From Spirochaetaceae bacterium (GTDB taxonomy: Bacteria > Spirochaetota > Spirochaetia > Treponematales > Rectinemataceae), in assembly GCA_025356015.1 (NCBI GenBank), contig JANXYO010000077.1, positions 1 to 63,943 of the forward strand: 63,943 nt of DNA, given 5' to 3'. The notes beneath the pieces are model-generated. The model ran no database searches. It had not been told where the DNA came from and saw only the letters and a list, made by a program, of their open reading frames with translations. This document shows, piece after piece, positions 1 through 63,943 of this stretch; the first letter of the stretch is position 1; every line of letters starts with the position of its first letter. The position numbers and the translations under genes were made by a program.

Positions 1-699
1 CTGGTGCTGGTGGCGGTGGCTGGGCTCTGCGCCCAGACCGAACTGAAGGCTGTCGTCAGCCTTTCGCTGCCACCCTACATAATGCAGGACACGGACAACG
101 GCCTGGAGGTTGACATCGTCAGGCAGGCCCTCAAGCCGGCGGGCTACACTGTCTCCCTGAGCTATGTGCCCTTCGCTCGGATCCCCGTGGCGATGAAGGA
201 CAGGACGGCCGACTGCGCCCTGACCATCAACGAGGGCTCTGGTCTGACCGGGGTCTTCTACAGCGACTCCCACATCACCTACCAGAATGTCGCGGTTGGC
301 CTCAAGTCCAAGGCCCTGAAGATCAAGACCGTGACTGACCTGGGCGCCTACCGCGTCCTCGCCTTCGGCGACGCCCCCCTGTACCTGGGACCCGAGTTCG
401 CAGCCATGGCGAAGTCCAATTCCAAGTATTCGGAGATCGCCGACCAGGCCAACCAGGTTAAGCTCCTCTACCTGGGAAGGGCCGACCTCGTAATCATGGA
501 CGTCAATATCTTCAAATACTTCCAGCAGAAGACGGCCGAGGCGTCGGGCCAGGATTTCGTGGTCTACGAACTCTTCCCGCCGACCGCCTACAAGGTGGCC
601 TTCACCAGCAAGGACATCAGGGACAAGTTCAACGCCGGGGTCAAGCAGCTGCGCGACTCGGGCGCCTATGCGGCGATCTTCAAGAACTACATCAAGTAG
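1..699 (+). CDS. Family-3 extracellular solute-binding protein (5' partial)
   Basis: Periplasmic amino-acid-type binding protein (SBP_bac_3 fold). The reading frame is open to the first base, and the visible start lies inside a signal peptide (hydrophobic VLVAVAGLCAQ), so the true start is upstream of the window. The mature part begins near TELKAVVSLSLPPYIM, the usual first strand of the family, followed by LEVDIVRQALKPAGY and FARIPVAMKDRTADCAL, which are typical lobe-1 elements. Length (about 230 residues visible) fits a complete mature binding protein. No permease or ATPase is next to it in the window, so it may be an orphan receptor or the last gene of a cluster to the left. The ligand cannot be told from sequence alone. 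Family confident; substrate unknown. Confidence 0.85.
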   Translation: MVLVAVAGLCAQTELKAVVSLSLPPYIMQDTDNGLEVDIVRQALKPAGYTVSLSYVPFARIPVAMKDRTADCALTINEGSGLTGVFYSDSHITYQNVAVGLKSKALKIKTVTDLGAYRVLAFGDAPLYLGPEFAAMAKSNSKYSEIADQANQVKLLYLGRADLVIMDVNIFKYFQQKTAEASGQDFVVYELFPPTAYKVAFTSKDIRDKFNAGVKQLRDSGAYAAIFKNYIK

Positions 700-707
700 C
701 TGGGCTC

Positions 708-734
708 AAAAAAGGCGGGGCCCTGGGTCCCGCC
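708..734 (-). terminator. Rho-independent terminator for the hsp20 remnant
   Basis: A 9-bp stem (GGCGGGGCC at 714-722 with GGTCCCGCC at 726-734, one G-T pair) is flanked by six A on the plus strand at 708-713, which gives a U-run on the minus strand. It therefore terminates leftward transcription from the small-heat-shock remnant. It may also stop the plus-strand gene ending at 699, but that side has no U-run. Confidence 0.6.
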
Positions 735-748
735 TCCCCGCCGCCGGC

Positions 749-914
749 CTAGGCGATTTCTATCCTGCGCGGCCGCCTCCTTCACATGGAGTCGGAGGCC
801 AGCGACATCGGGGGTCCTGAAAAGATCGAGGGCCCGATCCATGTCGCCGCGCAGTCCTTCGAAGGCATCCCAGAGATCGACCGGCGCGGGACGCTGCCAC
901 TTTGTCAGATCCAT
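749..914 (-). pseudogene. Hsp20 (small heat-shock protein) remnant with central deletion
   Basis: The minus-strand start at 914 has a strong ribosome-binding site (AGGAGGGATGGT then ATG). It reads MDLTKWQRPAPVDLWDAFEG and LRGDMDRALDLFRTPDV, which look like the N-terminal helix of Hsp20 proteins. The alpha-crystallin domain is missing. About 30 bases before the end, another frame reads RRRPRRIEIA and then stops at 749-751, which matches the basic, isoleucine-rich tail common at Hsp20 C-termini. The simplest reading is a full-length gene that lost roughly 80-100 codons internally, with the junction near 778-800. It retains its own start and terminator. An intact Hsp20 gene lies at 58858-59382. 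Homology of such short ends is inferred by eye. Confidence 0.55.
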
Positions 915-1187
915 ACCATCCCTCCTGGAGAAAGTTGTGCGGAACCCAAGCTAGTTCCACAAACTATATATCAAGAACCGTGCCAGGGCTGAGTGTATTT
1001 TCGTGTGTGTAGTTCATTGCGACGCAAACATTTGCTAAATGGCTTGAAGAATGGAGGAAATTCAGGAGGAGGAGGCGTGGGTCAAAGGGCTTTGAAATGG
1101 CCTCGGCGGAGGCTTGGCGCCTGGCTGCTTCCTTTCGAAACAGGGAGGCCCGGGACAAGGGGCTTGGCGTTTCGAGGCGCTCCCGAG
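915..1187. other. Intergenic region upstream of the hsp20 remnant, no gene seen
   Basis: No convincing coding frame here. The stretch is AT-richer than its surroundings around 955-1060. It contains a small inverted repeat GGAAC/GTTCC at 941-958 and a sigma-54-like element at 970-986 (listed separately). The short plus-strand frames here have no ribosome-binding site and no recognisable protein. Confidence 0.5.
970..986 (-). promoter_or_regulatory. Possible sigma-54-like promoter of the hsp20 remnant
   Basis: On the minus strand CTGGCACG is followed four bases later by TTGAT, about 56 bases upstream of the remnant's ATG. The -24 half matches the sigma-54 consensus exactly, but the -12 half has GA where GC is expected, so this is weak. 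A sigma-70 -10-like TATATA overlaps just downstream. Confidence 0.2.
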
Positions 1188-2429
1188 TCAGAGGACCAGT
1201 CGCCCTTTTCCGCCATCAAGTGCGATGTTGCTGCCAAAGGCCCCAGAGAGTGCGGCGAACCTGGCGATGATCCCTTCGGCCATCGCGCCTCCGACCGCTT
1301 CGGGGACCTCGCGGGGGAGCTCGCGATCGCCGAGGGCCCGCTCTCCGCCAAGGACGATCGGCAAGAACTCGGCTGTGTCGAGCCTGCCCCGCCCGTCGAA
1401 GCGGCACTTCGCGACGACGCTTGTCCATATCCTGTCATCGGTCCTCGTCGCGGCGCGGTGCGAGTGGAAGATGAAGTTGCCCAGGCTGTAGAACAGCGGC
1501 TGTCCGCGGTAGATCTCGAGGCCCTGGAGCACAGGGACGCCGTGGCTTACGAAGGCATTGGCTCCGGCGTCGATGCAGTCCCGAGCGAAGGCCTGCGTCC
1601 AGCCCGGAACGGCCTCCCAGTCGGCCTCCCACAGGTGGTGATGGAGGTAGGCGATGACGAAGTCCGAAGACGCGGCCGCTGCGCGGATCGCAGCGAGCTG
1701 ACGCTCGCGGTCGGCGGCGACTATCGTCCTGGCCTCCTTCGTGCCCTCGCCCCTTTCGACGAGGAGGCCGCAAAAATCGAAGGCCTCAGACCCGACCGCC
1801 GAATGCCCAGCGCTGGCCTTCCCGAAACCCACAGCTGCCTTCCTGGCCTTTCTAAGCTCATTGCCGCTAGTCTCCGATATGGAGAGGAGACTGTCGTAGT
1901 CAGCCCCTCCCAGGACCAGGGACTGGGCGACCTCGAGCCTGTTGATTCCGGGCCGGGCAGGGTTGCCGTCTCGGGCATCGGCCGCGTAGAAGAAGTCAGG
2001 CTGGGGCGAGGCGTCCATCGCGACGAGGGCGATGCGCCCCGCGACAGTGTCTAGGAAGCCGGGTCTCGCCGCCGAGCCCGCGTCCGCGCCGGTTCCCGCG
2101 TGGAGGAAGCCCCTGGCGGCGACGTCCTCAAGGGTGGAGAGGATCCCGGGCGGGCCAAGGTCGAAGGCGTGGTTGTTCGCGAGGGATAGGGCCCGGAAGC
2201 CCGTCCAGGCGAGGGCGTCGAGGACATCGGCTCCCGGGGGAACGCGGTAGCCGGTCTTGACCGGGAAGCCTCCATGCCTGCCCAGGATCGTATTCTCGAA
2301 ATTGGTGAAGGCGAGGTCGGCGGCGCGCAGGAAATCGAGCGTGGCAGAGAAGCCCTCGCTGCCGCTCTGTCTGACATCCCGCGCGATGCGTGACTGGCCG
2401 CTTAGGACCAGGGAGAAGCCATCCTTCAT
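1188..2429 (-). CDS. CapA family protein (PGA_cap metallophosphatase-like)
   Basis: 413-residue protein of the CapA/PGA_cap family, which has a calcineurin-like metallophosphoesterase fold. Family members are linked to poly-gamma-glutamate capsule or cell-surface chemistry; the exact reaction is unclear. Visible motifs are FTNFENTI (residues about 40-47), ALSLANNHAFDLG (about 80-92), IAYLHHHLWE and AFVSHGVPVLQGLEIYRG (about 255-315), matching the NxE, NNH and HxH blocks of the family. No signal peptide is evident, so it looks cytoplasmic. The start ATG at 2429 has GGGGGAGGGG upstream and overlaps the stop of the S15-type hydrolase by four bases. It is thus translationally coupled as the last gene of the dpp operon. 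Its job in peptide metabolism is inferred from context only. Confidence 0.8.
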   Translation of the reverse strand: MKDGFSLVLSGQSRIARDVRQSGSEGFSATLDFLRAADLAFTNFENTILGRHGGFPVKTGYRVPPGADVLDALAWTGFRALSLANNHAFDLGPPGILSTLEDVAARGFLHAGTGADAGSAARPGFLDTVAGRIALVAMDASPQPDFFYAADARDGNPARPGINRLEVAQSLVLGGADYDSLLSISETSGNELRKARKAAVGFGKASAGHSAVGSEAFDFCGLLVERGEGTKEARTIVAADRERQLAAIRAAAASSDFVIAYLHHHLWEADWEAVPGWTQAFARDCIDAGANAFVSHGVPVLQGLEIYRGQPLFYSLGNFIFHSHRAATRTDDRIWTSVVAKCRFDGRGRLDTAEFLPIVLGGERALGDRELPREVPEAVGGAMAEGIIARFAALSGAFGSNIALDGGKGRLVL

Positions 2430-4354
2430 GCTGCCCCTCCCCCGGGAACGAGGGGAAGGATCAGTGCCGAGGGGTGGTTCTTGTCCAGATGGACGGTGTT
2501 GGTCGCCACCCTTGAGAGCCGCGAACTCCCCTCGGCCTCGCCTGAGTTAGGATTGACGTCGAAGTGCGGAAAATTGGAGCTGGAAATGTCGAGCCTGAGC
2601 CTGTGACCCGCGGCGAAGAGGTCGCTCGTCGGGAAGGCCTCCACCAGGATCTCGTAGATCCGGCCCGGCTCCATGAGCCTCGGCTCTTCCCATGAATCGC
2701 GGTAGCGCACACGAAGGATGCCGTCTGCGACGTTCATGGCGAAGCCCCGGGGGTAATCGGGATTTGGCGGGTAGACGTCGACGAGCTTGATGGTGAAGTC
2801 CGTGTCGGGGCAGTCCGAGGAGATCCAGAGCCTGGCGCTGATAGGTCCCGTCACCTCGATGGCCTGCTCGAGGACTGCCGTCTCGAAGACCAGTATGTCA
2901 TCCCTCGCCGCGAGCGGGAGGTAGGGCTTCCTCGAGCCGAAGAAACGCTCGCCCTCGACCTGGTCGAAGGCCCCGCCCACCATCACCGGTTCACCTGAGG
3001 TGATGGTGCCGCCGATGGAGGGCACGGGATGGGAAGGGTCGAACTGGTAGGAGAGGCAGGCCGAGCCATCAGCCGGGGCCTCGGCCGAGAGAGAGAGGTC
3101 GGCATGGAGGTAGTAATTGGTATATCTCGTTCCGGGAATGGGCCAGTCCGCCGCGCGCTTCCACCTGCCCCCGTGCTCCATCCTGCCGGCCTCGTTTCTG
3201 CGCCCGGAACCTCCCCCCATGAGGAAGTAGCTCACGGGGCTCTCGGCCTCGACGCCGTTGCCGATGCCCTTGAGCCATCGGTCGAACCAGCGCAGGCGGT
3301 ATTCGTCGTAGTCCTCCGCGAGGCTCCCGTCCAAGGTGGCCTCGCTCCCGAAGTCGACCTCGCCCGAGTAGCCCAGGGAGCGGTTGCCGTGGGTCCAGGG
3401 CCCGAGCACCAGCCTGCAGGGACTCTTCTTCAGCCTCGAGAGGGCCATGTAGTTGGAGGTCGCCGTGCGCGGATAGGGATCGTACCAGCTGGAGATGTGG
3501 ATGCTCGGCACGTCGGAGAAGCTCGCGTACCAGCCCTCGGTCCAGAGACCCAGCTTCTTCCAGTAGGAGTCGAAGCTGCCGTGGCTCCACTGCTCGAGGA
3601 TGTAGTCCTCGTACTCGGGGACGGCGCTGAGCGGAGAATGGCCGCGCCTCCAGGGCAGGCGGCCCATCCAGGCCGCTATGTCCTCGGCGTCGAGGGCCGC
3701 CGCGACGAGGGGCTCGGCCTTCGCCTGGGGCGAGAGCCTCGCGTGCTTGTGGGCCCAGGTCAGCTGTTTGAGCTCGAAGGCCCCTCCCTGCCTTATCCCC
3801 CCCTGGTAGGCGTTGGCGAAACCGCCCGAATCCAGGATCATCGCGGCGAGGCCGGGTGGGTCGAGGCAGGCGAGGGCGGCCTGGACGTGCGCGTTGTACG
3901 AAAGACCCATGGTGCCGATCCTGCCGTCGCACCACTGTTGGGCCAGGAGCCAGACGAGGCTGTCATAGCCGTCCTCGCCCTCGAGGGTGTACTTGGTGAA
4001 GGTCCCCTCGGAGGAGTAGCGTCCACGGCAGTCCTGGATGGCCACGATGTAGCCTCGGGCGACGAAGGCGGCGGCCGTCTCGGCGCGGGACCTCGGCCGT
4101 GGATCCTTCCTCGTGATCGCGCTCCGCAGGGACTTGGCGTCCCTGTCGTAGGGTGTGCGCTCGAGGATCACCGGGAAGGGCCCCGGGGCGGGAGTGCCCG
4201 CCCCGGAGGCCGCCGGCCTGTAGATATCCGTCGCGAGACGGACGCCGTCCCGCATCGGCACCATGACCTTGCGCTCGACGATGCAGCCCGAGGGGACAGG
4301 GCCGGGCCCTGATCCCTGGTCCCGGTCCCGGCCTGTCTTTCCCTCATCAGTCAT
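2426..4354 (-). CDS. CocE/NonD family (peptidase S15) hydrolase
   Basis: 642-residue alpha/beta hydrolase of the S15/CocE type (X-Pro dipeptidyl-peptidase-like, or esterase/acylase). The N-terminal domain begins VERKVMVPMRDGVRLATDIY. The nucleophile motif is GTMGLSYNAH (Ser in G-L-S-Y), with SWYDPYPRTA and LGPWTHGNRS supplying the candidate Asp and His of the triad. The C-terminal third (ARLWISSDCPDTDFTIKLVDV through HRLRLDISSSNFPHFDVNPN) is the jelly-roll domain of the family. I chose ATG 4354 (MTDEGKTG): the longer frame to 4531 is low-complexity Ser/Arg sequence that overlaps the binding-protein gene. It sits between the peptide-binding protein and capA in a dpp operon, so peptide cleavage after import is a reasonable inference. 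No signal peptide is seen. Confidence 0.85.
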   Translation of the reverse strand: MTDEGKTGRDRDQGSGPGPVPSGCIVERKVMVPMRDGVRLATDIYRPAASGAGTPAPGPFPVILERTPYDRDAKSLRSAITRKDPRPRSRAETAAAFVARGYIVAIQDCRGRYSSEGTFTKYTLEGEDGYDSLVWLLAQQWCDGRIGTMGLSYNAHVQAALACLDPPGLAAMILDSGGFANAYQGGIRQGGAFELKQLTWAHKHARLSPQAKAEPLVAAALDAEDIAAWMGRLPWRRGHSPLSAVPEYEDYILEQWSHGSFDSYWKKLGLWTEGWYASFSDVPSIHISSWYDPYPRTATSNYMALSRLKKSPCRLVLGPWTHGNRSLGYSGEVDFGSEATLDGSLAEDYDEYRLRWFDRWLKGIGNGVEAESPVSYFLMGGGSGRRNEAGRMEHGGRWKRAADWPIPGTRYTNYYLHADLSLSAEAPADGSACLSYQFDPSHPVPSIGGTITSGEPVMVGGAFDQVEGERFFGSRKPYLPLAARDDILVFETAVLEQAIEVTGPISARLWISSDCPDTDFTIKLVDVYPPNPDYPRGFAMNVADGILRVRYRDSWEEPRLMEPGRIYEILVEAFPTSDLFAAGHRLRLDISSSNFPHFDVNPNSGEAEGSSRLSRVATNTVHLDKNHPSALILPLVPGGGAA

Positions 4355-4367
4355 CGTGAGTCTGTCC

Positions 4368-5954
4368 TTACTTGGCTGCCGGGTAGAGGTCCATGGGCTC
4401 GGGCCTGGGGATGCCGAGGCCGGGCTTGAACACGAAGCTCTTCTTGGTCGCGAAGACCGTGGTCTCGATGTACAGGGGGATGACCGCGGCGTCGTCGATG
4501 GCGACCTTCGCGGCGGCCTGGAGGAGGACATCGCGCTTGTCGTCGTCGAGCTCGGCCATCGCCTTGGATATAAAGTCGTCGAAGCTGGCGCTGGAGTAGC
4601 GGCCGCGGTTGTTCGAACCGAGGTTCTTCTCCTTGTTGTAGCTGCCGAGGACGGCGCTCAGGACTCCCGTGCCCTCTCCCGTGGAATTGCCAAAGCCGAG
4701 GAGGAAGAAGCTGTATTCGGTGTTGGTGGCCTTGGGCAGGAACACGGCCGTGGGCATGGTCTCGACCTTGACCTCGATCCCCCCGCGGGCGAGGAACTGG
4801 GCCACGGCCTGGACGACCTCTGGCTGGAAGCTGTAGCGGTCGTTGGCGCTGTGGAGGGTGAGGGCGAAGCCATTGGGATAGCCGGCCTCGGCGAGGAGCT
4901 TCTTCGCCTTGGCGACGTCGACGGCAGGGGCCTTTTCGTTGTCGATGTAGCCGAGGTAGCCCGGGGGGACCATCTGGATCGCCGGCGTGCCCGAGCCCTG
5001 GAGGACGCGGTCGACGAGGAGCTTGCGGTCCATGAGGAGGGAGAGGGCCATGCGGACCCTCTTGTCCTTGAGCGGGTTCTTGTCGAAGGCCTTGCCATTC
5101 TTGTCCGTGACGAAGGGGGTCTTCTCCCGGTCCGAGTCCATGTGGATGTAGATGATGGTCGAGCCCTGGATGGGCCAGAGCGAGACCTTGGGGTCGGCCC
5201 GCAGGGAGGCGATGTCGGTCGGGGGGACAGTGTCGATGAGGTCGACGTCCCCGGCGAGGAGGGCCGCGACGCGGGCCGAGTCGTTCGTGATTATCCTGAT
5301 CGTGGCCTTCTGGGCGTAGGGCTTCTTTCCGTAGTAGAGCTCGTTGCGCGCCAGGACGATGCGATCGCCGGGGAGCCACTCGACGAACTTGTAGGGGCCG
5401 GCCCCCAGGGCGGCCTTGCCTGAGTTGAAGTCGTTTGACGTCGCGCCCGTGGCGGCCTTGCGCGATACGATGAAGATGCGGCTGATCTGCCCGAGGAGGC
5501 TGGCGTTCGGCTTCTTGCTGGTGAAGCGCAGGGTGAGGGGATCGACCACCTTGACCGAGATGTCCGTCACGTCCTTGATATAGGAGGCCGGGCTGTTCGG
5601 GACGGTGGGCACGCGCTCGAAGGAGAAGAGCACGTCGTCGGCGGTGAGGGGGCTGCCGTCTGAGAACTTGACGTTCGGCCTGAGCTTCACCTCGATGCTG
5701 AGCTCGTCGATCCGCTTCCAGGATAGGGCCAGGGCCGGACCGGCGAGCTTCTTGTCATCCGGCATGAACAGACGCTCGAAGAGGCAGTCGGCGATGCGCT
5801 GGGTGGGACCTGACGTTGAGAAATGCGGGTCGATGGCCTGGGGCTCGGCCTGCATGCCGATGACGACGCTCTGCGCGGCCAGCGGGGCCGCCAAAACCGC
5901 GAGGGCTGCCAGCAGCGCGGCGGCGATGGCCGCGGATTTCCTGCTCGTACTCAT
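4368..5954 (-). CDS. Oligo/dipeptide-binding protein (SBP_bac_5)
   Basis: 528-residue family-5 solute-binding protein for a dipeptide/oligopeptide ABC importer. It has a clear signal peptide (hydrophobic run AAIAAALLAALAVLAAPLAAQ). SBP_bac_5 blocks are plain: PQAIDPHFSTSGPTQRIADC near the start of the mature protein, KFSDGSPLTADDVLFSFER around residues 95-115, and GAGPYKFVEWLPGDRIVL in the middle. There is no lipobox Cys, so it is probably periplasmic rather than lipid-anchored. The start ATG 5954 follows CCAGGAGGAACAC. It lies 84 bases downstream of dppF and 13 bases upstream of the S15 hydrolase start, in one operon. Confidence 0.92.
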   Translation of the reverse strand: MSTSRKSAAIAAALLAALAVLAAPLAAQSVVIGMQAEPQAIDPHFSTSGPTQRIADCLFERLFMPDDKKLAGPALALSWKRIDELSIEVKLRPNVKFSDGSPLTADDVLFSFERVPTVPNSPASYIKDVTDISVKVVDPLTLRFTSKKPNASLLGQISRIFIVSRKAATGATSNDFNSGKAALGAGPYKFVEWLPGDRIVLARNELYYGKKPYAQKATIRIITNDSARVAALLAGDVDLIDTVPPTDIASLRADPKVSLWPIQGSTIIYIHMDSDREKTPFVTDKNGKAFDKNPLKDKRVRMALSLLMDRKLLVDRVLQGSGTPAIQMVPPGYLGYIDNEKAPAVDVAKAKKLLAEAGYPNGFALTLHSANDRYSFQPEVVQAVAQFLARGGIEVKVETMPTAVFLPKATNTEYSFFLLGFGNSTGEGTGVLSAVLGSYNKEKNLGSNNRGRYSSASFDDFISKAMAELDDDKRDVLLQAAAKVAIDDAAVIPLYIETTVFATKKSFVFKPGLGIPRPEPMDLYPAAK

Positions 5955-6038
5955 GTGTTCCTCCTGGAAACTGGAATGCCTATGGTCGCTCTTGACAAGA
6001 ACCGTGGTGATCTGGAAGGGCGCTGGGGAGGCCGGATC

Positions 6039-7034
6039 CTATCCCCCGTTCAGGTGGCAGGCCGAGAAGTGGCCGCCCAAGATCTCGCGCGAAGCGGGGA
6101 TCTCGGCCGCACAACGCGGCATCGCGTGGGGGCAGCGCGGGTGGAAGTGGCAGCCTCTTGGGGGATCGAGGGGGGAAGGGATCTCGCCCTTTATCACGGA
6201 GAAGTCCTTTTTTCTCCCGCCCAGGCGAGGCACCTCGGCCAGGAGGGCCAGGGTGTAGGGGTGGTTGGGATGGGAGAAGAGCTCCTCCGCGGCCGCAGTC
6301 TCCACGATCCTCCCCAGGTACATGATCGCGACGGTGTCGGAGAGGTGCTCCACGACCCCCAGGTCGTGGCTTATGAAGAGGTAGGTAAGGCCCAGCTCGG
6401 AGCGGAGCTTCATGAAGAGGTTGATGATCTGGGCCTGGATGGAGACATCGAGGGCCGCGATCGGCTCGTCGCAGACGATGAAGTCGGGCTTCACGGCGAG
6501 GGCGCGCGCGATGCCGATGCGCTGTCTCTGGCCGCCGGAGAACTGGTGGGGGTAGCGGTCCTTGAAGGAAGGCTCGAGGCCCACTTTTGCCATGATGGCG
6601 TCGATGTAGCCCTCGAGCCCCGCGCGGTCGCAGAGGCCGTGGTAGCGCGGCGCCTCGCCGATGATCCCCCTGACCTGCATCCTGGGATTCAGGCTGGAGT
6701 AGGGATCCTGGAAGATCATCTGCCTGTTGAGCTTGGCGGCGCGCGCCTCATCCCCCTTGAGGAGGCTAGGATCGGCGCCCCTGTAGAGTACCCTGCCAGA
6801 ACTGGCAGGAAGGAGGCCTGAGATGACCCGCCCCAGGGTGGACTTCCCGCAACCCGATTCCCCCACCAGGCCGAGGACCTCGCCCTCGGCCACCTTGAGG
6901 CTCACGGCGTCGACGGCGTGGACGATCTCCTCGCTGATGTCGGATCCAAGGCGCCTGGCCAGCCGCTCGACAGTGTCGAGCCTCCTGCCGAAGCGCTTCG
7001 AGACCCCCTGCACGTCAACAAGTGCTTCGCTCAT
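6039..7034 (-). CDS. dppF: Dipeptide ABC transporter ATP-binding protein DppF/OppF
   Basis: 331-residue ATPase. Walker A is GESGCGKST, the signature is FSGGQRQRIGIARAL, Walker B is FIVCDEPIAALD and the switch His is in ISHDLG. The C-terminus carries the oligopeptide-transporter extension with a Cys cluster (GCHFHPRCPHAMPRC) usual for Opp/Dpp ATPases. I placed the start at ATG 7034 (MSEALVDVQ) because it overlaps the dppD stop as ATGA; the longer frame adds 27 arginine-rich residues with no homology. It pairs with DppD to power the DppBC channel. Confidence 0.92.
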   Translation of the reverse strand: MSEALVDVQGVSKRFGRRLDTVERLARRLGSDISEEIVHAVDAVSLKVAEGEVLGLVGESGCGKSTLGRVISGLLPASSGRVLYRGADPSLLKGDEARAAKLNRQMIFQDPYSSLNPRMQVRGIIGEAPRYHGLCDRAGLEGYIDAIMAKVGLEPSFKDRYPHQFSGGQRQRIGIARALAVKPDFIVCDEPIAALDVSIQAQIINLFMKLRSELGLTYLFISHDLGVVEHLSDTVAIMYLGRIVETAAAEELFSHPNHPYTLALLAEVPRLGGRKKDFSVIKGEIPSPLDPPRGCHFHPRCPHAMPRCAAEIPASREILGGHFSACHLNGG

Positions 7035-8014
7035 TTTCCGCTCTCCAGGTGGGGATGCAGGCAGCGGTATTCGCGCCCGTCTCCCAGGACTCTCACCCCG
7101 ATCTCCATCGCGCACTCGTCGCCGGAGCGGGGACAGCGCGGTCTGAAGGCGCAGCCATCGGGAAGATCAAGCATGTTCGGCGGCATCCCGGGTATCTGGG
7201 TGAGCTCCTGGCCCCGCCTCGAGTTGCCCGGCACAGAGCCGACGAGGCCGCGGGTGTAGGGATGGACCGGCCGCTCAAGCAGGTCCTCGGCCCTCCCCGC
7301 CTCGACGACCCGGCCAGCGTACATGACGTTGATGCGGTCGCAGAGGTTGCCCAGGACGGCCAGGTCGTGGGAGATCCAGATCAGGGCCATGCCGAGCTCG
7401 TCGCAGAGCTGGCGCATCTCATGGAGTATCTGGCCCTGGATGGTCACGTCGAGGGCTGTCGTGGGCTCGTCGGCGATGATCAGGTCGGGCTTGTGAAGCA
7501 GGGCTATGGCTATCGCCACCCTCTGGCGCATGCCCCCCGAGAACTGGTGGGGGTATGCCAAAAGCCTCCTCGCCGCGTCGGGTATGCCGACCTTCTCGAG
7601 GGTCGCGGCGCAGCGCGCGAGGGCGGCTGCCCTCGTGGTCCTCTCGTGTGCCTTTATGGACTCGACCATCTGGTCGGCGATGCTCATGAGGGGGTTCAAG
7701 GTCATCATGGGATCCTGGAAGATCATCGCGATCCGCTTTCCCCTGATGCGCCTGATCGATTCCTCGTCGCAGGAGAGGAGGTCCTGGCCGCCGAAATCGA
7801 CCCTGCCCGCGATGACCCGTCCCGGCGGGTCGACGAGCTTGAGGATCGAGAAGGCGGTCACGCTCTTGCCCGAGCCCGACTCCCCGGCGATGCCGAGGAT
7901 CTCGCCCCGGGCCACGTGGAGGGAAACCCCGTCCACGGCCTTGACCACCCCGGCCCTCGTGAAGAAATGGCTGCGCAGTCCCTCGACAGCGAGGACGCTC
8001 TGGTCCTGCATCAT
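7031..8014 (-). CDS. dppD: Dipeptide ABC transporter ATP-binding protein DppD/OppD
   Basis: 327-residue ATPase. Walker A is GESGSGKSV, the signature [15 protein letters not shown], Walker [13 protein letters not shown] and the switch ISHDLA. The Opp/Dpp C-terminal extension is present ([15 protein letters not shown]). It starts at 8014, overlapping the dppC stop by four bases, and overlaps dppF by four at the other end, so the four genes are tightly coupled. It binds DppC/DppB at the cytoplasmic face and hydrolyses ATP. Confidence 0.92.
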
Positions 8015-8922
8015 TCCACCGCCTTGTTTTCCTGGAGGCGGGGGTTCAGGACTTCCTTGAGCCTGTCACCGACAATGTTGATGCCGAAGATCGTCAGCAT
8101 CAGCAGTATCCCCGGGAATATGCTGATCCAGTAGGAGCCCGAGAGGAGGTAGCGGTAGCCGTTCGAGATGAGGAGGCCGAGCGAGGGCTTTGTGATGGGC
8201 ACGCCGAGGCCGAGGAAGCTCAAGGTCGCCTCGGCCGATATGGCGCCTGCGACCTTGATTGTGCTGATGACGATCACGGGCGGCAGGCAGTTCACGAGGA
8301 GGTGGCGGAAGATGATCCGCCTCTCGCTCAGGGCCAGGCATCTCGCGGCCTCGATGTACTCGCGGTTCATCTCGGAGAGGGCCGTTCCGCGTATCGTGCG
8401 GGCGTAGAAGGCCCACTGGACAGCGACGAGGGCAAGGATGACCTTGTCGATTCCCGGACCAAGGGCCGCGAGGAGGATGAGGGCGAGGAGCATCATGGGG
8501 AAGCCGAGAATGAGGTCGACGAGGCGCATGATGATGGTGTCGACCCAGCCGCCCTTGTAGGCCGCGAGGAGGCCCATCGTCGTGCCGATGACCATGGCGA
8601 GGGCGGTCGTGAGTATGCCCACGAGGAGGCTCGTCCGAAGGCCGTAGATCATGGCCGAGACCATGTCGCGGCCCTGGCCGTCGGTGCCCAGTACGTAGAC
8701 CGCCCCGTCGATGCCGACCGAGCCGGGAGGCAGGCGGTTGTCCATGATGTTGAGCTTCGAGAGGTCGTAGGGATCCTGGGAAGTGACCAGGGGCCCGAAG
8801 ATGGCCAGGAAGACGACGACGACGCAGATCACGAGGCCAATGAGGGAGGAGGGGCTCCCGACGAGCTCCCGCAGTATCTTGCTGCCCATGCCGTCGCGGC
8901 CGGGCGATGCTGTGCCTTTCAC
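8011..8922 (-). CDS. dppC: Dipeptide ABC transporter permease DppC
   Basis: 303-residue inner-membrane permease (BPD_transp_1) with an N-terminal membrane segment (SSLIGLVICVVVVFLAIFGPL) and a periplasmic loop containing LGTDGQGRDMVSAMIYGLRT, a DppC hallmark. Later helices and the EAA coupling motif (EAARCLALSERRIIFRHLLVN) follow. The start is a GTG at 8922 overlapping the dppB stop (GTGA). An internal ATG eleven codons later is possible but would break the overlap pattern seen throughout the operon. Confidence 0.92.
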   Translation of the reverse strand: MKGTASPGRDGMGSKILRELVGSPSSLIGLVICVVVVFLAIFGPLVTSQDPYDLSKLNIMDNRLPPGSVGIDGAVYVLGTDGQGRDMVSAMIYGLRTSLLVGILTTALAMVIGTTMGLLAAYKGGWVDTIIMRLVDLILGFPMMLLALILLAALGPGIDKVILALVAVQWAFYARTIRGTALSEMNREYIEAARCLALSERRIIFRHLLVNCLPPVIVISTIKVAGAISAEATLSFLGLGVPITKPSLGLLISNGYRYLLSGSYWISIFPGILLMLTIFGINIVGDRLKEVLNPRLQENKAVE

Positions 8923-9896
8923 GATTTCTTCCTCTGGAGCCTGATCCGCGGATCGATGAGGGAGTAGGACAGGTCGACGACCAGGTTTATGACGATGAAC
9001 AGCATCACCGTGATCATGAGCCAGGCGACGATCATGGGCCTGTCGAGCCTCGTGATGCTGTCGATGAGGAGCTTGCCAGTTCCTGGCCAGGCGTAGATGG
9101 TCTCGGTGACGACGCCGAAGGCGATCAGGGAGCCGAGCTCCATGCCCACGACGGTGACGATGGGGATGAGGACGTTGCGGAAGACGTGGACGAACACGAT
9201 GCGCGATTTCCTGAGACCCTTGGCCCGCGCGTACTTGACGAAGTCCATGGGCAGGGTCTCCCGTATCCCCGAGCGCGTGAGCCTCGTGACGAGGGAGATC
9301 TTGAAGAGGGAGAGGCTGGTGACGGGCAGGACGAGATGGCGGATCCCGTCCCAGGTCGCGAGGCTCGTGGTGATGCCCAGGATCTTGCCCAGCTGGCCCC
9401 GGCCGCTTGGCGGAAGCCAGTGCAGGCCAACGGCGAAGACCATGATGAGGAGGATCGCCGTCCAGAAGGTGGGCGCGCTGAAACCAAGGATCGAACCCGT
9501 CATGATGGTCCTGTCGAGGAGGCTGTTGGCCTTGTATCCGGCTATCATCCCCAGGGGTATCCCTATGACCAGGGAGAGGAAGAGTGCGCAGAAGGCCAGC
9601 TCGAGGGTGGCCGGCATGCGGGCCGTGATGAGGGAGATCGTGGGCTGGTTGAACACGAAGGACCGGCCGAGGTCGCCCTTCATCGCGTTGGACAGGAAGA
9701 TGAAGTACTGCTCGTACATCGGCTTGTCGAGGCCGAGGGACTTGATCGCCGCATCCCGCTCCATCTGCGAGGCCTCGGCGGGGATGAGGATGTCGGCGGG
9801 ATTCCCGATGGAGAAGACGCCGATGAACACCAGGATGGAGACGAGGAAGATGACCACCACGCTCTGGATGAGCCGTCTCAGGATGAATACGAGCAC
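8919..9896 (-). CDS. dppB: Dipeptide ABC transporter permease DppB
   Basis: 325-residue permease starting LVFILRRLIQSVVVIFLVSI, the canonical DppB/OppB N-terminus, with about six membrane segments and the coupling motif YARAKGLRKSRIVFVHVFRN. A GTG at 9896 preceded by AGAGGTGG was chosen; the longer frame to 9992 adds 32 residues (rich in Pro, Gly and Arg) before the conserved start. It is the first gene of the peptide operon. The 129 bases upstream hold an 8-bp inverted repeat (9998-10020) just after the response-regulator gene, so expression may be linked to that two-component pair. Confidence 0.9.
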   Translation of the reverse strand: MLVFILRRLIQSVVVIFLVSILVFIGVFSIGNPADILIPAEASQMERDAAIKSLGLDKPMYEQYFIFLSNAMKGDLGRSFVFNQPTISLITARMPATLELAFCALFLSLVIGIPLGMIAGYKANSLLDRTIMTGSILGFSAPTFWTAILLIMVFAVGLHWLPPSGRGQLGKILGITTSLATWDGIRHLVLPVTSLSLFKISLVTRLTRSGIRETLPMDFVKYARAKGLRKSRIVFVHVFRNVLIPIVTVVGMELGSLIAFGVVTETIYAWPGTGKLLIDSITRLDRPMIVAWLMITVMLFIVINLVVDLSYSLIDPRIRLQRKKS

Positions 9897-9997
9897 TCGT
9901 CCACCTCTTCTTCCCGGGGGAATGCCGCCGCTTGAGGCGGCGTGGAGGGAGTCTGGCCCGGGAAGGGCGCGGGGTATGTAGGAGGGGGTCATTTCCT

Positions 9998-10020
9998 CAC
10001 GTAGGACAAATCCCTACGTG
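9998..10020. promoter_or_regulatory. Inverted repeat CACGTAGG-N7-CCTACGTG, possible operator
   Basis: A perfect 8-bp inverted repeat (arms 9998-10005 and 10013-10020) lies six bases after the response-regulator stop and about 100 bases upstream of the dppB start. Neither side has a U-run, so it is not an ordinary terminator. Its size and symmetry suit a dimeric LuxR-type regulator site. Binding by the adjacent regulator is inference. Confidence 0.4.
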
Positions 10021-10025
10021 CAGAA

Positions 10026-10658
10026 CTAGGGACTGCCGACGAGGCCGTGCCTGAACGCGTAGTTCGTGAGCTGGGCGTTGTTCTCCATGCCCATCTTCTC
10101 GAGCAGCCTCGTCCTGTAGGTGCTGACTGTCTTCACGCTGAGCGAGAGGAGGACCGCGGCGTCGCCGACGCTCTTGCCCGAGGCAAGCAGTCGCAGGAGC
10201 TGGAACTCCCTGTCCGAGAGCCGCTCGTGGGGGTCGCCCTCGTAGTCGATCTCGTCGAGCAGGAGGTCCTGCGCCTTGCGCGAGAGATAGCGGTGGCCCG
10301 AGATCACGGTCTTCACAGCATCGAGGAGCTCCCTCGGGTCGATCGCCTTGTTCACGCAGCCCGAGGCCCCAAGTCGGAAGGCCCTGACCGCGTACTGCTC
10401 CTCGGGCAGGATGGAGAGGACAAGGACGTGGGTGGAGGGGTCCAGGTCCTTCAGGTCCCTGATGAGGTCGAGTCCGTCCTTCCCGGGCATGGCGAAGTCC
10501 AGGATCATGAGGTCGTAGCGCCCCTTCCTCGCCAGCTCGATGACCGCCGGGCCGTCGGCCGCCTCGGCTATCCGCGAGGCGGGAAGGTTCTCCTCGAGGA
10601 GCTGACGCAGTCCCTTGCGTACCAGGAAGTGGTCGTCGGCGATCAGTATGTCGAGCAT
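10026..10658 (-). CDS. Response regulator, NarL/FixJ (LuxR) family
   Basis: 210-residue DNA-binding response regulator. The receiver domain has the acidic pair DD (residues 8-9), phospho-acceptor Asp54 in MILDFAMPG and Lys104 in CVNKAID. The C-terminal LuxR-type helix-turn-helix is LSDREFQLLRLLASGKSV followed by LSLSVKTVSTYRTRLLEKMG. The ATG at 10658 directly abuts the kinase stop codon, so it is cotranscribed with the HisKA_3 sensor kinase upstream, its obvious partner. Likely targets are its own region and the dppBCDF operon just downstream, because a palindrome sits between them; that link is inferred. Confidence 0.92.
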   Translation of the reverse strand: MLDILIADDHFLVRKGLRQLLEENLPASRIAEAADGPAVIELARKGRYDLMILDFAMPGKDGLDLIRDLKDLDPSTHVLVLSILPEEQYAVRAFRLGASGCVNKAIDPRELLDAVKTVISGHRYLSRKAQDLLLDEIDYEGDPHERLSDREFQLLRLLASGKSVGDAAVLLSLSVKTVSTYRTRLLEKMGMENNAQLTNYAFRHGLVGSP

Positions 10659-13600
10659 CTATGACCTTCCTTCCCCGATGGGGAGCCTGGCGCGGACGAG
10701 GGTCCCTCCCCCCGCATGAGCCTTGAGCACCAGGGTTCCGCCAAAGGCCCTGCAGCGCTCCCTCATGCCTATTATGCCGAAGGAATCGGGGGCCTCGGCC
10801 CTCGGATCCTCGATCCCCTTGCCCTTGTCGACCACCTCGAGGACCACCTCCCCGGATTCGGCAGCGAGGCGGACGGTCGCGGTGGCCGAGCCGGAGTGCC
10901 GCACGACGTTGCTCAGCATCTCCTGGAGGATGCGGAACAGGGCAGTCGCCTTCTCTCCCGCGACGTTGGGCGGGGGCTCCTCGAGCTCGAGCTCCAGCCT
11001 CAGGCCGCTGATCCTCTCGATGCTGCGGGCGTACCAGCGAAGGGCACCGGCGAAATCGAGGGCATCGAGCGCGCCGGGCCGCAGCCGCGTCGCGACCGCC
11101 TTCACCGATGCCATGGCCTCGAGGATCACGCCCTGCATGTCCTTGACCCGCGAGCCCCTGTCCGGCTCCAGGGCATCGGGATGGGAGGCCAGCCAGAACG
11201 CGTGGAAGTTCAGGACCATGAGGAACTGCCCGATCTCGTCGTGGACATCCCGTGCCGCGATCTTCCTCTCCTCCTCCCTCGCCTCCTCCACATGGCGCGC
11301 AAAGCCCGCGAGGAGGGCGTTCCTCCCCCGCAGGGTCCGCAGCCGGGCCGCGACAATGAGGGCGACGCTTCCCGCGAGGAGGGCGGCGGCAATAGTCCTG
11401 AACCACCAGGTCGACCAGAAAGGGGGCCTCACGAGGATCGCCAGCGAGGCCCCGTAGTCGTTCCATACCCCGTTGCCGTTTGATCCCTTGACCCTGAGGG
11501 TATAGCGCCCGGGCGCGAGTGGGGCGATGTAACCGGAGTTCTGGGACGCGAGGGAGGTCCAGCCGGCCTGCCTGCCCTCGAGTCTCATGGCGTAGACGTT
11601 GCGCGATGGAGCGACGTAGTCGCTGATAGCGATCCTGAACACAAGGCCCGGGTTGTCGTGGTCGAGGACGACAAGGGGCTCCCCCGGCGCAATGGGGGAA
11701 GGGCGAGACACCTGGCCGTCGGCTGCCTGCTCGAGGCCCGTGATCACGACGTCGGGCTGGGGGGTATAGCGCGTGGCCCTGCGCGGATCGAAGCTCGAGA
11801 GGCCGTCGCTTCCCCCGATCCACAGCTCGCCGTTCCTGGCCATCAGGGCGGCTCCCGTGGCCAGGCTGCCCGCGGCCAGGCCGTCCTCGGCCCCGAAGAG
11901 GAAGAAGGCTCCAACCCGGTGGTCGTAGCTGGTGAGCCCGCGGGAGGAGAGGATCCAGAGCACCCCCTCCCTGTCCTCGGTGAGGGCGTAGATGCTGCCC
12001 CCGATCTGCCCCTCCTTTGCCCTGATCCTGACAAATGCGCCCGTCTCGGGATCGCGGCGGGCGAGACCGGCCCCGCCGGTGCCGACCCAGAGGTTTGAGT
12101 CTGAATCCTCGAGCAGGCAGCTCACCGAATTGTCGCCGAGCATGCCTTCGGGGCCGCCTTGGGCCCGCAGGAAGCCATCAGAGCCAGGGTCAAGAAAAGA
12201 GAGCCCCGAGTCCGGGCTCGCCGCCCAGAGCCGCCCCTTCGAGTCCCGCAGGAGGCCCCTGATCCAAATTCCTGGGGACCCCTCCCCCCGAGGTCCCGGG
12301 CCCTCGAAATGCCTGAAGGAGACGCCCGATGGATCGAGCCTGTCGAGGCCCCGGCCCTCGATGCCGATCCAGATCGATGCGTCTTTGTCTTCGTAGAGGC
12401 AACTCACGCTGTCCCCGGCGATGCTCGTCTCGTCGCCCGGGCGGTGGAGGAATATCCTCCAGGTACCGTCGCCGAGGACCTGGGCCAGGCCCCCTCCCTC
12501 CGTGCCTATCCAGAGGCTACCGTCCCTGGAAGCCAGGATGACACTCATGGCCCGTGGCCTGGGCCCAACCGGCGGCCAGGAGAGCCCTGGGCCAGGCCGG
12601 CCCTCCGGATCCATCGTGAGGAGCCTGTCGGCCGCAGCCAGGACGAGGCGACCCGATGCCTCCTGGGCGATGCTGGCAATGCCGCGGAGCCGCCCTTGGC
12701 CAGCTCCTGCGCCTCCACCGTAGCTGGAGAATACGGCGGAATGGGAGTTGTAGCTTCGGACACCGCCGGCAGCCAGGCCGACCCACATGAGGCCCCTCTT
12801 GTCGCGGAAGATGGCCAAGGGAGTCTCTCTGGCCCCCGGGGCCGGAGGCTTAAGGACGAGGCTCGAGGGATCGAGGCTGCCCATGCCGGCCCCGGCATAG
12901 CCGACCCAGATGCGGCCCTCGGCGTCCTCGGCCAGGGAAAGGACTTCGCGCCTGGGAAGCGAGGAGCCAGCGGCGGCACGCGCGTGGCGCAGGCCGCCCT
13001 CGCCCAAAACATCGACCCCTCCGTTCTCGAGGCCTATCCACAGACCGCCCACCGAGTCCTCGAAAAGGCAGCTGACGCCGTCGTCACCCAGGCTTCCACC
13101 GCCGGCTCTGGTCCTGCGGTAGTTCGCGAGGCTCCTGCCGTCTGTGTCGAAATTGAAGAGCCCCCGCCCGCGGCTTCCCACCCATAGGCGGCCTCCCGAA
13201 TCTGCCAGGAGGCAGCTCACCTCGGCCCCGACATCGGCGAAATGGGTGAAGCCCTTCCCCTTGGCTTCCTGGACCCTGATCCCTCCCCCGGGCCCCGAGG
13301 CAAATACCCTACCGCGCCGATCGGCTGCGAGAGCCTTGGCGCCGATGAGGCCGGGCCCGCTCCCGGAGGAATCACGGGCGGCCTCGAAGCGTCCCGAGGC
13401 TGTGTCGAGGCGGACCAGGGGGACTCCCTCGCAGCCCAGATAGATCCCTCCCTCGGGATCGGCAGTCATGCAGGATATCCGGGAGGATGAGAAGGGGCTC
13501 GTCCCGGCCTCCGGCCTGAAAGTGGAGAAGGTCTTCCCGTCGAAACAGGAGAGCCCCCCCTCGGCAGCGAACCACATGAGGCCGCGCCTGTCCTGGAGGA

Positions 13601-13751
13601 TCGCTGTGACGGTCGATCCGGCGAGGCCATCCTGAGTCCCCAGGGCGTACCAGCTCAGGGAGCCTATGTCACCGGCGCTCAGGCCCGCCCCTGCGAAGAG
13701 GGCCAGGACAGCGAGAGGAAGCGCGGGGGCTCGGCGCGCGATGCCGGTCAT
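10659..13751 (-). CDS. Beta-propeller sensor histidine kinase (Reg_prop, Y_Y_Y, HisKA_3)
   Basis: 1030-residue membrane sensor. An N-terminal signal/anchor (PLAVLALFAGAGLSAG) is followed by two seven-bladed-propeller-like halves made of repeated two-component-propeller motifs (ILQDRRGLMWFAAEGGLS, LFEDSVGGLWIGLENGG, LYEDKDASIWIGIEGRG, LLEDSDSNLWVGTGGAG). A Y_Y_Y module comes next (GRYTLRVKGSNGNGVW), then one transmembrane helix (WWFRTIAAALLAGSVALIVA). The cytoplasmic part has the HisKA_3 box ARDVHDEIGQ with candidate phospho-His 837, and a HATPase_c domain (EMLSNVVRHSGSA, VVDKGKGIED). Relatives in gut bacteria sense glycans or their breakdown products, but most of those are fused to AraC regulators. 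Here it pairs with a separate NarL-type regulator at the next codon. The ligand is unknown. Confidence 0.93.
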   Translation of the reverse strand: MTGIARRAPALPLAVLALFAGAGLSAGDIGSLSWYALGTQDGLAGSTVTAILQDRRGLMWFAAEGGLSCFDGKTFSTFRPEAGTSPFSSSRISCMTADPEGGIYLGCEGVPLVRLDTASGRFEAARDSSGSGPGLIGAKALAADRRGRVFASGPGGGIRVQEAKGKGFTHFADVGAEVSCLLADSGGRLWVGSRGRGLFNFDTDGRSLANYRRTRAGGGSLGDDGVSCLFEDSVGGLWIGLENGGVDVLGEGGLRHARAAAGSSLPRREVLSLAEDAEGRIWVGYAGAGMGSLDPSSLVLKPPAPGARETPLAIFRDKRGLMWVGLAAGGVRSYNSHSAVFSSYGGGAGAGQGRLRGIASIAQEASGRLVLAAADRLLTMDPEGRPGPGLSWPPVGPRPRAMSVILASRDGSLWIGTEGGGLAQVLGDGTWRIFLHRPGDETSIAGDSVSCLYEDKDASIWIGIEGRGLDRLDPSGVSFRHFEGPGPRGEGSPGIWIRGLLRDSKGRLWAASPDSGLSFLDPGSDGFLRAQGGPEGMLGDNSVSCLLEDSDSNLWVGTGGAGLARRDPETGAFVRIRAKEGQIGGSIYALTEDREGVLWILSSRGLTSYDHRVGAFFLFGAEDGLAAGSLATGAALMARNGELWIGGSDGLSSFDPRRATRYTPQPDVVITGLEQAADGQVSRPSPIAPGEPLVVLDHDNPGLVFRIAISDYVAPSRNVYAMRLEGRQAGWTSLASQNSGYIAPLAPGRYTLRVKGSNGNGVWNDYGASLAILVRPPFWSTWWFRTIAAALLAGSVALIVAARLRTLRGRNALLAGFARHVEEAREEERKIAARDVHDEIGQFLMVLNFHAFWLASHPDALEPDRGSRVKDMQGVILEAMASVKAVATRLRPGALDALDFAGALRWYARSIERISGLRLELELEEPPPNVAGEKATALFRILQEMLSNVVRHSGSATATVRLAAESGEVVLEVVDKGKGIEDPRAEAPDSFGIIGMRERCRAFGGTLVLKAHAGGGTLVRARLPIGEGRS

Positions 13752-13834
13752 CTGGAGGGCCCTCCTTGGGCTGGATGCGGGGGATCGCCAACAAGACGCG
13801 GATTGTACCCCCTGGGGCTCAGAAGGGGGAAGGC

Positions 13835-13866
13835 AAAAAAGGACCCGGCCAAAGGAGGCCGGGTCC
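13835..13866 (-). terminator. Rho-independent terminator of the secreted-protein gene
   Basis: A perfect 10-bp stem (GGACCCGGCC at 13841-13850, GGCCGGGTCC at 13857-13866) with a 6-base loop is followed on the minus strand by six U (13835-13840). It lies 36 bases after the stop of the gene at 13902-14630, whose transcription it ends before the sensor-kinase gene. Confidence 0.85.
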
Positions 13867-13901
13867 CGATGATCGCTGGACCCCGCGGGGCCCTGGCTCT
13901 C

Positions 13902-14630
13902 TTACTTCTTCTTGACGTCGAGGGCGGCGAAGACCTTGAGGATCTTGCCGTCGAAGGCGAACTGGACGTCGCCGGCCCAGTACCAGAGCTCGGAGTTGGC
14001 GTTGTCGACGCCGATCTTGCCGGTCTTGACCTTGGAGGTTCCGACGACCTGGCCATCGGCGATGTTCTTGTCCCAGATCTTGGTCCAGTTGATGTCGGTG
14101 ACGCTGGTACCGAAATCGGCGCCGATCATCTTGTTGTCGGTCGTGCCGATGACGCGCATCTTGACGTTGTTGGTGGGGAGCTTGAGCTTCCCGGCCTTGT
14201 CGGTGACGAACTCGTAGGCGGTGCCGCGGTGGATCGTGCGGACCATGATGCTGCCGTCGGCGGCCTTGGCCACGGTGAGGCCGTCGCTGAGGCGGGTGGG
14301 CTCTCCGGCGATGGGGTAGAGGAAGAGGCCGCGAAGGCCGGAGGGCATGGTCTTCTTGCCCTGGACGTCGGTCCTGTAGGCGTTGAAGATCTCGGTCGAC
14401 ATGAGCTTGCTGGCGCCGGTGATGGCGTCGGCTCCGGTGCCTTCGACCTTGGTGGGATCGTACTGGTCCTTCACGACCGTACCGACAGCGCCCTTAAAGC
14501 TGAGGAAGTTGTTGGCGAGATCGGGCCCGGTGGTGTTCATCTGGTACTCGATGGTGAGGTCGGCCGCGAAGAGGCTGAAAGCCGAGAGGGCGAACGCGAC
14601 TACTAGGAACAGGACGGAAACTCTTCTCAT
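13902..14630 (-). CDS. Secreted protein of unknown function
   Basis: 242 residues with a clear signal peptide (VSVLFLVVAFALSAFSLFAADL). The mature part begins LTIEYQMNTTGPDLANNFLS and is rich in beta-forming segments. It contains an imperfect repeat of Val/Ile-rich strands (MRVIGTTDNKMIGADFGTSV, IADGQVVGTSKVKTGKIGVD). There is no Cys and no lipobox, so it should be free in the periplasm or outside. I do not recognise the family. It has its own promoter (TTGACA-17-GATTCT), a roughly 100-base leader and a strong terminator, and so forms a single-gene unit. ATG 14630 is preceded by GGGAGGCCATC. Confidence 0.75.
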   Translation of the reverse strand: MRRVSVLFLVVAFALSAFSLFAADLTIEYQMNTTGPDLANNFLSFKGAVGTVVKDQYDPTKVEGTGADAITGASKLMSTEIFNAYRTDVQGKKTMPSGLRGLFLYPIAGEPTRLSDGLTVAKAADGSIMVRTIHRGTAYEFVTDKAGKLKLPTNNVKMRVIGTTDNKMIGADFGTSVTDINWTKIWDKNIADGQVVGTSKVKTGKIGVDNANSELWYWAGDVQFAFDGKILKVFAALDVKKK

Positions 14631-14730
14631 GATGGCCTCCCAAGAGCCTTAAGTTTTGCTGGACGAAATGCGTCCGTCGGGGATGTCGATAAGGGAGAAT
14701 CGATACTTTTCCCACCATCCCCGCCCAGCT

Positions 14731-14759
14731 AGAATCGGGTCTTGTGAAGGAATTGTCAA
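14731..14759 (-). promoter_or_regulatory. Sigma-70-type promoter of the secreted-protein gene
   Basis: Minus-strand TTGACA (14754-14759), 17-base spacer, GATTCT (14731-14736). Transcription would start near 14724 and leave a leader of about 95 bases containing a GGACG/CGTCC hairpin. Confidence 0.5.
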
Positions 14760-14766
14760 GCTCCCA

Positions 14767-15246
14767 TCAGGGCCGGCCAAGGACAGAGCGGGCGCCCAGG
14801 AGCCGCGGCCCGAACCATGGCTCGTCGAGCCGCGACACGATGACACCCTTGTGCGGCCCCTCAGAGACCGCGTGGATCATCGAGCCCCCGCCCAGATAGA
14901 TGGCGACATGGCTCGGCAGCCCCGCACGCGGGCCAAAGCTGAGGATGTCGCCGGGACGGGCCGAGGCTGGGTCGACGGGAGAGCCGGCCTGGGCCTGGCC
15001 GCTTGAATGGCGCGGGAGCTCGATGGCGGTCGACTCGAGGTAGACGTAGCGCACGAAGCCCGAGCAATCGAAGGCCGAGGGCGACTCGGCGCCGAGGCCG
15101 TAGCGTGCCCCCCTGAGGGAGAGGGCGGTCTCGACGACGCGCCTCCTCTTCATCTCGATGACGGAGTCGGCGACAAGCCTGGCGGTGCCCGCGCAGAAGA
15201 GGACGAGGAGGCACAGGGCAAGGGCAAGGGTGGCGAGACGTTTCAT
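14767..15246 (-). CDS. NlpC/P60 family cell-wall hydrolase
   Basis: 159-residue cysteine peptidase that would cut peptide stems of peptidoglycan. An N-terminal membrane/signal segment (LATLALALCLLVLFCAGTARL) is followed by the NlpC/P60 domain. This holds catalytic Cys in FDCSGFVRYVYLES, then RPGDILSFGPRAGLPSHVAIYLGGG with the catalytic His, and MIHAVSEGPHKGVIVSRL. The start was set at ATG 15246 (MKRLATL), where the signal peptide begins; the longer frame adds 15 unrelated residues. It follows the HAD hydrolase by 25 bases and may share its transcript. Confidence 0.88.
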   Translation of the reverse strand: MKRLATLALALCLLVLFCAGTARLVADSVIEMKRRRVVETALSLRGARYGLGAESPSAFDCSGFVRYVYLESTAIELPRHSSGQAQAGSPVDPASARPGDILSFGPRAGLPSHVAIYLGGGSMIHAVSEGPHKGVIVSRLDEPWFGPRLLGARSVLGRP

Positions 15247-15271
15247 GGGGAGGGCCTCGTGGCCGCCGCCT

Positions 15272-15961
15272 CTAGGCCTTCGCGGGGCCAAGCAGGACCC
15301 GGCCGAATTCCTCGACCGTGTCGAAGTACCAGCGGCACCTGCCGCGCAGGGCCTCCCTGATCTCGGGTATCGCGTGGCCCCAGCCCGCGGCCGCGAAATC
15401 GACCCCCGCGGCCGCCGCCATGTCGGCGCCGGGCTTGAGGTCGTCGAGGACGAGGATGTCCGTCTTCGCTAGGCCGAAACGCTCGCTTGCCTCGATGACC
15501 GGATAGGGGTGTGGCTTCCTCCTGTCCTCCTCGACATCCCAGCCAAAGACCAGGTCGGGCATCACGGATGCGCCGCCGCCCTTGGCCGCGGCGCGGTAAT
15601 CGCGCTCTATCATGTCCACCTCGGAATGGGACACCACGACGAGGATGCCGCCGCGGCTCTTGAAGCTTCCCAGGAGCCCGAGGAGGCCGGGGAAGAAGGC
15701 CGGGACCATGGCGCCGGTGAACTCCCTCCAGATGCGGTAGCTCTCCTTCAGCTCCTCCTCGTTGAAGCCCAGTTCGCCCTCAAGGTAACCCATGATGCCG
15801 GGATGGAAATTCTTCCTGAGCCAGCCATCGAGGCCTATCGGCTGCGTGCCGGGCCTGAGCCTCTTCAGGGCCTCGACGTGGGCCGGGTAGTGCATCAGCG
15901 GCGTGCTCATGACGGCTGTGTCGTCGTGGTCTATGAGGAGGCAGGGATAGCTGAGGTCCAT
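15272..15961 (-). CDS. HAD-superfamily hydrolase (phosphatase-like)
   Basis: 229-residue haloacid-dehalogenase-fold protein. Motif I is LLIDHDDTAV (DxDxT with nucleophile Asp and acid Asp), motif II is GGILVVVSHSE, and the Lys/Asp motifs lie in RRKPHPYPV and ILVLDDLKPGADMAAAAGVD. The small alpha-helical cap between motifs I and II suggests subclass I. The substrate is not predictable. ATG 15961 (MDLSYPCLL) was chosen over the longer frame because the sequence before it is not conserved-looking. It lies 32 bases downstream of the kinase gene. Confidence 0.85.
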   Translation of the reverse strand: MDLSYPCLLIDHDDTAVMSTPLMHYPAHVEALKRLRPGTQPIGLDGWLRKNFHPGIMGYLEGELGFNEEELKESYRIWREFTGAMVPAFFPGLLGLLGSFKSRGGILVVVSHSEVDMIERDYRAAAKGGGASVMPDLVFGWDVEEDRRKPHPYPVIEASERFGLAKTDILVLDDLKPGADMAAAAGVDFAAAGWGHAIPEIREALRGRCRWYFDTVEEFGRVLLGPAKA

Positions 15962-15993
15962 CCCATAGGCATAGCACGAAGGCCCTCGGGGCC

Positions 15994-17202
15994 TCAAGGT
16001 CGGGGGTTTCGGCGGAAGGCCGGCAGGGAGTGCATCCCGGCCGCGAGCTCGGCCTCCTGGTCGTCGAGGACCAGGACAAAGCGGTAGCGCATGCCCGGGG
16101 GCTCGAGGACCTCCATCGTGGCGCGCAGCTGCCTGGCCAGGGCCGCGACTATCTTGAGCCCCGTGCCCCCGGGCCTCCCCCCGCCCTCAACCCCGATGCC
16201 GTCGTCGGCCAGCTCGAGGACGAGGCGCCTGTCCTCCCCGGAGTAGGCGACGCGCATCGAGATCAGGCCAGAGCCTCCCGAAGGAAAGGCGTGCTTCACC
16301 GAGTTGAGGATGAGCTCGTTGACCATGAGGCCCAGGCTCACTGCGCAATCCCCGTCCATCTCGGCCTTCGGGCCCTCCCACTCGAAGCGGAACTCGATGT
16401 CGCGGTGCAGGTACTGGAGGCGCTCGAGGAGGGAGGACAGGAGGCTTGAGAGCTCGACCAGGTAGAAGGCCTCGCGGCGGTACAGGAGCTGGTGGACCAC
16501 GGATATCGCAAGCAGGCTCTCCCTTATGTCGGTGAGGGCCCGCCCCGGGTCCTCAGAGGCCCTGGACTTGATGTTGACGAGGCTGGCGATGACCTGGAGG
16601 TTGTTCTTCACGCGGTGCTCGATTTCCCTGAGCATCATCTCGAGGGCGATCCGGAGCTTCTTCTCCTCTCCGGCCGAGGCCTCGAGGCCCCTGATGAGGA
16701 AATTCGTCGAGAAGGAGAGGACGAGGCTCACGAGGATGAAGTTGGCCGAGATGACGATGACCGAGCCTGTGTCCTGGGGCCAGGAGACCAGCCTCAGGGA
16801 GGAAGCCACGGCGATACCGGCATGGGTGACCAGGGCGAGGGCGTTGGCCGCGACCATGCCGCGCAGGCGGCCGAAGAGTGCCGCAAGGAGGACAAAGGCG
16901 AAGATGAAGAGATGGCCAGCCCCGAAAGGCCCGGTCACGACAAGGAGGACTAGGCCGAGCAGGTAGGAGATCACGAGAAGGGAGGCGATCTTGGTGCGGG
17001 CGGAGATCCCCGGGCTCAGGGCCAGCACGATGACATAGACGCAGGCGAGGCTGTCGGCGGCGAGCACCGACCAGTAGCGCTCCACCACGGAGAGGTAGGC
17101 GCTCGGCACATAGGCCAGGAGGCCGCCGATGGCCGAGACCCTGAGCAGGCCCTGGAGAAGCCTCTCCCTGGTGGTCCTGATGTCCCGGTTGACGGCTCCC
17201 AT
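15994..17202 (-). CDS. Membrane sensor histidine kinase, HisKA_2 type
   Basis: 402 residues. The N-terminal half is an integral-membrane sensor of about five to six helices (GLLRVSAIGGLLAYVPSAYL, IASLLVISYLLGLVLLVV, FAFVLLAALFGRLRGMVAAN, VIVISANFILVSLVLSFST). The cytoplasmic half has the HisKA_2 box LREIEHRVKNNLQVIASLVN, with His in EHRVKNN, and a HATPase domain (VSLGLMVNELILNSVKHAF, LADDGIGVEGG). No response regulator is next to it. ATG 17202 was preferred because the longer frame overlaps the membrane-protein gene and is Ser/Arg low-complexity. The signal is unknown. Confidence 0.9.
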   Translation of the reverse strand: MGAVNRDIRTTRERLLQGLLRVSAIGGLLAYVPSAYLSVVERYWSVLAADSLACVYVIVLALSPGISARTKIASLLVISYLLGLVLLVVTGPFGAGHLFIFAFVLLAALFGRLRGMVAANALALVTHAGIAVASSLRLVSWPQDTGSVIVISANFILVSLVLSFSTNFLIRGLEASAGEEKKLRIALEMMLREIEHRVKNNLQVIASLVNIKSRASEDPGRALTDIRESLLAISVVHQLLYRREAFYLVELSSLLSSLLERLQYLHRDIEFRFEWEGPKAEMDGDCAVSLGLMVNELILNSVKHAFPSGGSGLISMRVAYSGEDRRLVLELADDGIGVEGGGRPGGTGLKIVAALARQLRATMEVLEPPGMRYRFVLVLDDQEAELAAGMHSLPAFRRNPRP

Positions 17203-17233
17203 CCTCAATCCCCCCCGCGGCAGGGCATGAGGC

Positions 17234-17935
17234 TCATTTCCCCTCGTCCCTGTGCAGGAGGCGCACGAGGAGGCCCTCGATCCTCTCCCTGAAGAAGAGG
17301 CCGAGGCAGAAGAGCAGGGCCGCGACCGTGAGGATGGCAAGGGCCGCCGCGTAGGATCTGTCGTGGGCCGCGCTGCCCATGAAGGAGGAACCGAAGATCC
17401 CTGGCAGGCGGCCGAACATCGAGATCCCGAAAAACACGGGAAAGCCGAGTCCCGAGACCCCGGCCACATAGCAGAGGGCGTCCTTGGGGATTCCGGGAAT
17501 TATGAAAAGGAGGAAAAAGCCTGCCGCAGCCTTGCCCGAGGCTGTCACCTTCTCGATCGACTCTATCCTCTCCTTCGCGAAGAGGCCCTCGACAAAGGGC
17601 CGGCCAAGGATCCGGCCCATGTAGAAGTTGAAGGCCGAGCCGGCCATGATGCCCGCGATGGACAGGAAGGATCCGTACCAGAGGCCGTAGACATAGCCCC
17701 CGGCAACCTGGACGAACTCGCCTGGTATGATGAATACAATGACCTGGATAATCTGGAGGCCGACGAAAGCGAGGCTTCCCCAGGCCCCCCTCGCCTCTAT
17801 CCAGGCCCGCAGCGCCTCCCTGTCCCTGAAGAGGGCCATGAGCTGGTCCCGATAGACGATCGCCGCTCCGATGATGAGGAGGATGAAAAGGGGGAAGGCG
17901 AGCATCGTGGCGATCGAGGGGCGCTTGCGGTCCAT
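17234..17935 (-). CDS. VTT-domain (SNARE-associated, TVP38/TMEM64-like) membrane protein
   Basis: 233-residue integral-membrane protein of the DedA/VTT superfamily. The domain core is recognisable: IPGEFVQVAGGYVYGLWYGS, then AGSAFNFYMGRILGRPFVEG and FLLFIIPGIPKDALCYVAGVSG, with re-entrant loops and Pro/Gly-rich turns. Members are thought to act as lipid scramblases or proton-coupled transporters. The ATG at 17935 is divergent from carD, sharing an 89-base intergenic region. It is probably cotranscribed with the kinase downstream. Confidence 0.88.
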   Translation of the reverse strand: MDRKRPSIATMLAFPLFILLIIGAAIVYRDQLMALFRDREALRAWIEARGAWGSLAFVGLQIIQVIVFIIPGEFVQVAGGYVYGLWYGSFLSIAGIMAGSAFNFYMGRILGRPFVEGLFAKERIESIEKVTASGKAAAGFFLLFIIPGIPKDALCYVAGVSGLGFPVFFGISMFGRLPGIFGSSFMGSAAHDRSYAAALAILTVAALLFCLGLFFRERIEGLLVRLLHRDEGK

Positions 17936-17987
17936 GGGGGCGACTCTAGCCCGAGGCCTCGGCCCGGCGCAAGCTGGCCCCGTGGAT

Positions 17988-18016
17988 TTGACTTTTCATA
18001 TGTTTTCGGCTAATAT
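17988..18016 (+). promoter_or_regulatory. Near-consensus sigma-70 promoter of carD
   Basis: TTGACT (17988-17993), 17-base spacer, TAATAT (18011-18016). The expected transcription start at about 18023 is only two bases before the carD ATG at 18025, so the transcript would be essentially leaderless. No Shine-Dalgarno sequence precedes the ATG. Confidence 0.75.
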
Positions 18017-18024
18017 GGGGCGAT

Positions 18025-18525
18025 ATGGATAAGGGCAATCCCACGGATTTCGCGGTTGATCAGCGCATCGTCTATCCAAGCCAGGGTGTAGGCAGGATCG
18101 TCGATATAAAACCGAAAAGCTTCAAGGACTCAAAACTCCTTTACTACATCATCTATCTGGAGTTTTCCGACATGACCGTCATGGTCCCCGTGGACAAGGC
18201 CATCGACCTTGGCATACGCGCCATCGTCCCCAAATCGGAGGCCGAGAAGGCCCTCGCCTTCATCTCGGAGGAGTACGCCCCCATCCCGACGGACTGGAAG
18301 CTGCGCTACCAGATGAACCTCGACCTCCTCAAGAAGGGCTCTGTCCTCGACATCGCCTCGGTCGTGCGGTCCCTCTACCACCGCTCCAAGATCAAGGAGC
18401 TGCCGATCCTCGAGCGCAAGCTCTATGATTCGGCCCTCAACCTCCTCCAGGACGAGATCTCCTTCTCCCTTGGCAAATCCAAAGAGGAGATCGCCGAGCT
18501 CATCCGCGCCCGTCTTGAAAGCTGA
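18025..18525 (+). CDS. carD: CarD family transcriptional regulator
   Basis: 166 residues. The N-terminal CarD/TRCF RNA-polymerase-interacting Tudor-like domain is visible as DQRIVYPSQGVGRIVDIKPK followed by YYIIYLEFSDMTVMVPVDKA. The helical C-terminal DNA-binding part includes DIASVVRSLYHRSKIKELPI. CarD proteins bind the RNAP beta lobe and stabilise the open complex, and length fits the family. The promoter places the start of the mRNA almost at the ATG. The ispDF frame overlaps the last codons by eleven bases. As I recall, treponemes also have a CarD gene directly before ispDF, which supports a spirochaete origin. Confidence 0.92.
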   Translation: MDKGNPTDFAVDQRIVYPSQGVGRIVDIKPKSFKDSKLLYYIIYLEFSDMTVMVPVDKAIDLGIRAIVPKSEAEKALAFISEEYAPIPTDWKLRYQMNLDLLKKGSVLDIASVVRSLYHRSKIKELPILERKLYDSALNLLQDEISFSLGKSKEEIAELIRARLES

Positions 18526-19720
18526 CCTGGCGGTCCTGGTCACCGCGGCCGGGAAGAGCGAGCGTTTCGGCGGGGGCAAGAAGGAACTGGTCATGCTCGA
18601 GGGCAGGAGCGTCCTCGACCATGCCGTGAGGCCCTTCCTCTCCCTCCCCGGGCTAAAGGCCCTCGCCATCACCTCCCCTGCCGGCATGGAGGGGGAGATC
18701 AGGTCCTCGCTTTCCCCAGCCAGCCTGGCCTCCCTCGAGGGGCTCGGGCCGAACTTCATGGTGACTCCCGGAGGAGATGACCGCCGCGACTCCGTGCGGC
18801 TCGGCCTCGAGGCCCTCGCCTCAAGCCCTGCCCTCGCCAGCCTTTCCCTCGACGAGGTCGTCGTCCTCGTCCACGACGGAGCCCGGCCCTGGGCAAGCCC
18901 CGAACTCGCCGCGAGCGTGGCGAGGGCCGCCTTCGAGCGGGGTGCCGCCCTCCCCGTCCTCCCCCTTGTCGACACGCCCAAGGAGATCGACTCACAGGGC
19001 CTGGTCTCCGGCCACCCCCGCAGGGCCGGCCTCGCCGCTGCCCAGACCCCCCAGGGCTTCCGCCTCGGCCCCCTCCTCGCCGCCCACCGCAGGGCCGCCG
19101 CCGAAGGCTTCGCCTGCACCGACGACACCGAGATATGGGCCCGCTACGAGGGAGAGGTCGTCTCAGTGCCGGGGGAGCAGGCGAACAGGAAACTCACCCG
19201 ACCGGAGGACCTCCCCGCCCCGCCACCGCAGGCCGGAGCCCTTCCCTTCCGCATCGGCCAGGGCTGGGACCTTCACCGCCTCGTGCCGGGCAGGCCCCTG
19301 CTCGTCGCAGGCGTGGTCCTTCCCTCGCAGCTTGGCGAGGACGGCCACTCCGACGGAGATGTCCTGTTCCACGCGGCCATCGACGCCCTCCTCGGGGCGG
19401 CCGCGTTGGGCGACATCGGCTCGCACTTCCCTCCCTCCGACGAGGCCTGGAGGGGTGCCGACTCTGGCGCCCTGGCCAGGCATGCCGTCGCCCTAGTGCG
19501 CGCCGCGGGCTGGGAGCCGGGCAACCTCGACTGCACCGTGGTCCTCGAGAGGCCCCGGCTCGGCCCGCAGCGGGACGAGATCCGCGCATCCCTCGCCGCC
19601 GCCCTGGGCATGGAGATCGGCCTTGTGTCCGTGAAGGCCAAGACCAAGGAAGGCCTCGACGCCGTGGGCGAGGGCCGGGCGATCGAGGCCTACGCGACCG
19701 TGACCCTCTTCAGGCCCTAG
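18515..19720 (+). CDS. ispDF: Bifunctional IspD-IspF (MEP pathway isoprenoid synthesis)
   Basis: About 401 residues combining two MEP-pathway enzymes. IspD, about 230 residues, turns MEP plus CTP into CDP-ME; its P-loop-like LVTAAGKSERFGGGKKELV and VLVHDGARPW are clear. IspF (residues about 245-401) makes MEcPP. Its metal ligands are in IGQGWDLHRLVPG (Asp, His) and in HSDGDVLFHAAIDAL, with LGDIGSHFPPSD downstream. The start is uncertain. The conserved sequence begins LKADLAVLVTAAGKSERFGG, for which TTG 18515 inside carD is the closest start codon; an upstream ATG at 18425 would add 30 unrelated residues. Translation is therefore probably coupled to carD. The stop overlaps the stop of the convergent DMT gene. 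Confidence 0.92.
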   Translation: MKADLAVLVTAAGKSERFGGGKKELVMLEGRSVLDHAVRPFLSLPGLKALAITSPAGMEGEIRSSLSPASLASLEGLGPNFMVTPGGDDRRDSVRLGLEALASSPALASLSLDEVVVLVHDGARPWASPELAASVARAAFERGAALPVLPLVDTPKEIDSQGLVSGHPRRAGLAAAQTPQGFRLGPLLAAHRRAAAEGFACTDDTEIWARYEGEVVSVPGEQANRKLTRPEDLPAPPPQAGALPFRIGQGWDLHRLVPGRPLLVAGVVLPSQLGEDGHSDGDVLFHAAIDALLGAAALGDIGSHFPPSDEAWRGADSGALARHAVALVRAAGWEPGNLDCTVVLERPRLGPQRDEIRASLAAALGMEIGLVSVKAKTKEGLDAVGEGRAIEAYATVTLFRP

Positions 19721-20523
19721 TCGCGAGAGATGGCGGCCACGCAGAGGGCCACGGCCGCGAAGGCCGCGCCCTGGATCGGGTCGAAGGGCGAGGCGAAGAC
19801 AAAATACGAGGCGAGGGCCGGCCACAGCACCTGCATCCCGTAGTATGCGGGGGCCACCGAGCTCATGCGCCCGTCCTTGTAGGCCAGCTGAACCAGGGAA
19901 AAGGCTCCGATGCCCGCGACCAGATAGACATAGATGTAGGGAGTGCCAAACCAGAGCAGGGGCCGAGCTCCCCCCACCAGCCTCAGGGCGGCCAGGGAGA
20001 GGACCATAAAGCCGCCCAGGGATCCTGCCACGGCTGCCAGGGCCACCGCTGTCGCGGGACCCTTGCGCCTGCGGCGGGCCGCGAGGGCGAGCAGGGCGGC
20101 GACCAAAGGCGGCAGGAGGGAGGCGTACAGGACGAGGGGGAAAAAACCGGCGCCTTGAGGCGGGGAGCGCAGGGCCGAGAGCCCCATCGCCGCGAACATC
20201 GCGCAGGTCCACGCTAGCTTCCTCCGGCCGAGCCGCTCACCGAGGATGAGGGAGGCGAGGAGGGCGGTGAAGGCGACGCTGCTCCCCGCAGCCGCGCCGA
20301 CCACGTTGGGCGGAAGACGGGTCAGGGCGATGTAGTTGAAGACAGGCTGGATGTTCATGAGGGTAAAGCCCGCGAACCAACCCAAGCGGTCGAGCCGGAA
20401 GGCCCTGTCCTTTTCGCCCTTGTGACCTATCCAGGCGATGTGCCGCTTCTGCAGGATCATGCCGAGGGAGAGGAGGAAGTTGCCCGCGAGGGCGGCCGCG
20501 ATGGCGATGGCTACCGGACTCAT
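19717..20523 (-). CDS. DMT-superfamily (EamA/NIPA-like) permease
   Basis: 268-residue protein with nine to ten predicted membrane helices (AIAIAAALAGNFLLSLGMIL at the N-terminus, VGAAAGSSVAFTALLASLIL before the conserved GERLGRRKLAW turn). The ILGERLGRR turn and the two-repeat layout are typical of EamA drug/metabolite exporters; the N-terminal LGMILQKRHI resembles NIPA-type Mg transporters. The substrate is unknown. Its TAG stop overlaps the ispDF TAG on the opposite strand by four bases, so there is no room for a terminator between them. It starts 29 bases downstream of the GH31 gene and may be part of that operon. Confidence 0.8.
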   Translation of the reverse strand: MSPVAIAIAAALAGNFLLSLGMILQKRHIAWIGHKGEKDRAFRLDRLGWFAGFTLMNIQPVFNYIALTRLPPNVVGAAAGSSVAFTALLASLILGERLGRRKLAWTCAMFAAMGLSALRSPPQGAGFFPLVLYASLLPPLVAALLALAARRRRKGPATAVALAAVAGSLGGFMVLSLAALRLVGGARPLLWFGTPYIYVYLVAGIGAFSLVQLAYKDGRMSSVAPAYYGMQVLWPALASYFVFASPFDPIQGAAFAAVALCVAAISRD

Positions 20524-20551
20524 CCTTGATTGACCTTGACCTCAACCTTGC

Positions 20552-22576
20552 CTAGAGGCGCTTGGCCGTCCGCCTGATGGCGTCGAAGAGCGAGGCGAAG
20601 CGCGACTCGGAACGGTAGAACACGGCAGGGTAGCCCGGCGGGCTCTCCACGGTCACGCCCCCGCCACGGAACTCGCGGGAGCTCCACAGGTGCACCCATG
20701 TGTCCTCGGGAAGGTAGAGGCTGGTCAGCTCCTCGCAAGCGCCCATGCTGGGAGCGATCATGAGGTCCCGGCCGTACATGTACTGCAGGCTCAGGCCCAG
20801 GACCTCGCTGTCGCCCTCGTAGTGGAGCCAGGGGTGCCGGATCGGGGGCAGTCCCTGCTCGGCGTACTCGGCGGCCGCGGCCATGTGGTAGGGCTTGAGG
20901 GATGCGAAGACCTCGGTCATCCGCGAGAGCATGGCCATGGATGAGGGGTCGTTCCAGGGCGCGGGGCCGGCGCCCGAAAAGTCCTCGGCGCGGAAGAATG
21001 GCGTGAAAGCGGCCATCTCCATGCGGCGCAGCAGGCCGGTCGGGGAGCCCTTCCCGCGGGCAGGCTGCTCGGCCCCGCCGATGTCGAACTGCCAGAAGCC
21101 CGCCCCGGAGAGGCCAGCCGATATCGCCGCGGGGATGGTGCTCGCGAATCCCGCCTTCCGCTCCTTCACCGGGGCGCGGTCGCCGACCCAGAATGCCATC
21201 GCATAACGTGTCGAGCCCAGCCAGCCGCCTCGGGAGAAGAAGATGGCGTCGCCCAGGCGGCCCGAGTCCTCGATCGCCTCCCTGTTCGCCCTGGCCCAGA
21301 GGACCGGCCAGCGGTTGTGCGCGAGCACGGCCTCCTCGCCCGAGGACAGCACGGCATCGGGGGGGAGGGCCTCGCCGGAGTCGGCGACCCAGCCCGACAT
21401 GCCTATGCCAAGGAGCTCGCGCTTGATGAGCTCCTTGAGCCAGGCGAAGGCCGCGGGATTGCTCAGGTCGACCATGGCGTGGGGGGAGCCGGAACAGGTG
21501 ACCGTGTAGTCCTTCCTGCCCCCCTCCTTCACGCACCACAGGGAGCGAGCGGCCTCGGCGTACTGCTCGCCGTCGACGCGTAGCATGGGGCTGAGGCTGC
21601 CGAGGACGCGGATCCCCCTGGAGCGCAGGAGGGCGATCTGCCGGGGAAGGTCGGGATAGAGCTCGCGGTCCCAGGTCCAGTCACTTCCCGACCCCGCGCC
21701 GCCGGGATGGGCCCTTCCGCACCAGTCCCCGATCAGAAAGCCCGCGATCTTCGACCCCGATGCCAGACAGGCCTCGGCCCTCTCCTGGAGCACGCCCATG
21801 CCGCCCTGGACCCCGATGATCGCCCCGTCGTAGACCCAGGAAGGGGGTATCACCTGCCGCCCGAGGTAGGAGCTCATGTCACCCACGAGCTCCGGCGCCT
21901 CGCCCTGGCCTCTGGCCCCGGGCTCGGCCTGGGGAGCCTGGGCCTTCGTTCCGATGCCCAGGACGATCTCCCTGGGCACAGCCCATGCCTCGATGAGGGT
22001 GGACGCGCGCCTCGAGAAGTCCATGATGGTGTGCGCATTGGTGTCGACGGCGCACCAGTACTTCCTGGTGGAAATGAAGACAGGGCTGGGAAAACAGCTT
22101 GAGTCGTGGTCGACCCGGCGCGATCCTGCATGGTCGGCCGCGCCCCGGCCCGAGCCCCGCTCCTCGACCCAGAGCCTGACCCTGCGGCCCTTGAGGTCGA
22201 GGTGGGAGAAGCGCTCGCCGAGGCCGAAGATGCTTTCGTCGTGGAAGGCCGCGAGACGGATGCGGAAGAAGTTGATCGACGCATCGTAGAGGGAGAAGGA
22301 CATGCGCAGACGCGCACCCTCGAGCCTGAGCGCCATCCTGATCTTCCCGTCGAAGTCGAGGGCGCAGAACTCGCCCTCGTTCGCGAAGACCTTGTAGGAC
22401 CGGATCGGGATCGAGACCGCGCGACGCCTGTGGAGCCTGACCGAGCCGCGGTGCTGGCGCACGGCGGTCTCAGCCACTCCGATCTCGACGCAGGGCGCGC
22501 GCCTTGAATGGGCAAGCACCTTGCGTCCCTCGACGAAAAGCGCGAAGCCATCCTGCGCGGCCTCGATGTCTATCAC
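20552..22576 (-). CDS. GH31 glycosidase, YihQ (sulfoquinovosidase)-like subgroup
   Basis: 674 residues, no signal peptide, hence cytoplasmic. The GH31 catalytic barrel shows the nucleophile in GMSGWVADSGEALPPD (Asp399) and the probable acid/base in AFWVGDRAPV (Asp466). The overall pattern (GVQGG, LFxSRxG, LxxxDIGG, LPEDTWVHLW, FRGGxVTVxSPPGYPAVFYR) closely follows Escherichia coli YihQ as I remember it. However, of the residues that hold the sulfonate in YihQ, the Arg three places before the Trp of its W-N-W segment is a Gly here (Gly297), while Gln257 and Trp300 are kept. The substrate may be another acidic or deoxy sugar glycoside. It overlaps the isomerase gene upstream by four bases. Confidence 0.87.
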   Translation of the reverse strand: MIDIEAAQDGFALFVEGRKVLAHSRRAPCVEIGVAETAVRQHRGSVRLHRRRAVSIPIRSYKVFANEGEFCALDFDGKIRMALRLEGARLRMSFSLYDASINFFRIRLAAFHDESIFGLGERFSHLDLKGRRVRLWVEERGSGRGAADHAGSRRVDHDSSCFPSPVFISTRKYWCAVDTNAHTIMDFSRRASTLIEAWAVPREIVLGIGTKAQAPQAEPGARGQGEAPELVGDMSSYLGRQVIPPSWVYDGAIIGVQGGMGVLQERAEACLASGSKIAGFLIGDWCGRAHPGGAGSGSDWTWDRELYPDLPRQIALLRSRGIRVLGSLSPMLRVDGEQYAEAARSLWCVKEGGRKDYTVTCSGSPHAMVDLSNPAAFAWLKELIKRELLGIGMSGWVADSGEALPPDAVLSSGEEAVLAHNRWPVLWARANREAIEDSGRLGDAIFFSRGGWLGSTRYAMAFWVGDRAPVKERKAGFASTIPAAISAGLSGAGFWQFDIGGAEQPARGKGSPTGLLRRMEMAAFTPFFRAEDFSGAGPAPWNDPSSMAMLSRMTEVFASLKPYHMAAAAEYAEQGLPPIRHPWLHYEGDSEVLGLSLQYMYGRDLMIAPSMGACEELTSLYLPEDTWVHLWSSREFRGGGVTVESPPGYPAVFYRSESRFASLFDAIRRTAKRL

Positions 22577-23889
22577 TCGATGACCTCCCAGCCGGCGATC
22601 TTCGCGGCGATGCGGAACGGTTCGACGAAGGAACCATACACCGCGGACGCGTGGTGCGCAATGCCGTTGTCGATGACGAGGCTCAGCACCTCCTTCACCG
22701 GCCTCGAGAATTTCGCCTTGAGGTAGGTCCCCTTGAGCTCCTTCTCCATGGGGACTGCCTCCGCCTCCTGGAGGAAGAGCCGGTATTTCCCGTCGACTGA
22801 GTCAAGGCGGAGTATGGAAAGGTGGCCGGCCTTGAGGACAAAGTCGGCGGTTACTCCCTTGCCCCCCGCGAAGTAGGTGTCGAGCGAGCAGTTGCACTCC
22901 CCGTCCGTGAGGTTGCAGGGCGCGACTCCGCAGTGCCAGAACAAGGCCTCGTCCTTGACGAAGTCCACGACCGAGAAGTCGAAGAAATAGGGCGTCTCGG
23001 CGCCGACGGCCCGTTGCATCAGCATAGAGAGCGCGCCCTCGACGTCGCCCTCGCAGGCGAGGATGCGGTCCTCGGACTGAAGGAGGCTCATCGCGGCGCA
23101 GGGGCTCACGCCGAAATCGGCCGCGAACTCGGGCCAGCAGCGGATCGCGAGGGCGTCCAGGGCGTTGGCGTCGAGGAAGCCGCCAAGCTTGACAGCGAGG
23201 GTGGCCACCTTCTCGAGCTGGGCCGCGCTTATCCCCGAGACGTCGAAGACGCGGCGGAAGTCAGCCGTCCTCGCCGCGACATCCTGCTCCTTGGCGGGGA
23301 ACTTCCAGATATCTCCCAACTCGTAGTGGTCGACGAGTACACCGGTGTCGCGGTACATGGAGAGATCGGCGAAGCCGAGGTTGAAGAAGCCGTGGGCGCG
23401 AGATCCGGCGATTCCGACATGGGCCCGCTTCAGGGCGACCAGGGCGCGGATCGCGTCGACCCAGTCGTGGTCGACTCCGCTCTGGATCGAGGCCCGGTAC
23501 TTGCGGAAGCCGGCCTTGTAGAGGTTGGACGCGTTCAGGTTGACCCCGCACACCGAGTTGAGCCTGATCTTCCCCCCGTTGTAGGAAAGCTCGGGGAGGC
23601 CCCAGAGCAGGAGGGGCACGTCGACGACCTTGGCTATCTCGAGGGCGAGGTGGCCAAGATGGAAGGTGCCCGAGACGAGAATGAGGGCGTCGACCCTGGC
23701 CGAGGCCAGGCTCTCGGCCGCTGCCCTCGCGTCGGAGGGCTCGAAGACAAGCTCCCTCACGAGTGTCAGGTCGACGGCCTCGAGGGAGCCGAGCTCCCTC
23801 ATTATCCCGGCCCATAGCTCTTTGGCAGCCTGGAAATCAAAGGTCGTTCGGGCGAGGCAGACGGCGCCGAGACGGATTTTCTGTTTCAT
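22573..23889 (-). CDS. L-fucose/L-arabinose isomerase family protein
   Basis: 438 residues. The two N-terminal Rossmann-like domains show FDFQAAKELWAGIMREL, DALILVSGTFHLGHLALEIA and VPLLLWGLPELSYNGG. The C-terminal part has PYFFDFSVVDFVKDEALFWH and CGVAPCNL, where the Asp/His residues are candidate metal ligands, as in fucose and arabinose isomerases. It presumably interconverts an aldose and ketose released by the adjacent GH31 enzyme. ATG 23889 was chosen with AAGGGGAG upstream; the longer frame adds 25 non-conserved residues. First gene of the operon, with a TTGACA-17-TTTACT promoter. The exact sugar is unknown. Confidence 0.78.
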   Translation of the reverse strand: MKQKIRLGAVCLARTTFDFQAAKELWAGIMRELGSLEAVDLTLVRELVFEPSDARAAAESLASARVDALILVSGTFHLGHLALEIAKVVDVPLLLWGLPELSYNGGKIRLNSVCGVNLNASNLYKAGFRKYRASIQSGVDHDWVDAIRALVALKRAHVGIAGSRAHGFFNLGFADLSMYRDTGVLVDHYELGDIWKFPAKEQDVAARTADFRRVFDVSGISAAQLEKVATLAVKLGGFLDANALDALAIRCWPEFAADFGVSPCAAMSLLQSEDRILACEGDVEGALSMLMQRAVGAETPYFFDFSVVDFVKDEALFWHCGVAPCNLTDGECNCSLDTYFAGGKGVTADFVLKAGHLSILRLDSVDGKYRLFLQEAEAVPMEKELKGTYLKAKFSRPVKEVLSLVIDNGIAHHASAVYGSFVEPFRIAAKIAGWEVIE

Positions 23890-23980
23890 TGGGGGCTCCC
23901 CTTGCGGCAGGTTGTGTGGACCTCGGCCGGAGCTGTCCTGCGATAGCCAGGGCCGCTGATCCAATTATTTTCAATCGCAA

Positions 23981-24009
23981 AGTAAAACACGGAAGCCCGG
24001 CCTTGTCAA
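23981..24009 (-). promoter_or_regulatory. Promoter of the isomerase-GH31 operon
   Basis: Minus-strand TTGACA (24004-24009), 17-base spacer, TTTACT (23981-23986). The region downstream to 23890 is AT-rich and has no obvious operator palindrome. Confidence 0.55.
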
Positions 24010-24062
24010 CGAAGCCAGTGTTACGAAGATTGTGTAGAGGACGGCCCCGGAAACCGGGGGCC

Positions 24063-24965
24063 CTAGGCTGAGACGGCCGAGAGGAGGGAGAGGATCTCGG
24101 CGTTCTTGAAGAGGCTTGCGTATTTGCGCGCCGAAAGGCCGAGCTTGTCGCCAAGGTCAGGGTCGGCTCCATGATTGAGGAGGAGAGCGACCATCTGGGG
24201 GTCGTTCCGGCCGACACAGACGATGAGGGCGGTCTGGCCGTCCTTGCTCGAGATGTCGGGGTGGGCGCCCCGGGAAAGGAAGAGCTCCATGAGCTCGACC
24301 GATCCGACCAGGGCGGCATCCATCAGGGGCGAGTAGCCCCGGTCGTCGCTGCGCAGGTCGAGGGCCGCCCCGCGGTTGAGGAGGATCTCGGCCACGGCCT
24401 TCCGGCGGTTGCGCGTGGCGAGGCAGAGGAGGGTGACACCGTGCCTGTCGCGGGAGTCGGGATGGAAGCCAGAACGGAGGAAGAGCTCGACGGCCTCGAG
24501 GTCGCCTTCCTTTACGCAATGCGCCAGGGATTCGGCATGGTAGGAGATTCCGCGCGTGAGGAGGGCGGCCCGCGTCGACTGCCTCTCCTGCCTGACCACC
24601 CACTCGGCCTGCTCGCTCTGGTAATAGGCGGCCAGCTCGTCGAGGGTATCGATGATGGGCAGGTTGGCGAGGTAGGGCGGGGGGCTGAAGCCCGGATCGA
24701 GCCTGAAGAAGGCGATGCCGTTCATGCGCCCGTTGGCGTAGCCGGCCGCGTAGGCGAACCAGGTCGTCGCGACACTCGTCGGCGTCGAGACGATCAGGTA
24801 GTGGCTCACCTTGCCCAGGTGGGCCGAGAGGCGGTCCCGGCGGAGCTCGCTCCAGCCCTCCCCGATCTTCAGGCCGTAGGCCGAGACTTCGGCCGCGGCG
24901 AGGGTCTCGAGTATCTTGATGAGATGCCCTCCGTCCTTGGGGGAAGCGATCACCGCAACCTTCAC
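24063..24965 (-). CDS. Ankyrin-repeat protein with TIR-like N-terminal domain
   Basis: 300 residues. Residues about 1-125 form an alpha/beta domain reminiscent of TIR/SEFIR-type folds: VKVAVIASPKDGGHLIKILE as first strand and helix, a YGLKIGEGWSE loop, VSHYLIVSTPTSVATTW, and WFAYAAGYANGRMNGIAFFR. This resembles the strand-helix order of bacterial TIR-like domains that read SxxSxxSxWxxxExxxA, but the catalytic Glu expected for an NADase is not obvious. Residues about 165-300 are four to five ankyrin repeats (DRHGVTLLCLATRNRRKAVA, RGYSPLMDAALVGSVELMEL, DGQTALIVCVGRNDPQMVAL). The GTG start at 24965 overlaps the DnaE stop as GTGA. Ankyrin part sure, TIR-like part tentative. Confidence 0.75.
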   Translation of the reverse strand: MKVAVIASPKDGGHLIKILETLAAAEVSAYGLKIGEGWSELRRDRLSAHLGKVSHYLIVSTPTSVATTWFAYAAGYANGRMNGIAFFRLDPGFSPPPYLANLPIIDTLDELAAYYQSEQAEWVVRQERQSTRAALLTRGISYHAESLAHCVKEGDLEAVELFLRSGFHPDSRDRHGVTLLCLATRNRRKAVAEILLNRGAALDLRSDDRGYSPLMDAALVGSVELMELFLSRGAHPDISSKDGQTALIVCVGRNDPQMVALLLNHGADPDLGDKLGLSARKYASLFKNAEILSLLSAVSA

Positions 24966-27900
24966 GCCGCTCCGTCCTGGTCCGGCCGATTGAGGCCGTA
25001 AGCCTCCTCGACATGGAGGGACAGGGCACCGAATTCGCTCCTGACGATCCCTACAACGAGGATGGCTGTATTCCATTCTAGTGTCGGCAGGGTCCGGGCG
25101 TAGGCTTGAGGGAAAAGGACGGTCTCGAAAAGCCCCGTCTCATCCTCGAATGTGTAGAAGGCCATCGTCTTGCCGTCCTTCGAGAGTACCTCCTTTCCCG
25201 CTATCGCCGTTCCCGCCAGAGAGACCCTGCGGCCCTGGAGGCCGGCGAGGGAGGAGGAGGGAACGGGAGGGGGCAGATTGTGGCGGTTCGCGACGAGGCT
25301 CGCCCTCCCGGCGAAGAGGGAGGCGGGAATCCGCGACACGACGAGGCCAAGGAGCCTGGCCTCGTCGGCCAGCTTGACCGAGGCCGAATAGTCCTTGACC
25401 CCGGCCGGGGCCCGCCAGGCCTCGTCCAGGAGCTCCACCTGGAGCGAGGCCCCCGCGGGCTCGCGGACGCGGAGACGATGGAGGGCCCAGAGGCTCTCGG
25501 GCCGCGTCAATGGGCGCGATTCCTCTGACGCGCCCATTGACTGCAGAATCTCCGCTTCCCCGTTTGGCGGAGATTCTGCCCCGGAGCCGGGGCGCCCCGA
25601 AGCCTGGGTGGCGTCCATTGACGCGGCCGCGCAAAGGCCGTCGAGACAGCCCGAACGCACGAGGGAGCGCGCCTCGTTGAGGGAGGGCCTGCAGCGCAGG
25701 TAGAAATCCTCGAGGGAGAGGAAGGGGCCCGAGGCCTCGCGCGTGGCGAGGAGGCGGTCCAGGAAGGGCCGGGAGAGCCCGGAGACCTGCATCAAACCCA
25801 CCCGCAGCGCCCCCTCCTCGACACGGTAGCCATAGCCGCTGCTGTTCACATGGGGGCTCAGGACCTCGAGGCCGAGGCGGCGGGCCTCGCCGACATAGGC
25901 CTGGGTGCCGTAGAAGCCCCCCCCGTTGTTGATGACAGAGGCGATGAAGAAGCCCGGGTAGTGGGCCTTCATCCAGGCGAGGCGGTAGGAGACCAGGGCG
26001 TAGGACGCCGAATGGGCCTTGCAGAAGGAATAGCCCTCGAAGGAGAGCATCATCTCCCAGAGCTCGTCGGCATCGAGCCTGGGGACGGCGTGCCCGGCAC
26101 AGCCGGCAAGGAAGCGCTCCCTGAAATCCTGCAGTTTGGTCCCCTTCTTTTTCTTGGTGAGGACCTTGCGCAGGCCGTCGGCCTCGACGGCGCCGAAGCC
26201 CGCTGCCGCCATCGCGACCCGGGAGACGTCCTCCTGGTAGACAATGATGCCGAGGGTCTCCTCAAGTGTCTTCTCGACGGTGGCCGGGAAGCGGCGCCAG
26301 GACCCGCCGTGAAGCCGCCTCACGTACTCGTTTATGTACTTGTTCGCTGCCGGACGGATGATCGAGCTCGCGACGACGAGCCTGCGGTAGTCCACCATCC
26401 CCATCTTGAGGAGGAGCTGGCGCGTGGCGGGCGACTCGATGTAGAAGACCCCCATGCTCTTGCCCGCCTCGACGAGGTCCCGGGCGGCCTTGTCCTCTGC
26501 GGCGCCGGGGAAGTCCCAGGCGAGGGCCTCCCCGGGAGGGCGCGCCGCGTTGGAGAGCTCGATGCAGTCGCGGAGCACGGCGAGGGAGCGGTTGCCGAGG
26601 ATGTCGATCTTGACAAGGCCGGCGCGCTCGGTGCCGTCCTTCTCCCAGGCGAGGACGGGGAGGCCAGAGGGCGAGGGCTGGACGTGGGTATAGTCGGTGA
26701 TGGGAAGCGGGGTGACGACGATGCCGCCGGGGTGCATGCCGATGTAGCGGGGCATGCCGTGGACCATGCGGGCGAGGCGGCGCAGCTTGGGCGGCAGCTC
26801 GTCGGCCCTGCCGACGCGGTAGGCGAGACGGGCGGCTTTGAGGTCCTTCTCGTTCATGCCAAGTGCGAGGGCCGACTCCCTGATCGCGCCGAGGTCGGAG
26901 AAACCGCAGTGGTCTGCGACCATGGCCGCCCTGCCCTCGTAGTCGCGGAAGACCGCGGCGAGGACGCCGGGGCGCTCGTCCCAGGGGAAGTCGATGTCGA
27001 TGTCGGGGGGGTCGGTCCGCCCTTCGTTGAGGAAACGCTCGAAGAAGAGCTCGTGCTCGAGCGGATCGACGTGGGTGAGCGCGAGGAGGTAGGAGACCAG
27101 GCTCGAGGCCGCGCTCCCCCGGCCGCAGGTGCGGGGGCAGCGAAGGACTATGTCGCGCACGACGAGGAAGTAGGCCGAGAAGCCCTTGTCGCGGATGATG
27201 CGCAGCTCGCGCTCGAGGCGGGCCGCGAGCTCGGCGCGCGCCCTGCCGGCTGGCCCGAAGCGACGGTCGATGCCTTCGAGGCAGAGGGAGCGGAGCAAGC
27301 GGAAGGATTCCTCGTCGCTCATGCCCTGGTAGGCGGGAAAGACGGGGGGGCTTGCGAAGAATGTTCCCGCCGCCTCGGCCTCCTCGGCGAGGGAGGCTGC
27401 GTTCGCCTGGGCCTCGGGGAAGGCCGAGAGGAAGTCGGCTGCCCGGGATGAGGGGACGAGGAGGGCACCAGGGGGATCGGCGAGGCCCTCGCGCTCGATG
27501 GCGGCGAGGCTCCGGCGCTCCTCGATCGAGCGGGCGAGGCGCCAGAGCTCTGAGTCAGCGGCGTCGACGAAGCGGGCCTGGTGCTCGGCAAGGATCGGCA
27601 GGGAAAGCTCGCGAGCCAGACGCGAGGTGGAGACCTGGGGCGTGCCGAGGGGGAGGCCGGCGTAGAGGAGGCCTCGCCCGGCGAGGCGGCGAAGGACCTG
27701 GGGGGACTCGGCGGAGAGGGCAAGACCCTCCCAGCCGCCCTCGGCGAGGTCGGCGAGGGGGTCGTAGCCCCCTTGCGCCCCTGCGCAGCCGGGAGCCGCG
27801 GCTTCGCGCCTCCTGTGCCTCGGTCCCTGGACGGCGAAACGCCCTTCCCCCTCCCCGGCCGCAGCATGGCCTTCGGCAAGGAGGAGATTGCCCGTCTCGT

Positions 27901-28279
27901 CATATCCGGCCGTCTCCTCCAGCAGGAGCTCGCGCGGGAGCCTCTGCCTCCGCCGGGGGACCTCGACGGCGAGGACCCTGCTTAAGATCGCACAGAGCCT
28001 GGAAAAGCCGCCTCGGTTCAGACAGTAGGCCCGCAGGGCGATGCCGCCGGTCTCGATCGATGCCCCGGCGAGGGCCTTGATGCCTGCAGCCGCGGCTGCA
28101 TCGACGAGCTCGGGGAGGCCGTAGAGGTTGTTCGAATCGGCGAGGGCTATCGCGTTCCAGCCCTGCCGGGCAGCGGCCTCGGTCAGATCGGCGGGCGATC
28201 TGGCCCCGTCCATGAGGGAGTGCCAGGAACGCCCTCCCAGGAAAGGGAGGGCCGAGGGGGATGGGGCCAAAGGCGTCAT
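24962..28279 (-). CDS. dnaE: DNA polymerase III alpha subunit, DnaE (second/short type, DnaE2-like)
   Basis: About 1105 residues. It has an N-terminal PHP domain (LPFLGGRSWHSLMDGARSPA, WNAIALADSNNLYG) and a C-family palm with catalytic acids in DPPDIDIDFPWDER. Next come VYQEDVSRVAMAAAGF and SYCK-type EGYSFCKAHSASYALVSYR, then helix-hairpin-helix and an OB-fold (VSLAGTAIAGKEVLSKDGKT, YTFEDETGLFETVLFP). The short PHP-to-palm region and overall length resemble DnaE2/ImuC-type translesion enzymes more than a replicative DnaE, but no imuA/imuB is adjacent. An in-frame 129-base palindromic element lies at 25500-25628. ATG 28279 is preferred over 28288 because the promoter predicts an mRNA 5' end near 28283. 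Confidence 0.9.
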   Translation of the reverse strand: MTPLAPSPSALPFLGGRSWHSLMDGARSPADLTEAAARQGWNAIALADSNNLYGLPELVDAAAAAGIKALAGASIETGGIALRAYCLNRGGFSRLCAILSRVLAVEVPRRRQRLPRELLLEETAGYDETGNLLLAEGHAAAGEGEGRFAVQGPRHRRREAAAPGCAGAQGGYDPLADLAEGGWEGLALSAESPQVLRRLAGRGLLYAGLPLGTPQVSTSRLARELSLPILAEHQARFVDAADSELWRLARSIEERRSLAAIEREGLADPPGALLVPSSRAADFLSAFPEAQANAASLAEEAEAAGTFFASPPVFPAYQGMSDEESFRLLRSLCLEGIDRRFGPAGRARAELAARLERELRIIRDKGFSAYFLVVRDIVLRCPRTCGRGSAASSLVSYLLALTHVDPLEHELFFERFLNEGRTDPPDIDIDFPWDERPGVLAAVFRDYEGRAAMVADHCGFSDLGAIRESALALGMNEKDLKAARLAYRVGRADELPPKLRRLARMVHGMPRYIGMHPGGIVVTPLPITDYTHVQPSPSGLPVLAWEKDGTERAGLVKIDILGNRSLAVLRDCIELSNAARPPGEALAWDFPGAAEDKAARDLVEAGKSMGVFYIESPATRQLLLKMGMVDYRRLVVASSIIRPAANKYINEYVRRLHGGSWRRFPATVEKTLEETLGIIVYQEDVSRVAMAAAGFGAVEADGLRKVLTKKKKGTKLQDFRERFLAGCAGHAVPRLDADELWEMMLSFEGYSFCKAHSASYALVSYRLAWMKAHYPGFFIASVINNGGGFYGTQAYVGEARRLGLEVLSPHVNSSGYGYRVEEGALRVGLMQVSGLSRPFLDRLLATREASGPFLSLEDFYLRCRPSLNEARSLVRSGCLDGLCAAASMDATQASGRPGSGAESPPNGEAEILQSMGASEESRPLTRPESLWALHRLRVREPAGASLQVELLDEAWRAPAGVKDYSASVKLADEARLLGLVVSRIPASLFAGRASLVANRHNLPPPVPSSSLAGLQGRRVSLAGTAIAGKEVLSKDGKTMAFYTFEDETGLFETVLFPQAYARTLPTLEWNTAILVVGIVRSEFGALSLHVEEAYGLNRPDQDGAA
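25500..25628. repeat. 129-bp palindromic element inserted in frame within dnaE
   Basis: Bounded by perfect 14-bp terminal inverted repeats (GGCCGCGTCAATGG at 25500-25513, CCATTGACGCGGCC at 25615-25628). Inside are two further perfect 13-bp inverted repeats (25506-25518 with 25529-25541; 25543-25555 with 25567-25579) and a 7-bp one (25578-25584 with 25587-25593). It is exactly 43 codons long and adds a low-complexity segment (SMDATQASGRPGSG and onward) between CLDGL and RPESLWALHR, where DnaE proteins normally run straight on. It resembles the protein-coding palindromic elements known from Rickettsia. Confidence 0.75.
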
Positions 28280-28317
28280 ACTATACATCAGTATAGTACT
28301 TCGGCCGTCGTGGGCAA
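28279..28317 (-). promoter_or_regulatory. dnaE promoter with overlapping palindromic operator
   Basis: Minus-strand TTGCCC (28312-28317), 16-base spacer, TATACT (28290-28295). The -10 hexamer lies inside a perfect inverted repeat with 8-bp arms, TACTATAC-TGAT-GTATAGTA (28279-28298). This is the classic layout for a repressor site blocking RNA polymerase; LexA or another damage-response repressor is a reasonable guess for a DnaE2-like gene. The start codon at 28279 would be within about five bases of the mRNA 5' end. Confidence 0.65.
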
Positions 28318-28380
28318 GTGCTCAAGTTCTATTGCGGATTTGGAACATAGTGATTATTGATTTTTTCTTTTTCCTAGATC

Positions 28381-28409
28381 TTGACGCTTATGGAGTTTTT
28401 TGATATATT
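28381..28409 (+). promoter_or_regulatory. Near-consensus sigma-70 promoter of a small RNA
   Basis: TTGACG (28381-28386), 17-base spacer with a T-run, TATATT (28404-28409). Predicted start is G28416. No coding sequence follows on this strand; a terminator ends the unit at 28542. Confidence 0.75.
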
Positions 28410-28415
28410 CAACTT

Positions 28416-28542
28416 GTATTCGAGAGGACGACTCGAATACGGCATTAAGTTCCGGCGCGAATCGAGTACCCCTCCCTTCAGCGCCAGGATGAGCGGCCTA
28501 CGGCCCCCGGGTTAGCCTCCTTGCCCGGGGGTCGTTTTATTT
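28416..28542 (+). ncRNA. Candidate novel small RNA (about 127 nt)
   Basis: It has its own promoter and a U-tailed terminator, with no plausible gene between. Predicted structure is a 9-bp 5' hairpin starting at the first base (GTATTCGAG 28416-28424 with CTCGAATAC 28432-28440). A second stem follows, GGCGC/GCGCC (28454-28458 with 28481-28485), whose 22-base loop exposes ACCCCTCCCTT, a C-rich anti-Shine-Dalgarno-like stretch. The 3' end is the terminator stem (28504-28531). A C-rich loop is typical of trans-acting sRNAs that mask ribosome-binding sites. It lacks the tetraloop/asymmetric-loop core of SRP RNA, and the size is wrong for 6S, tmRNA or RNase P RNA. A nine-codon frame (MSGLRPPG) at 28489-28515 exists but has only a weak ribosome-binding site. 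Confidence 0.7.
28504..28542 (+). terminator. Rho-independent terminator of the small RNA
   Basis: Perfect 8-bp stem CCCCCGGG (28504-28511) / CCCGGGGG (28524-28531), 12-base loop, followed by TCGTTTTATTT. The U-run is on the plus strand only, showing the transcript runs rightward. It overlaps the last codons of the convergent deacetylase gene. Confidence 0.85.
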
Positions 28543-29421
28543 GCGCGCCGTTTCCAGACCCCGCGACAGAGCGGCGTTGCGCTGGAGAAAGGCATACAGC
28601 TCGTCCCAGCCATCCCTCCTGACGACAATCCTCGGAAGCGCATAGCGGTCATTGAGCCTTGGGTCGGCATAGACGAAGCCCGGCCCCACGGCGAGGCCGA
28701 AATCGTAGCCCGCCCGGGCGACCTCCCTCTTGGTGATCTCGGAGTAGGCGCCGAAGGGATAGGCGTAGACGTAGATCTGCCGCCTCGTCAGGTCCTCGAC
28801 CCTCGTCTTGGCGCGGTAGACCTCCTGGTCGAAGGAGGCGCGGTCCGTCCTGTACAGCTCCTCGGTGACAAAGAGATGGTGGTAGCCGTGGGCCCCCACG
28901 AGGCAGCCTGCATCGCGCAGGGCCCGGAGCTGGGCCTCGTCCATCGCATAGGGAACGTTGCCGATGATCGCCGGATAGACGAGGATCGCCGGAATGATGC
29001 CCCGGGGAGCGAAAACCTTCGCGAAGGCGGCCGGAACCGTCCTGTGCCCGTCGTCCAGGGTCGCGACGAGATTGCGTGAACCCCTGATCCTGCCCGCGAG
29101 GACCTCGTCCAGGCTCACGAAGCGGTAGCCGAGGGCGAGAAGGGCGTCGAGCTGCCGCGCGAGCTGCTCGAGGGAGAAGTCGGTGACAATCGAGGACTGG
29201 CCGAGGAAGGTGTGCCAGCACAGGATCATGGCACGGTCGCCGAGCTCAGACATGAGCGCGGGGGCTGAGCCCAGGGCCAGACCCGCACGCATGGCTGCGA
29301 GGGCGCCGCCTCGCTGGACCGGCAAGTCCCCCGGGGGCTCGAGACCGGCCACGGGCCCCGGGAGGAATCCGCGCAGGAGGAGGAGCGCGAGGAAAAGGGC
29401 GGGGAGTCTCGGACGCGGCAT
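28537..29421 (-). CDS. Polysaccharide deacetylase family protein
   Basis: 294 residues with an N-terminal signal/anchor (LPALFLALLLLRGFLPGPVA). The NodB-type (CE4) domain shows YRFVSLDEVLAG, LVATLDDGHRTVPAAFAKV (the TFDDG motif appears as TLDDGH), GCLVGAHGYHHLFV (the H-x-x-x-H metal site) and YAYPFGAYSEITKREVARAGYDFGLAV. It would remove N-acetyl groups from surface or wall polysaccharide outside the cytoplasm. ATG 29421 has AGGAAGG six bases upstream; the longer frame adds 14 residues before the signal peptide. It stands alone on its transcript. Confidence 0.88.
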   Translation of the reverse strand: MPRPRLPALFLALLLLRGFLPGPVAGLEPPGDLPVQRGGALAAMRAGLALGSAPALMSELGDRAMILCWHTFLGQSSIVTDFSLEQLARQLDALLALGYRFVSLDEVLAGRIRGSRNLVATLDDGHRTVPAAFAKVFAPRGIIPAILVYPAIIGNVPYAMDEAQLRALRDAGCLVGAHGYHHLFVTEELYRTDRASFDQEVYRAKTRVEDLTRRQIYVYAYPFGAYSEITKREVARAGYDFGLAVGPGFVYADPRLNDRYALPRIVVRRDGWDELYAFLQRNAALSRGLETARK

Positions 29422-29500
29422 CGGACGCCTTCCTGTGTACACGAAAGGAGGGCGGAAGCGCAAGTTGGCGCCGCGACGAGGGCCGGACCCCTTAAGGGCT

Positions 29501-30472
29501 TTAGCTCACCATGGCTTTGTGGAGGTGGCAGGCCACGAAATGCTTCGGCCGAGCCTCGATGAGCGGCGGCTCCTCCTTGGTACAGATGTCCATGCACTTG
29601 GTGCAGCGCGCGGCGAAGCGGCAGACGGGCTCGGGGTTGATGGGAGAGGTGAGCTCGCCCTTGAGCAGGATCCTTTCGCGACGGTTGTGTATGCGCGGCA
29701 CCGGAATGGCCGAAAGGAGCGCTTCGGTGTAGGGGTGCAGGGGCTCTTGGAAGAGGGCCTCCGCAGGAGCCTTTTCCACGAGCCGCCCCAGATACATGAC
29801 GGCGATGTCGTCGGAGAAGTGGTTCACCACCGAGAGGTCATGGGTGATGAAGAGGTAGGTGACGCCTGTGTCCCGCTGGATGGTCTTCATCAGGTTGAGG
29901 ATCTGGGCCTGGATGGAAACGTCAAGAGAGGACACGGGCTCGTCGCAGACGATGAACTTGGGATTCATGGCAAGCGCCCGGGCGATGCCGACACGCTGGC
30001 GGCGGCCGCCATCGAGCTCGTGGGGGTAGGTGTTGATGAGGCGTTCGGCCAACCCCACGGTGTCCATCAGTTCCAGCACACGCATGAAACGCTTGTCGGT
30101 GTCCGGAATGAGGCCGGCCAGGAGGATGGGCTCCTCGATGGTCTCGGCTATGGGCTTGCGGGGATTGAGCGAGGAATAGGGGTCCTGGAAAATGATCTGC
30201 ATCTCCCGGCGCATGTAGCGCATCTCGCGAGTGCCCAATTTCCGGAGATCTTTCCCTCCGAAGACCATCTCACCGCTCGTGGGCTCGATGAGCCGCAGGA
30301 TGGTGCGCCCCAGGGTGGTTTTGCCACAGCCGGACTCGCCCACGATTCCAAGCGTATGTCCCTGGTCGATCGTGAAGCTGACGTCATCCACGGCGTGGAG
30401 CGTTCCGGCAGCCACGCGGAAGTATTTCTTGAGGTTCTTCACCTCTAGCAGCGTCTCGCCCAAAGCATTCAC
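29501..30472 (-). CDS. dppF: Second peptide ABC transporter ATPase (DppF/OppF type)
   Basis: 323 residues. Walker A GESGCGKTT, Walker B FIVCDEPVSSLDVS, switch ITHDLS. The signature loop reads LDGGRRQRVGIARAL, with Leu-Asp-Gly-Gly instead of the usual LSGGQ, a variation at the second position. The C-terminal Opp extension has a Cys cluster (CRFAARCTKCMDICTKEE) richer in Cys than normal. A GTG start at 30472 lies just after the dppD stop. Last gene of the second dipeptide importer operon. Confidence 0.9.
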   Translation of the reverse strand: MNALGETLLEVKNLKKYFRVAAGTLHAVDDVSFTIDQGHTLGIVGESGCGKTTLGRTILRLIEPTSGEMVFGGKDLRKLGTREMRYMRREMQIIFQDPYSSLNPRKPIAETIEEPILLAGLIPDTDKRFMRVLELMDTVGLAERLINTYPHELDGGRRQRVGIARALAMNPKFIVCDEPVSSLDVSIQAQILNLMKTIQRDTGVTYLFITHDLSVVNHFSDDIAVMYLGRLVEKAPAEALFQEPLHPYTEALLSAIPVPRIHNRRERILLKGELTSPINPEPVCRFAARCTKCMDICTKEEPPLIEARPKHFVACHLHKAMVS

Positions 30473-30473
30473 C

Positions 30474-31463
30474 TCACAGCTTGTTCTCAGACGTCTCGTT
30501 GTACAGGTGGCAGGAGATATAGTGCGTGTCGCTCAGCCACTTCACGTTGGGAAGGTCCCGCGAGCATTCCGCCCTCGCATAGGAGCAGCGGGGATGGAAA
30601 GCGCAGCCGGGCGGCAGGTCCATCGGGTCGGGAATCAGGCCCGGGATCGGCTTGAGCTCCACGCGCCTGTTCTCGATGTCCGGCAGGGAGCCGAAAAGCC
30701 CCCGCGTGTAGGGGTGATGCAGGTCGTCGAAGATGTCGGCCAAGGTGCCGCATTCCACGATGCGTCCGGCGTACATGATGCCCACGAAGTCGCAGACCTC
30801 GGCCACGATCCCCAGCGCGTGGGTGATCATGAGCATGGCCATGCGGGAGTTCTCCTTGAGCGCCCTGATGAGCTTGAGCACCTGGGCCTGGATGGTGACA
30901 TCCAGGGCCGTGGTGGGCTCGTCCGCGATCAGGAGGTCGGGGTTGCAGGCCAGGGCGATGGCGATGATCACGCGCTGCTTCATGCCCCCCGAGAACTGGT
31001 GCGGGTACTCAGACACGCGGCTGCCTGGTATGCCCACCATCTCCAGCATCTTCGTGGCCTCAATCAGGGCTTCCTTGCTGCCCAGGCCGCGGTGGATCCT
31101 CATGCCCTCGGCTATCTGCTCGCCCACGGTCTTGATGGGGTTGAGCGAGGACATGGGGTCCTGGAAGACCATGGCCATCTGGCTCCCGCGCATCTCCCGC
31201 AACCGCTCCGGGGCCAGGCCGAAGACATTCTGGCCGTTCACGAATATCTCGCCGGAGACGATTCTGCCCGCCGGCAATGGGAGCAGGTTGAGGATGGACA
31301 GCGCGGTGGTGGTCTTCCCCGCCCCGGTCTCCCCCACCAGGCCGAAGGTCTTGCCGGCCGGGATGGTGATGTTCACGCCAGTGACGGCCTTTACGACTTC
31401 GTTGTCGACGATGTACTCCACCGTGAGGTTCTTGATCTCCAGGGTGTTCTGCTGCGCATCCAT
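30474..31463 (-). CDS. dppD: Second peptide ABC transporter ATPase (DppD/OppD type)
   Basis: 329 residues. Walker [10 protein letters not shown], signature [15 protein letters not shown], Walker [15 protein letters not shown], switch ITHALG (His kept, Asp replaced by Ala). The Opp extension is [18 protein letters not shown] 31463 is preceded by GGGAG. It forms the ATPase pair with the gene at 29501-30472. Confidence 0.91.
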
Positions 31464-31475
31464 CGTGGCGCTCCC

Positions 31476-32390
31476 TTAGTGTTTGAGCCTGGGATCGAGG
31501 GTGTCCCGCAATCCGTCGCCCAGGAGGTTGAGCGCCAGGATGGTGAAGAAGATGGCCAAGCCGGGCGCCATGACGATGTGCGGGAAATCGCGCATGAAGG
31601 TGCGCCCCGAGGCGAGCATGTTGCCCCACTCCGGGGTCGGGGGCTGGATGCCCAGCCCGATGAAGCTCAGGGCGGCGATGGTCAGGATGGCGTTGGCGAC
31701 ATACAGGGTGACCTGCACGATGATGGGGCCGATGCAGTTGGGCAGCACGTGGCGGGCGATGATGCGCCAGTCCAGGGCTCCGATCGAGCGCGCCGCCTCG
31801 ATGTATTCGTTGTCGCGCACTCCCATGACGGCAGAGCGCACGACTCGCGAGAACTTGGGCGAGAAGGCCAAGCCGATGGCGATGGTCAGGTTCACCTTTG
31901 TGTTGCCGAAGGCCGCGATGATCGCGAGAGCCAGGAGCACATCAGGCAGGCTGAGGAAGACGTCCATGGCCCGCATGATGATGCTGTCGATCCTCCCGCC
32001 GTAGTACCCTGCCGCCCCGCCCAGCACCAGGCCTATGAGGAGGGAGACAGCTATCGCCGAGATGCCGATGACAAGGGATACTCGCGCGCCATAGATGATG
32101 CGGGCCAGGATGTCGCGGCCCAGCTCGTCGGTCCCGAGCCAGTGGTTGCTTCCTGGCGGCTGCAGACGCTCGGCGATGTTCATCTTGATCACCACGTTCT
32201 TGTAGTCGGTGATCCAGGGCGCGATGATGGCGACGACCACGATGCTGCCGAAGATGACCAAGCCGATCACGGCGGTCTTGTTCTTCAGGAATCGCAGCCA
32301 CAGTTCGTAGGCGATGCTCTTCTTCTTGAACTGAGCGTAGAATTCCTTCTTGGTCGTGAAGGGCCTGGCCGTGGCGGAGGCTGGCATCAT
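31476..32390 (-). CDS. dppC: Second peptide ABC transporter permease (DppC type)
   Basis: 304 residues. N-terminal anchor AVIGLVIFGSIVVVAIIAPWI, the DppC loop HWLGTDELGRDILARIIYGA, and the coupling motif EAARSIGALDWRIIARHVLPN. Of two adjacent ATG codons (32390, 32387) the first is spaced correctly from GAGGAAAGC, and it overlaps the dppB stop. Longer upstream frames are the opposite frame of dppB. Confidence 0.91.
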   Translation of the reverse strand: MMPASATARPFTTKKEFYAQFKKKSIAYELWLRFLKNKTAVIGLVIFGSIVVVAIIAPWITDYKNVVIKMNIAERLQPPGSNHWLGTDELGRDILARIIYGARVSLVIGISAIAVSLLIGLVLGGAAGYYGGRIDSIIMRAMDVFLSLPDVLLALAIIAAFGNTKVNLTIAIGLAFSPKFSRVVRSAVMGVRDNEYIEAARSIGALDWRIIARHVLPNCIGPIIVQVTLYVANAILTIAALSFIGLGIQPPTPEWGNMLASGRTFMRDFPHIVMAPGLAIFFTILALNLLGDGLRDTLDPRLKH

Positions 32391-33334
32391 GCTTTCCTCA
32401 CTTTCGCGCCAAACTGCGCACGGATTCTGGGATCCATGTAGGCGTAGATGAGGTCGACGATCAGGTTGGACACCGCCACGCAGATGGCCATGACCACGAG
32501 GGTCCCCAGCACGCAGGGCGTGTCGCGCTGGTTGATGGCCTCCACCAGCAGGCGGCCCATGCCCGGGATTGAGAATACGGTCTCGGTGAGTACCACCCCG
32601 CCCAGGAGCGTTCCGACGTTCATCCCGATGATGGTGATGGTGGGCATGAGGGCGTTGCCCAGGGCATGGTCGTAGATCACGTCGTGTTCGCTGACACCCT
32701 TGGCCCGGGCCGTGCGGATGAAATCCTGGCGGATCGATTCCATCATGGAGGACCTGGTGGTCCGCATGATGTTGGCCATGTAATTGAAGCCCAGGGTGAT
32801 GGAGGGCAGGATCAGGCTTTTCAGGCCCTGGTCCAGGCCGCTGGAGGGCAGCCAGCCCAGCCTCACGGAGAAGAACAGGATGAGCAGAAGGCCCAGCCAG
32901 AAGATCGGCATGGAAACGCCCATCAGGCCGAAGACCATGGCGAACTGGGAGAAGACCGAGTTGGGCTTGGTGGCCGCACGGATGCCGATGGGGATACCGA
33001 GGGACACGCACAGGACCATCGCGCTGACTACGATCCACGCCGTATTGGGCAACCGGACGCCCAGCTGGTCAAGCACCGGGGCGCGCGTGACGTAGGACAT
33101 GCCGAAGTCCCCGTGCATCAGGTTGGCGAGGTAGTGGAAGTACTGCACGGGGAGGGAGCGGTCGAGGCCCAGCTGGACCTTGAGCTTCGCGCCCAGCTCG
33201 GGGGTGTAATCGCTGCCGAGGATGATGGTCGTCGCATCGCCAGGGGTCAAGTGCAATATGGTGAAGACGATGAAAGTCAGCACCAGGATCACCGGTATCA
33301 GTGCGAACAGGCGTCTGATGATGTAGCGCCCCAT
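32387..33334 (-). CDS. dppB: Second peptide ABC transporter permease (DppB type)
   Basis: 315 residues starting MGRYIIRRLFALIPVILVLT, a canonical DppB N-terminus. TPGDATTIILG and LDRSLPVQYFHYLANLMHGD follow, then about six helices and the coupling motif ARAKGVSEHDVIYDHALGNA. ATG 33334 has AGGAGAGACCGC upstream. It lies 130 bases downstream of the binding protein; no terminator is visible in between. Confidence 0.92.
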   Translation of the reverse strand: MGRYIIRRLFALIPVILVLTFIVFTILHLTPGDATTIILGSDYTPELGAKLKVQLGLDRSLPVQYFHYLANLMHGDFGMSYVTRAPVLDQLGVRLPNTAWIVVSAMVLCVSLGIPIGIRAATKPNSVFSQFAMVFGLMGVSMPIFWLGLLLILFFSVRLGWLPSSGLDQGLKSLILPSITLGFNYMANIMRTTRSSMMESIRQDFIRTARAKGVSEHDVIYDHALGNALMPTITIIGMNVGTLLGGVVLTETVFSIPGMGRLLVEAINQRDTPCVLGTLVVMAICVAVSNLIVDLIYAYMDPRIRAQFGAKVRKA

Positions 33335-33464
33335 GCGGTCTCTCCTCTTTTCGCGTCGCAGACGAGGCCTTCAGGTTCGTCCCCGCCGGTACCGCCTTTC
33401 GGCGGATCCTGCGGGGACGGGGCGTGGCCTGAATGCCGACGCCGGCCGAAGCCGGGCGCCGTCG

Positions 33465-35021
33465 TCAGTAGTGCAGCTTGTGGAAGTTGAAGGGCCTCTC
33501 GACAGTCATTTCGATGCCCTTGAGCTGGTCGTTGCTCAGCGCGTAGACCTTGGTCACATAGAGATCGACCTCGGGGGACTCGTCGGCTAGGAACTCCTGC
33601 ACGCGCTTGTAGACCCCGACGCGCTTGGCCTCGTCGAAGGTGCCGCGGCCTTCCGTGATCAGCTCATCGAGCTTGGGGTTCTGGTACCAGACGCGGTTGA
33701 CGCCGCCGATGCCGTCCTTGCTGAAGCGCCGGGAAAGGAACATGTCGGGATCCCAGTAGCAGCCCCAGCTGGTGACGAACATGGGGGCCTTGTGGCCGGC
33801 GATCTGGGCCGGGAAGACCGCGTTCTCGATGCGTACGATCTCGACAGTGATGTTGATCTCGGCGAGGTAGGCCTGGACCGCGGTGGCGATGCGCTCGGCC
33901 TCGTCGCGGAAGACCACAATCTGGGTGGTGAAGCCCGGGCAGTTGGCCTCCTTCATCAGGGCCTTCGCCTTCTCCACGTTGTACGAATACATATTGAGCG
34001 GGTTCTGGATGGCTCCGAGCACGGTGGGGTTGTGGGAGAAGGTGGCGCTGTTGAACAGCACGTTCCCGCGGCCGTCGTGGCCGACCTTCATGCAGCCCTC
34101 GCGGTCCACGGCAAAGCCCACGGCCTGGCGCACCTTCTTGTTCGCGAACCAGCCCAGGGTGTTGTCCATACCGAGGTGCCACACCAGCGCCGAGGGCTGC
34201 TCCCAGAGCTTGAGCTTGGAATTCTTCACCACGCGCGCATAGTCGGTGGGCGTGAACTCGGCGTTCAGGTCGGCGGCCCCGGTCTCGATGGCGATCGTCC
34301 GGTTGGTGCCCTCTGGGATGACCTTGAAGGTCAGGGTCTTGTTCTGGGCCACCTCGGGCTTGTTGAAGTAGCCGTCGAAGCGCTCGAACTTCACGGAGTC
34401 GCCGATGATGCGGCTGACGAACTTGTAGCGGCCGCTGCCGATGGGCTTGGACCAGTCCTTGGTCTTCTCGGCGTTCTCGGCATAGCTCTTCGGCACGATG
34501 CAGGTGGCCACGTGGGTCAGGGCCGAGGTCATGGCCGGGTAGGGGCCGTCGGTGATGATGGCCAAGGTCTTGCTGTCGACCTTCTTGATCTCCTTCACCG
34601 GCTTGAACAGGGCGCCGATGGTCGTTCCGGCCTTGGCTCGGTTCAGGGAATAGACCACGTCGTCCACGCTCAGGGTGCTGCCGTCATGGTACTTGACGTT
34701 GTCCCAGATGGTGAAGCGCCATTCCGTGTCGCTCACCCTCTTGAAATCCTTGCATAGCTCCTTGACGTCGCCGGCGAGCCTGTTCGTGGGGTAGGTGAAC
34801 AGACGGCTGTAGATGTTGTAGAGCACGTACTGGTTGCTGAGGTCAGAGGTGGCAATGGGGTCGAAGCTGATCATGTCCAGGGCCTGGACGACGGTGATAT
34901 CGCCATCGGGCCCCGGTTTCTGAGTAGCGGCGAAAGCACTGCCCCCGAACTGGGTGATCGCCAGCAGCGCGAACACCGCCGCGGCGAGGGATCGCCTCCT
35001 CAGCCGATAGTGTTGCTTCAT
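33465..35021 (-). CDS. Peptide-binding protein (SBP_bac_5) of the second importer
   Basis: 518 residues with a twin-arginine-flanked hydrophobic signal (RRRSLAAAVFALLAITQFGG then SAFA). Family-5 blocks: DMISFDPIATSDLSNQYVLY, VKYHDGSTLSVDDVVYSLNR, GSGRYKFVSRIIGDSVKFER. It delivers peptides, or other family-5 ligands such as nickel or opines, to DppBC. First gene of the operon, with its own TTGACA promoter and an inverted repeat at the predicted transcription start. ATG 35021 has AGGAGGACATGCG upstream. Confidence 0.92.
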   Translation of the reverse strand: MKQHYRLRRRSLAAAVFALLAITQFGGSAFAATQKPGPDGDITVVQALDMISFDPIATSDLSNQYVLYNIYSRLFTYPTNRLAGDVKELCKDFKRVSDTEWRFTIWDNVKYHDGSTLSVDDVVYSLNRAKAGTTIGALFKPVKEIKKVDSKTLAIITDGPYPAMTSALTHVATCIVPKSYAENAEKTKDWSKPIGSGRYKFVSRIIGDSVKFERFDGYFNKPEVAQNKTLTFKVIPEGTNRTIAIETGAADLNAEFTPTDYARVVKNSKLKLWEQPSALVWHLGMDNTLGWFANKKVRQAVGFAVDREGCMKVGHDGRGNVLFNSATFSHNPTVLGAIQNPLNMYSYNVEKAKALMKEANCPGFTTQIVVFRDEAERIATAVQAYLAEINITVEIVRIENAVFPAQIAGHKAPMFVTSWGCYWDPDMFLSRRFSKDGIGGVNRVWYQNPKLDELITEGRGTFDEAKRVGVYKRVQEFLADESPEVDLYVTKVYALSNDQLKGIEMTVERPFNFHKLHY

Positions 35022-35080
35022 CGCATGTCCTCCTCATGGTGGATGGGAATGTTGTAGGAGTGTCTGACCCGGACGAAAGA

Positions 35081-35138
35081 CTTCACGTAATATTCCATTA
35101 TTCGTGAAGCAGATTACACCCAATCCTTAGGTTGTCAA
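35081..35138 (-). promoter_or_regulatory. Promoter and operator of the second dipeptide operon
   Basis: Minus-strand TTGACA (35133-35138), 16-base spacer, TAATCT (35111-35116), predicted start near 35104. A perfect 7-bp inverted repeat, CTTCACG (35081-35087) with CGTGAAG (35103-35109), straddles the start site with 15 AT-rich bases between arms, as expected for a repressor. The regulator is not identified. Confidence 0.6.
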
Positions 35139-35193
35139 TGGGAAAAGCGTTGACCTCGCGCATGAGCCGTTCCCCCAAGCGAGTTTGCGTCGC

Positions 35194-36402
35194 TCAGGCT
35201 CGGACGCTGGCCACCATGGCCGCGAACTCCCCGTCGCTCACGAGGCCCCGCTTCTCGTTCCCGAGCCTCTTCACCGCGTCGAGGACGGCCGTCGTCTGGG
35301 CCTCGTCGAGCTCGCCCAGGCCGAGTTCGGCCAACTTGTAGCCCACCGAGAGCTTGCCGCTCTTCTTCCCAAGCACGACCTTGCCCTTCCTTCCCACCAG
35401 GGAGGGATGGACGGCGAACATCGCGAGGGGGTTCTCGACCACGAGGTTGACGCCTATTCCCGACTCCCTGGTGAAGTTCTCCTCGCCGACCACGCTCTTG
35501 TTCCTCGGCACGGCCACGCCGCTCAAGGACGCGACCAGGGCCGAGAGCTCCTTTATCGCGCCGACGTTGTGGCCCGGGCCCTCCCTGTAGAGCAGGTCGA
35601 GGGACATGATGATTTCCTCGAGGGCGGCATTGCCCGTCCTCTCGCCAAGGCCGTTCACGCAGGAGTGGACTACGTCGGCGCCCGCGCCCACGGCCGCAAG
35701 CTCGGTCGCGAGGGCCATGCCGAAGTCGTTGTGGGTGTGGATCTCAACGGGAAGGCTCGTGGCGGCCTTGTACTTGCGCACCAGGTAGGCTATGGCCTCG
35801 GGCGTGGCGCAGCCCATGGTGTCCACGATGCCGATCGAGTCGGGCGGGGACTCGCGCATGATGCCCTCGAGCAGGGCATCGAGGTCCTCCTCCCGGGCGC
35901 GGGTCGAGTCGTAGGGAAAGTAGATCGCGTAGAGACCCTTGGACCTGGCGTAGTTGATGACCGGGACGCTCTTGCGGAGAACGTCCTCCCAGGTCCACTT
36001 GAACTGGTGCAGGAGCTTGGGGTAGCCGATCGGGACCTCGATGACAACGCCATGGGCCCCGCAGGCCAGGGCCTGGTCGATGTCCTCGTTCATGGCCCGG
36101 GCGAAGGTGAAGATCTTGGCCTTGAGCCCCAGGCCTGCAATCTCGGTGATCGCCTCGAAGTCCTCGGCCGAGACTGCGGGCATGCCGGCCTCGATCCTGT
36201 CCACGCCAACGGCGTCGAGGGCCTTGGCTATCGCGACCTTGTCCGTCTTGCGGAAGACGACGCCTGGAGTCTGCTCGCCGTCGCGCAGGGTCGCGTCGTG
36301 GATCAGGATCTTCCGTTTCGGCGCGCGGGCGGCGACCACCTCGGCCTTGAAGTCATAGGGGCTCACCCAGTACTCGCCGTCCTTCCTGTACTCTTCGCTC
36401 AT
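35194..36402 (-). CDS. HMGL-like / 2-isopropylmalate-synthase-family enzyme
   Basis: 402 residues of the DRE-TIM metallolyase superfamily. The metal/substrate motif is ILIHDATLRDGEQTPGVVF (D-x-R), and the metal His pair is in VEIHTHNDFGMA. GLGERTGNAALEEIIM is typical of isopropylmalate, homocitrate and citramalate synthases. It lacks the C-terminal LeuA dimer regulatory domain, so feedback control by leucine is unlikely. It would condense an acyl-CoA with a 2-oxoacid, or cleave such a product; Re-citrate, homocitrate and citramalate synthase are all possible. It is the last gene of the TRAP operon, after a terminator hairpin. ATG 36402 follows GAGGAGGG. Confidence 0.82.
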   Translation of the reverse strand: MSEEYRKDGEYWVSPYDFKAEVVAARAPKRKILIHDATLRDGEQTPGVVFRKTDKVAIAKALDAVGVDRIEAGMPAVSAEDFEAITEIAGLGLKAKIFTFARAMNEDIDQALACGAHGVVIEVPIGYPKLLHQFKWTWEDVLRKSVPVINYARSKGLYAIYFPYDSTRAREEDLDALLEGIMRESPPDSIGIVDTMGCATPEAIAYLVRKYKAATSLPVEIHTHNDFGMALATELAAVGAGADVVHSCVNGLGERTGNAALEEIIMSLDLLYREGPGHNVGAIKELSALVASLSGVAVPRNKSVVGEENFTRESGIGVNLVVENPLAMFAVHPSLVGRKGKVVLGKKSGKLSVGYKLAELGLGELDEAQTTAVLDAVKRLGNEKRGLVSDGEFAAMVASVRA

Positions 36403-36423
36403 CTAAAGACCCTCCTCGAATCG

Positions 36424-36465
36424 AAAAAACGGCCGCCCGAAGGGAATGGCTCCCATCAGGCGGCC
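36424..36465 (-). terminator. Terminator between the TAXI binding protein and the HMGL gene
   Basis: GGCCGCC (36431-36437) pairs with GGCGGCC (36459-36465), with an inner GGGA/TCCC stem, and six U follow on the minus strand (36424-36429). It should end or attenuate the TRAP transcript before the HMGL gene. Confidence 0.75.
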
Positions 36466-36493
36466 CGGCTTCTTAGGCCCAGAGCTGCTGCTC

Positions 36494-37453
36494 CTATTTG
36501 AGCCAGCCGCGCTCCACGAAGTACTTCCTGGCGCCCGGGTGGTAGGGAACGAGCATCAGGTCGTCGGGAAGGACGAGGTCGGGGGTGAACTGCTTGAGGT
36601 TGGCGGCGACCGCCTGGATCGTCGGCATGTTCTCGTAGAGGGTCTTGGTCATCTTGTAGACAAGTCCGGCGTCGAGGTCGTCGCGGACGATAATGACGTC
36701 GGGGGGGGTTCCGACCGTCGCGACCGGGCTGTTCTGGTTCGGGTAGGTCTTGGCGGGGATCATGCGCCTCATGTAGGCCGGGTTGACCTTCTTGAGGTTG
36801 GCGAGGGCATCGTCGGTGATGGCGAGGATCGTGGTCTTGTTGTCGAGCATGAGCTCGGTCATGCCGGAGGCACCGAGGGAGAGGCCGAGGATGGCGCCGT
36901 CGACCTGGTCGTCCTGGAGCATCTCGACGCCCTGGGTGTACTCGACGAAGCTGACCTTCATGTCCTTGTAGGTGAGGCCGTAGGCCGCGAGGGTCTCGCG
37001 GGCGTCGACTTCGCCGCCCGAGCCAACGGGGCCGACCACGATGCGCTTGCCCTTGAAGTCGGCGACGGACTTGATGCCGCTGGAGTTGCGGGCCACGACC
37101 TGGAAGAGGTCGGCGAAGAGGCCGCCGGTGATGGCGCGGATCCAGGGCATCTTCTCGGGGTAGGGCTTGACGCCGTTGATGGCGCGGTAGCCTTCGAGTG
37201 AGCGGCACTGCGCCACGTCGATGTCCCTCGTGCGAAGGAGGTCGATGTTGTGGGGGCTGCCGTTCGTCGCGATGGCGACGACCTTCACGTTCGGGATATT
37301 CTGGTTCCACAGCTGGCTCATCGCGATGCCCGTGGGATAGTTGGTGCCGCTGACGCCGGCCGTGCCCATCGTCATGTGCTTCACCTGGGCGCTGGCGCCG
37401 AAGGCGACCACGAGGGCCATCACCGCGAAGGCTACGATCCTGGAAATCTTCAT
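36494..37453 (-). CDS. TRAP transporter solute-binding protein, TAXI family
   Basis: 319 residues with signal peptide (VAFAVMALVVAFGASAQ). TAXI hallmarks: MGTAGVSGTNYPTGIAMSQL, ATNGSPHNIDLLRTRDIDVA, PEKMPWIRAITGGLFADLFQ and GKRIVVGPVGSGGE. It captures its ligand in the periplasm for the fused TRAP permease 113 bases upstream. TAXI receptors often take glutamate, 2-oxoglutarate or other acids; the ligand here is unknown. ATG 37453 follows GAAGGAGGACGAAGC. Confidence 0.93.
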   Translation of the reverse strand: MKISRIVAFAVMALVVAFGASAQVKHMTMGTAGVSGTNYPTGIAMSQLWNQNIPNVKVVAIATNGSPHNIDLLRTRDIDVAQCRSLEGYRAINGVKPYPEKMPWIRAITGGLFADLFQVVARNSSGIKSVADFKGKRIVVGPVGSGGEVDARETLAAYGLTYKDMKVSFVEYTQGVEMLQDDQVDGAILGLSLGASGMTELMLDNKTTILAITDDALANLKKVNPAYMRRMIPAKTYPNQNSPVATVGTPPDVIIVRDDLDAGLVYKMTKTLYENMPTIQAVAANLKQFTPDLVLPDDLMLVPYHPGARKYFVERGWLK

Positions 37454-37498
37454 GCTTCGTCCTCCTTCAAAGACTTGCTGTTCGCAGATTCTATCGTG

Positions 37499-37560
37499 AG
37501 CCGGGGCGAGGCCCCGGCTGGGATCCGTTCCCTGAAGCCGGGGCTCCGAGCCCCGGCTTC
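37499..37560. repeat. Two GC-rich intercistronic hairpins of related sequence
   Basis: Hairpin 1: AGCCGGGGC/GCCCCGGCT (37499-37507, 37511-37519). Hairpin 2: a perfect 12-bp stem GAAGCCGGGGCT/AGCCCCGGCTTC (37534-37545, 37549-37560). They share the core AGCCGGGGC and lie between the permease and binding-protein genes. There is no U-run. Such elements often stabilise one side of a polycistronic mRNA and would allow the binding protein to outnumber the permease. Confidence 0.65.
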
Positions 37561-37566
37561 GATCGG

Positions 37567-39552
37567 CTAGGCCGCCGCCGCGAGACCGGCGCTCTCCCGC
37601 CTTTTCTTGATGACCAGCACCGCCGCGATGCCAGCGAGGCCCAGGGCCGTTCCAACCGCGTCAGTCACGAGTCCGGGGGCGATCATGAGGATGGCCGCGA
37701 CGAAGAAGATCGGCCTTAGCCACATGGGGAAGGCGATCAGGAAGTATCCCTCGACCGATACCGCGAGGAGCCAGATGCCCATGAGACCGAAGATCACCGA
37801 CTGGATCATGCTCATCGTGTTCGCACCGTTGAGCACGAGGTTGCCTGCGGCGTCCGGGCCCATGAGGAGGAGCCCCGGCTGGTAGATGAAGAAGAAGGGC
37901 ACGATGAATCCCGCCAGGGCGAGCCTGAAGGCCATCCAGCCGACCTTGTCGGTGTTGGCGTTGGCGATGCCGGCCGCGACATAGGCCGCGAGGGCGATGG
38001 GCGGGGAGACTGTCGAGAGGCAGGAGTAGTAGAAGACGAAGAAGTGGGCCTGGAAGGGCGAGAGCCCCACCTTGATGAGGATGGGCGCGCAGATCGAGGC
38101 CGTGATGACGTAGCAGGCGCTCGTGGGCAGGCCAAGGCCCAGGATGATGGCGACCACCATCGTGAGCACGAGGACGACTATGAGGTTGCCGTGGGACAGT
38201 GCCACGATGGCGTCGGCGAGGATGATGCCGAGACCGGTCATGGAGAAGGCCGCGATCATGAAGCCGGCCGCGGCCATGGAGATGCCGATGGCGAGGCTCG
38301 AGCGGCCAGCGTTGACCGCGACAGCCTTGGCCTCCTTGATGCCAATCCTCGTCTCCTTCCTGATCCAAGAGAGGATGATGGTGAGACAGACGGCGAAGAA
38401 GGCCGAGTAGAGGGCTGTGCGGCCCTGCATCATGAGCCACACGAGGACGATCATGGGGATGACCATCTGGCCGTAGCGCATCACCGTCCGCTTGACGTCG
38501 GGCATCTCATCCTTCGACAGGCCCTTGAGCTTGAGGCGCCGTGCGCGGAGGTCGACCTGGAAGAAGACCGAGCCGAAGAAGAGGAGCGCGGGGATGACTG
38601 CCGCGGCCGCGATGGTGAGGTAGGGAATCCCGAGGTACTCGGCCATGATGAAGGCGGCCGAGCCCATGATCGGGGGCATGATCTGCCCGCCCGTGGAGGC
38701 GGCGGCCTCGACCGCGCCCGCGAAGACCGGCGGATAGCCGATCTTCTTCATGAGGGGGATGGTGAAGGAGCCGACCGTGGCGACGTTGGAGGCCGCGCTG
38801 CCGGAGATCATTCCGACGAGGGCGCTTCCCACCACCGATACCTTGGCCGGTCCGCCCACGAGGCGTCCGCCGGCACCCATGGCCAGGTCGTTGAATAGCT
38901 TGCCAAGGCCGCTCTTGTCGAGGATCGCAGCAAGGATGACGAAGATGATCAGGTAGGTGGCAGATACGCTCAAGGGCATGCCGTAGATGCCGTCACCGCC
39001 CAGGTACATGGCCTGGATGATGCGCTGGACCGAGGTGCCGCGGTGGGAGAAGACGCCTGGCATCCAGGGGCCGAGGTACATGTAAAGCAGGCAGATGATG
39101 GAGATCCAGAGCATCTGGCCACCGACCGTGCGTCTTGTGGCCTCGAGGACGAGGACCATCGATATGGAGCCGATGATGTAGTCCGACATCACGAGGATGC
39201 CGCTCCGCAGGAGGTAGGCATCGCGGTTGTACACGGTGTAGACGGCGCAGAGGACCGATATCACCGAGAGCGCGATGTCGATATTGCTCGGCCTCGCCCT
39301 TGGCGATCCCTTCTGCGCGGGGAAGTAGAGGAAGGTCAGGCAGAGGAGGAAGCCGAGGTGGATGGCGTTGTGCTTCATGAGCTCGGGCATGCCGATACCC
39401 GCCGTCACCAGGTGATAGCCGATGAAGAGCACGGAAAGCGCCATGATTATCATGAGCCAGTTGTCGCTAAACTTCTTGCGGTAGTTGTATTCCGCCTCGG
39501 TGTCTTCGAGCATCTCGTCGGTGTCAGCCATGACCACCGGCGTCTTCTTCAT
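37567..39552 (-). CDS. TRAP transporter fused permease (DctQM type, TAXI-associated)
   Basis: About 661 residues, some 16-18 membrane helices. A small four-helix N-terminal domain (WLMIIMALSVLFIGYHLVTA onwards) is followed by the large DctM-type domain, with SGSAASNVATVGSFTIPLMK, AAASTGGQIMPPIMGSAAFI and GLPTSACYVITASICAP as conserved loops. It is Na+-gradient driven by family. The start is uncertain. The longest frame begins with TTG at 39657, but ATG 39552 (MKKTPVVMADTDEML) has AAAGG upstream and begins where homologous-looking sequence starts. The upstream region carries the GntR-type repeats. Confidence 0.9.
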   Translation of the reverse strand: MKKTPVVMADTDEMLEDTEAEYNYRKKFSDNWLMIIMALSVLFIGYHLVTAGIGMPELMKHNAIHLGFLLCLTFLYFPAQKGSPRARPSNIDIALSVISVLCAVYTVYNRDAYLLRSGILVMSDYIIGSISMVLVLEATRRTVGGQMLWISIICLLYMYLGPWMPGVFSHRGTSVQRIIQAMYLGGDGIYGMPLSVSATYLIIFVILAAILDKSGLGKLFNDLAMGAGGRLVGGPAKVSVVGSALVGMISGSAASNVATVGSFTIPLMKKIGYPPVFAGAVEAAASTGGQIMPPIMGSAAFIMAEYLGIPYLTIAAAAVIPALLFFGSVFFQVDLRARRLKLKGLSKDEMPDVKRTVMRYGQMVIPMIVLVWLMMQGRTALYSAFFAVCLTIILSWIRKETRIGIKEAKAVAVNAGRSSLAIGISMAAAGFMIAAFSMTGLGIILADAIVALSHGNLIVVLVLTMVVAIILGLGLPTSACYVITASICAPILIKVGLSPFQAHFFVFYYSCLSTVSPPIALAAYVAAGIANANTDKVGWMAFRLALAGFIVPFFFIYQPGLLLMGPDAAGNLVLNGANTMSMIQSVIFGLMGIWLLAVSVEGYFLIAFPMWLRPIFFVAAILMIAPGLVTDAVGTALGLAGIAAVLVIKKRRESAGLAAAA

Positions 39553-39660
39553 CTTTGCCAAGCCTTTGAAGCCCACGATTTCCCCCATAACAAACTGGTT
39601 TGCCCAGCCCACCAGGCCTTCAAAGGGCAGCTGGCCAGAGCTGAGCTGATGCGCCAATAA

Positions 39661-39704
39661 AGGATATATCCGGTATCCGGTAACTTATATCCTATATCCT
39701 ATAG
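39661..39704. promoter_or_regulatory. TATAGGAT-repeat operator upstream of the TRAP operon (site A)
   Basis: On the minus strand it reads CTATAGGATATAGGATATAA followed by GGATACCGGATATATCC, i.e. tandem TATAGGAT units and a GGATATATCC palindrome. The 15-mer TATAGGATATAGGAT is shared exactly with site C (40608-40637). Placement just upstream of the TRAP gene suits control by the adjacent GntR protein. Confidence 0.6.
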
Positions 39705-39785
39705 CATCGATTGTAACACGCGTTTCTCTGGGGCGCAAGCTCAAAAAGGCCCCGCTTCGGGAGAGGCGAGCACGCAACGGGATCT

Positions 39786-40448
39786 CTAGGGCTTCTTCTC
39801 CAAGGCAGCCATGGCTCGCTTTTCCCCGTTCTGGAGATGGGCAAGCACGAGTTCGGCGATCTTCCGGGCGTCCCTCGTCATGACCGAGTCAAGGATAGCC
39901 AGGTGCTCCTGGATGACCTCGTTCACGACTCGCTCGTGCATCGCGGCCGAGCCTTCGGGGAAATACCTGATCCTGATGGACATCTGGTGGACACGCCTGA
40001 TCGTGTCCTTAAGGTAGGAATTGGACAGATGGAGGTAGAGCATCTGGTGAAGCCGATTGTCGGCCTCGATGTAGCGGTTGTTGTCGAAGGGCTCGGCGTG
40101 GAGGCTCGAGACCTCCCTTCGTAGCTCCGCTACCTCGCTCTCCGGGATGAGGGAGACGCTCTGTCCGGCTGCGTAGGGCTCAAGAAGGCGCCGCATCTCC
40201 CAGGTATTGGAAATGTCGGCCTCCTGGATGTCGGTGACCTGGGCGCCCTTGTTGGGAATGAGGGTCACGAGGCCCTCGGCCTCCAGACGCACGAGGGCCT
40301 CCCGCACGGGAGTGGCGCTCACGCCGAACTCCTCGGCAAGCCCGTCGATCTGGAGCACCGAGTTTGGCCCGTAGGTATTCTTCAATATCAAGTCGCGCAG
40401 GGCTTCGTACATCTGGTCGCGCATTGAGAGGCTCACGATCTTCTTCAC
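39786..40448 (-). CDS. GntR family (FadR/FCD subfamily) transcriptional regulator
   Basis: 220 residues. The winged-helix N-terminus is MRDQMYEALRDLILKNTYGP, then IDGLAEEFGVSATPVREALV and RLEAEGLVTLIPNKGAQVTD. The C-terminal FCD-type all-helical ligand domain has NNRYIEADNRLHQMLYLHLSNS and HERVVNEVIQEHLAIL, with the Asp/His metal-ligand residues of the class. The start was set at GTG 40448 because AAGG lies six bases before it; the longer frame to 40601 runs through the promoter and operator. It sits between the TRAP operon and the ThDP-enzyme operon, and all three promoters have TATAGGAT-like sites. It probably represses them and responds to the transported acid. Confidence 0.9.
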   Translation of the reverse strand: MKKIVSLSMRDQMYEALRDLILKNTYGPNSVLQIDGLAEEFGVSATPVREALVRLEAEGLVTLIPNKGAQVTDIQEADISNTWEMRRLLEPYAAGQSVSLIPESEVAELRREVSSLHAEPFDNNRYIEADNRLHQMLYLHLSNSYLKDTIRRVHQMSIRIRYFPEGSAAMHERVVNEVIQEHLAILDSVMTRDARKIAELVLAHLQNGEKRAMAALEKKP

Positions 40449-40474
40449 AAGCAACCTTGCCTTTCCCTTGAGTG

Positions 40475-40533
40475 ATCCTATAGGAAATATCCTATCTGCA
40501 GTGCTACTATAGCACGACTCTGCCGCCCTGCAA
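40475..40533 (-). promoter_or_regulatory. GntR promoter and self-operator (site B)
   Basis: Minus-strand TTGCAG (40528-40533), 16-base spacer, TATAGT (40506-40511), predicted start near 40499. Directly downstream is ATAGGA-N4-TCCTAT (40480-40495), a perfect inverted repeat inside a TATAGGAT-like stretch (40475-40497). This arrangement suggests autorepression. Confidence 0.6.
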
Positions 40534-40607
40534 CCGGAAAGCCGAGGCACCCGCCGCTCACGAAAAATGATGAATTGAACTTGCTTTATTGATGCTCCCA
40601 TGGTAAA

Positions 40608-40637
40608 GATATAGGATATAGGATGTTGGATATAGCC
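40608..40637. promoter_or_regulatory. TATAGGAT-repeat operator upstream of the ThDP-enzyme operon (site C)
   Basis: Plus strand GATATAGGATATAGGAT (40608-40624) then GGATATAGCC (40628-40637), 55-85 bases before the ATG at 40693. It shares the 15-mer TATAGGATATAGGAT with site A. No clean -35/-10 pair could be assigned nearby. Confidence 0.6.
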
Positions 40638-40692
40638 CGTTTAGGCTGGTCCGATCCCGTGGCCCCGGCACACATCAGATCGAGGTAATTAC

Positions 40693-42318
40693 ATGTCGAC
40701 AGTCGCAGAACAGCTTGTGCACAGTCTCAAAGAACAGGGGATCCGCTACGTATTCGGCGTGCCGAGCGGCTCCTGGCTCTACTATATGGAGGCGATGCGG
40801 AAAGAGGGTCTCGAGTTCGTGCTGGTGAGCAACGAGGCCAGCGCGGGATTCATGGCCGATGTCTGCGCCCGTCTCACCGGGATTCCCGCGGTCTGCTACG
40901 GCACGGTCGGGCCCGGAGCCACCAACCTGAGCACAGGGGTCGTGGGCGCCCTCCTTGACCGCTCTCCCATGATAGCCCTCACGAGCGAGCCGCCCGAGAA
41001 GATGATTGGCCGCACGGTCCAGATGGCCATCGACCAGCAGTCCCTCTTCCGCCCCATCACGAAGTGGACGACCAGGCTCACTGCGGAGCGCGTCGACCAG
41101 ATCTTCGGCCAGGCCATGAGGATTGCCCAGGCAGAGGTCCCCGGACCCGTCCACATCGGCCTGCCCGAGGATCTGGGTCAGCGTCCCGTCCACCCGGCCA
41201 TCCCCGCGACTGCCCTCCCCCTCATCAGGGCCACCGCCCCCGCTCCGGCCGAGGAAGCAGTCCTGGAACGGATGCAGGGCGTCTTCGCCCGCTCCCGCAA
41301 ACCGGTCATCGCCCTTGGGCTCTCGGCGCTGCGCTCGAAGGCCGGCGCCCTCGTCGCCCAGATCGCCGAGAAGCACAGGATTCCCGTCGTCCTCACCCCC
41401 ATGGCCAAGGGCCTCATTTCCGAGGACCATCCCTGGTACGCGGGCGTCCTCTTCCACGCCCTGAGCGACAGGGTCGCCGAGACCCACCGCCAGGCCGACC
41501 TCGTGGTCGCCGTGGGCTACGATCCTGTAGAGTTCAACTTCGAGGACTGGATGCCCGAGGTCCCCCTCCTCCACCTGGACACGGTGGCCGCCGACATCGA
41601 CCGCTCAGTCTACCACGAGGTCTACGACATCGTGGGGAACATCGTCGAGTCGCTCAAACGCCTCGCAGCCGCCAAGCCCATCGAGTCGGCCTGGGACCAG
41701 GCCGCCCTCAAGGAGCGCAGGGACTCCATGTTCAAGGCCATGGAGCCGCCGGCCGGCAGCTTCGGGCCCAGGGCCGCCCTGTCCATCCTCAGGGAAGTCC
41801 TGCCCCAGGACGGGATCATGGCCTGCGATGTCGGCGCCCATACCCACCTGATCGGCCAGATGTGGCGGACCCCGGCTCCCGGGCTCCAGCTCATGACCAA
41901 TGGCTGCTCCTCGATGGGTTTCGGAGTCCCGGCTGCCATCGCGGCCAAGCTCTGTCGCCCGGACAAGAAGGTCGTCTGCGTGACCGGAGACGGGAGTTTC
42001 CTGATGACCGCTGGCGAGATGGCGGTGGCGCGCAGGAGGAAGCTCCCCGTGGTCTTCGTGGTCCTCGCCGACGAGAGCCTCGAGCTCATCCGGCTCAAGC
42101 AGAAGAAAAAGGGCTTCCCCGAGTACATGACAGCCCTCCACGCCGACGAGTGCCCGACGGCGGCCTATGTCTTTGGCGTCCCCGTCATCCGGGCGGACGA
42201 CGCGAAGGAATACCGCGCTGCCCTCGTCAAGGCCTTCGCCACCGAGGGGCCAGTGATCGTAGAGGCCCACATCGACGCCTCGGAATACGCCGAACTCATC
42301 CAGCGGAAGCACAAATAG
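40693..42318 (+). CDS. Thiamine-diphosphate enzyme, acetolactate-synthase-like
   Basis: 541 residues with the three domains of the POX/ALS family. The N-terminal Pyr domain has the catalytic Glu in VSNEASAGFMADVCARLTGI and GTVGPGATNLSTGVVGALLD. The central domain is FARSRKPVIALGLSALRSKA. The C-terminal PP domain has VTGDGSFLMTAGEMAVARRR and LPVVFVVLADESLELIRLKQ; the GDG motif is present but the usual NN ending is replaced by ADES. The substrate is unknown: acetolactate synthase, an oxo-acid decarboxylase or a sulfo-/phosphono-pyruvate enzyme are possible. No ALS small subunit is adjacent. The ribosome-binding site GAGGT is seven bases before the ATG. First gene of the aminotransferase-asd-aspartokinase operon. 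Confidence 0.85.
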   Translation: MSTVAEQLVHSLKEQGIRYVFGVPSGSWLYYMEAMRKEGLEFVLVSNEASAGFMADVCARLTGIPAVCYGTVGPGATNLSTGVVGALLDRSPMIALTSEPPEKMIGRTVQMAIDQQSLFRPITKWTTRLTAERVDQIFGQAMRIAQAEVPGPVHIGLPEDLGQRPVHPAIPATALPLIRATAPAPAEEAVLERMQGVFARSRKPVIALGLSALRSKAGALVAQIAEKHRIPVVLTPMAKGLISEDHPWYAGVLFHALSDRVAETHRQADLVVAVGYDPVEFNFEDWMPEVPLLHLDTVAADIDRSVYHEVYDIVGNIVESLKRLAAAKPIESAWDQAALKERRDSMFKAMEPPAGSFGPRAALSILREVLPQDGIMACDVGAHTHLIGQMWRTPAPGLQLMTNGCSSMGFGVPAAIAAKLCRPDKKVVCVTGDGSFLMTAGEMAVARRRKLPVVFVVLADESLELIRLKQKKKGFPEYMTALHADECPTAAYVFGVPVIRADDAKEYRAALVKAFATEGPVIVEAHIDASEYAELIQRKHK

Positions 42319-42326
42319 GAGCGCGC

Positions 42327-43547
42327 ATGATGGACCAGACAGCAAACCAGGCCGCGTTCAAGGCCGAGACCATGATGGCCGCGAGGCTGAACAAGGTGCC
42401 CTTCTCCGGCATACGCAAGGTCCTCGACGCGGTCACCGCCCTCCAGGCCAAGGGGGTCGACGTGATCAAATGGCAGATCGGCCGGCCGGATTTCGACACA
42501 CCCGAGCACATCAAGAGGGCGGCCGCCGAGGCCCTCCTGCGCGGCGAGGTCCACTACGCGCCCAATCTCGGCATACCTTCTCTGCGCAAGGCTATCGGCG
42601 AGCGGACCACCCTGGACACGGGCATCGCGGTCGACGGCATGAAGCAGGTCTCGGTGATGGCCGGGGCGAACGAGGGCATCCTCGTGGCGATGATGGCCTT
42701 CGTGAATCCGGGCGACGAGGTCCTCGTCGCCGACCCGAACTGGCACCACTACAAGTCGATAGCATCCCTGGTTGGCGGCGTCGCCGTCGAGGTCCCGACG
42801 ACGGAGAAGGACGGCTTTGTCCTCGTCCCCGACGAAGTCGAGCGCAGGATCACGGCGCGCACCAAGATGCTCTGCATCACCTCGCCCGGGAATCCCACGG
42901 GCACGGCCCAGACCCATGAAAGCGTCAAGGAATTCGCCCGCATAGCCATCAAGAACAACCTCGTCGTGCTTGCCGACGAGATCTACGCGCGCATCTGGTA
43001 CGGCCCCGGCGCCACCGCCCCGAGCATCTACTCCCTCCCCGGCATGGCCGAGCGCACCATCATCATCAACGGCTTCACCAAAACCTACGCCATGGACGGC
43101 TGGAGGCTCGGCTGGACCGTGGCCTCCGAGGAGAACACCAGGGCCCTGCTCAAGGTGAGGCAATATACCACTGTCTGCGTGAACACCTTCGCTCAAGCCG
43201 GGGCGACGGTCGCCCTCACGGCCGACCAGAAGTGCGTAGACGACATGGTGGCCGAGTTCCGCAGGCGCCGCGACATCATGCTCGCGGGCCTTCGCTCGAT
43301 CCCAGGCATCACGGTGAGCGAGCCCCTCGGCGCCTTCTATGTCTTCCCCAACATCTCGAGCTTTGGCATGAGCTCGGCCGACATGTCGGACTACCTCATC
43401 GAGAAGCACGCGATCGCCACGGTCGCCGGCAGCGTCTTCGGCGCGGCTGGCGAAGGCCACCTGCGGATGGCATACTCATGCTCGACCGACGAGTGCCAGC
43501 GGGGCATCGCGCGCCTCAAGACGGCCCTCGAGGCTCTCAAGAAATAG
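42327..43547 (+). CDS. PLP-dependent aminotransferase, class I/II
   Basis: 406 residues, fold-type I. Key blocks: WQIGRPDFDTPEHIKRAAAE, VSVMAGANEGILVAMMAFVN, CITSPGNPTGTAQTHESV (the Asn that binds PLP), LADEIYARIWYG, and the Schiff-base Lys in INGFTKTYAMDGWRLGW. The C-terminal Arg is in EGHLRMAYSCS. It is related to aspartate and alanine-type aminotransferases. AGGAG overlaps the stop of the preceding gene eight bases before the ATG, so translation is coupled. It would convert a 2-oxo acid to an amino acid or the reverse in the pathway with Asd and aspartokinase. Confidence 0.9.
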   Translation: MMDQTANQAAFKAETMMAARLNKVPFSGIRKVLDAVTALQAKGVDVIKWQIGRPDFDTPEHIKRAAAEALLRGEVHYAPNLGIPSLRKAIGERTTLDTGIAVDGMKQVSVMAGANEGILVAMMAFVNPGDEVLVADPNWHHYKSIASLVGGVAVEVPTTEKDGFVLVPDEVERRITARTKMLCITSPGNPTGTAQTHESVKEFARIAIKNNLVVLADEIYARIWYGPGATAPSIYSLPGMAERTIIINGFTKTYAMDGWRLGWTVASEENTRALLKVRQYTTVCVNTFAQAGATVALTADQKCVDDMVAEFRRRRDIMLAGLRSIPGITVSEPLGAFYVFPNISSFGMSSADMSDYLIEKHAIATVAGSVFGAAGEGHLRMAYSCSTDECQRGIARLKTALEALKK

Positions 43548-43617
43548 ACCAACGGAACACCGCGGCGCCGATCCACGGCGAGCGGCGGCAGGGATCCATA
43601 ACCACGGGAGGAAGAGC

Positions 43618-44640
<1,023 letters not shown>

Positions 44641-45630
44641 ATGTCGCTCATCGTGCAGAAGTACGGAGGGACCTCGGTCGCCAACGAGGGCTCGAGGGCC
44701 TGTCTCGTGGCCAAGGTGCGCGAGACCAGGGAAGCGGGCGACTGGGTCGTCCTCGTCGTCTCCGCGATGGGCAGGAGGGGCGCGCCCTACGCGACCGACA
44801 CCCTCCTCGACCTCCTGCACGGCGTCTGCCCCGAGAGCGATCCCCTCACCGTCGACCTCATGGCCTCCTGCGGCGAGGTGATCTCGGCCAGCCTCGTCGC
44901 CGCCCTACTCCAGGCCAATGGGATACCTGCAGTCCCTATGACCGCCTACACCGCGCGGATAAGGGCCGAGGGGCCCCACGGCGACGCCCTCCCCAGGGGA
45001 GCCGACGCCGAGGCCATACTCGCCCTTGCCCGCGCCGGAAAGGTTCCTGTGATCACCGGCTTCCAGGGCGTCGGAAGCGCGGGAGAGCTCCTGACCTTGG
45101 GCCGGGGCGGCAGCGACACGAGCGCCGTCGCCGTGGGCCTGGCCCTGCGCGCCGACTTCGTGGACATCTACACCGACGTGCCTGGGGTGGCCAAGGCCGA
45201 CCCGCGCGTCGTACCCAATGCCCCCTTCATGGACTTCCTCGACTATGGCTCGATGTTCCGCCTCGCCAAGCACGGGGCTCGTGTCCTCCACGACAAGTCG
45301 GCCCTCATCGCCCAGGAGGGTCGCGTCATGGTCAGGGTCCGCTCGACCTTCGACGATGGCAAGGGCACCCTCATTGGGCCCTCCGACAGCGGCACCGTGC
45401 CCGACTTCATCGGCCTGGCAGCCTCCGCCGAGGGCGAGGAGCTCTCGAGGGTCACGGCCCTCTTCGCCGTGGGCAGGATCAGCTCGGCCAGGCTTGAGCT
45501 GGCTGTGAAGACCGCGGCTGGCCTGGGTCTCTCGCCCCTGGCAGTCGAGGATCCCGACGCTGTCAGCTTCATGTGCCCCAAGACCGTTTCGGGCGACCTG
45601 GTGCGAGCCCTCTTCGCCGCCCTGAACTAG
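44641..45630 (+). CDS. Aspartokinase, short form with a single ACT-like domain
   Basis: 329 residues, similar in style to Bacillus DapG: VQKYGGTSVANEGSRACLVA, VSAMGRRGAPYATDTLLDLL, the catalytic LGRGGSDTSAVAVGLAL and VDIYTDVPGVAKADPRVVPN. Normal members have two ACT domains after the kinase (about 400-450 residues). Here only about 75 residues follow GTLIGPSDSGTV, enough for one ACT domain, and the end is followed by a terminator rather than a frameshifted continuation. Loss of the second ACT domain suggests it is not feedback-controlled by lysine or threonine. Last gene of the operon, with no gap after asd. Confidence 0.9.
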   Translation: MSLIVQKYGGTSVANEGSRACLVAKVRETREAGDWVVLVVSAMGRRGAPYATDTLLDLLHGVCPESDPLTVDLMASCGEVISASLVAALLQANGIPAVPMTAYTARIRAEGPHGDALPRGADAEAILALARAGKVPVITGFQGVGSAGELLTLGRGGSDTSAVAVGLALRADFVDIYTDVPGVAKADPRVVPNAPFMDFLDYGSMFRLAKHGARVLHDKSALIAQEGRVMVRVRSTFDDGKGTLIGPSDSGTVPDFIGLAASAEGEELSRVTALFAVGRISSARLELAVKTAAGLGLSPLAVEDPDAVSFMCPKTVSGDLVRALFAALN

Positions 45631-45679
45631 ACAGGAGCGGACTATCGTTTCCACAATACCGGGTTCGCACAATGCGAAA

Positions 45680-45719
45680 GGCCGCCTTACGGGCATGATA
45701 GCCCCGGCGGCCCTTTTCT
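45680..45719 (+). terminator. Terminator after the aspartokinase operon
   Basis: GGCCGCC (45680-45686) pairs with GGCGGCC (45706-45712), an inner GGGC/GCCC adds to the stem, and CTTTTCT follows. The convergent biotin-carrier gene on the other strand ends 45 bases further on and may use the same hairpin. Confidence 0.75.
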
Positions 45720-45763
45720 ATTGTCCCGCCGGGCTCAGGGGCCCGGACGGGAGGTGGAAGGTC

Positions 45764-46150
45764 CTAGGCGAGGTCGACGAGGGCGTCGCCGGTATTGACC
45801 GCAGCGCCCTGGGCCACGCGGAGCGAGGCGACGGTGCCGGCGGCAGGGGCGACGATCTCGTTCTCCATCTTCATGGCCTCGAGGATCAACAGGACATCGC
45901 CCTGCTTGACCGCCTGGCCCTGGGTGACCTTGAAGGCCATGACCGTGCCGGGCATCGGAGCCTTGACCGTGGTCGCGCCCGCGACTGAGGGGCCAGCTGC
46001 CGAGGGGGCTGGAGCGGGAGCCGCGGAAGGGGCCGGCGCCGCGGCGGCTGCCGGCCTGGGGGCGGGAACCGGGGCGCTGGCGCCTCCGGAGAGCTCCTCA
46101 ACCGCGACATCGTAGAACTGGCCATTGACCGTTATCTTGTAGCGTTTCAT
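45764..46150 (-). CDS. Biotin carboxyl carrier protein (1.3S-type)
   Basis: 128 residues: a short N-terminal strand region (YKITVNGQFYDVAVEEL), a Pro/Ala linker of about 40 residues, and a biotinyl domain. The latter has VKAPMPGTVMAFKVTQGQAV, the biotinylated Lys in LILEAMKMENEIVAP, and GDALVDLA at the end. It carries CO2 between carboxyltransferases of the methylmalonyl-CoA decarboxylase/transcarboxylase system. AAGGAG lies before ATG 46150. Last gene of the large minus-strand operon. Confidence 0.93.
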   Translation of the reverse strand: MKRYKITVNGQFYDVAVEELSGGASAPVPAPRPAAAAAPAPSAAPAPAPSAAGPSVAGATTVKAPMPGTVMAFKVTQGQAVKQGDVLLILEAMKMENEIVAPAAGTVASLRVAQGAAVNTGDALVDLA

Positions 46151-46174
46151 TGCGATCTCCTTATCTCTCGTGGC

Positions 46175-46498
46175 TTACAGTGTGTTCGACTTGAATCGGT
46201 CGACGTGGCCCCAGGCGGGGGTGTTGAAACTGCCTGATGAGGCTCCGCCCGGACCGCTCTCGATGCCTGCGATGCGGAAGGATCCCGGAGCCATGCCGCT
46301 CGCGGCGGCGACGGCCGCGGTGATGACGGCGATGAGCTCGAAGGGAGAGGAGGAGGCCGCGGGAGAGGCCGAAGCCGGAGCTGCGGCTTCCTGGGCGGGG
46401 CCGCCCGGCTTCCTCGCATTCTTCCCCAAAGAACGGGCAACGACGATCATGAGGACCGCGGCGATCCCGAGGACGATGTAGAGGGTGGTGCTGTCCAT
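46175..46498 (-). CDS. Sodium-pump decarboxylase gamma subunit (OadG/MmdD-like)
   Basis: 107 residues. One N-terminal membrane helix (TTLYIVLGIAAVLMIVVARS), a Pro/Ala/Ser-rich linker, and a second hydrophobic segment (FELIAVITAAVAAASGMAPG) of the kind seen in OAD_gamma proteins, followed by a basic tail (GHVDRFKSN). It would tether the carboxyltransferase and biotin carrier to a membrane beta subunit that pumps Na+; the beta subunit itself is not in the window. The ATG at 46498 is preceded by a GTG at 46501 that could also be used. Confidence 0.78.
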   Translation of the reverse strand: MDSTTLYIVLGIAAVLMIVVARSLGKNARKPGGPAQEAAAPASASPAASSSPFELIAVITAAVAAASGMAPGSFRIAGIESGPGGASSGSFNTPAWGHVDRFKSNTL

Positions 46499-46508
46499 CA
46501 CGCGCGCC

Positions 46509-48053
46509 TCATACCGGCATGTTGCCGTGCTTCCGGGGCGGGAGGCTCTCGCGCTTGCCCAGGAGCATGGTCAGGGCCCTGATGAGGCGGGGCCTGGTCA
46601 CGGCCGGATCGATCACGTCGTCCACATAGCCGCGCAGGGCGGCCTTGTAGGGGTTCGCGAAGTTGCGCTTGTACTCGGCGATCTTGTCCTTGCGGGTCGA
46701 TGCGGGGTCTGAGGACTCCTCGATCTCGCGCTTGAAGATGATGTTGGCGGCGCCGTCGGGTCCCATGACCGCGATCTCGGCCGAGGGCCAGGCGAAGACC
46801 TGGTCGGCCCCGAGGTGGCGCGAGCACATGGCGATGTAAGCCCCGCCATAGTCCTTGCGGATGATGACGGTCATCTTGGGCACCGTCGCCTCGGAGTAGG
46901 CGTACAGGAGCTTGGCCCCGTGGCGGATGACCCCGCCGTGCTCCTGGCCGACGCCGGGGAGGTAGCCCGCGGTGTCTGCGAGGGTGACAAGGGGGATGTT
47001 GAAGGCGTCGCAGAAGCGGATGAAGCGGGCCGCCTTGTCGGAGGCGTTGATGTCGAGGACTCCGGCGAGGATCTTGGGCTGGTTGGCGATGACGCCCACG
47101 CTCCTGCCGCCCAGGCGGGCGAAGCAGGTGACGATGTTCTGGGCGTAGAGGCCCTGGATCTCGAAGAAGTCGCCCGAGTCGAAGATGCTCCTGATAACGT
47201 CGCGGCAGTCGTAGGGCTTGTTGGGGGCGTCGGGGATGACGTCCTTGAGCGCGGGATCGCTGCGCATGGGGTCGTCGCCAGAGTCGACGATCCTGGGATC
47301 CTCGATGTTGTTCTGGGGCAGGTAGGAGAGGAGCTTCTTCACCCCCGCGATCGTCGAGGCCTCGTCGGCGAACATGAGGGAGGCGCAGCCGCTCGTGGTC
47401 GAGTGGACGGTGGCCCCGCCAAGGGCCTCGGCGCTCACGTCCTCGCCGGTGACGGCCTTGATGACCTGGGGCCCGGTGATGAACATGTTGGAGGTCTTGT
47501 CGACCATGACGGTGAAATCGGTGAGGGCCGGAGAATACACGGCGCCGCCGGCGCAGGGTCCCATGATGACCGAGATCTGGGGAACGACGCCCGAGGCCCT
47601 GGTGTTGCGGAAGAATATGTCGCCGTAGCCCGAGAGGGCGTCGACGCCCTCCTGGATGCGGGCCCCGCCTGAGTCGTTGATGCCGATGACCGGCGCCCCG
47701 ACCTTGACCGCCATGTCCATGGCCTTGCAGATCTTGAGCGCGTGCATCTCGCCAAGGGAGCCGCCGATGACCGTGAAGTCCTGGGCGAAGATGAAGATCG
47801 TGCGGCCATCTATCGTGCCGTGGCCGATCACGACTCCCTCGCCGGGGGCCTCGACCTCGTCCATGCCAAGGTCTACCGCGCGGTGCTCGACGAAGGCGTC
47901 GATCTCGATGAAGCTGCCCGCATCGAGGAGGGATTCGATGCGCTCGCGGGCCGTCATCTTGCCCTTGTCGTGCTGGGCGGCGATGCGCTTGGGGCCGCCG
48001 CCCTCGAGCACTTTTCTCCGGCGCTCGCCTAGTTCCCGGATCTTCTCATCCAT
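46509..48053 (-). CDS. mmdA: Methylmalonyl-CoA carboxyltransferase/decarboxylase alpha subunit (12S type)
   Basis: 514 residues of the acyl-CoA carboxylase carboxyltransferase family. It shows IFAQDFTVIGGSLGEMHALK, INDSGGARIQEGVDALSGYG and MGPCAGGAVYSPALTDF (first acyl-CoA-binding oxyanion hole), then LADTAGYLPGVGQEHGGVIR and IRKDYGGAYIAMCSRHLGAD (second). In this operon it would move the carboxyl group of (S)-methylmalonyl-CoA to biotin, giving propionyl-CoA. The reverse (propionyl-CoA carboxylase) needs a biotin carboxylase, which is absent here. A 126-base structured gap separates it from the epimerase gene. Confidence 0.92.
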   Translation of the reverse strand: MDEKIRELGERRRKVLEGGGPKRIAAQHDKGKMTARERIESLLDAGSFIEIDAFVEHRAVDLGMDEVEAPGEGVVIGHGTIDGRTIFIFAQDFTVIGGSLGEMHALKICKAMDMAVKVGAPVIGINDSGGARIQEGVDALSGYGDIFFRNTRASGVVPQISVIMGPCAGGAVYSPALTDFTVMVDKTSNMFITGPQVIKAVTGEDVSAEALGGATVHSTTSGCASLMFADEASTIAGVKKLLSYLPQNNIEDPRIVDSGDDPMRSDPALKDVIPDAPNKPYDCRDVIRSIFDSGDFFEIQGLYAQNIVTCFARLGGRSVGVIANQPKILAGVLDINASDKAARFIRFCDAFNIPLVTLADTAGYLPGVGQEHGGVIRHGAKLLYAYSEATVPKMTVIIRKDYGGAYIAMCSRHLGADQVFAWPSAEIAVMGPDGAANIIFKREIEESSDPASTRKDKIAEYKRNFANPYKAALRGYVDDVIDPAVTRPRLIRALTMLLGKRESLPPRKHGNMPV

Positions 48054-48108
48054 AAGGTCAACCGTCCTTCTTAAGGGTCAAGTTTTGCTCAGATCTGGGC
48101 AGTTTCGC

Positions 48109-48177
48109 GGCCCGTAGTTCTGGGTCTGCGAAACTGCGAGGCCACGACCGGCAAGTCGTCTTCGGCCGATCGTGACC
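48109..48177. other. Structured intercistronic RNA region between epimerase and mmdA
   Basis: Two hairpins. GCAGTTTCGC/GCGAAACTGC is a perfect 10-bp stem (48109-48118, 48128-48137). GGCCACGACCGGC/GCCGATCGTGACC (48140-48152, 48165-48177) is a 13-bp stem whose two non-Watson-Crick positions become G-U pairs on the minus strand, the direction of the operon. The second hairpin begins three bases after the epimerase stop. No U-run follows. No B12-box of a cobalamin riboswitch is seen. Confidence 0.6.
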
Positions 48178-48179
48178 GA

Positions 48180-48587
48180 TTATGCCTTGCGCTCGCAGAG
48201 CTCGACAAGGACCCCGTTGGTCGCCTTGGGGTGGAGGAAGGCGATGCGCGCCCCGCCAGCCCCGTAGCGCGGCTTCTCGTCGATGAGGCGCACGCCCTTG
48301 GCCTTGAGCTCGGCCAACGCGGCGTCGATGTCGGCCACGCGGAAGGCCACGTGCTGGACCCCCTGGCCTTTGGCGGCTATGAACTTGCCGATGGGCCCCT
48401 CAGGGTCGGTCGAGGCGAGGAGCTCGACCTCGGTGTCCCCTACGGGCAGGAAGGCTGTCTTCACCTTCTGCTCCTCGACTGTCTCCGTGCCGTGGAGCTC
48501 GAGGCCGAGGATGTCAGTGTACAGGGCCAGGGTCTCCTCGAGGTTCTCGACGGCGACGCCGATGTGGTCGATCTTCAGGATCTTCAT
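48180..48587 (-). CDS. mce: Methylmalonyl-CoA epimerase
   Basis: 135 residues of the glyoxalase/VOC fold. KIDHIGVAVENLEETLALYT has a metal-binding His, GVQHVAFRVADIDAALAELK has the second, and a Glu in GVLVELCERKA is the third. It interconverts (R)- and (S)-methylmalonyl-CoA, linking the mutase product to the carboxyltransferase substrate. It overlaps the meaB stop by four bases. Confidence 0.95.
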   Translation of the reverse strand: MKILKIDHIGVAVENLEETLALYTDILGLELHGTETVEEQKVKTAFLPVGDTEVELLASTDPEGPIGKFIAAKGQGVQHVAFRVADIDAALAELKAKGVRLIDEKPRYGAGGARIAFLHPKATNGVLVELCERKA

Positions 48588-49654
48588 GCTCTTCCCCCTT
48601 GTGTCAGTGCGGCGAACAGGATGTCGGCCGCCTCGTATGCATCGTATTCCTTGTCGACGACGGCCCTCGCGAGCCGGGCCTCAAGCTCGCGGCCCTTCGG
48701 GCCCTCGAGCTCGTCCAGGAGCCTGTAGGCGATGAGACCGCGCATCTCGGTGACGGCGCCTTCGAGCCTGCGGGCCTCGAGGCCGCCGCTCGTGGCGAGA
48801 TTGCTGCGGTGGGCCGCGATGGCCGCGGCGAGCTCGGCAACGCCCTCTCCCGTCGCGGCCACCGTTTTGATGATGGGCGGGAGGATGGGGTGGCCCGTCT
48901 CGTCGAGGGCCATGGCTGTGGAGCCGAAGGCCCCCGTGCCGGTGAGGGCCGAGGCGCCGTGGTGTCCACCTTGGGACAGAAGGGCTGCCGGCTGGCTCAT
49001 GGAAAGGGCTGCGGCCGTCTCGAGCATGCCCTTGATCTCGCGGACTACCCTGTCGGCCCCCTCGCGGTCGGCCTTGTTGACGACGAAGATGTCCCCGATC
49101 TCCATGATGCCGGCCTTGATGACCTGGATGTCGTCGCCGAGGCCGGGCACCGAGACGAGGACCACGGTGTCGGCTATCCGCACGATGTCGACCTCGGACT
49201 GGCCCACCCCGACAGTCTCGATGATGACCCAGTCGTAGCCCGCGGCGTCGAGGACACGGGCGGCAGCCGCCGTGGCCCGAGAAAGGCCGCCGAGCTTGCC
49301 ACGTGAGGCGAGGCTGCGTATGAAGACCCCGGGATCGGTCGCGTGATCCTGCATCCGGAGGCGGTCGCCGAGGATGGCCCCGCCCGAGAAGGGGCTTGAA
49401 GGGTCGACGGCGATGACGCCGACCCTGGCCCCGGTCCCGCGCAGGTGGCGGATCAGCTTGTCGGTGAGGGTGCTCTTGCCCGAGCCAGGCGGCCCAGTTA
49501 TACCGACGATGTGGGCCTTCCCGGTCGCGCGGTGCAGGGAGCGCAGGGCCGCAACCGCTCGGGGCTCTCCGTCCTCGAGGCCGGAGATGAGGCGGGCGAC
49601 GGCGCGGGCCTCGCCCGCTGCCACGCGTTCGGAAAGACTTCGCTCTGCAGGCAT
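48584..49654 (-). CDS. meaB: Methylmalonyl-CoA mutase G-protein chaperone MeaB
   Basis: 356 residues of the MeaB/ArgK family. P-loop GITGPPGSGKSTLTDKLIRH, switch/Walker B region VIAVDPSSPFSGGAILGDRL, DWVIIETVGVGQSEVDIVRI and the base-recognition VVNKADREGADR. It loads and protects the adenosylcobalamin cofactor of the mutase. It lies between the mutase small subunit (12-base gap) and the epimerase. Confidence 0.95.
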   Translation of the reverse strand: MPAERSLSERVAAGEARAVARLISGLEDGEPRAVAALRSLHRATGKAHIVGITGPPGSGKSTLTDKLIRHLRGTGARVGVIAVDPSSPFSGGAILGDRLRMQDHATDPGVFIRSLASRGKLGGLSRATAAAARVLDAAGYDWVIIETVGVGQSEVDIVRIADTVVLVSVPGLGDDIQVIKAGIMEIGDIFVVNKADREGADRVVREIKGMLETAAALSMSQPAALLSQGGHHGASALTGTGAFGSTAMALDETGHPILPPIIKTVAATGEGVAELAAAIAAHRSNLATSGGLEARRLEGAVTEMRGLIAYRLLDELEGPKGRELEARLARAVVDKEYDAYEAADILFAALTQGGRA

Positions 49655-49665
49655 GAAGGGCGCCG

Positions 49666-50064
49666 CTACTTCCGCTTCAGGTTGTTCCTGATGAACTCGA
49701 TAGTCGAGCCGGTGGGCGTGCCGGGCCCGAAGATGGCCGCGATGCCCTTCGACTTGAGGAAGTCGTAGTCATCCTCGGGAATGACCCCTCCGCCCACGAC
49801 GAGGACATCGTCCACTCCCTTCTCCGCCAGGAGTTCCATGACCCTGGGGAAGAGGTGGTTGTGGGCGCCCGAGAGGATGCTCATCGCGACGACGTCTGCG
49901 TCCTCCTGGACGGCGGCCGTGACTATCTGCTCGGGGGTTTGGCGCAGGCCCGTGTAGATGACCTCCATGCCAGCGTCGCGCAGGGCGCGAGCGATAACCT
50001 TGGCGCCCCTGTCGTGTCCGTCCAAGCCCGGCTTGGCGACCAGCACTCGTATTTTGCGTTCCAT
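49666..50064 (-). CDS. Methylmalonyl-CoA mutase cobalamin-binding subunit
   Basis: 132 residues: [20 protein letters not shown] contains the DxHxxG motif whose His coordinates cobalt, followed by [18 protein letters not shown] and [20 protein letters not shown]. It is the separate small subunit matching the catalytic subunit encoded just upstream. GGAGGTTGAAATC precedes ATG 50064. Confidence 0.95.
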
Positions 50065-50099
50065 GATTTCAACCTCCGATCAAAGCAATGCACATCAGT

Positions 50100-51767
<1,668 letters not shown>

Positions 51768-51773
51768 CACGCA

Positions 51774-52313
51774 TCACTCCTGGACTTTCGCATGGGAGGC
51801 GAGCTCGAGCCCTGCCCTGAGGGCCTTGAGGTTGAGATCCTCCGTGCCCTTGGGGACACGGTTCTTGACGGCGGCCTCGAGGTTAGCGGGGGCGACGATG
51901 CCGGATATGCCTCCGAGCACGCCGAGGGCCACGATGTTCGCGACGACCTTCTTGCCGACCACGTCGGTGGCAGTCTGCAGGATGGGGAGGGCGATCGTGC
52001 GGGTCTTGTTCTCGGGGTCGAGGACGACCGAGGAGTCGACGATGATGAGGCCCTTCTTCATGCCCTTGGCGTAGGACCTGTAGGCCTCGGTGGTGAGGGC
52101 GAGGAGGAAGTCCGGATCGGTCGCCTTGGGGTAGTCGATGTCGCAGTCGCAGATCACGACCTCGGCCTTGCTCGAGCCGCCGCGGGCCTCGGGACCGTAG
52201 CTCTGGGTCTGCACCGCGTTCTTGTCCTCGAGGATCGCGGCCTCGGCGAGGACGATGCCCGCGAGGAGGAGGCCCTGGCCACCCGAGCCGCTCAGTCTGA
52301 ATTCGACGCGCAT
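51774..52313 (-). CDS. korC: 2-oxoglutarate:ferredoxin oxidoreductase gamma subunit
   Basis: 179 residues of the POR gamma family: RLSGSGGQGLLLAGIVLAEA at the N-terminus, TQSYGPEARGGSSKAEVVIC, and VVGKKVVANIVALGVLGGIS. The start overlaps korB by 22 bases; GGAGGG precedes ATG 52313. Longer frames upstream are the opposite frame of korB. Confidence 0.92.
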   Translation of the reverse strand: MRVEFRLSGSGGQGLLLAGIVLAEAAILEDKNAVQTQSYGPEARGGSSKAEVVICDCDIDYPKATDPDFLLALTTEAYRSYAKGMKKGLIIVDSSVVLDPENKTRTIALPILQTATDVVGKKVVANIVALGVLGGISGIVAPANLEAAVKNRVPKGTEDLNLKALRAGLELASHAKVQE

Positions 52314-53152
52314 CCGTAGAGCCCTCCCTGGAACTTGTCGTACTTTCTCTGCACCCGCGCGATGAGGGCGTCGTAGTCGGCAGTGTACTCGCCTTCCTGC
52401 TTGTTGTAGAGCTCCCCGATGAGGATCTTGTCCTTTAGCTTCTCGGGGGGCAGGGCCGCGGCGGCCTTCACGTTGACAGTCCCTTCCTTGATCCAGTTGA
52501 GCATCTCGACAGGGCCCCCGATCTTGTTCTTGCGGCCCATGTAGGTGGGGCACTGGACGAGGGCCTCGACCACCGAGAAACCGGGGTTGAGGAGGGCCTT
52601 CTCGATGAGGTCGATGAGGAGGGGGACGTGGTAGCTCGTCGCCCGGGCGACATAGGTGGCGCCAGCCGACTTCGCGAGCTCGCAGAGGTCGAAGTTGCGC
52701 TCGACGTTGCCGTAGGGGGCCGTGGTCCCGAAAAAGCCCTTGGGCGTCATGGGTGAGTACTGGCCCGAGGTCATGCCGTAGATGTTGTTGTTCATGACGA
52801 TCGTCGTGATGCCGATGTTCCGGCGCGCGGCATGGATGAAGTGGTTCCCGCCGATGGCTGTGCAGTCGCCGTCCCCCGTCATGACGATCACCTTGAGCTC
52901 TGGCCGCGCGAGCTTGATGCCCGTGGCGAAGGCCAGGGCCCGGCCGTGGGCCGTGTGGAGGGTGTCGAAATCGAGGTAGCCGACGGCCCGCGAGGAGCAG
53001 CCGATGCCCGATACGATGCAGACCTTGTTCTTGTCGAGGTGGAGCCTGTCTATGGCCCTCACCAGGGCGCCCGTGGCGGTGCCGTGGCCGCAACCGGGGC
53101 ACCAGATGTGCGGCAGCATGTCCTGCCGGAAATAGCTTAGGGTGTCGCCCAT
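52292..53152 (-). CDS. korB: 2-oxoglutarate:ferredoxin oxidoreductase beta subunit (ThDP)
   Basis: 286 residues. HIWCPGCGHGTATGALVRAI gives the first Cys pair, VSGIGCSSRAVGYLDFDTLH follows, and IVMTGDGDCTAIGGNHFIHA with IVMNNNIYGMTSGQYSPMTP is the ThDP-binding segment (GDG...NN). It contains the catalytic thiamine site of the enzyme. TGATG overlap with korA decides ATG 53152. Confidence 0.94.
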   Translation of the reverse strand: MGDTLSYFRQDMLPHIWCPGCGHGTATGALVRAIDRLHLDKNKVCIVSGIGCSSRAVGYLDFDTLHTAHGRALAFATGIKLARPELKVIVMTGDGDCTAIGGNHFIHAARRNIGITTIVMNNNIYGMTSGQYSPMTPKGFFGTTAPYGNVERNFDLCELAKSAGATYVARATSYHVPLLIDLIEKALLNPGFSVVEALVQCPTYMGRKNKIGGPVEMLNWIKEGTVNVKAAAALPPEKLKDKILIGELYNKQEGEYTADYDALIARVQRKYDKFQGGLYGCASNSD

Positions 53153-54288
53153 CACTTGTTCTCCATTATCGAGGCGTATATCTCGTCGGGGTGGAAGAGC
53201 TCGCCGTTGACCTTGCCGATCCTCGTCACCGGGGCGCGGCAGCCTACCACGCGCTCCACCTCGAGGGCGAGCTGGCCGAGGTTCATCTCGGGCACGATAA
53301 CCCGCTTCACCCGGGAGGCAACCTTGTCGACGATGGCCTCGGGGAAGGGCCAGACCGTCCTGAGCCGCAGCATCCCGGCTTTCACGCCCTCGGCCCTCGC
53401 GCGGCGCACCGCGCTCAGGGCCGACATGGCCGAGGAGCCGAAGGAGATCACGGCCACGTCGCAGTCATCGAGGCTCTCGGAGAAGCAGTCTGCGAGGATG
53501 TCGGCGTTCTTGTCGACCTTGCGCGCGAGGCGGCGCAGGAGGGTGTCGGCTATCTCGCCCTTGTTGGTGGGCTTGCCCGACTCGTCGTGGAAAAGGCCCG
53601 TGACGTGCCAGCGGTAGCCTTCCCCGAAGGGGGCCATGAGGGGCACGCCGCCGTCGGGATCGGCGGCGTAGGGCTTGTAGCCCGCCCTCGTGGCGGGGGC
53701 GGCGCGGCGCAGGGGGTGGATTTCCGAGGGATCGGGGAGGACGACTTTTTCGCGCATGTGGCCGATCACCTCGTCGGAGAGGACGATGACCGGCACGCGA
53801 TAGGTCTCGGCGAGGTCGAAGGCGCGAAGGGTGAGCTCGAAGCACTCCTTGACGTTGCCGGGGGCGAGGGCGATCACGGGATGGTCGCCGTGGGTGCCCC
53901 AGCGCGCCTGCATGAGGTCGCCCTGGCCCAGGGAGGTGGGCATGCCCGTGGAAGGCCCCATGCGCTGGACATTGATGATGACGATGGGCACCTCGGTGAG
54001 GGCGGCGTAGCCGATGCACTCCTGCATGAGGGAGAAGCCGGGCCCGCTCGTCGCCGTCATGGCCTTCTTGCCAGCGAGGGAGGCCCCGATGCAGGCAGCG
54101 ATGGAGCCTATCTCGTCCTCCATCTGGATGAACTTGCCCCCGACCTTGGGCAGTTCCTCGGCGCAGATCTCGGCGATCTCGGTCGAGGGGGTTATGGGGT
54201 AGCCGCCGTAGAACTCGAGCCCCGCGGCCAGGGCCCCGATGGTGCAGGCCTCGTTGCCCTGCATGAGCTTGGCAGTTGTCTTAGACAT
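53152..54288 (-). CDS. korA: 2-oxoglutarate:ferredoxin oxidoreductase alpha subunit
   Basis: 378 residues. MQGNEACTIGALAAGLEFYG and YPITPSTEIAEICAEELPKV are the POR N-terminal (domain I) motifs. EDEIGSIAACIGASLAGKKA and ATSGPGFSLMQECIGYAALT follow, then domain II with LRTVWPFPEAIVDKVASRVK. Size and the D-A-B-C order match 2-oxoglutarate enzymes rather than pyruvate ones; branched-chain 2-oxoacid oxidoreductase is the main alternative. ATG 54288 overlaps korD by eight bases. It makes succinyl-CoA and reduced ferredoxin. Confidence 0.92.
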   Translation of the reverse strand: MSKTTAKLMQGNEACTIGALAAGLEFYGGYPITPSTEIAEICAEELPKVGGKFIQMEDEIGSIAACIGASLAGKKAMTATSGPGFSLMQECIGYAALTEVPIVIINVQRMGPSTGMPTSLGQGDLMQARWGTHGDHPVIALAPGNVKECFELTLRAFDLAETYRVPVIVLSDEVIGHMREKVVLPDPSEIHPLRRAAPATRAGYKPYAADPDGGVPLMAPFGEGYRWHVTGLFHDESGKPTNKGEIADTLLRRLARKVDKNADILADCFSESLDDCDVAVISFGSSAMSALSAVRRARAEGVKAGMLRLRTVWPFPEAIVDKVASRVKRVIVPEMNLGQLALEVERVVGCRAPVTRIGKVNGELFHPDEIYASIMENK

Positions 54289-54556
54289 GGTGGGCCTCCG
54301 GAGGAACGCCGAAATCGATTGGCCCGGATTCGGTCGCCGCCACCGGCTCCTCGCCCTTCGCCCTGACCTCGATCGCGAAATCGGGACAGCGCAGCTCGCA
54401 CATCTTGCAGCCAATGCAGGCCTCGGGCCTTTCGGGGAAGACCTTGCCATCCTTGAGGACGAGGACCTGCTTGGGGCAGAAGGCCACGCAGATGTTGCAG
54501 CCCTTGCAGTACCTCTCCCTGATGATGTGAAAAAATACCTTTGGTTTTTCCGCCAT
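54281..54556 (-). CDS. korD: 2-oxoglutarate:ferredoxin oxidoreductase delta subunit (2[4Fe-4S])
   Basis: 91 residues with two CxxCxxCxxxCP clusters: YCKGCNICVAFCPKQVLVL and ACIGCKMCELRCPDFAIEV. It passes electrons from KorB to external ferredoxin. ATG 54556 was chosen where the ferredoxin sequence starts (MAEKPKVFFHII); the longer frame adds 36 unrelated residues. First gene of the 2-oxoglutarate-to-propionyl-CoA operon. Confidence 0.92.
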   Translation of the reverse strand: MAEKPKVFFHIIRERYCKGCNICVAFCPKQVLVLKDGKVFPERPEACIGCKMCELRCPDFAIEVRAKGEEPVAATESGPIDFGVPPEAHHV

Positions 54557-54673
54557 TTCCTTCGCTCTCCAAGGAGTGTGTGTGCCGCGCGATCGCCCCA
54601 GCCCTCCAGAGGGCAAAAAGGGGAACGCCTCCCACCAGATGGAACCTTCGATTTCCACTTCCATCTGCCGGAA

Positions 54674-54701
54674 TTATATACTAGTATAAGGATGTGCGCA
54701 A
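54674..54701 (-). promoter_or_regulatory. kor operon promoter with overlapping palindrome
   Basis: Minus-strand TTGCGC (54696-54701), 16-base spacer, TATAAT (54674-54679). A perfect 12-bp palindrome TATACTAGTATA (54677-54688) overlaps the -10 element, placing a possible repressor site in the promoter. The divergent IclR gene 160 bases away is the likely regulator. Confidence 0.55.
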
Positions 54702-54850
54702 CTCCCGGATGCAGAAGCGAATGACGGCCTCACTGGCTCTTCCATGGCCGGCTTCCGCCGAGGCCTCCTCGGGGGCCGCACTTCCACCCAGCGGGCCCCT
54801 CTTCCATTTATCGGAACACTGGCACGCGAAAGACGAAGAAGGTGACTGCA

Positions 54851-55588
54851 ATGGCTGAGAAGGACACCTCGATTCGAGCGGTGGAGAGGGCCCTCGATGT
54901 GCTCGACTGCTTTGCCCCAGGCCAGCTCGAGCTCTCCCTCACCGACATCTCGCGCAGGATAAACCTGGCGATGAGCACGACGGCGAGGCTCGTCTCCACC
55001 CTCGAGAAGCGCTCCTATCTTTCGCGCAGCGCCGACACCCAGCGCTACACCTTCGGGCCCAAGCTCGCCGAGATCGGAGCCCTGGGCTTCTCGAGCGTCG
55101 ACATCCGCCGCATCGCCCTCCCCCTCATGCGCGACCTGAACCGTCTCTACGACGAGGGGGTGAGCCTCTACGTCGCCCAGGGAGAGGAGAGGATCTGCAT
55201 CGAGAGGGTGGAGAGCTCCCGCCCCCTGCGCAGGGTCATCAACGTGGGCGACCGCCACCCCCTCACCAGGGGCGCGGCCGGCAGGGTCCTCCTCGCCTTC
55301 CTGCCCGAGGAACGGCAGGAGGAGCTGCTGAGGAAGGATCCCTTCACGACTGCCGAGGCCCTTGCCGAGCTGCGGCGCTCGGGCTACGCCGTCAGCCTCG
55401 GCGAGCGGGAGGAGGGCGTGACCTCGATCGCCGCCCCCGTACAGGACGCCAGGCGCGAGGTGGTCGCAGCCCTTGCCATGTCGGGCCCCTCGGTCCGCTT
55501 CGAGGGACCGGGCTTCGACGACAAGACGGCGAAGGTCAAGAAGTTCGCCGAGGCCATCTCCGAGGCCCTGGGCCGGAGGGAAGCCTAG
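54851..55588 (+). CDS. IclR family transcriptional regulator
   Basis: 245 residues. Winged-helix IclR N-terminus (SIRAVERALDVLDCFAPGQL, LSLTDISRRINLAMSTTARL, VSTLEKRSYLSRSADTQRY). The GAF-like C-terminal effector domain has NVGDRHPLTRGAAGRVLLAF, SLGEREEGVTSIAAPVQDAR and VAALAMSGPSVRF. ATG 54851 has AAGAAGG upstream; a GTG nine bases earlier is less likely. It lies divergent from the kor operon and 99 bases ahead of the 5S carboxyltransferase, both of which it may control. Confidence 0.92.
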   Translation: MAEKDTSIRAVERALDVLDCFAPGQLELSLTDISRRINLAMSTTARLVSTLEKRSYLSRSADTQRYTFGPKLAEIGALGFSSVDIRRIALPLMRDLNRLYDEGVSLYVAQGEERICIERVESSRPLRRVINVGDRHPLTRGAAGRVLLAFLPEERQEELLRKDPFTTAEALAELRRSGYAVSLGEREEGVTSIAAPVQDARREVVAALAMSGPSVRFEGPGFDDKTAKVKKFAEAISEALGRREA

Positions 55589-55591
55589 TGA

Positions 55592-55621
55592 TTGCCGCTC
55601 CGATCGATCGGCTATTATACT
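55592..55621 (+). promoter_or_regulatory. Promoter of the 5S carboxyltransferase with internal palindrome
   Basis: TTGCCG (55592-55597), 18-base spacer, TATACT (55616-55621). The spacer contains the perfect 12-bp palindrome CCGATCGATCGG (55600-55611). A regulator bound there would block RNA polymerase. Confidence 0.5.
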
Positions 55622-55687
55622 CCATGTCACAGACGCAGGCCCGGCTCGCCCGGGCGGGCGGATCAATAGAGAAGAACGGAGAGTACC

Positions 55688-57355
55688 ATGGCCAAGAGCC
55701 TTAAAATCAGGGACCTCACGCTCAGGGACGGCCAGCAGTCCCAGCTCGCCACTCGAATGAACCAGGCCCAGGTCGACAGGGTCCTTCCCCTTTTCCGCAA
55801 GGCCGGCTTCTACGCCATGGAGGTCTGGGGCGGCGCCGTGCCCGACTCCGTCATGCGCTATCTCGACGAGAGCCCCTGGGAGAGGCTCGAGTCCATCAAG
55901 GCGGGGATCGGCGAGGCCTCAAAGCTCACAGCCCTCTCGCGCGGCCGCAACCTCTTCGGTTACACCCCCTACCCCGACTCTGTCATCGAGGGCTTCTGCA
56001 AGAACGCCGTGCGCTCGGGCATCGACATCATGCGCATCTTCGACGCCCTCAACGACATCGACAACATGACGGCCTCGATGCGCTTCGTGAAGGAGGCGGG
56101 CGGCATGGCCGATTGCGCGGTCTGCTACACCGTCGACCCCAAGTTCACGAGGGCCGAACGCTTCCAGGCCTTCATGAAGGGCAAGCGCCTGCCCAAGCGG
56201 CTCTTCGACCTCCGCTACTTCGTCGAGAAGGCCAAGAAGCTCGAGTCCCTCGGCGCCGACATGATCACCATCAAGGACATGGCCGGCCTCATCGACCCCG
56301 CGGAATCCTGGGCCCTCATCGGCGCCCTCAAGTCAGAGGTCGGCATCCCGATAGACCTCCACACCCACTGCACACCCGGCTACGGCGTGGCCTCCCTCCT
56401 CATGGCCATGGTCAAGGGCGTCGACATCGTGGACACCGTGATCCTCTCCTGGTCGGGTGGCCCCGCCGCCCCCGCCTACGAGATCATCCAGCTCTTCGCC
56501 GACCGCATGGGCCTCGACACCGGGGTCGATAGGGCGGTGGTGGGCCAGATCGACACCCTGCTTCGCAGCGCCCGCATCGAGCTCGAGAAGTATGACCAGT
56601 ACAAGGCCAACCGCCCTCCCATCCTCGACCTCTCAAAGCACAAGCTCCCTCCCGAGGACAGCGCCCTCTTCGACCAGGCCCTCGAGGCAGCCGTCGCCGG
56701 CAAGGCCGAGCTGACCCTCGAGCTCTGCCAGAAGATCGAGAAGCGCTTCAACTACCCTGACCCCGACGACATCGTCCGCCAGGCCCAGATCCCCGGGGGC
56801 ATGTACACCAACATGCTCTCGCAGATGCAGGAGGCCAAGCTCGACCAGCACATGGAGGAAGTCCTCCGCGAGGTGCCGCGCGTCAGGCTCGATGCCGGCG
56901 TCCCCCCCCTCGTCACCCCGACGAGCCAGATCGTCGGCGTCCAGGCAGTCAACTGCGTCATCGACCGCCTCCACGGCAAGCCCTTCTACACCAACGTGTC
57001 AAAGAACTTCCTCGAGCTCGTGAAGGGGGCCTACGGCCACACACCCTGGCCCGTCGATCCTGGTTTCCGCGAGAAGATCGCCGGAGTCCGCGATGAGACC
57101 GCCTACGACACCTCGAAGTACAAGAAGCAGGCCAACCCCGAGATCCCCGAGTTCGGGGGCGTGAGGCTCGCCGTCAACGAGAAGGAGGAGCTCCTCCTCG
57201 AGCTCTTCCCCAGCGTCGCCGACAAGTTCCTGCGCGGGGAGCGAAAGCGCGAGTGGGAGAGGGCCAATCCAGTCGCCCCGCCCATCCCTGAGAAGCCCGC
57301 CCGCTACCCGGCGGAGTTCTGGGAGAAGGAGCTCTCCCTCGCCATCGAGGCCTAG
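55688..57355 (+). CDS. Pyruvate/oxaloacetate carboxyltransferase (transcarboxylase 5S / OadA type)
   Basis: 555 residues. An HMGL-like TIM barrel (KIRDLTLRDGQQSQLATRMN, FYAMEVWGGAVPDSVMRYLD, DMITIKDMAGLIDPAES with the carbamylated-type Lys, IDLHTHCTPGYGVASLLMAM with metal His pair) is followed by the PYC/OADA domain (QAQIPGGMYTNMLSQMQEAK, VTPTSQIVGVQAVNCVI). There is no C-terminal biotinyl domain, so it must use the separate carrier at 45764-46150. Both the 5S subunit of methylmalonyl-CoA:pyruvate transcarboxylase and the alpha subunit of a Na+-pumping oxaloacetate decarboxylase fit. GGAGAGTACC precedes the ATG. Confidence 0.92.
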   Translation: MAKSLKIRDLTLRDGQQSQLATRMNQAQVDRVLPLFRKAGFYAMEVWGGAVPDSVMRYLDESPWERLESIKAGIGEASKLTALSRGRNLFGYTPYPDSVIEGFCKNAVRSGIDIMRIFDALNDIDNMTASMRFVKEAGGMADCAVCYTVDPKFTRAERFQAFMKGKRLPKRLFDLRYFVEKAKKLESLGADMITIKDMAGLIDPAESWALIGALKSEVGIPIDLHTHCTPGYGVASLLMAMVKGVDIVDTVILSWSGGPAAPAYEIIQLFADRMGLDTGVDRAVVGQIDTLLRSARIELEKYDQYKANRPPILDLSKHKLPPEDSALFDQALEAAVAGKAELTLELCQKIEKRFNYPDPDDIVRQAQIPGGMYTNMLSQMQEAKLDQHMEEVLREVPRVRLDAGVPPLVTPTSQIVGVQAVNCVIDRLHGKPFYTNVSKNFLELVKGAYGHTPWPVDPGFREKIAGVRDETAYDTSKYKKQANPEIPEFGGVRLAVNEKEELLLELFPSVADKFLRGERKREWERANPVAPPIPEKPARYPAEFWEKELSLAIEA

Positions 57356-57549
57356 CCGAGCCCTACGAAATAGCACGGCCCCCCCGGGAGCGGAATCGCC
57401 GCCCGAGGGGGCCGGTCTTTTCGGGACCTTCCATTTTCGCATCTCAAAGATCCGATTTTGCATCCGACCCTCTCAAGGAGAAAGCCGAAGACCATGGCCC
57501 CCAGGACCAGGACCCCTTCCACCAGGAAGGGCAGCTGGATATTGTTCAT
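57352..57549 (-). CDS. Small single-helix membrane protein (doubtful)
   Basis: 65 residues. ATG 57549 has a perfect GGAGG seven bases upstream. The protein starts MNNIQLPFLVEGVLVLGAMV and continues FGFLLERVGCKIG, one hydrophobic helix, and then a basic tail. The last 20 codons run through the terminator of the convergent 5S gene, which is a reason for doubt. It would be cotranscribed with the broken ACT gene 38 bases upstream. I do not recognise it. Confidence 0.35.
   Translation of the reverse strand: MNNIQLPFLVEGVLVLGAMVFGFLLERVGCKIGSLRCENGRSRKDRPPRAAIPLPGGPCYFVGLG
57376..57421 (+). terminator. Terminator of the 5S carboxyltransferase gene
   Basis: CGGCCCCC (57376-57383) pairs with GGGGGCCG (57407-57414), with additional GGGAGCGG...CCGCCC pairing inside, followed by GTCTTTTC. 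Confidence 0.75.
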
Positions 57550-57587
57550 GACGATGCCTCCTCGCGGGAAGCCCAGGGACCCGCGAT

Positions 57588-58000
57588 CTAGGACTTCAGG
57601 GCCGCGTAGGCCCTTTCGGCGTCCCCCTTCCCCAGGTAGAGCACGACGCCGTAGCCCCCTTAATATTGGCGATTCCGCTGGATTCTTCCACGACAATATC
57701 GGCCCTGGCCAGCCTGGCGAAGATATCAGCCAGGGCTCCCGGCACATCCTCCCCCTCGACGAACAGGCCGGGGAAGGGTCCATCCACCGCCAGCCCCTCC
57801 TTCCGCATCGCGGCCGACATTTCGGTCGCCCTGACCGCAAAAAGGGTGAACTGGGTCCTCTTCCGCCCCAGGGAGACCGACTTGTAGGCCAGGAGGCTTA
57901 TGCCGATCTTTGAAATCACCGAGAGCATCCTGTTCGCGGCTCCTGAGCCATCCTCGATCACCACGGTGTAATACTCTGCCTGCAGCACCTTCGCTTCCAT
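57588..58000 (-). pseudogene. ACT-domain protein broken by a one-base frameshift
   Basis: Starts MEAKVLQAEYYTVVIEDGSG and contains a first ACT-like domain (AANRMLSVISKIGISLLAYK, RTQFTLFAVRATEMSAAMRK) and a second (VPGALADIFARLARADIVVE). At 57655-57659 a run of five C (G on the coding strand) shifts the frame. Before it the frame reads SSGIANIKG, and one base later the sequence continues GYGVVLYLGKGDAERAYAAL and stops at 57588. Adding one G restores a complete protein of about 137 residues. It resembles small standalone double-ACT proteins. It is either a real mutation or a homopolymer sequencing error. Confidence 0.7.
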
Positions 58001-58015
58001 GACGCCTCCTAGCTC

Positions 58016-58320
58016 CTATGGCCGCTTGATCCTTCCACTTTTCCAGCCCAGATATCTGTGCACCCTCGCCCTGTACTCCCCGTACTCGGGCCCAAATCTC
58101 TCCCGAAGGAAACGCTCCTCGGCACGGACGATGAAATCGTAGCTGATGATGCTGTAGATGCCCAGGAGGGCCACGATGAGATTCGCGTTCGCAAGGATCG
58201 ACGATATGGTGAGGAGGTCAAAGCCCAGGTACATGGGGTTTCTGCTCAGAGCGTAGATCCCCCCTCTTCAGCTTGGTGGCTTCAGTGGGCAGGCCGAGCC
58301 TCAAAGCTTGCCGCGCGCCG
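58016..58320 (-). pseudogene. Isoprenylcysteine carboxyl methyltransferase (ICMT)-like fragment
   Basis: The C-terminal half of an ICMT/PEMT-type membrane methyltransferase: IYALSRNPMYLGFDLLTISS, a helix (LIVALLGIYSIISYDFIVRA) and EERFLRERFGPEYGEYRARV with the HRYLGW end. Upstream, after a run of six G (58257-58262 region), the sequence continues in another frame as LRLGLPTEATKLKRG, the segment that normally precedes it, so the gene is frameshifted. The N-terminal membrane segments are missing altogether because the SMR-like gene lies immediately upstream. Two lesions make a sequencing-only explanation less likely. Confidence 0.65.
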
Positions 58321-58343
58321 AGGCGCGATGTTCTTGCCAGAGC

Positions 58344-58665
58344 CTAGCCCGCGGTAGCGAGGGCTATGCCGACGACGATGACGGCGAGGCCGGCGTAGTT
58401 GACGGGCCTCGAGCTCCTCGTGGAAGGCGAGGAGGGAGGCCGCCACGATCAGGCCGATGCAGGCGGCCGAGAAGACAGGGTAGGCGATCGAAAGCCTTAT
58501 GCTTGCGAGTGCGCGTGCGAACAGGAAGGTGTTGACGCTCCCGAAAGCGAGACCGAGGACAAAGAGGGGCCACCACAGCCTGGGCATAAGCCCCGAGATT
58601 GACTTGTAGATGATGTACGAAACCACATTGAACAGGACCGAGAGCGCGAGCAACGCATATCCCAT
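58344..58665 (-). pseudogene. SMR/EamA-like small permease with C-terminal frameshift
   Basis: About 107 residues. MGYALLALSVLFNVVSYIIY, LWWPLFVLGLAFGSVNTFLF and AYPVFSAACIGLIVAASLLA are helices 1-3 of a small multidrug-resistance-type or half-EamA protein. After AFHEE (near 58420) the open frame becomes arginine-rich and runs to 58282. The shifted frame reads SSRPVNYAGLAVIVVGIALA-TAG and stops at 58344, exactly the fourth helix expected. It is thus broken, or misread, by one base near the GAGGAGCTCGAGG stretch. Confidence 0.65.
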
Positions 58666-58833
58666 GGAAGCATTATAGCAGGTCTCGTGGGCGGCCGGAA
58701 TTTGCCCATTCGGGGGCTGCGAGAGTATGTTATCGGCGAAGGCTCAGGGCCGCGGCCAGTCCGGACCGGAGGTTCTTCAGGAGTCGCTCCGTCAGGAGGG
58801 CTATCTCGAATGCCGGGCTAGAAGGCCGGCGCA

Positions 58834-58849
58834 ACTCGCTTCGTGCGAG
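58834..58849 (+). promoter_or_regulatory. Hairpin touching the hsp20 ribosome-binding site
   Basis: CTCGC (58835-58839), loop TTCGT, GCGAG (58845-58849); the 3' arm takes in the first bases of the AGGAGG ribosome-binding site (58848-58853). A second hairpin, GCCGG/CCGGC, sits at 58812-58830. Hairpins that melt with heat control many hsp20 mRNAs, so this is a candidate thermosensor, unproven. Confidence 0.3.
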
Positions 58850-58857
58850 GAGGGTCT

Positions 58858-59382
58858 ATGGATCAGCAAGGAAATTTCGGCGGCGGATTTGACGACATAT
58901 GGAGGGCCACAAAGGAGTTCGGCGAGTTCTTCCGCGACATGGCGTCCGAGTCGGGATTCTGCGGAGGCGCCTGGGATCGCGACAGGGGCCAATGGGACAA
59001 GGGACGGAAGCCAGGAGAGGCATGGAAAGAGGCTTTCTCCCCCAGGACGAACATCTATACCAGAGAGGACGCTTCCCTCGTTTTCGAATTCCTGGTCCCG
59101 GGTTTCGACGAGAAAAGCATCAGCGTCGCCTTCGCAGGCGATATGATGACCTTGAAAGCCAGGCTCGCCACGGGAGATGCGGACACGGGAGAACGGCGCT
59201 ACGAGCGCAGGCAGTTCACCTTGCGCGACATCGCGCGCCGCGAATACCCGGTGCCTGCCGAGAGCTATCAGCAGGACCTTGCCAAGGCCGTCTACAGAAA
59301 CGGCCTACTGCGCGTGACCATCCCCGCACGGGCAGAGGGGCCTCATGGGCAGGAGATAAAGATCGACATAGAAACCGACTAA
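58858..59382 (+). CDS. Hsp20/alpha-crystallin family small heat-shock protein
   Basis: 174 residues. The N-terminal region is FGGGFDDIWRATKEFGEFFR. The alpha-crystallin domain starts at PRTNIYTREDASLVFEFLVP and continues GFDEKSISVAFAGDMMTLKA and ERRYERRQFTLRDIARREYP; AVYRNGLLRVTIPA matches the A-x-x-x-N-G-V-L signature. It ends with a basic/isoleucine tail (QEIKIDIETD). It is an ATP-independent holdase for unfolded proteins. ATG 58858 has GAGGAGGG upstream. Its stop overlaps that of the convergent hybrid kinase by four bases. Confidence 0.92.
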   Translation: MDQQGNFGGGFDDIWRATKEFGEFFRDMASESGFCGGAWDRDRGQWDKGRKPGEAWKEAFSPRTNIYTREDASLVFEFLVPGFDEKSISVAFAGDMMTLKARLATGDADTGERRYERRQFTLRDIARREYPVPAESYQQDLAKAVYRNGLLRVTIPARAEGPHGQEIKIDIETD

Positions 59383-61670
59383 TACAGGTTCGGGGGCGTG
59401 GCCAAGACTAAATGCGGCTGCGCCCCGTCCACTTGTTTCTCGAACTCGATGACCACCCTGGTCCCCTTCCCCCGCTCCAGCCGCAGGGCGGCCCCATGCT
59501 GTTTCGCCAGTTCCCTCACGAGGACGAGTCCGAAACCCGGAGAGCTGTCGAAGTCGATGTCTTCAGGCATTCCCACGCCGTCGTCGCCGATGCCCAGGAC
59601 AATGTGGCCTGACGTGGCTGAGGCCGACAGTCTGATCATGCCCCCCCCGCCCTCGGGGAAGGCGTGCTTGAGGGTGTTCATCACCAGCTCGTTTATCATG
59701 ATGGTGAGGGCATTGGCGCGCTTGGCGTCAACCACGACGTCCTCGAGCTTCTCGGTTATGGTCACCGGCCTCCCATGGGCATGGTTCTCCACGATCTGAG
59801 CGACAAGGGGCGGAAGGAGGGCCTTGACCGAGACTTCGGTGATGTTCGGGGATTGGTACAGCCTCTCGTAGAGCAGCATCATGCTGTCAAGGCGCGTCTC
59901 CGAATCCTCGAAGGCGCTGAGCACGGCGGGGTCCTCGAACTTGGACGCCTGCAGGTGGAGCAGGCTCTTCATGGAGAGCATGTTGTTCTTGATCCGGTGA
60001 TGGACTTCCCTGAGGATCAAATCCTTTTCTTTGAGGAGGCTCTCGATCCTCTCCGCCGCAAGTCTGTGCCTGGCGACGTTGCCGAGCAAATCCGCCTCGG
60101 CCCTCCGGCGCTCGCTTATATCCTGGACCACGCCCAAGACGATGTTGCTGGCCCTGTCATAACTGGCGATGGTCCTGATGTCCGCTATCACGCCATCGCT
60201 CGCCCTGCGGATCTTGAACTCCAGGTCGTAAGGCTTGCCCTTGGTGGTCAGGTCCAGTAGGGCCTTGTCGAGGGCCTCGTGGTACTCGCTCAGATCGAGG
60301 CCCCTGACCTCGTCGAAAGACACCAGGTCCTTGTCGATGCCGAAGATCTCCTGCATCCCCTTCGAGAAGACCAGCTGGGCGGTATCGAGCATCAGCTTCC
60401 AGTTGCCTATCCTCGCTATCTTCTCGGCCCGCGAGAGGCGCCACTCGCTTTCCTGGAGGACCTCCTCGGCCCGCTTCCTGTCGGTGATGTCAATGTGGGT
60501 CCCGAACATCCTCAGGGGCCTGCCCTCGCTGTCGTGCTCCGTGATCCTCGCCCGCGCGTGGATCCATACCCAGCTGCCGTTCCTGTGCTTCATCCTCGTC
60601 TCGCAGGAATAATGGTCGGTCCTGCCCGCCACGTGCTCCCTGAGGAGGGCCTCGGCCCTCCCCCTGTCCTCGAGATGCTTGAGCCTCATCCAGGTGTCGT
60701 AGCTGACCGGGGCCAGGTCCTTGAGCGGGTATCCGAGCAGGGCCGCCGAGGCCTCGTCGAATGATCCCTCCCCTGTCTGGATGTTCCACTCCCAGGTGCC
60801 CGCCCCAGCGCCGGCGAGGACGTTGCGCAGCCTGTCCTTTTCGCTTTCGAGCGAGAGCTCGGCGCGCCTGCGTTCGGTGACGTCGCGGAAGATGCTCGTC
60901 AGCCGGCCGGTCTCCTGGTTCCTGCAGACATCTATCTGGAAGCTCCGTCCGGCCAGGTCCACCTGGAGGGGGAGGACGGCCTCGCCCTGGCCAAAACGGT
61001 CGAGGAGGGGTATGAACCTTGCCAACTCCTCCGCGCCCAGGAGTTCCTGCGCGATTTGTCGGACCGTCTTGCCGACGATCTCCTCCCGCGGCAGGCCGAA
61101 CAGCCGCTCGAGGGAGCGGTTGATGAAAACTATCTGCCCGGAGAGGGTTGTGCATGCTATGCCCTCGGACAGTGTCTGGAAGATGTCCTCGAACAGCTCC
61201 TCGCTTTCCCTGAGGCCTTGTTCGGCCCGTTCGGCGCCCAGAGCGTGGGTTTTGAGGGCCTCCGACGATCTCCTGAGCTCGTGGGCCGTGTCGAAGAGCT
61301 CGAAGGCCATCTCTATCGAGGAGCGGAGCACGAAGTCACCGGAGTTCTTTATCACGTAGCCGTAACGCGTTATCCCGCGGACCTTTTCGACCATGCCTGC
61401 CTCGGAGTGCGAGGTGAGGAAGACGATGGGGAGGGTGCGCATGTTCAGGATCAGCTTCGCCGTCTCGGTGCCATCCATCCCGCTTCCCAGGTCGATGTCC
61501 ATGAGGATGAGGTCGAGCTCAGGCGTCCCTTCGACCGCCTTCAGGGCCTGCTCGCCGCTCGATGCAAGGATGACTTCATAGCCAAAGCCCGCCAGGGTCC
61601 TTTCTTCGCACATGGCGAGGATTGGCTCGTCCTCGACGAGGAGAATCGTCCTTTGATGGCAGGCAGGCAT
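59379..61670 (-). CDS. Hybrid sensor: receiver, three PAS domains and HisKA_2 kinase
   Basis: 763 residues, no membrane segment, hence cytoplasmic. The N-terminal receiver is ILLVEDEPILAMCEERTLAG with phospho-acceptor Asp in LILMDIDLGSGMDG. PAS domains: LFEDIFQTLSEGIACTTLSG, then RNVLAGAGAGTWEWNIQTGE with a PAC tail (NGSWVWIHARARITEHDSEG), then SEWRLSRAEKIARIGNWKLM. The HisKA_2 box is LREVHHRIKNNMLSMKSLLH, followed by HATPase (NALTIMINELVMNTLKHAFP, GIGDDGVGMPED). An N-terminal receiver ahead of PAS and kinase suggests a relay in which another kinase modulates this one. No partner is adjacent. ATG 61670 follows AGGAGCCGCC. Confidence 0.93.
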   Translation of the reverse strand: MPACHQRTILLVEDEPILAMCEERTLAGFGYEVILASSGEQALKAVEGTPELDLILMDIDLGSGMDGTETAKLILNMRTLPIVFLTSHSEAGMVEKVRGITRYGYVIKNSGDFVLRSSIEMAFELFDTAHELRRSSEALKTHALGAERAEQGLRESEELFEDIFQTLSEGIACTTLSGQIVFINRSLERLFGLPREEIVGKTVRQIAQELLGAEELARFIPLLDRFGQGEAVLPLQVDLAGRSFQIDVCRNQETGRLTSIFRDVTERRRAELSLESEKDRLRNVLAGAGAGTWEWNIQTGEGSFDEASAALLGYPLKDLAPVSYDTWMRLKHLEDRGRAEALLREHVAGRTDHYSCETRMKHRNGSWVWIHARARITEHDSEGRPLRMFGTHIDITDRKRAEEVLQESEWRLSRAEKIARIGNWKLMLDTAQLVFSKGMQEIFGIDKDLVSFDEVRGLDLSEYHEALDKALLDLTTKGKPYDLEFKIRRASDGVIADIRTIASYDRASNIVLGVVQDISERRRAEADLLGNVARHRLAAERIESLLKEKDLILREVHHRIKNNMLSMKSLLHLQASKFEDPAVLSAFEDSETRLDSMMLLYERLYQSPNITEVSVKALLPPLVAQIVENHAHGRPVTITEKLEDVVVDAKRANALTIMINELVMNTLKHAFPEGGGGMIRLSASATSGHIVLGIGDDGVGMPEDIDFDSSPGFGLVLVRELAKQHGAALRLERGKGTRVVIEFEKQVDGAQPHLVLATPPNLY

Positions 61671-61796
61671 GGCGGCTCCTCGTTTTTACTTGTGGCCCTC
61701 GGGTCTAGGAAGGATTGTATACCCCATTCCGGGGAAAGCAATGAGCAAGAGGCTGGCGCGTGCCTCTTCGCCGGCCTCCTGTCTTCGCCCTGGCTG

Positions 61797-62342
61797 CTAC
61801 CTGAAGACCGCGGTTCCGATCTTGTCCATGACCGACTGGATGTAGGCGTACTGGTCGCCATAGTCGACGCCCGACTTAAGCGCCCGCTTCACGAGCTCGT
61901 TGAGCTGGCCAAGAGAGGTCGTGGAAAAACGCATGTCCTCGGGATTCCGCGTCGAGTACATCACCATGACCACCTTGTTGTCCTTGTTCGCGTTGATCTC
62001 CATGCGGAAGACGATCCCGTCCATCAGCCTCTCTCGCGATCCGTCGGAGGTGAGCTTGCCGATCGTCCGGTAGTCCTGGACGGTCACGCTCTTGGCCTCC
62101 AGGTCCCGCATTCCCGAGAGGATCGCATCGAGGGTGTTGCCAAAGACCCTGGCCATGCTTCGGTCGACGTAGATGCTGTGGGTTGGGGTCGAGATGATGA
62201 TCGTGCCGGTTGAATCCACGGCGACCGCCACGTCGACGTTGTTGACCGCCGTTACCTTGCCGATGATCGTCGAGCTGTATTGCTGGGCCGAGAGGCCCAG
62301 GCCAACGGTCGCCAAAATGACCAAAATTGCTGATTTCAGCAT
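61797..62342 (-). CDS. Secreted protein of unknown function
   Basis: 181 residues with signal peptide (LKSAILVILATVGLGLSAQQ). The mature part reads IGKVTAVNNVDVAVAVDSTG, IIISTPTHSIYVDRSMARVF and FRMEINANKDNKVVMVMYST, and ends DQYAYIQSVMDKIGTAVFR. Mostly beta, no Cys, no recognised domain. ATG 62342 has AAGGAG eight bases upstream; the longer frame to 62594 is antisense to azlC and has no signal peptide. Divergent from azlC. Confidence 0.75.
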   Translation of the reverse strand: MLKSAILVILATVGLGLSAQQYSSTIIGKVTAVNNVDVAVAVDSTGTIIISTPTHSIYVDRSMARVFGNTLDAILSGMRDLEAKSVTVQDYRTIGKLTSDGSRERLMDGIVFRMEINANKDNKVVMVMYSTRNPEDMRFSTTSLGQLNELVKRALKSGVDYGDQYAYIQSVMDKIGTAVFR

Positions 62343-62538
62343 TCTATGCACTCCTTCTCGCGACGGCCCGCATCGCAAGCTTCGCCATTCGAGAAAGATA
62401 CCTACGGCTGTCCCCCAGGGGGAACTTCGATTTGCGAAAAGAGCAGCCAATACCCAGGACCGGGCAGTCGCCCGCCACCGGCCGCGGGGCACAGGTCCAT
62501 CTTGCGGCGATCCTCCGTTCAAGCTACATTCGGCGTCG

Positions 62539-63237
62539 ATGAATAGAGACGCAAAGGGGCCATCGGTCCTCGCCGCCGCATTCGCGGCGAGCATCCCCGT
62601 GCTCCTCGGCTATGTGACCATCGGGATCGCCTTCGGCCTCCTGCTCGTCCGCTCTGGCCTGCCCTGGTGGCTCGCGCCCGTCATGAGTGTCGTCATCTAC
62701 GCGGGCGCCGCGCAGTTCATGGCCGTGGGCCTCTTCGCCGCGGGCACCGGCATCCTCGAGATAGCCGCCCTCACACTTTTCCTGAACGCGCGGCACGCGG
62801 TCTACGGTCTCTCCATGCTGGAAAGGTACGCCCCCTTCGGGAAGCACAAGCCCTACCTGATCTACGCCCTCACCGACGAGACCTACGGGATCCTGACCAC
62901 GGTCGAGGCTCCTGCGCTCGCGCACAAGGGCGCCTTCTACGCGGCTGTCTCGGCCCTCAACCAGTCCTACTGGGTCCTGGGCACGGCCCTCGGGGCCATC
63001 GTGGGTGGCCTCATCCCCTTCGACACCACGGGCCTCGATTTCGCGCTCACCGCCCTCTTCATCGTCCTCCTCGTCGAGCAGACGAGGTCGGTGCGCAAGA
63101 GTCTCCCCTACCTGGTCGCCGCCTTCTCCACGGCCCTGTCGCTCATCGCGATCGGTCCGAAGAACCTCCTCATAGCCTCGATCGGCCTGTCCATCCTCCT
63201 CATCCTCCCCTTCAAGAGGAGGCTTGAGCGTGCCTAG
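62539..63237 (+). CDS. azlC: AzlC family branched-chain amino acid exporter, large subunit
   Basis: 232 residues, about seven helices: IPVLLGYVTIGIAFGLLLVR, VIYAGAAQFMAVGLFAAG and LFLNARHAVYGLSMLERYA are the conserved AzlC segments; EQTRSVRKSLPYLVAA lies in the last third. With AzlD it exports branched-chain amino acids or analogues. It overlaps azlD by eight bases. The ATG at 62539 has no strong ribosome-binding site. Confidence 0.92.
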   Translation: MNRDAKGPSVLAAAFAASIPVLLGYVTIGIAFGLLLVRSGLPWWLAPVMSVVIYAGAAQFMAVGLFAAGTGILEIAALTLFLNARHAVYGLSMLERYAPFGKHKPYLIYALTDETYGILTTVEAPALAHKGAFYAAVSALNQSYWVLGTALGAIVGGLIPFDTTGLDFALTALFIVLLVEQTRSVRKSLPYLVAAFSTALSLIAIGPKNLLIASIGLSILLILPFKRRLERA

Positions 63238-63544
63238 CATACTCCTCGCCGTCCTCGTCATGGGCCTCGTCACCCTCGCCTGCCGGGCTGCCCCCTTCAT
63301 CCTCTTCATGAAGCGCAAGCCGCCGGCGGCCCTCGACTTCCTGCAACGCTACATACCGCCCATGATCATGACGATCCTCGTCCTCAACGGGCTCAAGGGC
63401 ATCCGATTCGACCGGGCCCCATTCGGCCTCAGCGAGATCGCGGCCGCCCTCCTCGTCGCCCTCTTCCAGCTCTGGAAGCGCAACGTGCTCCTGAGCATCG
63501 GCGCGGGGACGGCCCTGTACATGCTCCTGATACGCCTATTCTAG
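63230..63544 (+). CDS. azlD: AzlD family branched-chain amino acid exporter, small subunit
   Basis: 104 residues, three to four helices: ILLAVLVMGLVTLACRAAPF, LQRYIPPMIMTILVLNGLKG and AALLVALFQLWKRNVLLSIG. It forms the exporter with AzlC. GTG 63230 was chosen because AGAGGAGG is nine bases upstream; a TTG two codons earlier is too close to it. Confidence 0.88.
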   Translation: MPSILLAVLVMGLVTLACRAAPFILFMKRKPPAALDFLQRYIPPMIMTILVLNGLKGIRFDRAPFGLSEIAAALLVALFQLWKRNVLLSIGAGTALYMLLIRLF

Positions 63545-63589
63545 GCGGCGGCCGAAAGACCCGGCGGGCTCCCCAAGAGGCTCCAGGCT

Positions 63590-63818
63590 CAGGCGCGAGG
63601 CAATAAACGAGCCAGACCTTGCTGAGGGGCCGGGAGCTGATGAGCCAGACCGTTACGCCGACGAGGGCGAGGGCGGCAAGGAGCTGGTTGGAGGCGCCAA
63701 AGGTGTTCCAGAAGGTCCTCCAGGCCGGGACGGGGTTGCCCTTGGCGTCGAGCATGGTCTGCATGACGAAGATCAGGGGGACCCCGGCGGTGAGCACGGT
63801 GCCGATGGGAGGGGGCAC
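63590..63818 (-). pseudogene. Carbon-starvation protein CstA C-terminal remnant
   Basis: On the minus strand, PPPIGTVLTAGVPLIFVMQT, then WRTFWNTFGASNQLLAALAL and VGVTVWLISSRPLSKVWLVY match the conserved end of CstA peptide/pyruvate transporters (the W-x-x-F-G-x-x-N-Q-L-L-A motif). Homology begins abruptly at about 63818, directly after a hairpin and another gene's stop, so the first several hundred codons are missing. The frame then runs antisense through azlD without a proper end. It is a decayed fragment. Confidence 0.6.
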
Positions 63819-63835
63819 GGATCGCGGGAGCGGGC

Positions 63836-63869
63836 GCGTGACGAGGTCCGCGTTGCTTCCTCGTCACGC
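63836..63869. repeat. 11-bp inverted repeat between the cstA remnant and the edge gene
   Basis: GCGTGACGAGG (63836-63846) and CCTCGTCACGC (63859-63869), 12-base loop, no U-run on either strand. It lies ten bases after the stop of the edge gene and exactly before the cstA homology begins, so it may mark the deletion junction or act as a rho-dependent 3' structure. Confidence 0.5.
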
Positions 63870-63879
63870 TGAAGGGCCC

Positions 63880-63943
63880 TTAGCTCTCCCTGACGTCAAG
63901 TATCTCGAGCACGGCCGGCTTGATCGCCGCCACCAGCTTGTCG
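63880..63943 (-). CDS. C-terminal end of an unidentified protein (partial)
   Basis: The minus-strand frame enters from the right edge, reads DKLVAAIKPAVLEILDVRES and stops at 63880-63882. Good codon pattern, but too short to name. Confidence 0.4.
   Translation of the reverse strand, partial: DKLVAAIKPAVLEILDVRES

What the first reader, a model, noticed from the sequence alone, without database searches (positions are those of the whole stretch)
25500..25628. In-frame palindromic mobile element inside a DNA polymerase gene
Seen: 129 bp with perfect 14-bp terminal inverted repeats and two nested perfect 13-bp inverted repeats, a multiple of three, open in the dnaE frame. It adds about 43 low-complexity residues between the helix-hairpin-helix and OB regions. 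Known: Rickettsia palindromic elements insert in frame into protein genes in the same way. Inference: a similar coding-compatible element family exists in this lineage, and the protein tolerates it as a surface loop.
Basis: partly seen in the sequence, partly recalled or inferred. Interest (0 to 1): 0.8.

Follow-up and report, generated by a model that had tools for sequence, protein, structure and literature searches.

The report
Self-copied palindromic insert in polymerase gene
A DNA-polymerase gene of an uncultured spirochaete carries an extra 33-residue loop built of DNA hairpins; one hairpin arm is the gene's own conserved sequence copied backwards, so it looks like a replication slip made on the spot rather than a jumping element, and a related genus shows the same kind of insert elsewhere in the same gene.

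Summary
The palindromes are real, but the 129-bp 'element' is not what it seems. It lies in a Pol III alpha (DnaE-type) gene on the minus strand. All 100-odd homologues examined lack it. The net gain over the closest ones is 33 codons (99 bp), not 43. The 'right terminal repeat' is the gene's own conserved ...PLTRP... coding sequence. The two other copies are inverted duplicates of it (13 bp exact; 18 bp with one mismatch), with an unrelated 13-bp hairpin between them. No second sequence copy exists in this genome or in 293 other genomes of the order, so it is not a dispersed, RPE-like family. The closest relative, from another genus, has an independent in-frame insert in the same gene, 60-odd codons upstream, with the same architecture: conserved host codons, inverted copy, GCAGA..TCTGC hairpin, 18-bp inverted copy. 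It too is single-copy. Best explanation: in-situ palindrome growth by replication template switching, tolerated because the segment is a disordered linker (AlphaFold pLDDT below 50). A mobile element that duplicates its target in inverted orientation is not excluded. The mechanism is inferred: no same-genus allele without the insert was available.

The parts
24962..28288 (-). Pol III alpha-subunit gene (error-prone DnaE / DnaE2-like, 1108 aa) that hosts the insert; PHP, alpha NTPase, finger, HHH and OB domains present
   Evidence: fold matches Pol III alpha structures; invariant catalytic-region motifs PDIDIDFPWDER and KID kept
25500..25518 (-). Arm A3: host coding sequence for R925-PLTRP-930, conserved in homologues; serves as right 'terminal repeat' and as outer arm of hairpin 1
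25519..25528 (.). Loop of hairpin 1 (10 nt)
25529..25541 (.). Copy A2: exact 13-bp inverted copy of host arm A3
25543..25579 (.). Hairpin 2: arms GCAGAATCTCCGC / GCGGAGATTCTGC, loop 11; no source found nearby or elsewhere
25580..25610 (.). GC-rich spacer with a weaker hairpin around GGGGCGCCCC
25611..25628 (.). Copy A1: second inverted copy of host arm A3 (18 bp, one mismatch), joining the 5' side of the host gene through a GGCC/GGCCGCG overlap
25514..25633 (-). Codons 886-925 (40 residues) that replace a 7-residue linker of the nearest homologues: net insertion 33 residues / 99 bp; residues 893-920 modelled with pLDDT below 50

Best explanation
The segment is a lineage-specific in-frame palindromic expansion made on the spot. 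During replication or repair the growing strand jumped at a short overlap (GGCC/GGCCGCG) to the neighbouring strand and copied the adjacent PLTRP codons backwards, then returned (template switching or fold-back synthesis). Further events inside the resulting palindrome added a second inverted copy and another hairpin. Versions that kept the frame were tolerated because they fall in the flexible linker between the HHH and OB domains. Shown: the host arm is ancestral, the other copies are its inverted duplicates, the insert is unique and in frame, and the same architecture arose separately in dnaE of another genus. Inferred: the polymerase mechanism, the order of events and the tolerance of the protein.
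For: The host arm encodes PLTRP, conserved in homologues without the insert. Inverted copies of it lie 10 nt and about 93 nt away; a match that long to the adjacent 39 nt arose in 3 of 20,000 simulated inserts. No other copy in the whole genome or in 293 other genomes of the order. In G001 the same gene has a unique in-frame insert whose two ends are an exact 18-bp inverted copy of the conserved ALRVGL codons (0 of 20,000 simulations) and which joins the host at a GAG overlap. The blueprint scan of 1.82 Mb of this genome and 0.35 Mb of relatives found these two dnaE loci plus one repeat-array region, and none in shuffles. Long perfect hairpins exceed Markov expectation in both samples. Template switching is documented to create perfect hairpins in one event (PMC8794818) and multi-residue changes in coding genes (PMC8604942). 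AlphaFold leaves residues 893-920 disordered.
Against: About 65 nt of the insert (hairpin 2, spacer, loops) has no local source, so simple switching does not explain all of it. Hairpin 2 begins GCAGA and ends TCTGC both here and in G001, and GCAG-type second hairpins recur at two other loci of this genome, which hints at something shared. No allele from the same genus was available, so the pre-insertion sequence is inferred from homologues at 54-75% identity.
Confidence: 0.58

Rival explanations
1. A mobile double-hairpin element family, RPE-like or like mitochondrial double-hairpin elements, that diverges fast in stem sequence and on insertion generates an inverted duplicate of its target as hairpin 1; only the stem base of hairpin 2 (t/tc + GCAGA...TCTGC) stays recognisable.
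For: Same order and spacing (hairpin 1, 1-2 nt, GCAG..CTGC hairpin) at dnaE here, G001 dnaE, and two gene-end loci of this genome, L289:8780-8855 and L292:19016-19092. GCAG hairpins next to another hairpin 6/23 against 12/332 for control words, although the motif was noticed on part of the same data and leaving those out gives p of only 0.046. Recurrence in dnaE of two genera.
Against: No sequence copy anywhere, while a true dispersed palindrome in a Nitrospira DnaE was found in several copies by the same test. No consistent target duplication: the only direct repeat, CGCGGCC, would imply a 125-bp, out-of-frame insert. Hairpin 1 at L289 and L292 was not shown to be host-derived.
Confidence: 0.22
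2. The structure is selected at the mRNA level: a strong hairpin stack that slows translation between domains, stabilises the message, or is bypassed by ribosomes as reported for palindromes in yeast mitochondria.
For: RNA fold z -7.2, and -8.3 for the G001 insert.
Against: Not conserved in position or presence among homologues. The insert keeps the frame, which bypassing would not need. Strong folding follows automatically from palindromes.
Confidence: 0.07
3. An ordinary transposon-derived miniature element (MITE) with 14-18 bp terminal inverted repeats that has lost its relatives.
For: Terminal inverted repeats and a size of about 129 bp.
Against: One 'terminus' is ancestral coding sequence; single copy; no fitting target-site duplication; net gain 99 bp, not 129.
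Confidence: 0.06
4. Assembly or amplification artefact of the metagenome (fold-back chimera).
For: The genome is a 150-contig draft, and fold-back chimeras are known from strand-displacement amplification (own knowledge).
Against: Net length is a multiple of three with an open frame through a full-length gene; several partly diverged copies are present; an independent assembly (G001) shows the same architecture in the same gene.
Confidence: 0.05

Closest known systems
Template-switch (quasipalindrome) mutations
   Same: Reverse-complement copy of an adjacent sequence, short overlap at the junction, near-perfect arms, no dispersed copies
   Different: Larger and multi-step: two inverted copies plus an extra hairpin of unknown origin, in frame, 99 bp net
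Rickettsia palindromic elements (RPE; RPE-4 and RPE-6 occur in Rickettsia DNA polymerase III alpha, PMC3767692)
   Same: About 100-150 bp palindromic in-frame insert in a protein gene, even the same kind of gene; predicted to be surface-exposed or disordered
   Different: RPEs are dispersed sequence families shared by orthologues; this one is single-copy, species-specific, and one arm is host sequence
Double-hairpin / repetitive hairpin elements of mitochondrial genomes
   Same: Two adjacent hairpins 1-2 nt apart
   Different: Those are multicopy and mostly in non-coding DNA; here single-copy and coding
Coding palindromes of nematomorph mitochondrial genes (PMC6649704)
   Same: Inverted repeats embedded in conserved coding sequence, gained and lost dynamically, template switching proposed
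   Different: There both arms encode conserved protein; here only one arm is ancestral
MITEs
   Same: Short, terminal inverted repeats
   Different: No copies, no target duplication, one repeat is host sequence

Membership tests
Rickettsia-type palindromic elements | Palindromic, about 100-150 bp | tested here: met
Rickettsia-type palindromic elements | Inserted in frame in a protein gene | tested here: met
Rickettsia-type palindromic elements | Repeated sequence family dispersed in the genome | tested here: not met
   positive control with a Nitrospira palindrome
Rickettsia-type palindromic elements | Orthologues in related species carry the insert at the same site | tested here: not met
MITE | Terminal inverted repeats belonging to the inserted DNA | tested here: not met
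   one arm is conserved host coding sequence
MITE | Direct target-site duplication | tested here: not met
   the only flanking direct repeat, CGCGGCC, is inconsistent with the 99-bp in-frame gain (sequence)
MITE | Transposase of a parent element in the genome | not tested
   no search was made for a matching transposon
Template-switch mutation | Inverted copy of immediately adjacent ancestral sequence | tested here: met
Template-switch mutation | Short overlap at the switch point | tested here: inconclusive
   GGCC/GGCCGCG here, GAG in G001 (sequence); no same-genus pre-insertion allele
Template-switch mutation | Whole insert accounted for by local templates | tested here: not met
   hairpin 2 and spacer have no local source; so a single simple switch is excluded and several steps would be needed
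Double-hairpin elements | Two adjacent hairpins | tested here: met
Double-hairpin elements | Multiple mobile copies | tested here: inconclusive
   no sequence copies; a few structurally similar loci

The most novel reading that the evidence does not exclude
A new type of parasitic or self-propagating DNA in these spirochaetes whose first hairpin is made from the target itself: insertion leaves an inverted rather than a direct duplication of about 18 bp of host codons around a core hairpin with a t/tc-GCAGA...TCTGC base, and it lands in frame, preferentially in the polymerase alpha-subunit gene.
Probability: 0.14. Interest if true: 0.82.

Novelty: new variant of a known kind. Interest (0 to 1): 0.5.

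Why it matters
In-frame coding palindromes in bacteria are usually filed as mobile elements. Here the host arm can be recognised by conservation, and two independent cases in one gene suggest that large in-frame additions can grow from the gene's own sequence. If so, part of the 'palindromic element' literature may describe locally made expansions, and a polymerase gene linker offers a testable hotspot: Rickettsia and Nitrospira alpha subunits also carry palindromic inserts.

Tried and rejected
(1) Sequence family in own genome, relatives, plasmids and phages: nothing beyond chance. (2) Rfam: no match. (3) Word searches with CGTCAATGG and CAGAATCTCCGC: no extra elements. (4) Another double hairpin, in flhB (L182), first looked like the same event with a 'recoded' copy; relatives show that its repeat IDLQWF..IDLQWF and part of the hairpin are ancestral, so it was dropped. 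(5) A duplicated udk 3' end (L221), where three of three differences are synonymous, is lineage-specific but has a direct, not inverted, far copy. (6) H1 of L289 lies in a non-conserved uxaC tail, so target origin could not be shown. (7) An automatic alignment of the double hairpins was too gappy to build a covariance model. (9) IMG/VR matches to the hairpin-2 arms are scattered and look like chance or ordinary palindromes.

Full report
What is there. The protein has PHP, alpha NTPase, finger, HHH and OB domains, scores with alpha subunits and error-prone DnaE, and its model matches Pol III alpha structures. The genome holds a second, longer dnaE, and close homologues are MAGs of Spirochaetales/Spirochaetaceae. 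The inverted repeats exist as described and the segment folds far better than shuffles.

What the insert really is. Alignment with homologues shows that every other sequence lacks it. The nearest ones have a 7-residue linker (e.g. CLDGL-PARAGGE-PLTRPQALWALHR), where this gene has 40 residues: net 33 codons, 99 bp. The sequence PLTRP at the 3' side is conserved (LTRP even in Nitrospira), and ACGCGGCC is identical in G001. Hence the 'right terminal repeat' (25500-25518) is host DNA. The arms at 25529-25541 and 25611-25628 are inverted copies of it. The two 'nested' palindromes are therefore one independent hairpin (25543-25579) and one hairpin that uses the host arm.

No dispersed family. BLAST of the segment finds only itself in the whole genome, nothing convincing in 98 relatives at a loose cut-off and nothing in 293 other genomes of the order; plasmids, phages and Rfam are negative. 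The test works: a palindromic in-frame insert in a Nitrospira DnaE (L146) is found at several places of its genome.

The same architecture elsewhere. A structural scan for adjacent strong hairpins gave a handful of loci per Mb and almost none in shuffles. One lies in dnaE of G001, a different genus: host arm GAGCCCCACCCGGAGCGC (the complement of conserved ALRVGL codons), loop TGC, inverted copy, tc, GCAGATGC-TGC-GCATCTGC, spacer, three 48-nt units, and a final exact 18-bp inverted copy of the host arm. It is in frame, about 50 residues, at residue ~826, absent in others, and unique in its genome. A scan for the full blueprint in 1.82 Mb of this genome, 0.35 Mb of relatives and 0.98 Mb of other loci returned only these two dnaE genes and one low-complexity repeat region, with none in shuffles. 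Chance hardly gives such inverted matches to the flank: 3/20,000 and 0/20,000 simulations. Given about one such locus per 1.8 Mb here, and about ten close orthologues looked at, a second hit in the same gene has a chance of the order of 1-2%; this is a rough estimate, because little of G001 could be read.

How it most likely arose (inference). A strand that jumps to the neighbouring strand at a short overlap and copies back yields exactly an inverted copy of adjacent codons. G001 shows this in its simplest form: GAG overlap, 18-bp perfect arms, 3-nt loop. Additional rounds in the unstable palindrome add partial copies and tandem units. Template switching is known to create perfect hairpins in one step and to change coding genes (PMC8794818; PMC8604942), and it has been proposed for coding palindromes in mitochondria (PMC6649704). 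Selection keeps only in-frame outcomes; the model leaves residues 893-920 disordered. What is not explained is the origin of hairpin 2 and the spacer, and the shared GCAGA...TCTGC base of hairpin 2 in the two dnaE inserts, with GCAG..CTGC at L289 and L292 (p = 0.0004 with all data, 0.046 without the loci that suggested the motif). This leaves room for a mobile element with an inverted target duplication.

Comparison with the known. RPEs of Rickettsia are the nearest by effect: RPE-4/RPE-6 sit in Rickettsia DNA polymerase III alpha, and different RPE groups occur near each other at different positions (PMC3767692). The defining feature, a dispersed family, is not met here. It works like a coding-compatible palindromic insert, but it is not a member of that family. 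Because a single simple template switch does not account for the whole insert, it is described as multi-step growth by that kind of mechanism, not filed as one template-switch mutation.

Verdict. A real, lineage-specific, in-frame palindromic expansion. Mobile-family interpretation not supported; in-situ templated growth favoured at about 0.58.

Noticed in passing
L246:636-818 (G001:C48): dnaE of the closest relative carries an independent in-frame palindromic tandem insert (three 48-nt units) with 18-bp inverted host arms, at residue ~826.
   Followed up: yes
L146:5569-5649 and L123:2831-2911: DnaE of two Nitrospira MAGs carries an in-frame palindromic insert (LSLSPAGRGWGEG) in the HHH-OB linker; other copies lie elsewhere in one of the genomes.
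   Followed up: partly
L221:8453-8552 (G000:C125): 3' end of a udk-like gene is duplicated (GDSEFKY* twice; three differences, all synonymous) with an inverted copy between; relatives lack the second copy.
   Followed up: partly
L289:8780-8855 and L292:19016-19092: Two more double hairpins with the same order and spacing and a GCAG..CTGC second hairpin, at the end of uxaC (stop codon in the loop) and upstream of a ribosome-binding site.
   Followed up: partly
L202:15143-15303: A tRNA-Leu(taa) gene is followed at once by an inverted copy of its T-arm (16-bp perfect arms) and a large branched palindrome.
   Followed up: no
L266, L269, L271, L275: flhB start regions in this family carry a repeated IDLQWF(V/A)A motif whose DNA (GTGGTTCG..CGAACCAC) forms a hairpin next to the conserved FlhB start; the number of repeats varies by species.
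   Followed up: partly
L186:11911-12184 and L289:9050-9300: Arrays of short palindromic units of the form CGTGAATTTCACG between genes.
   Followed up: no
L345:6318-6357 (IMG/VR contig): A viral gene (helicase-like by eye) contains an 18-bp perfect coding palindrome ACAGAATCTCCGCCAAAT..ATTTGGCGGAGATTCTGT that shares 16 nt with hairpin 2 of the window; probably chance.
   Followed up: no
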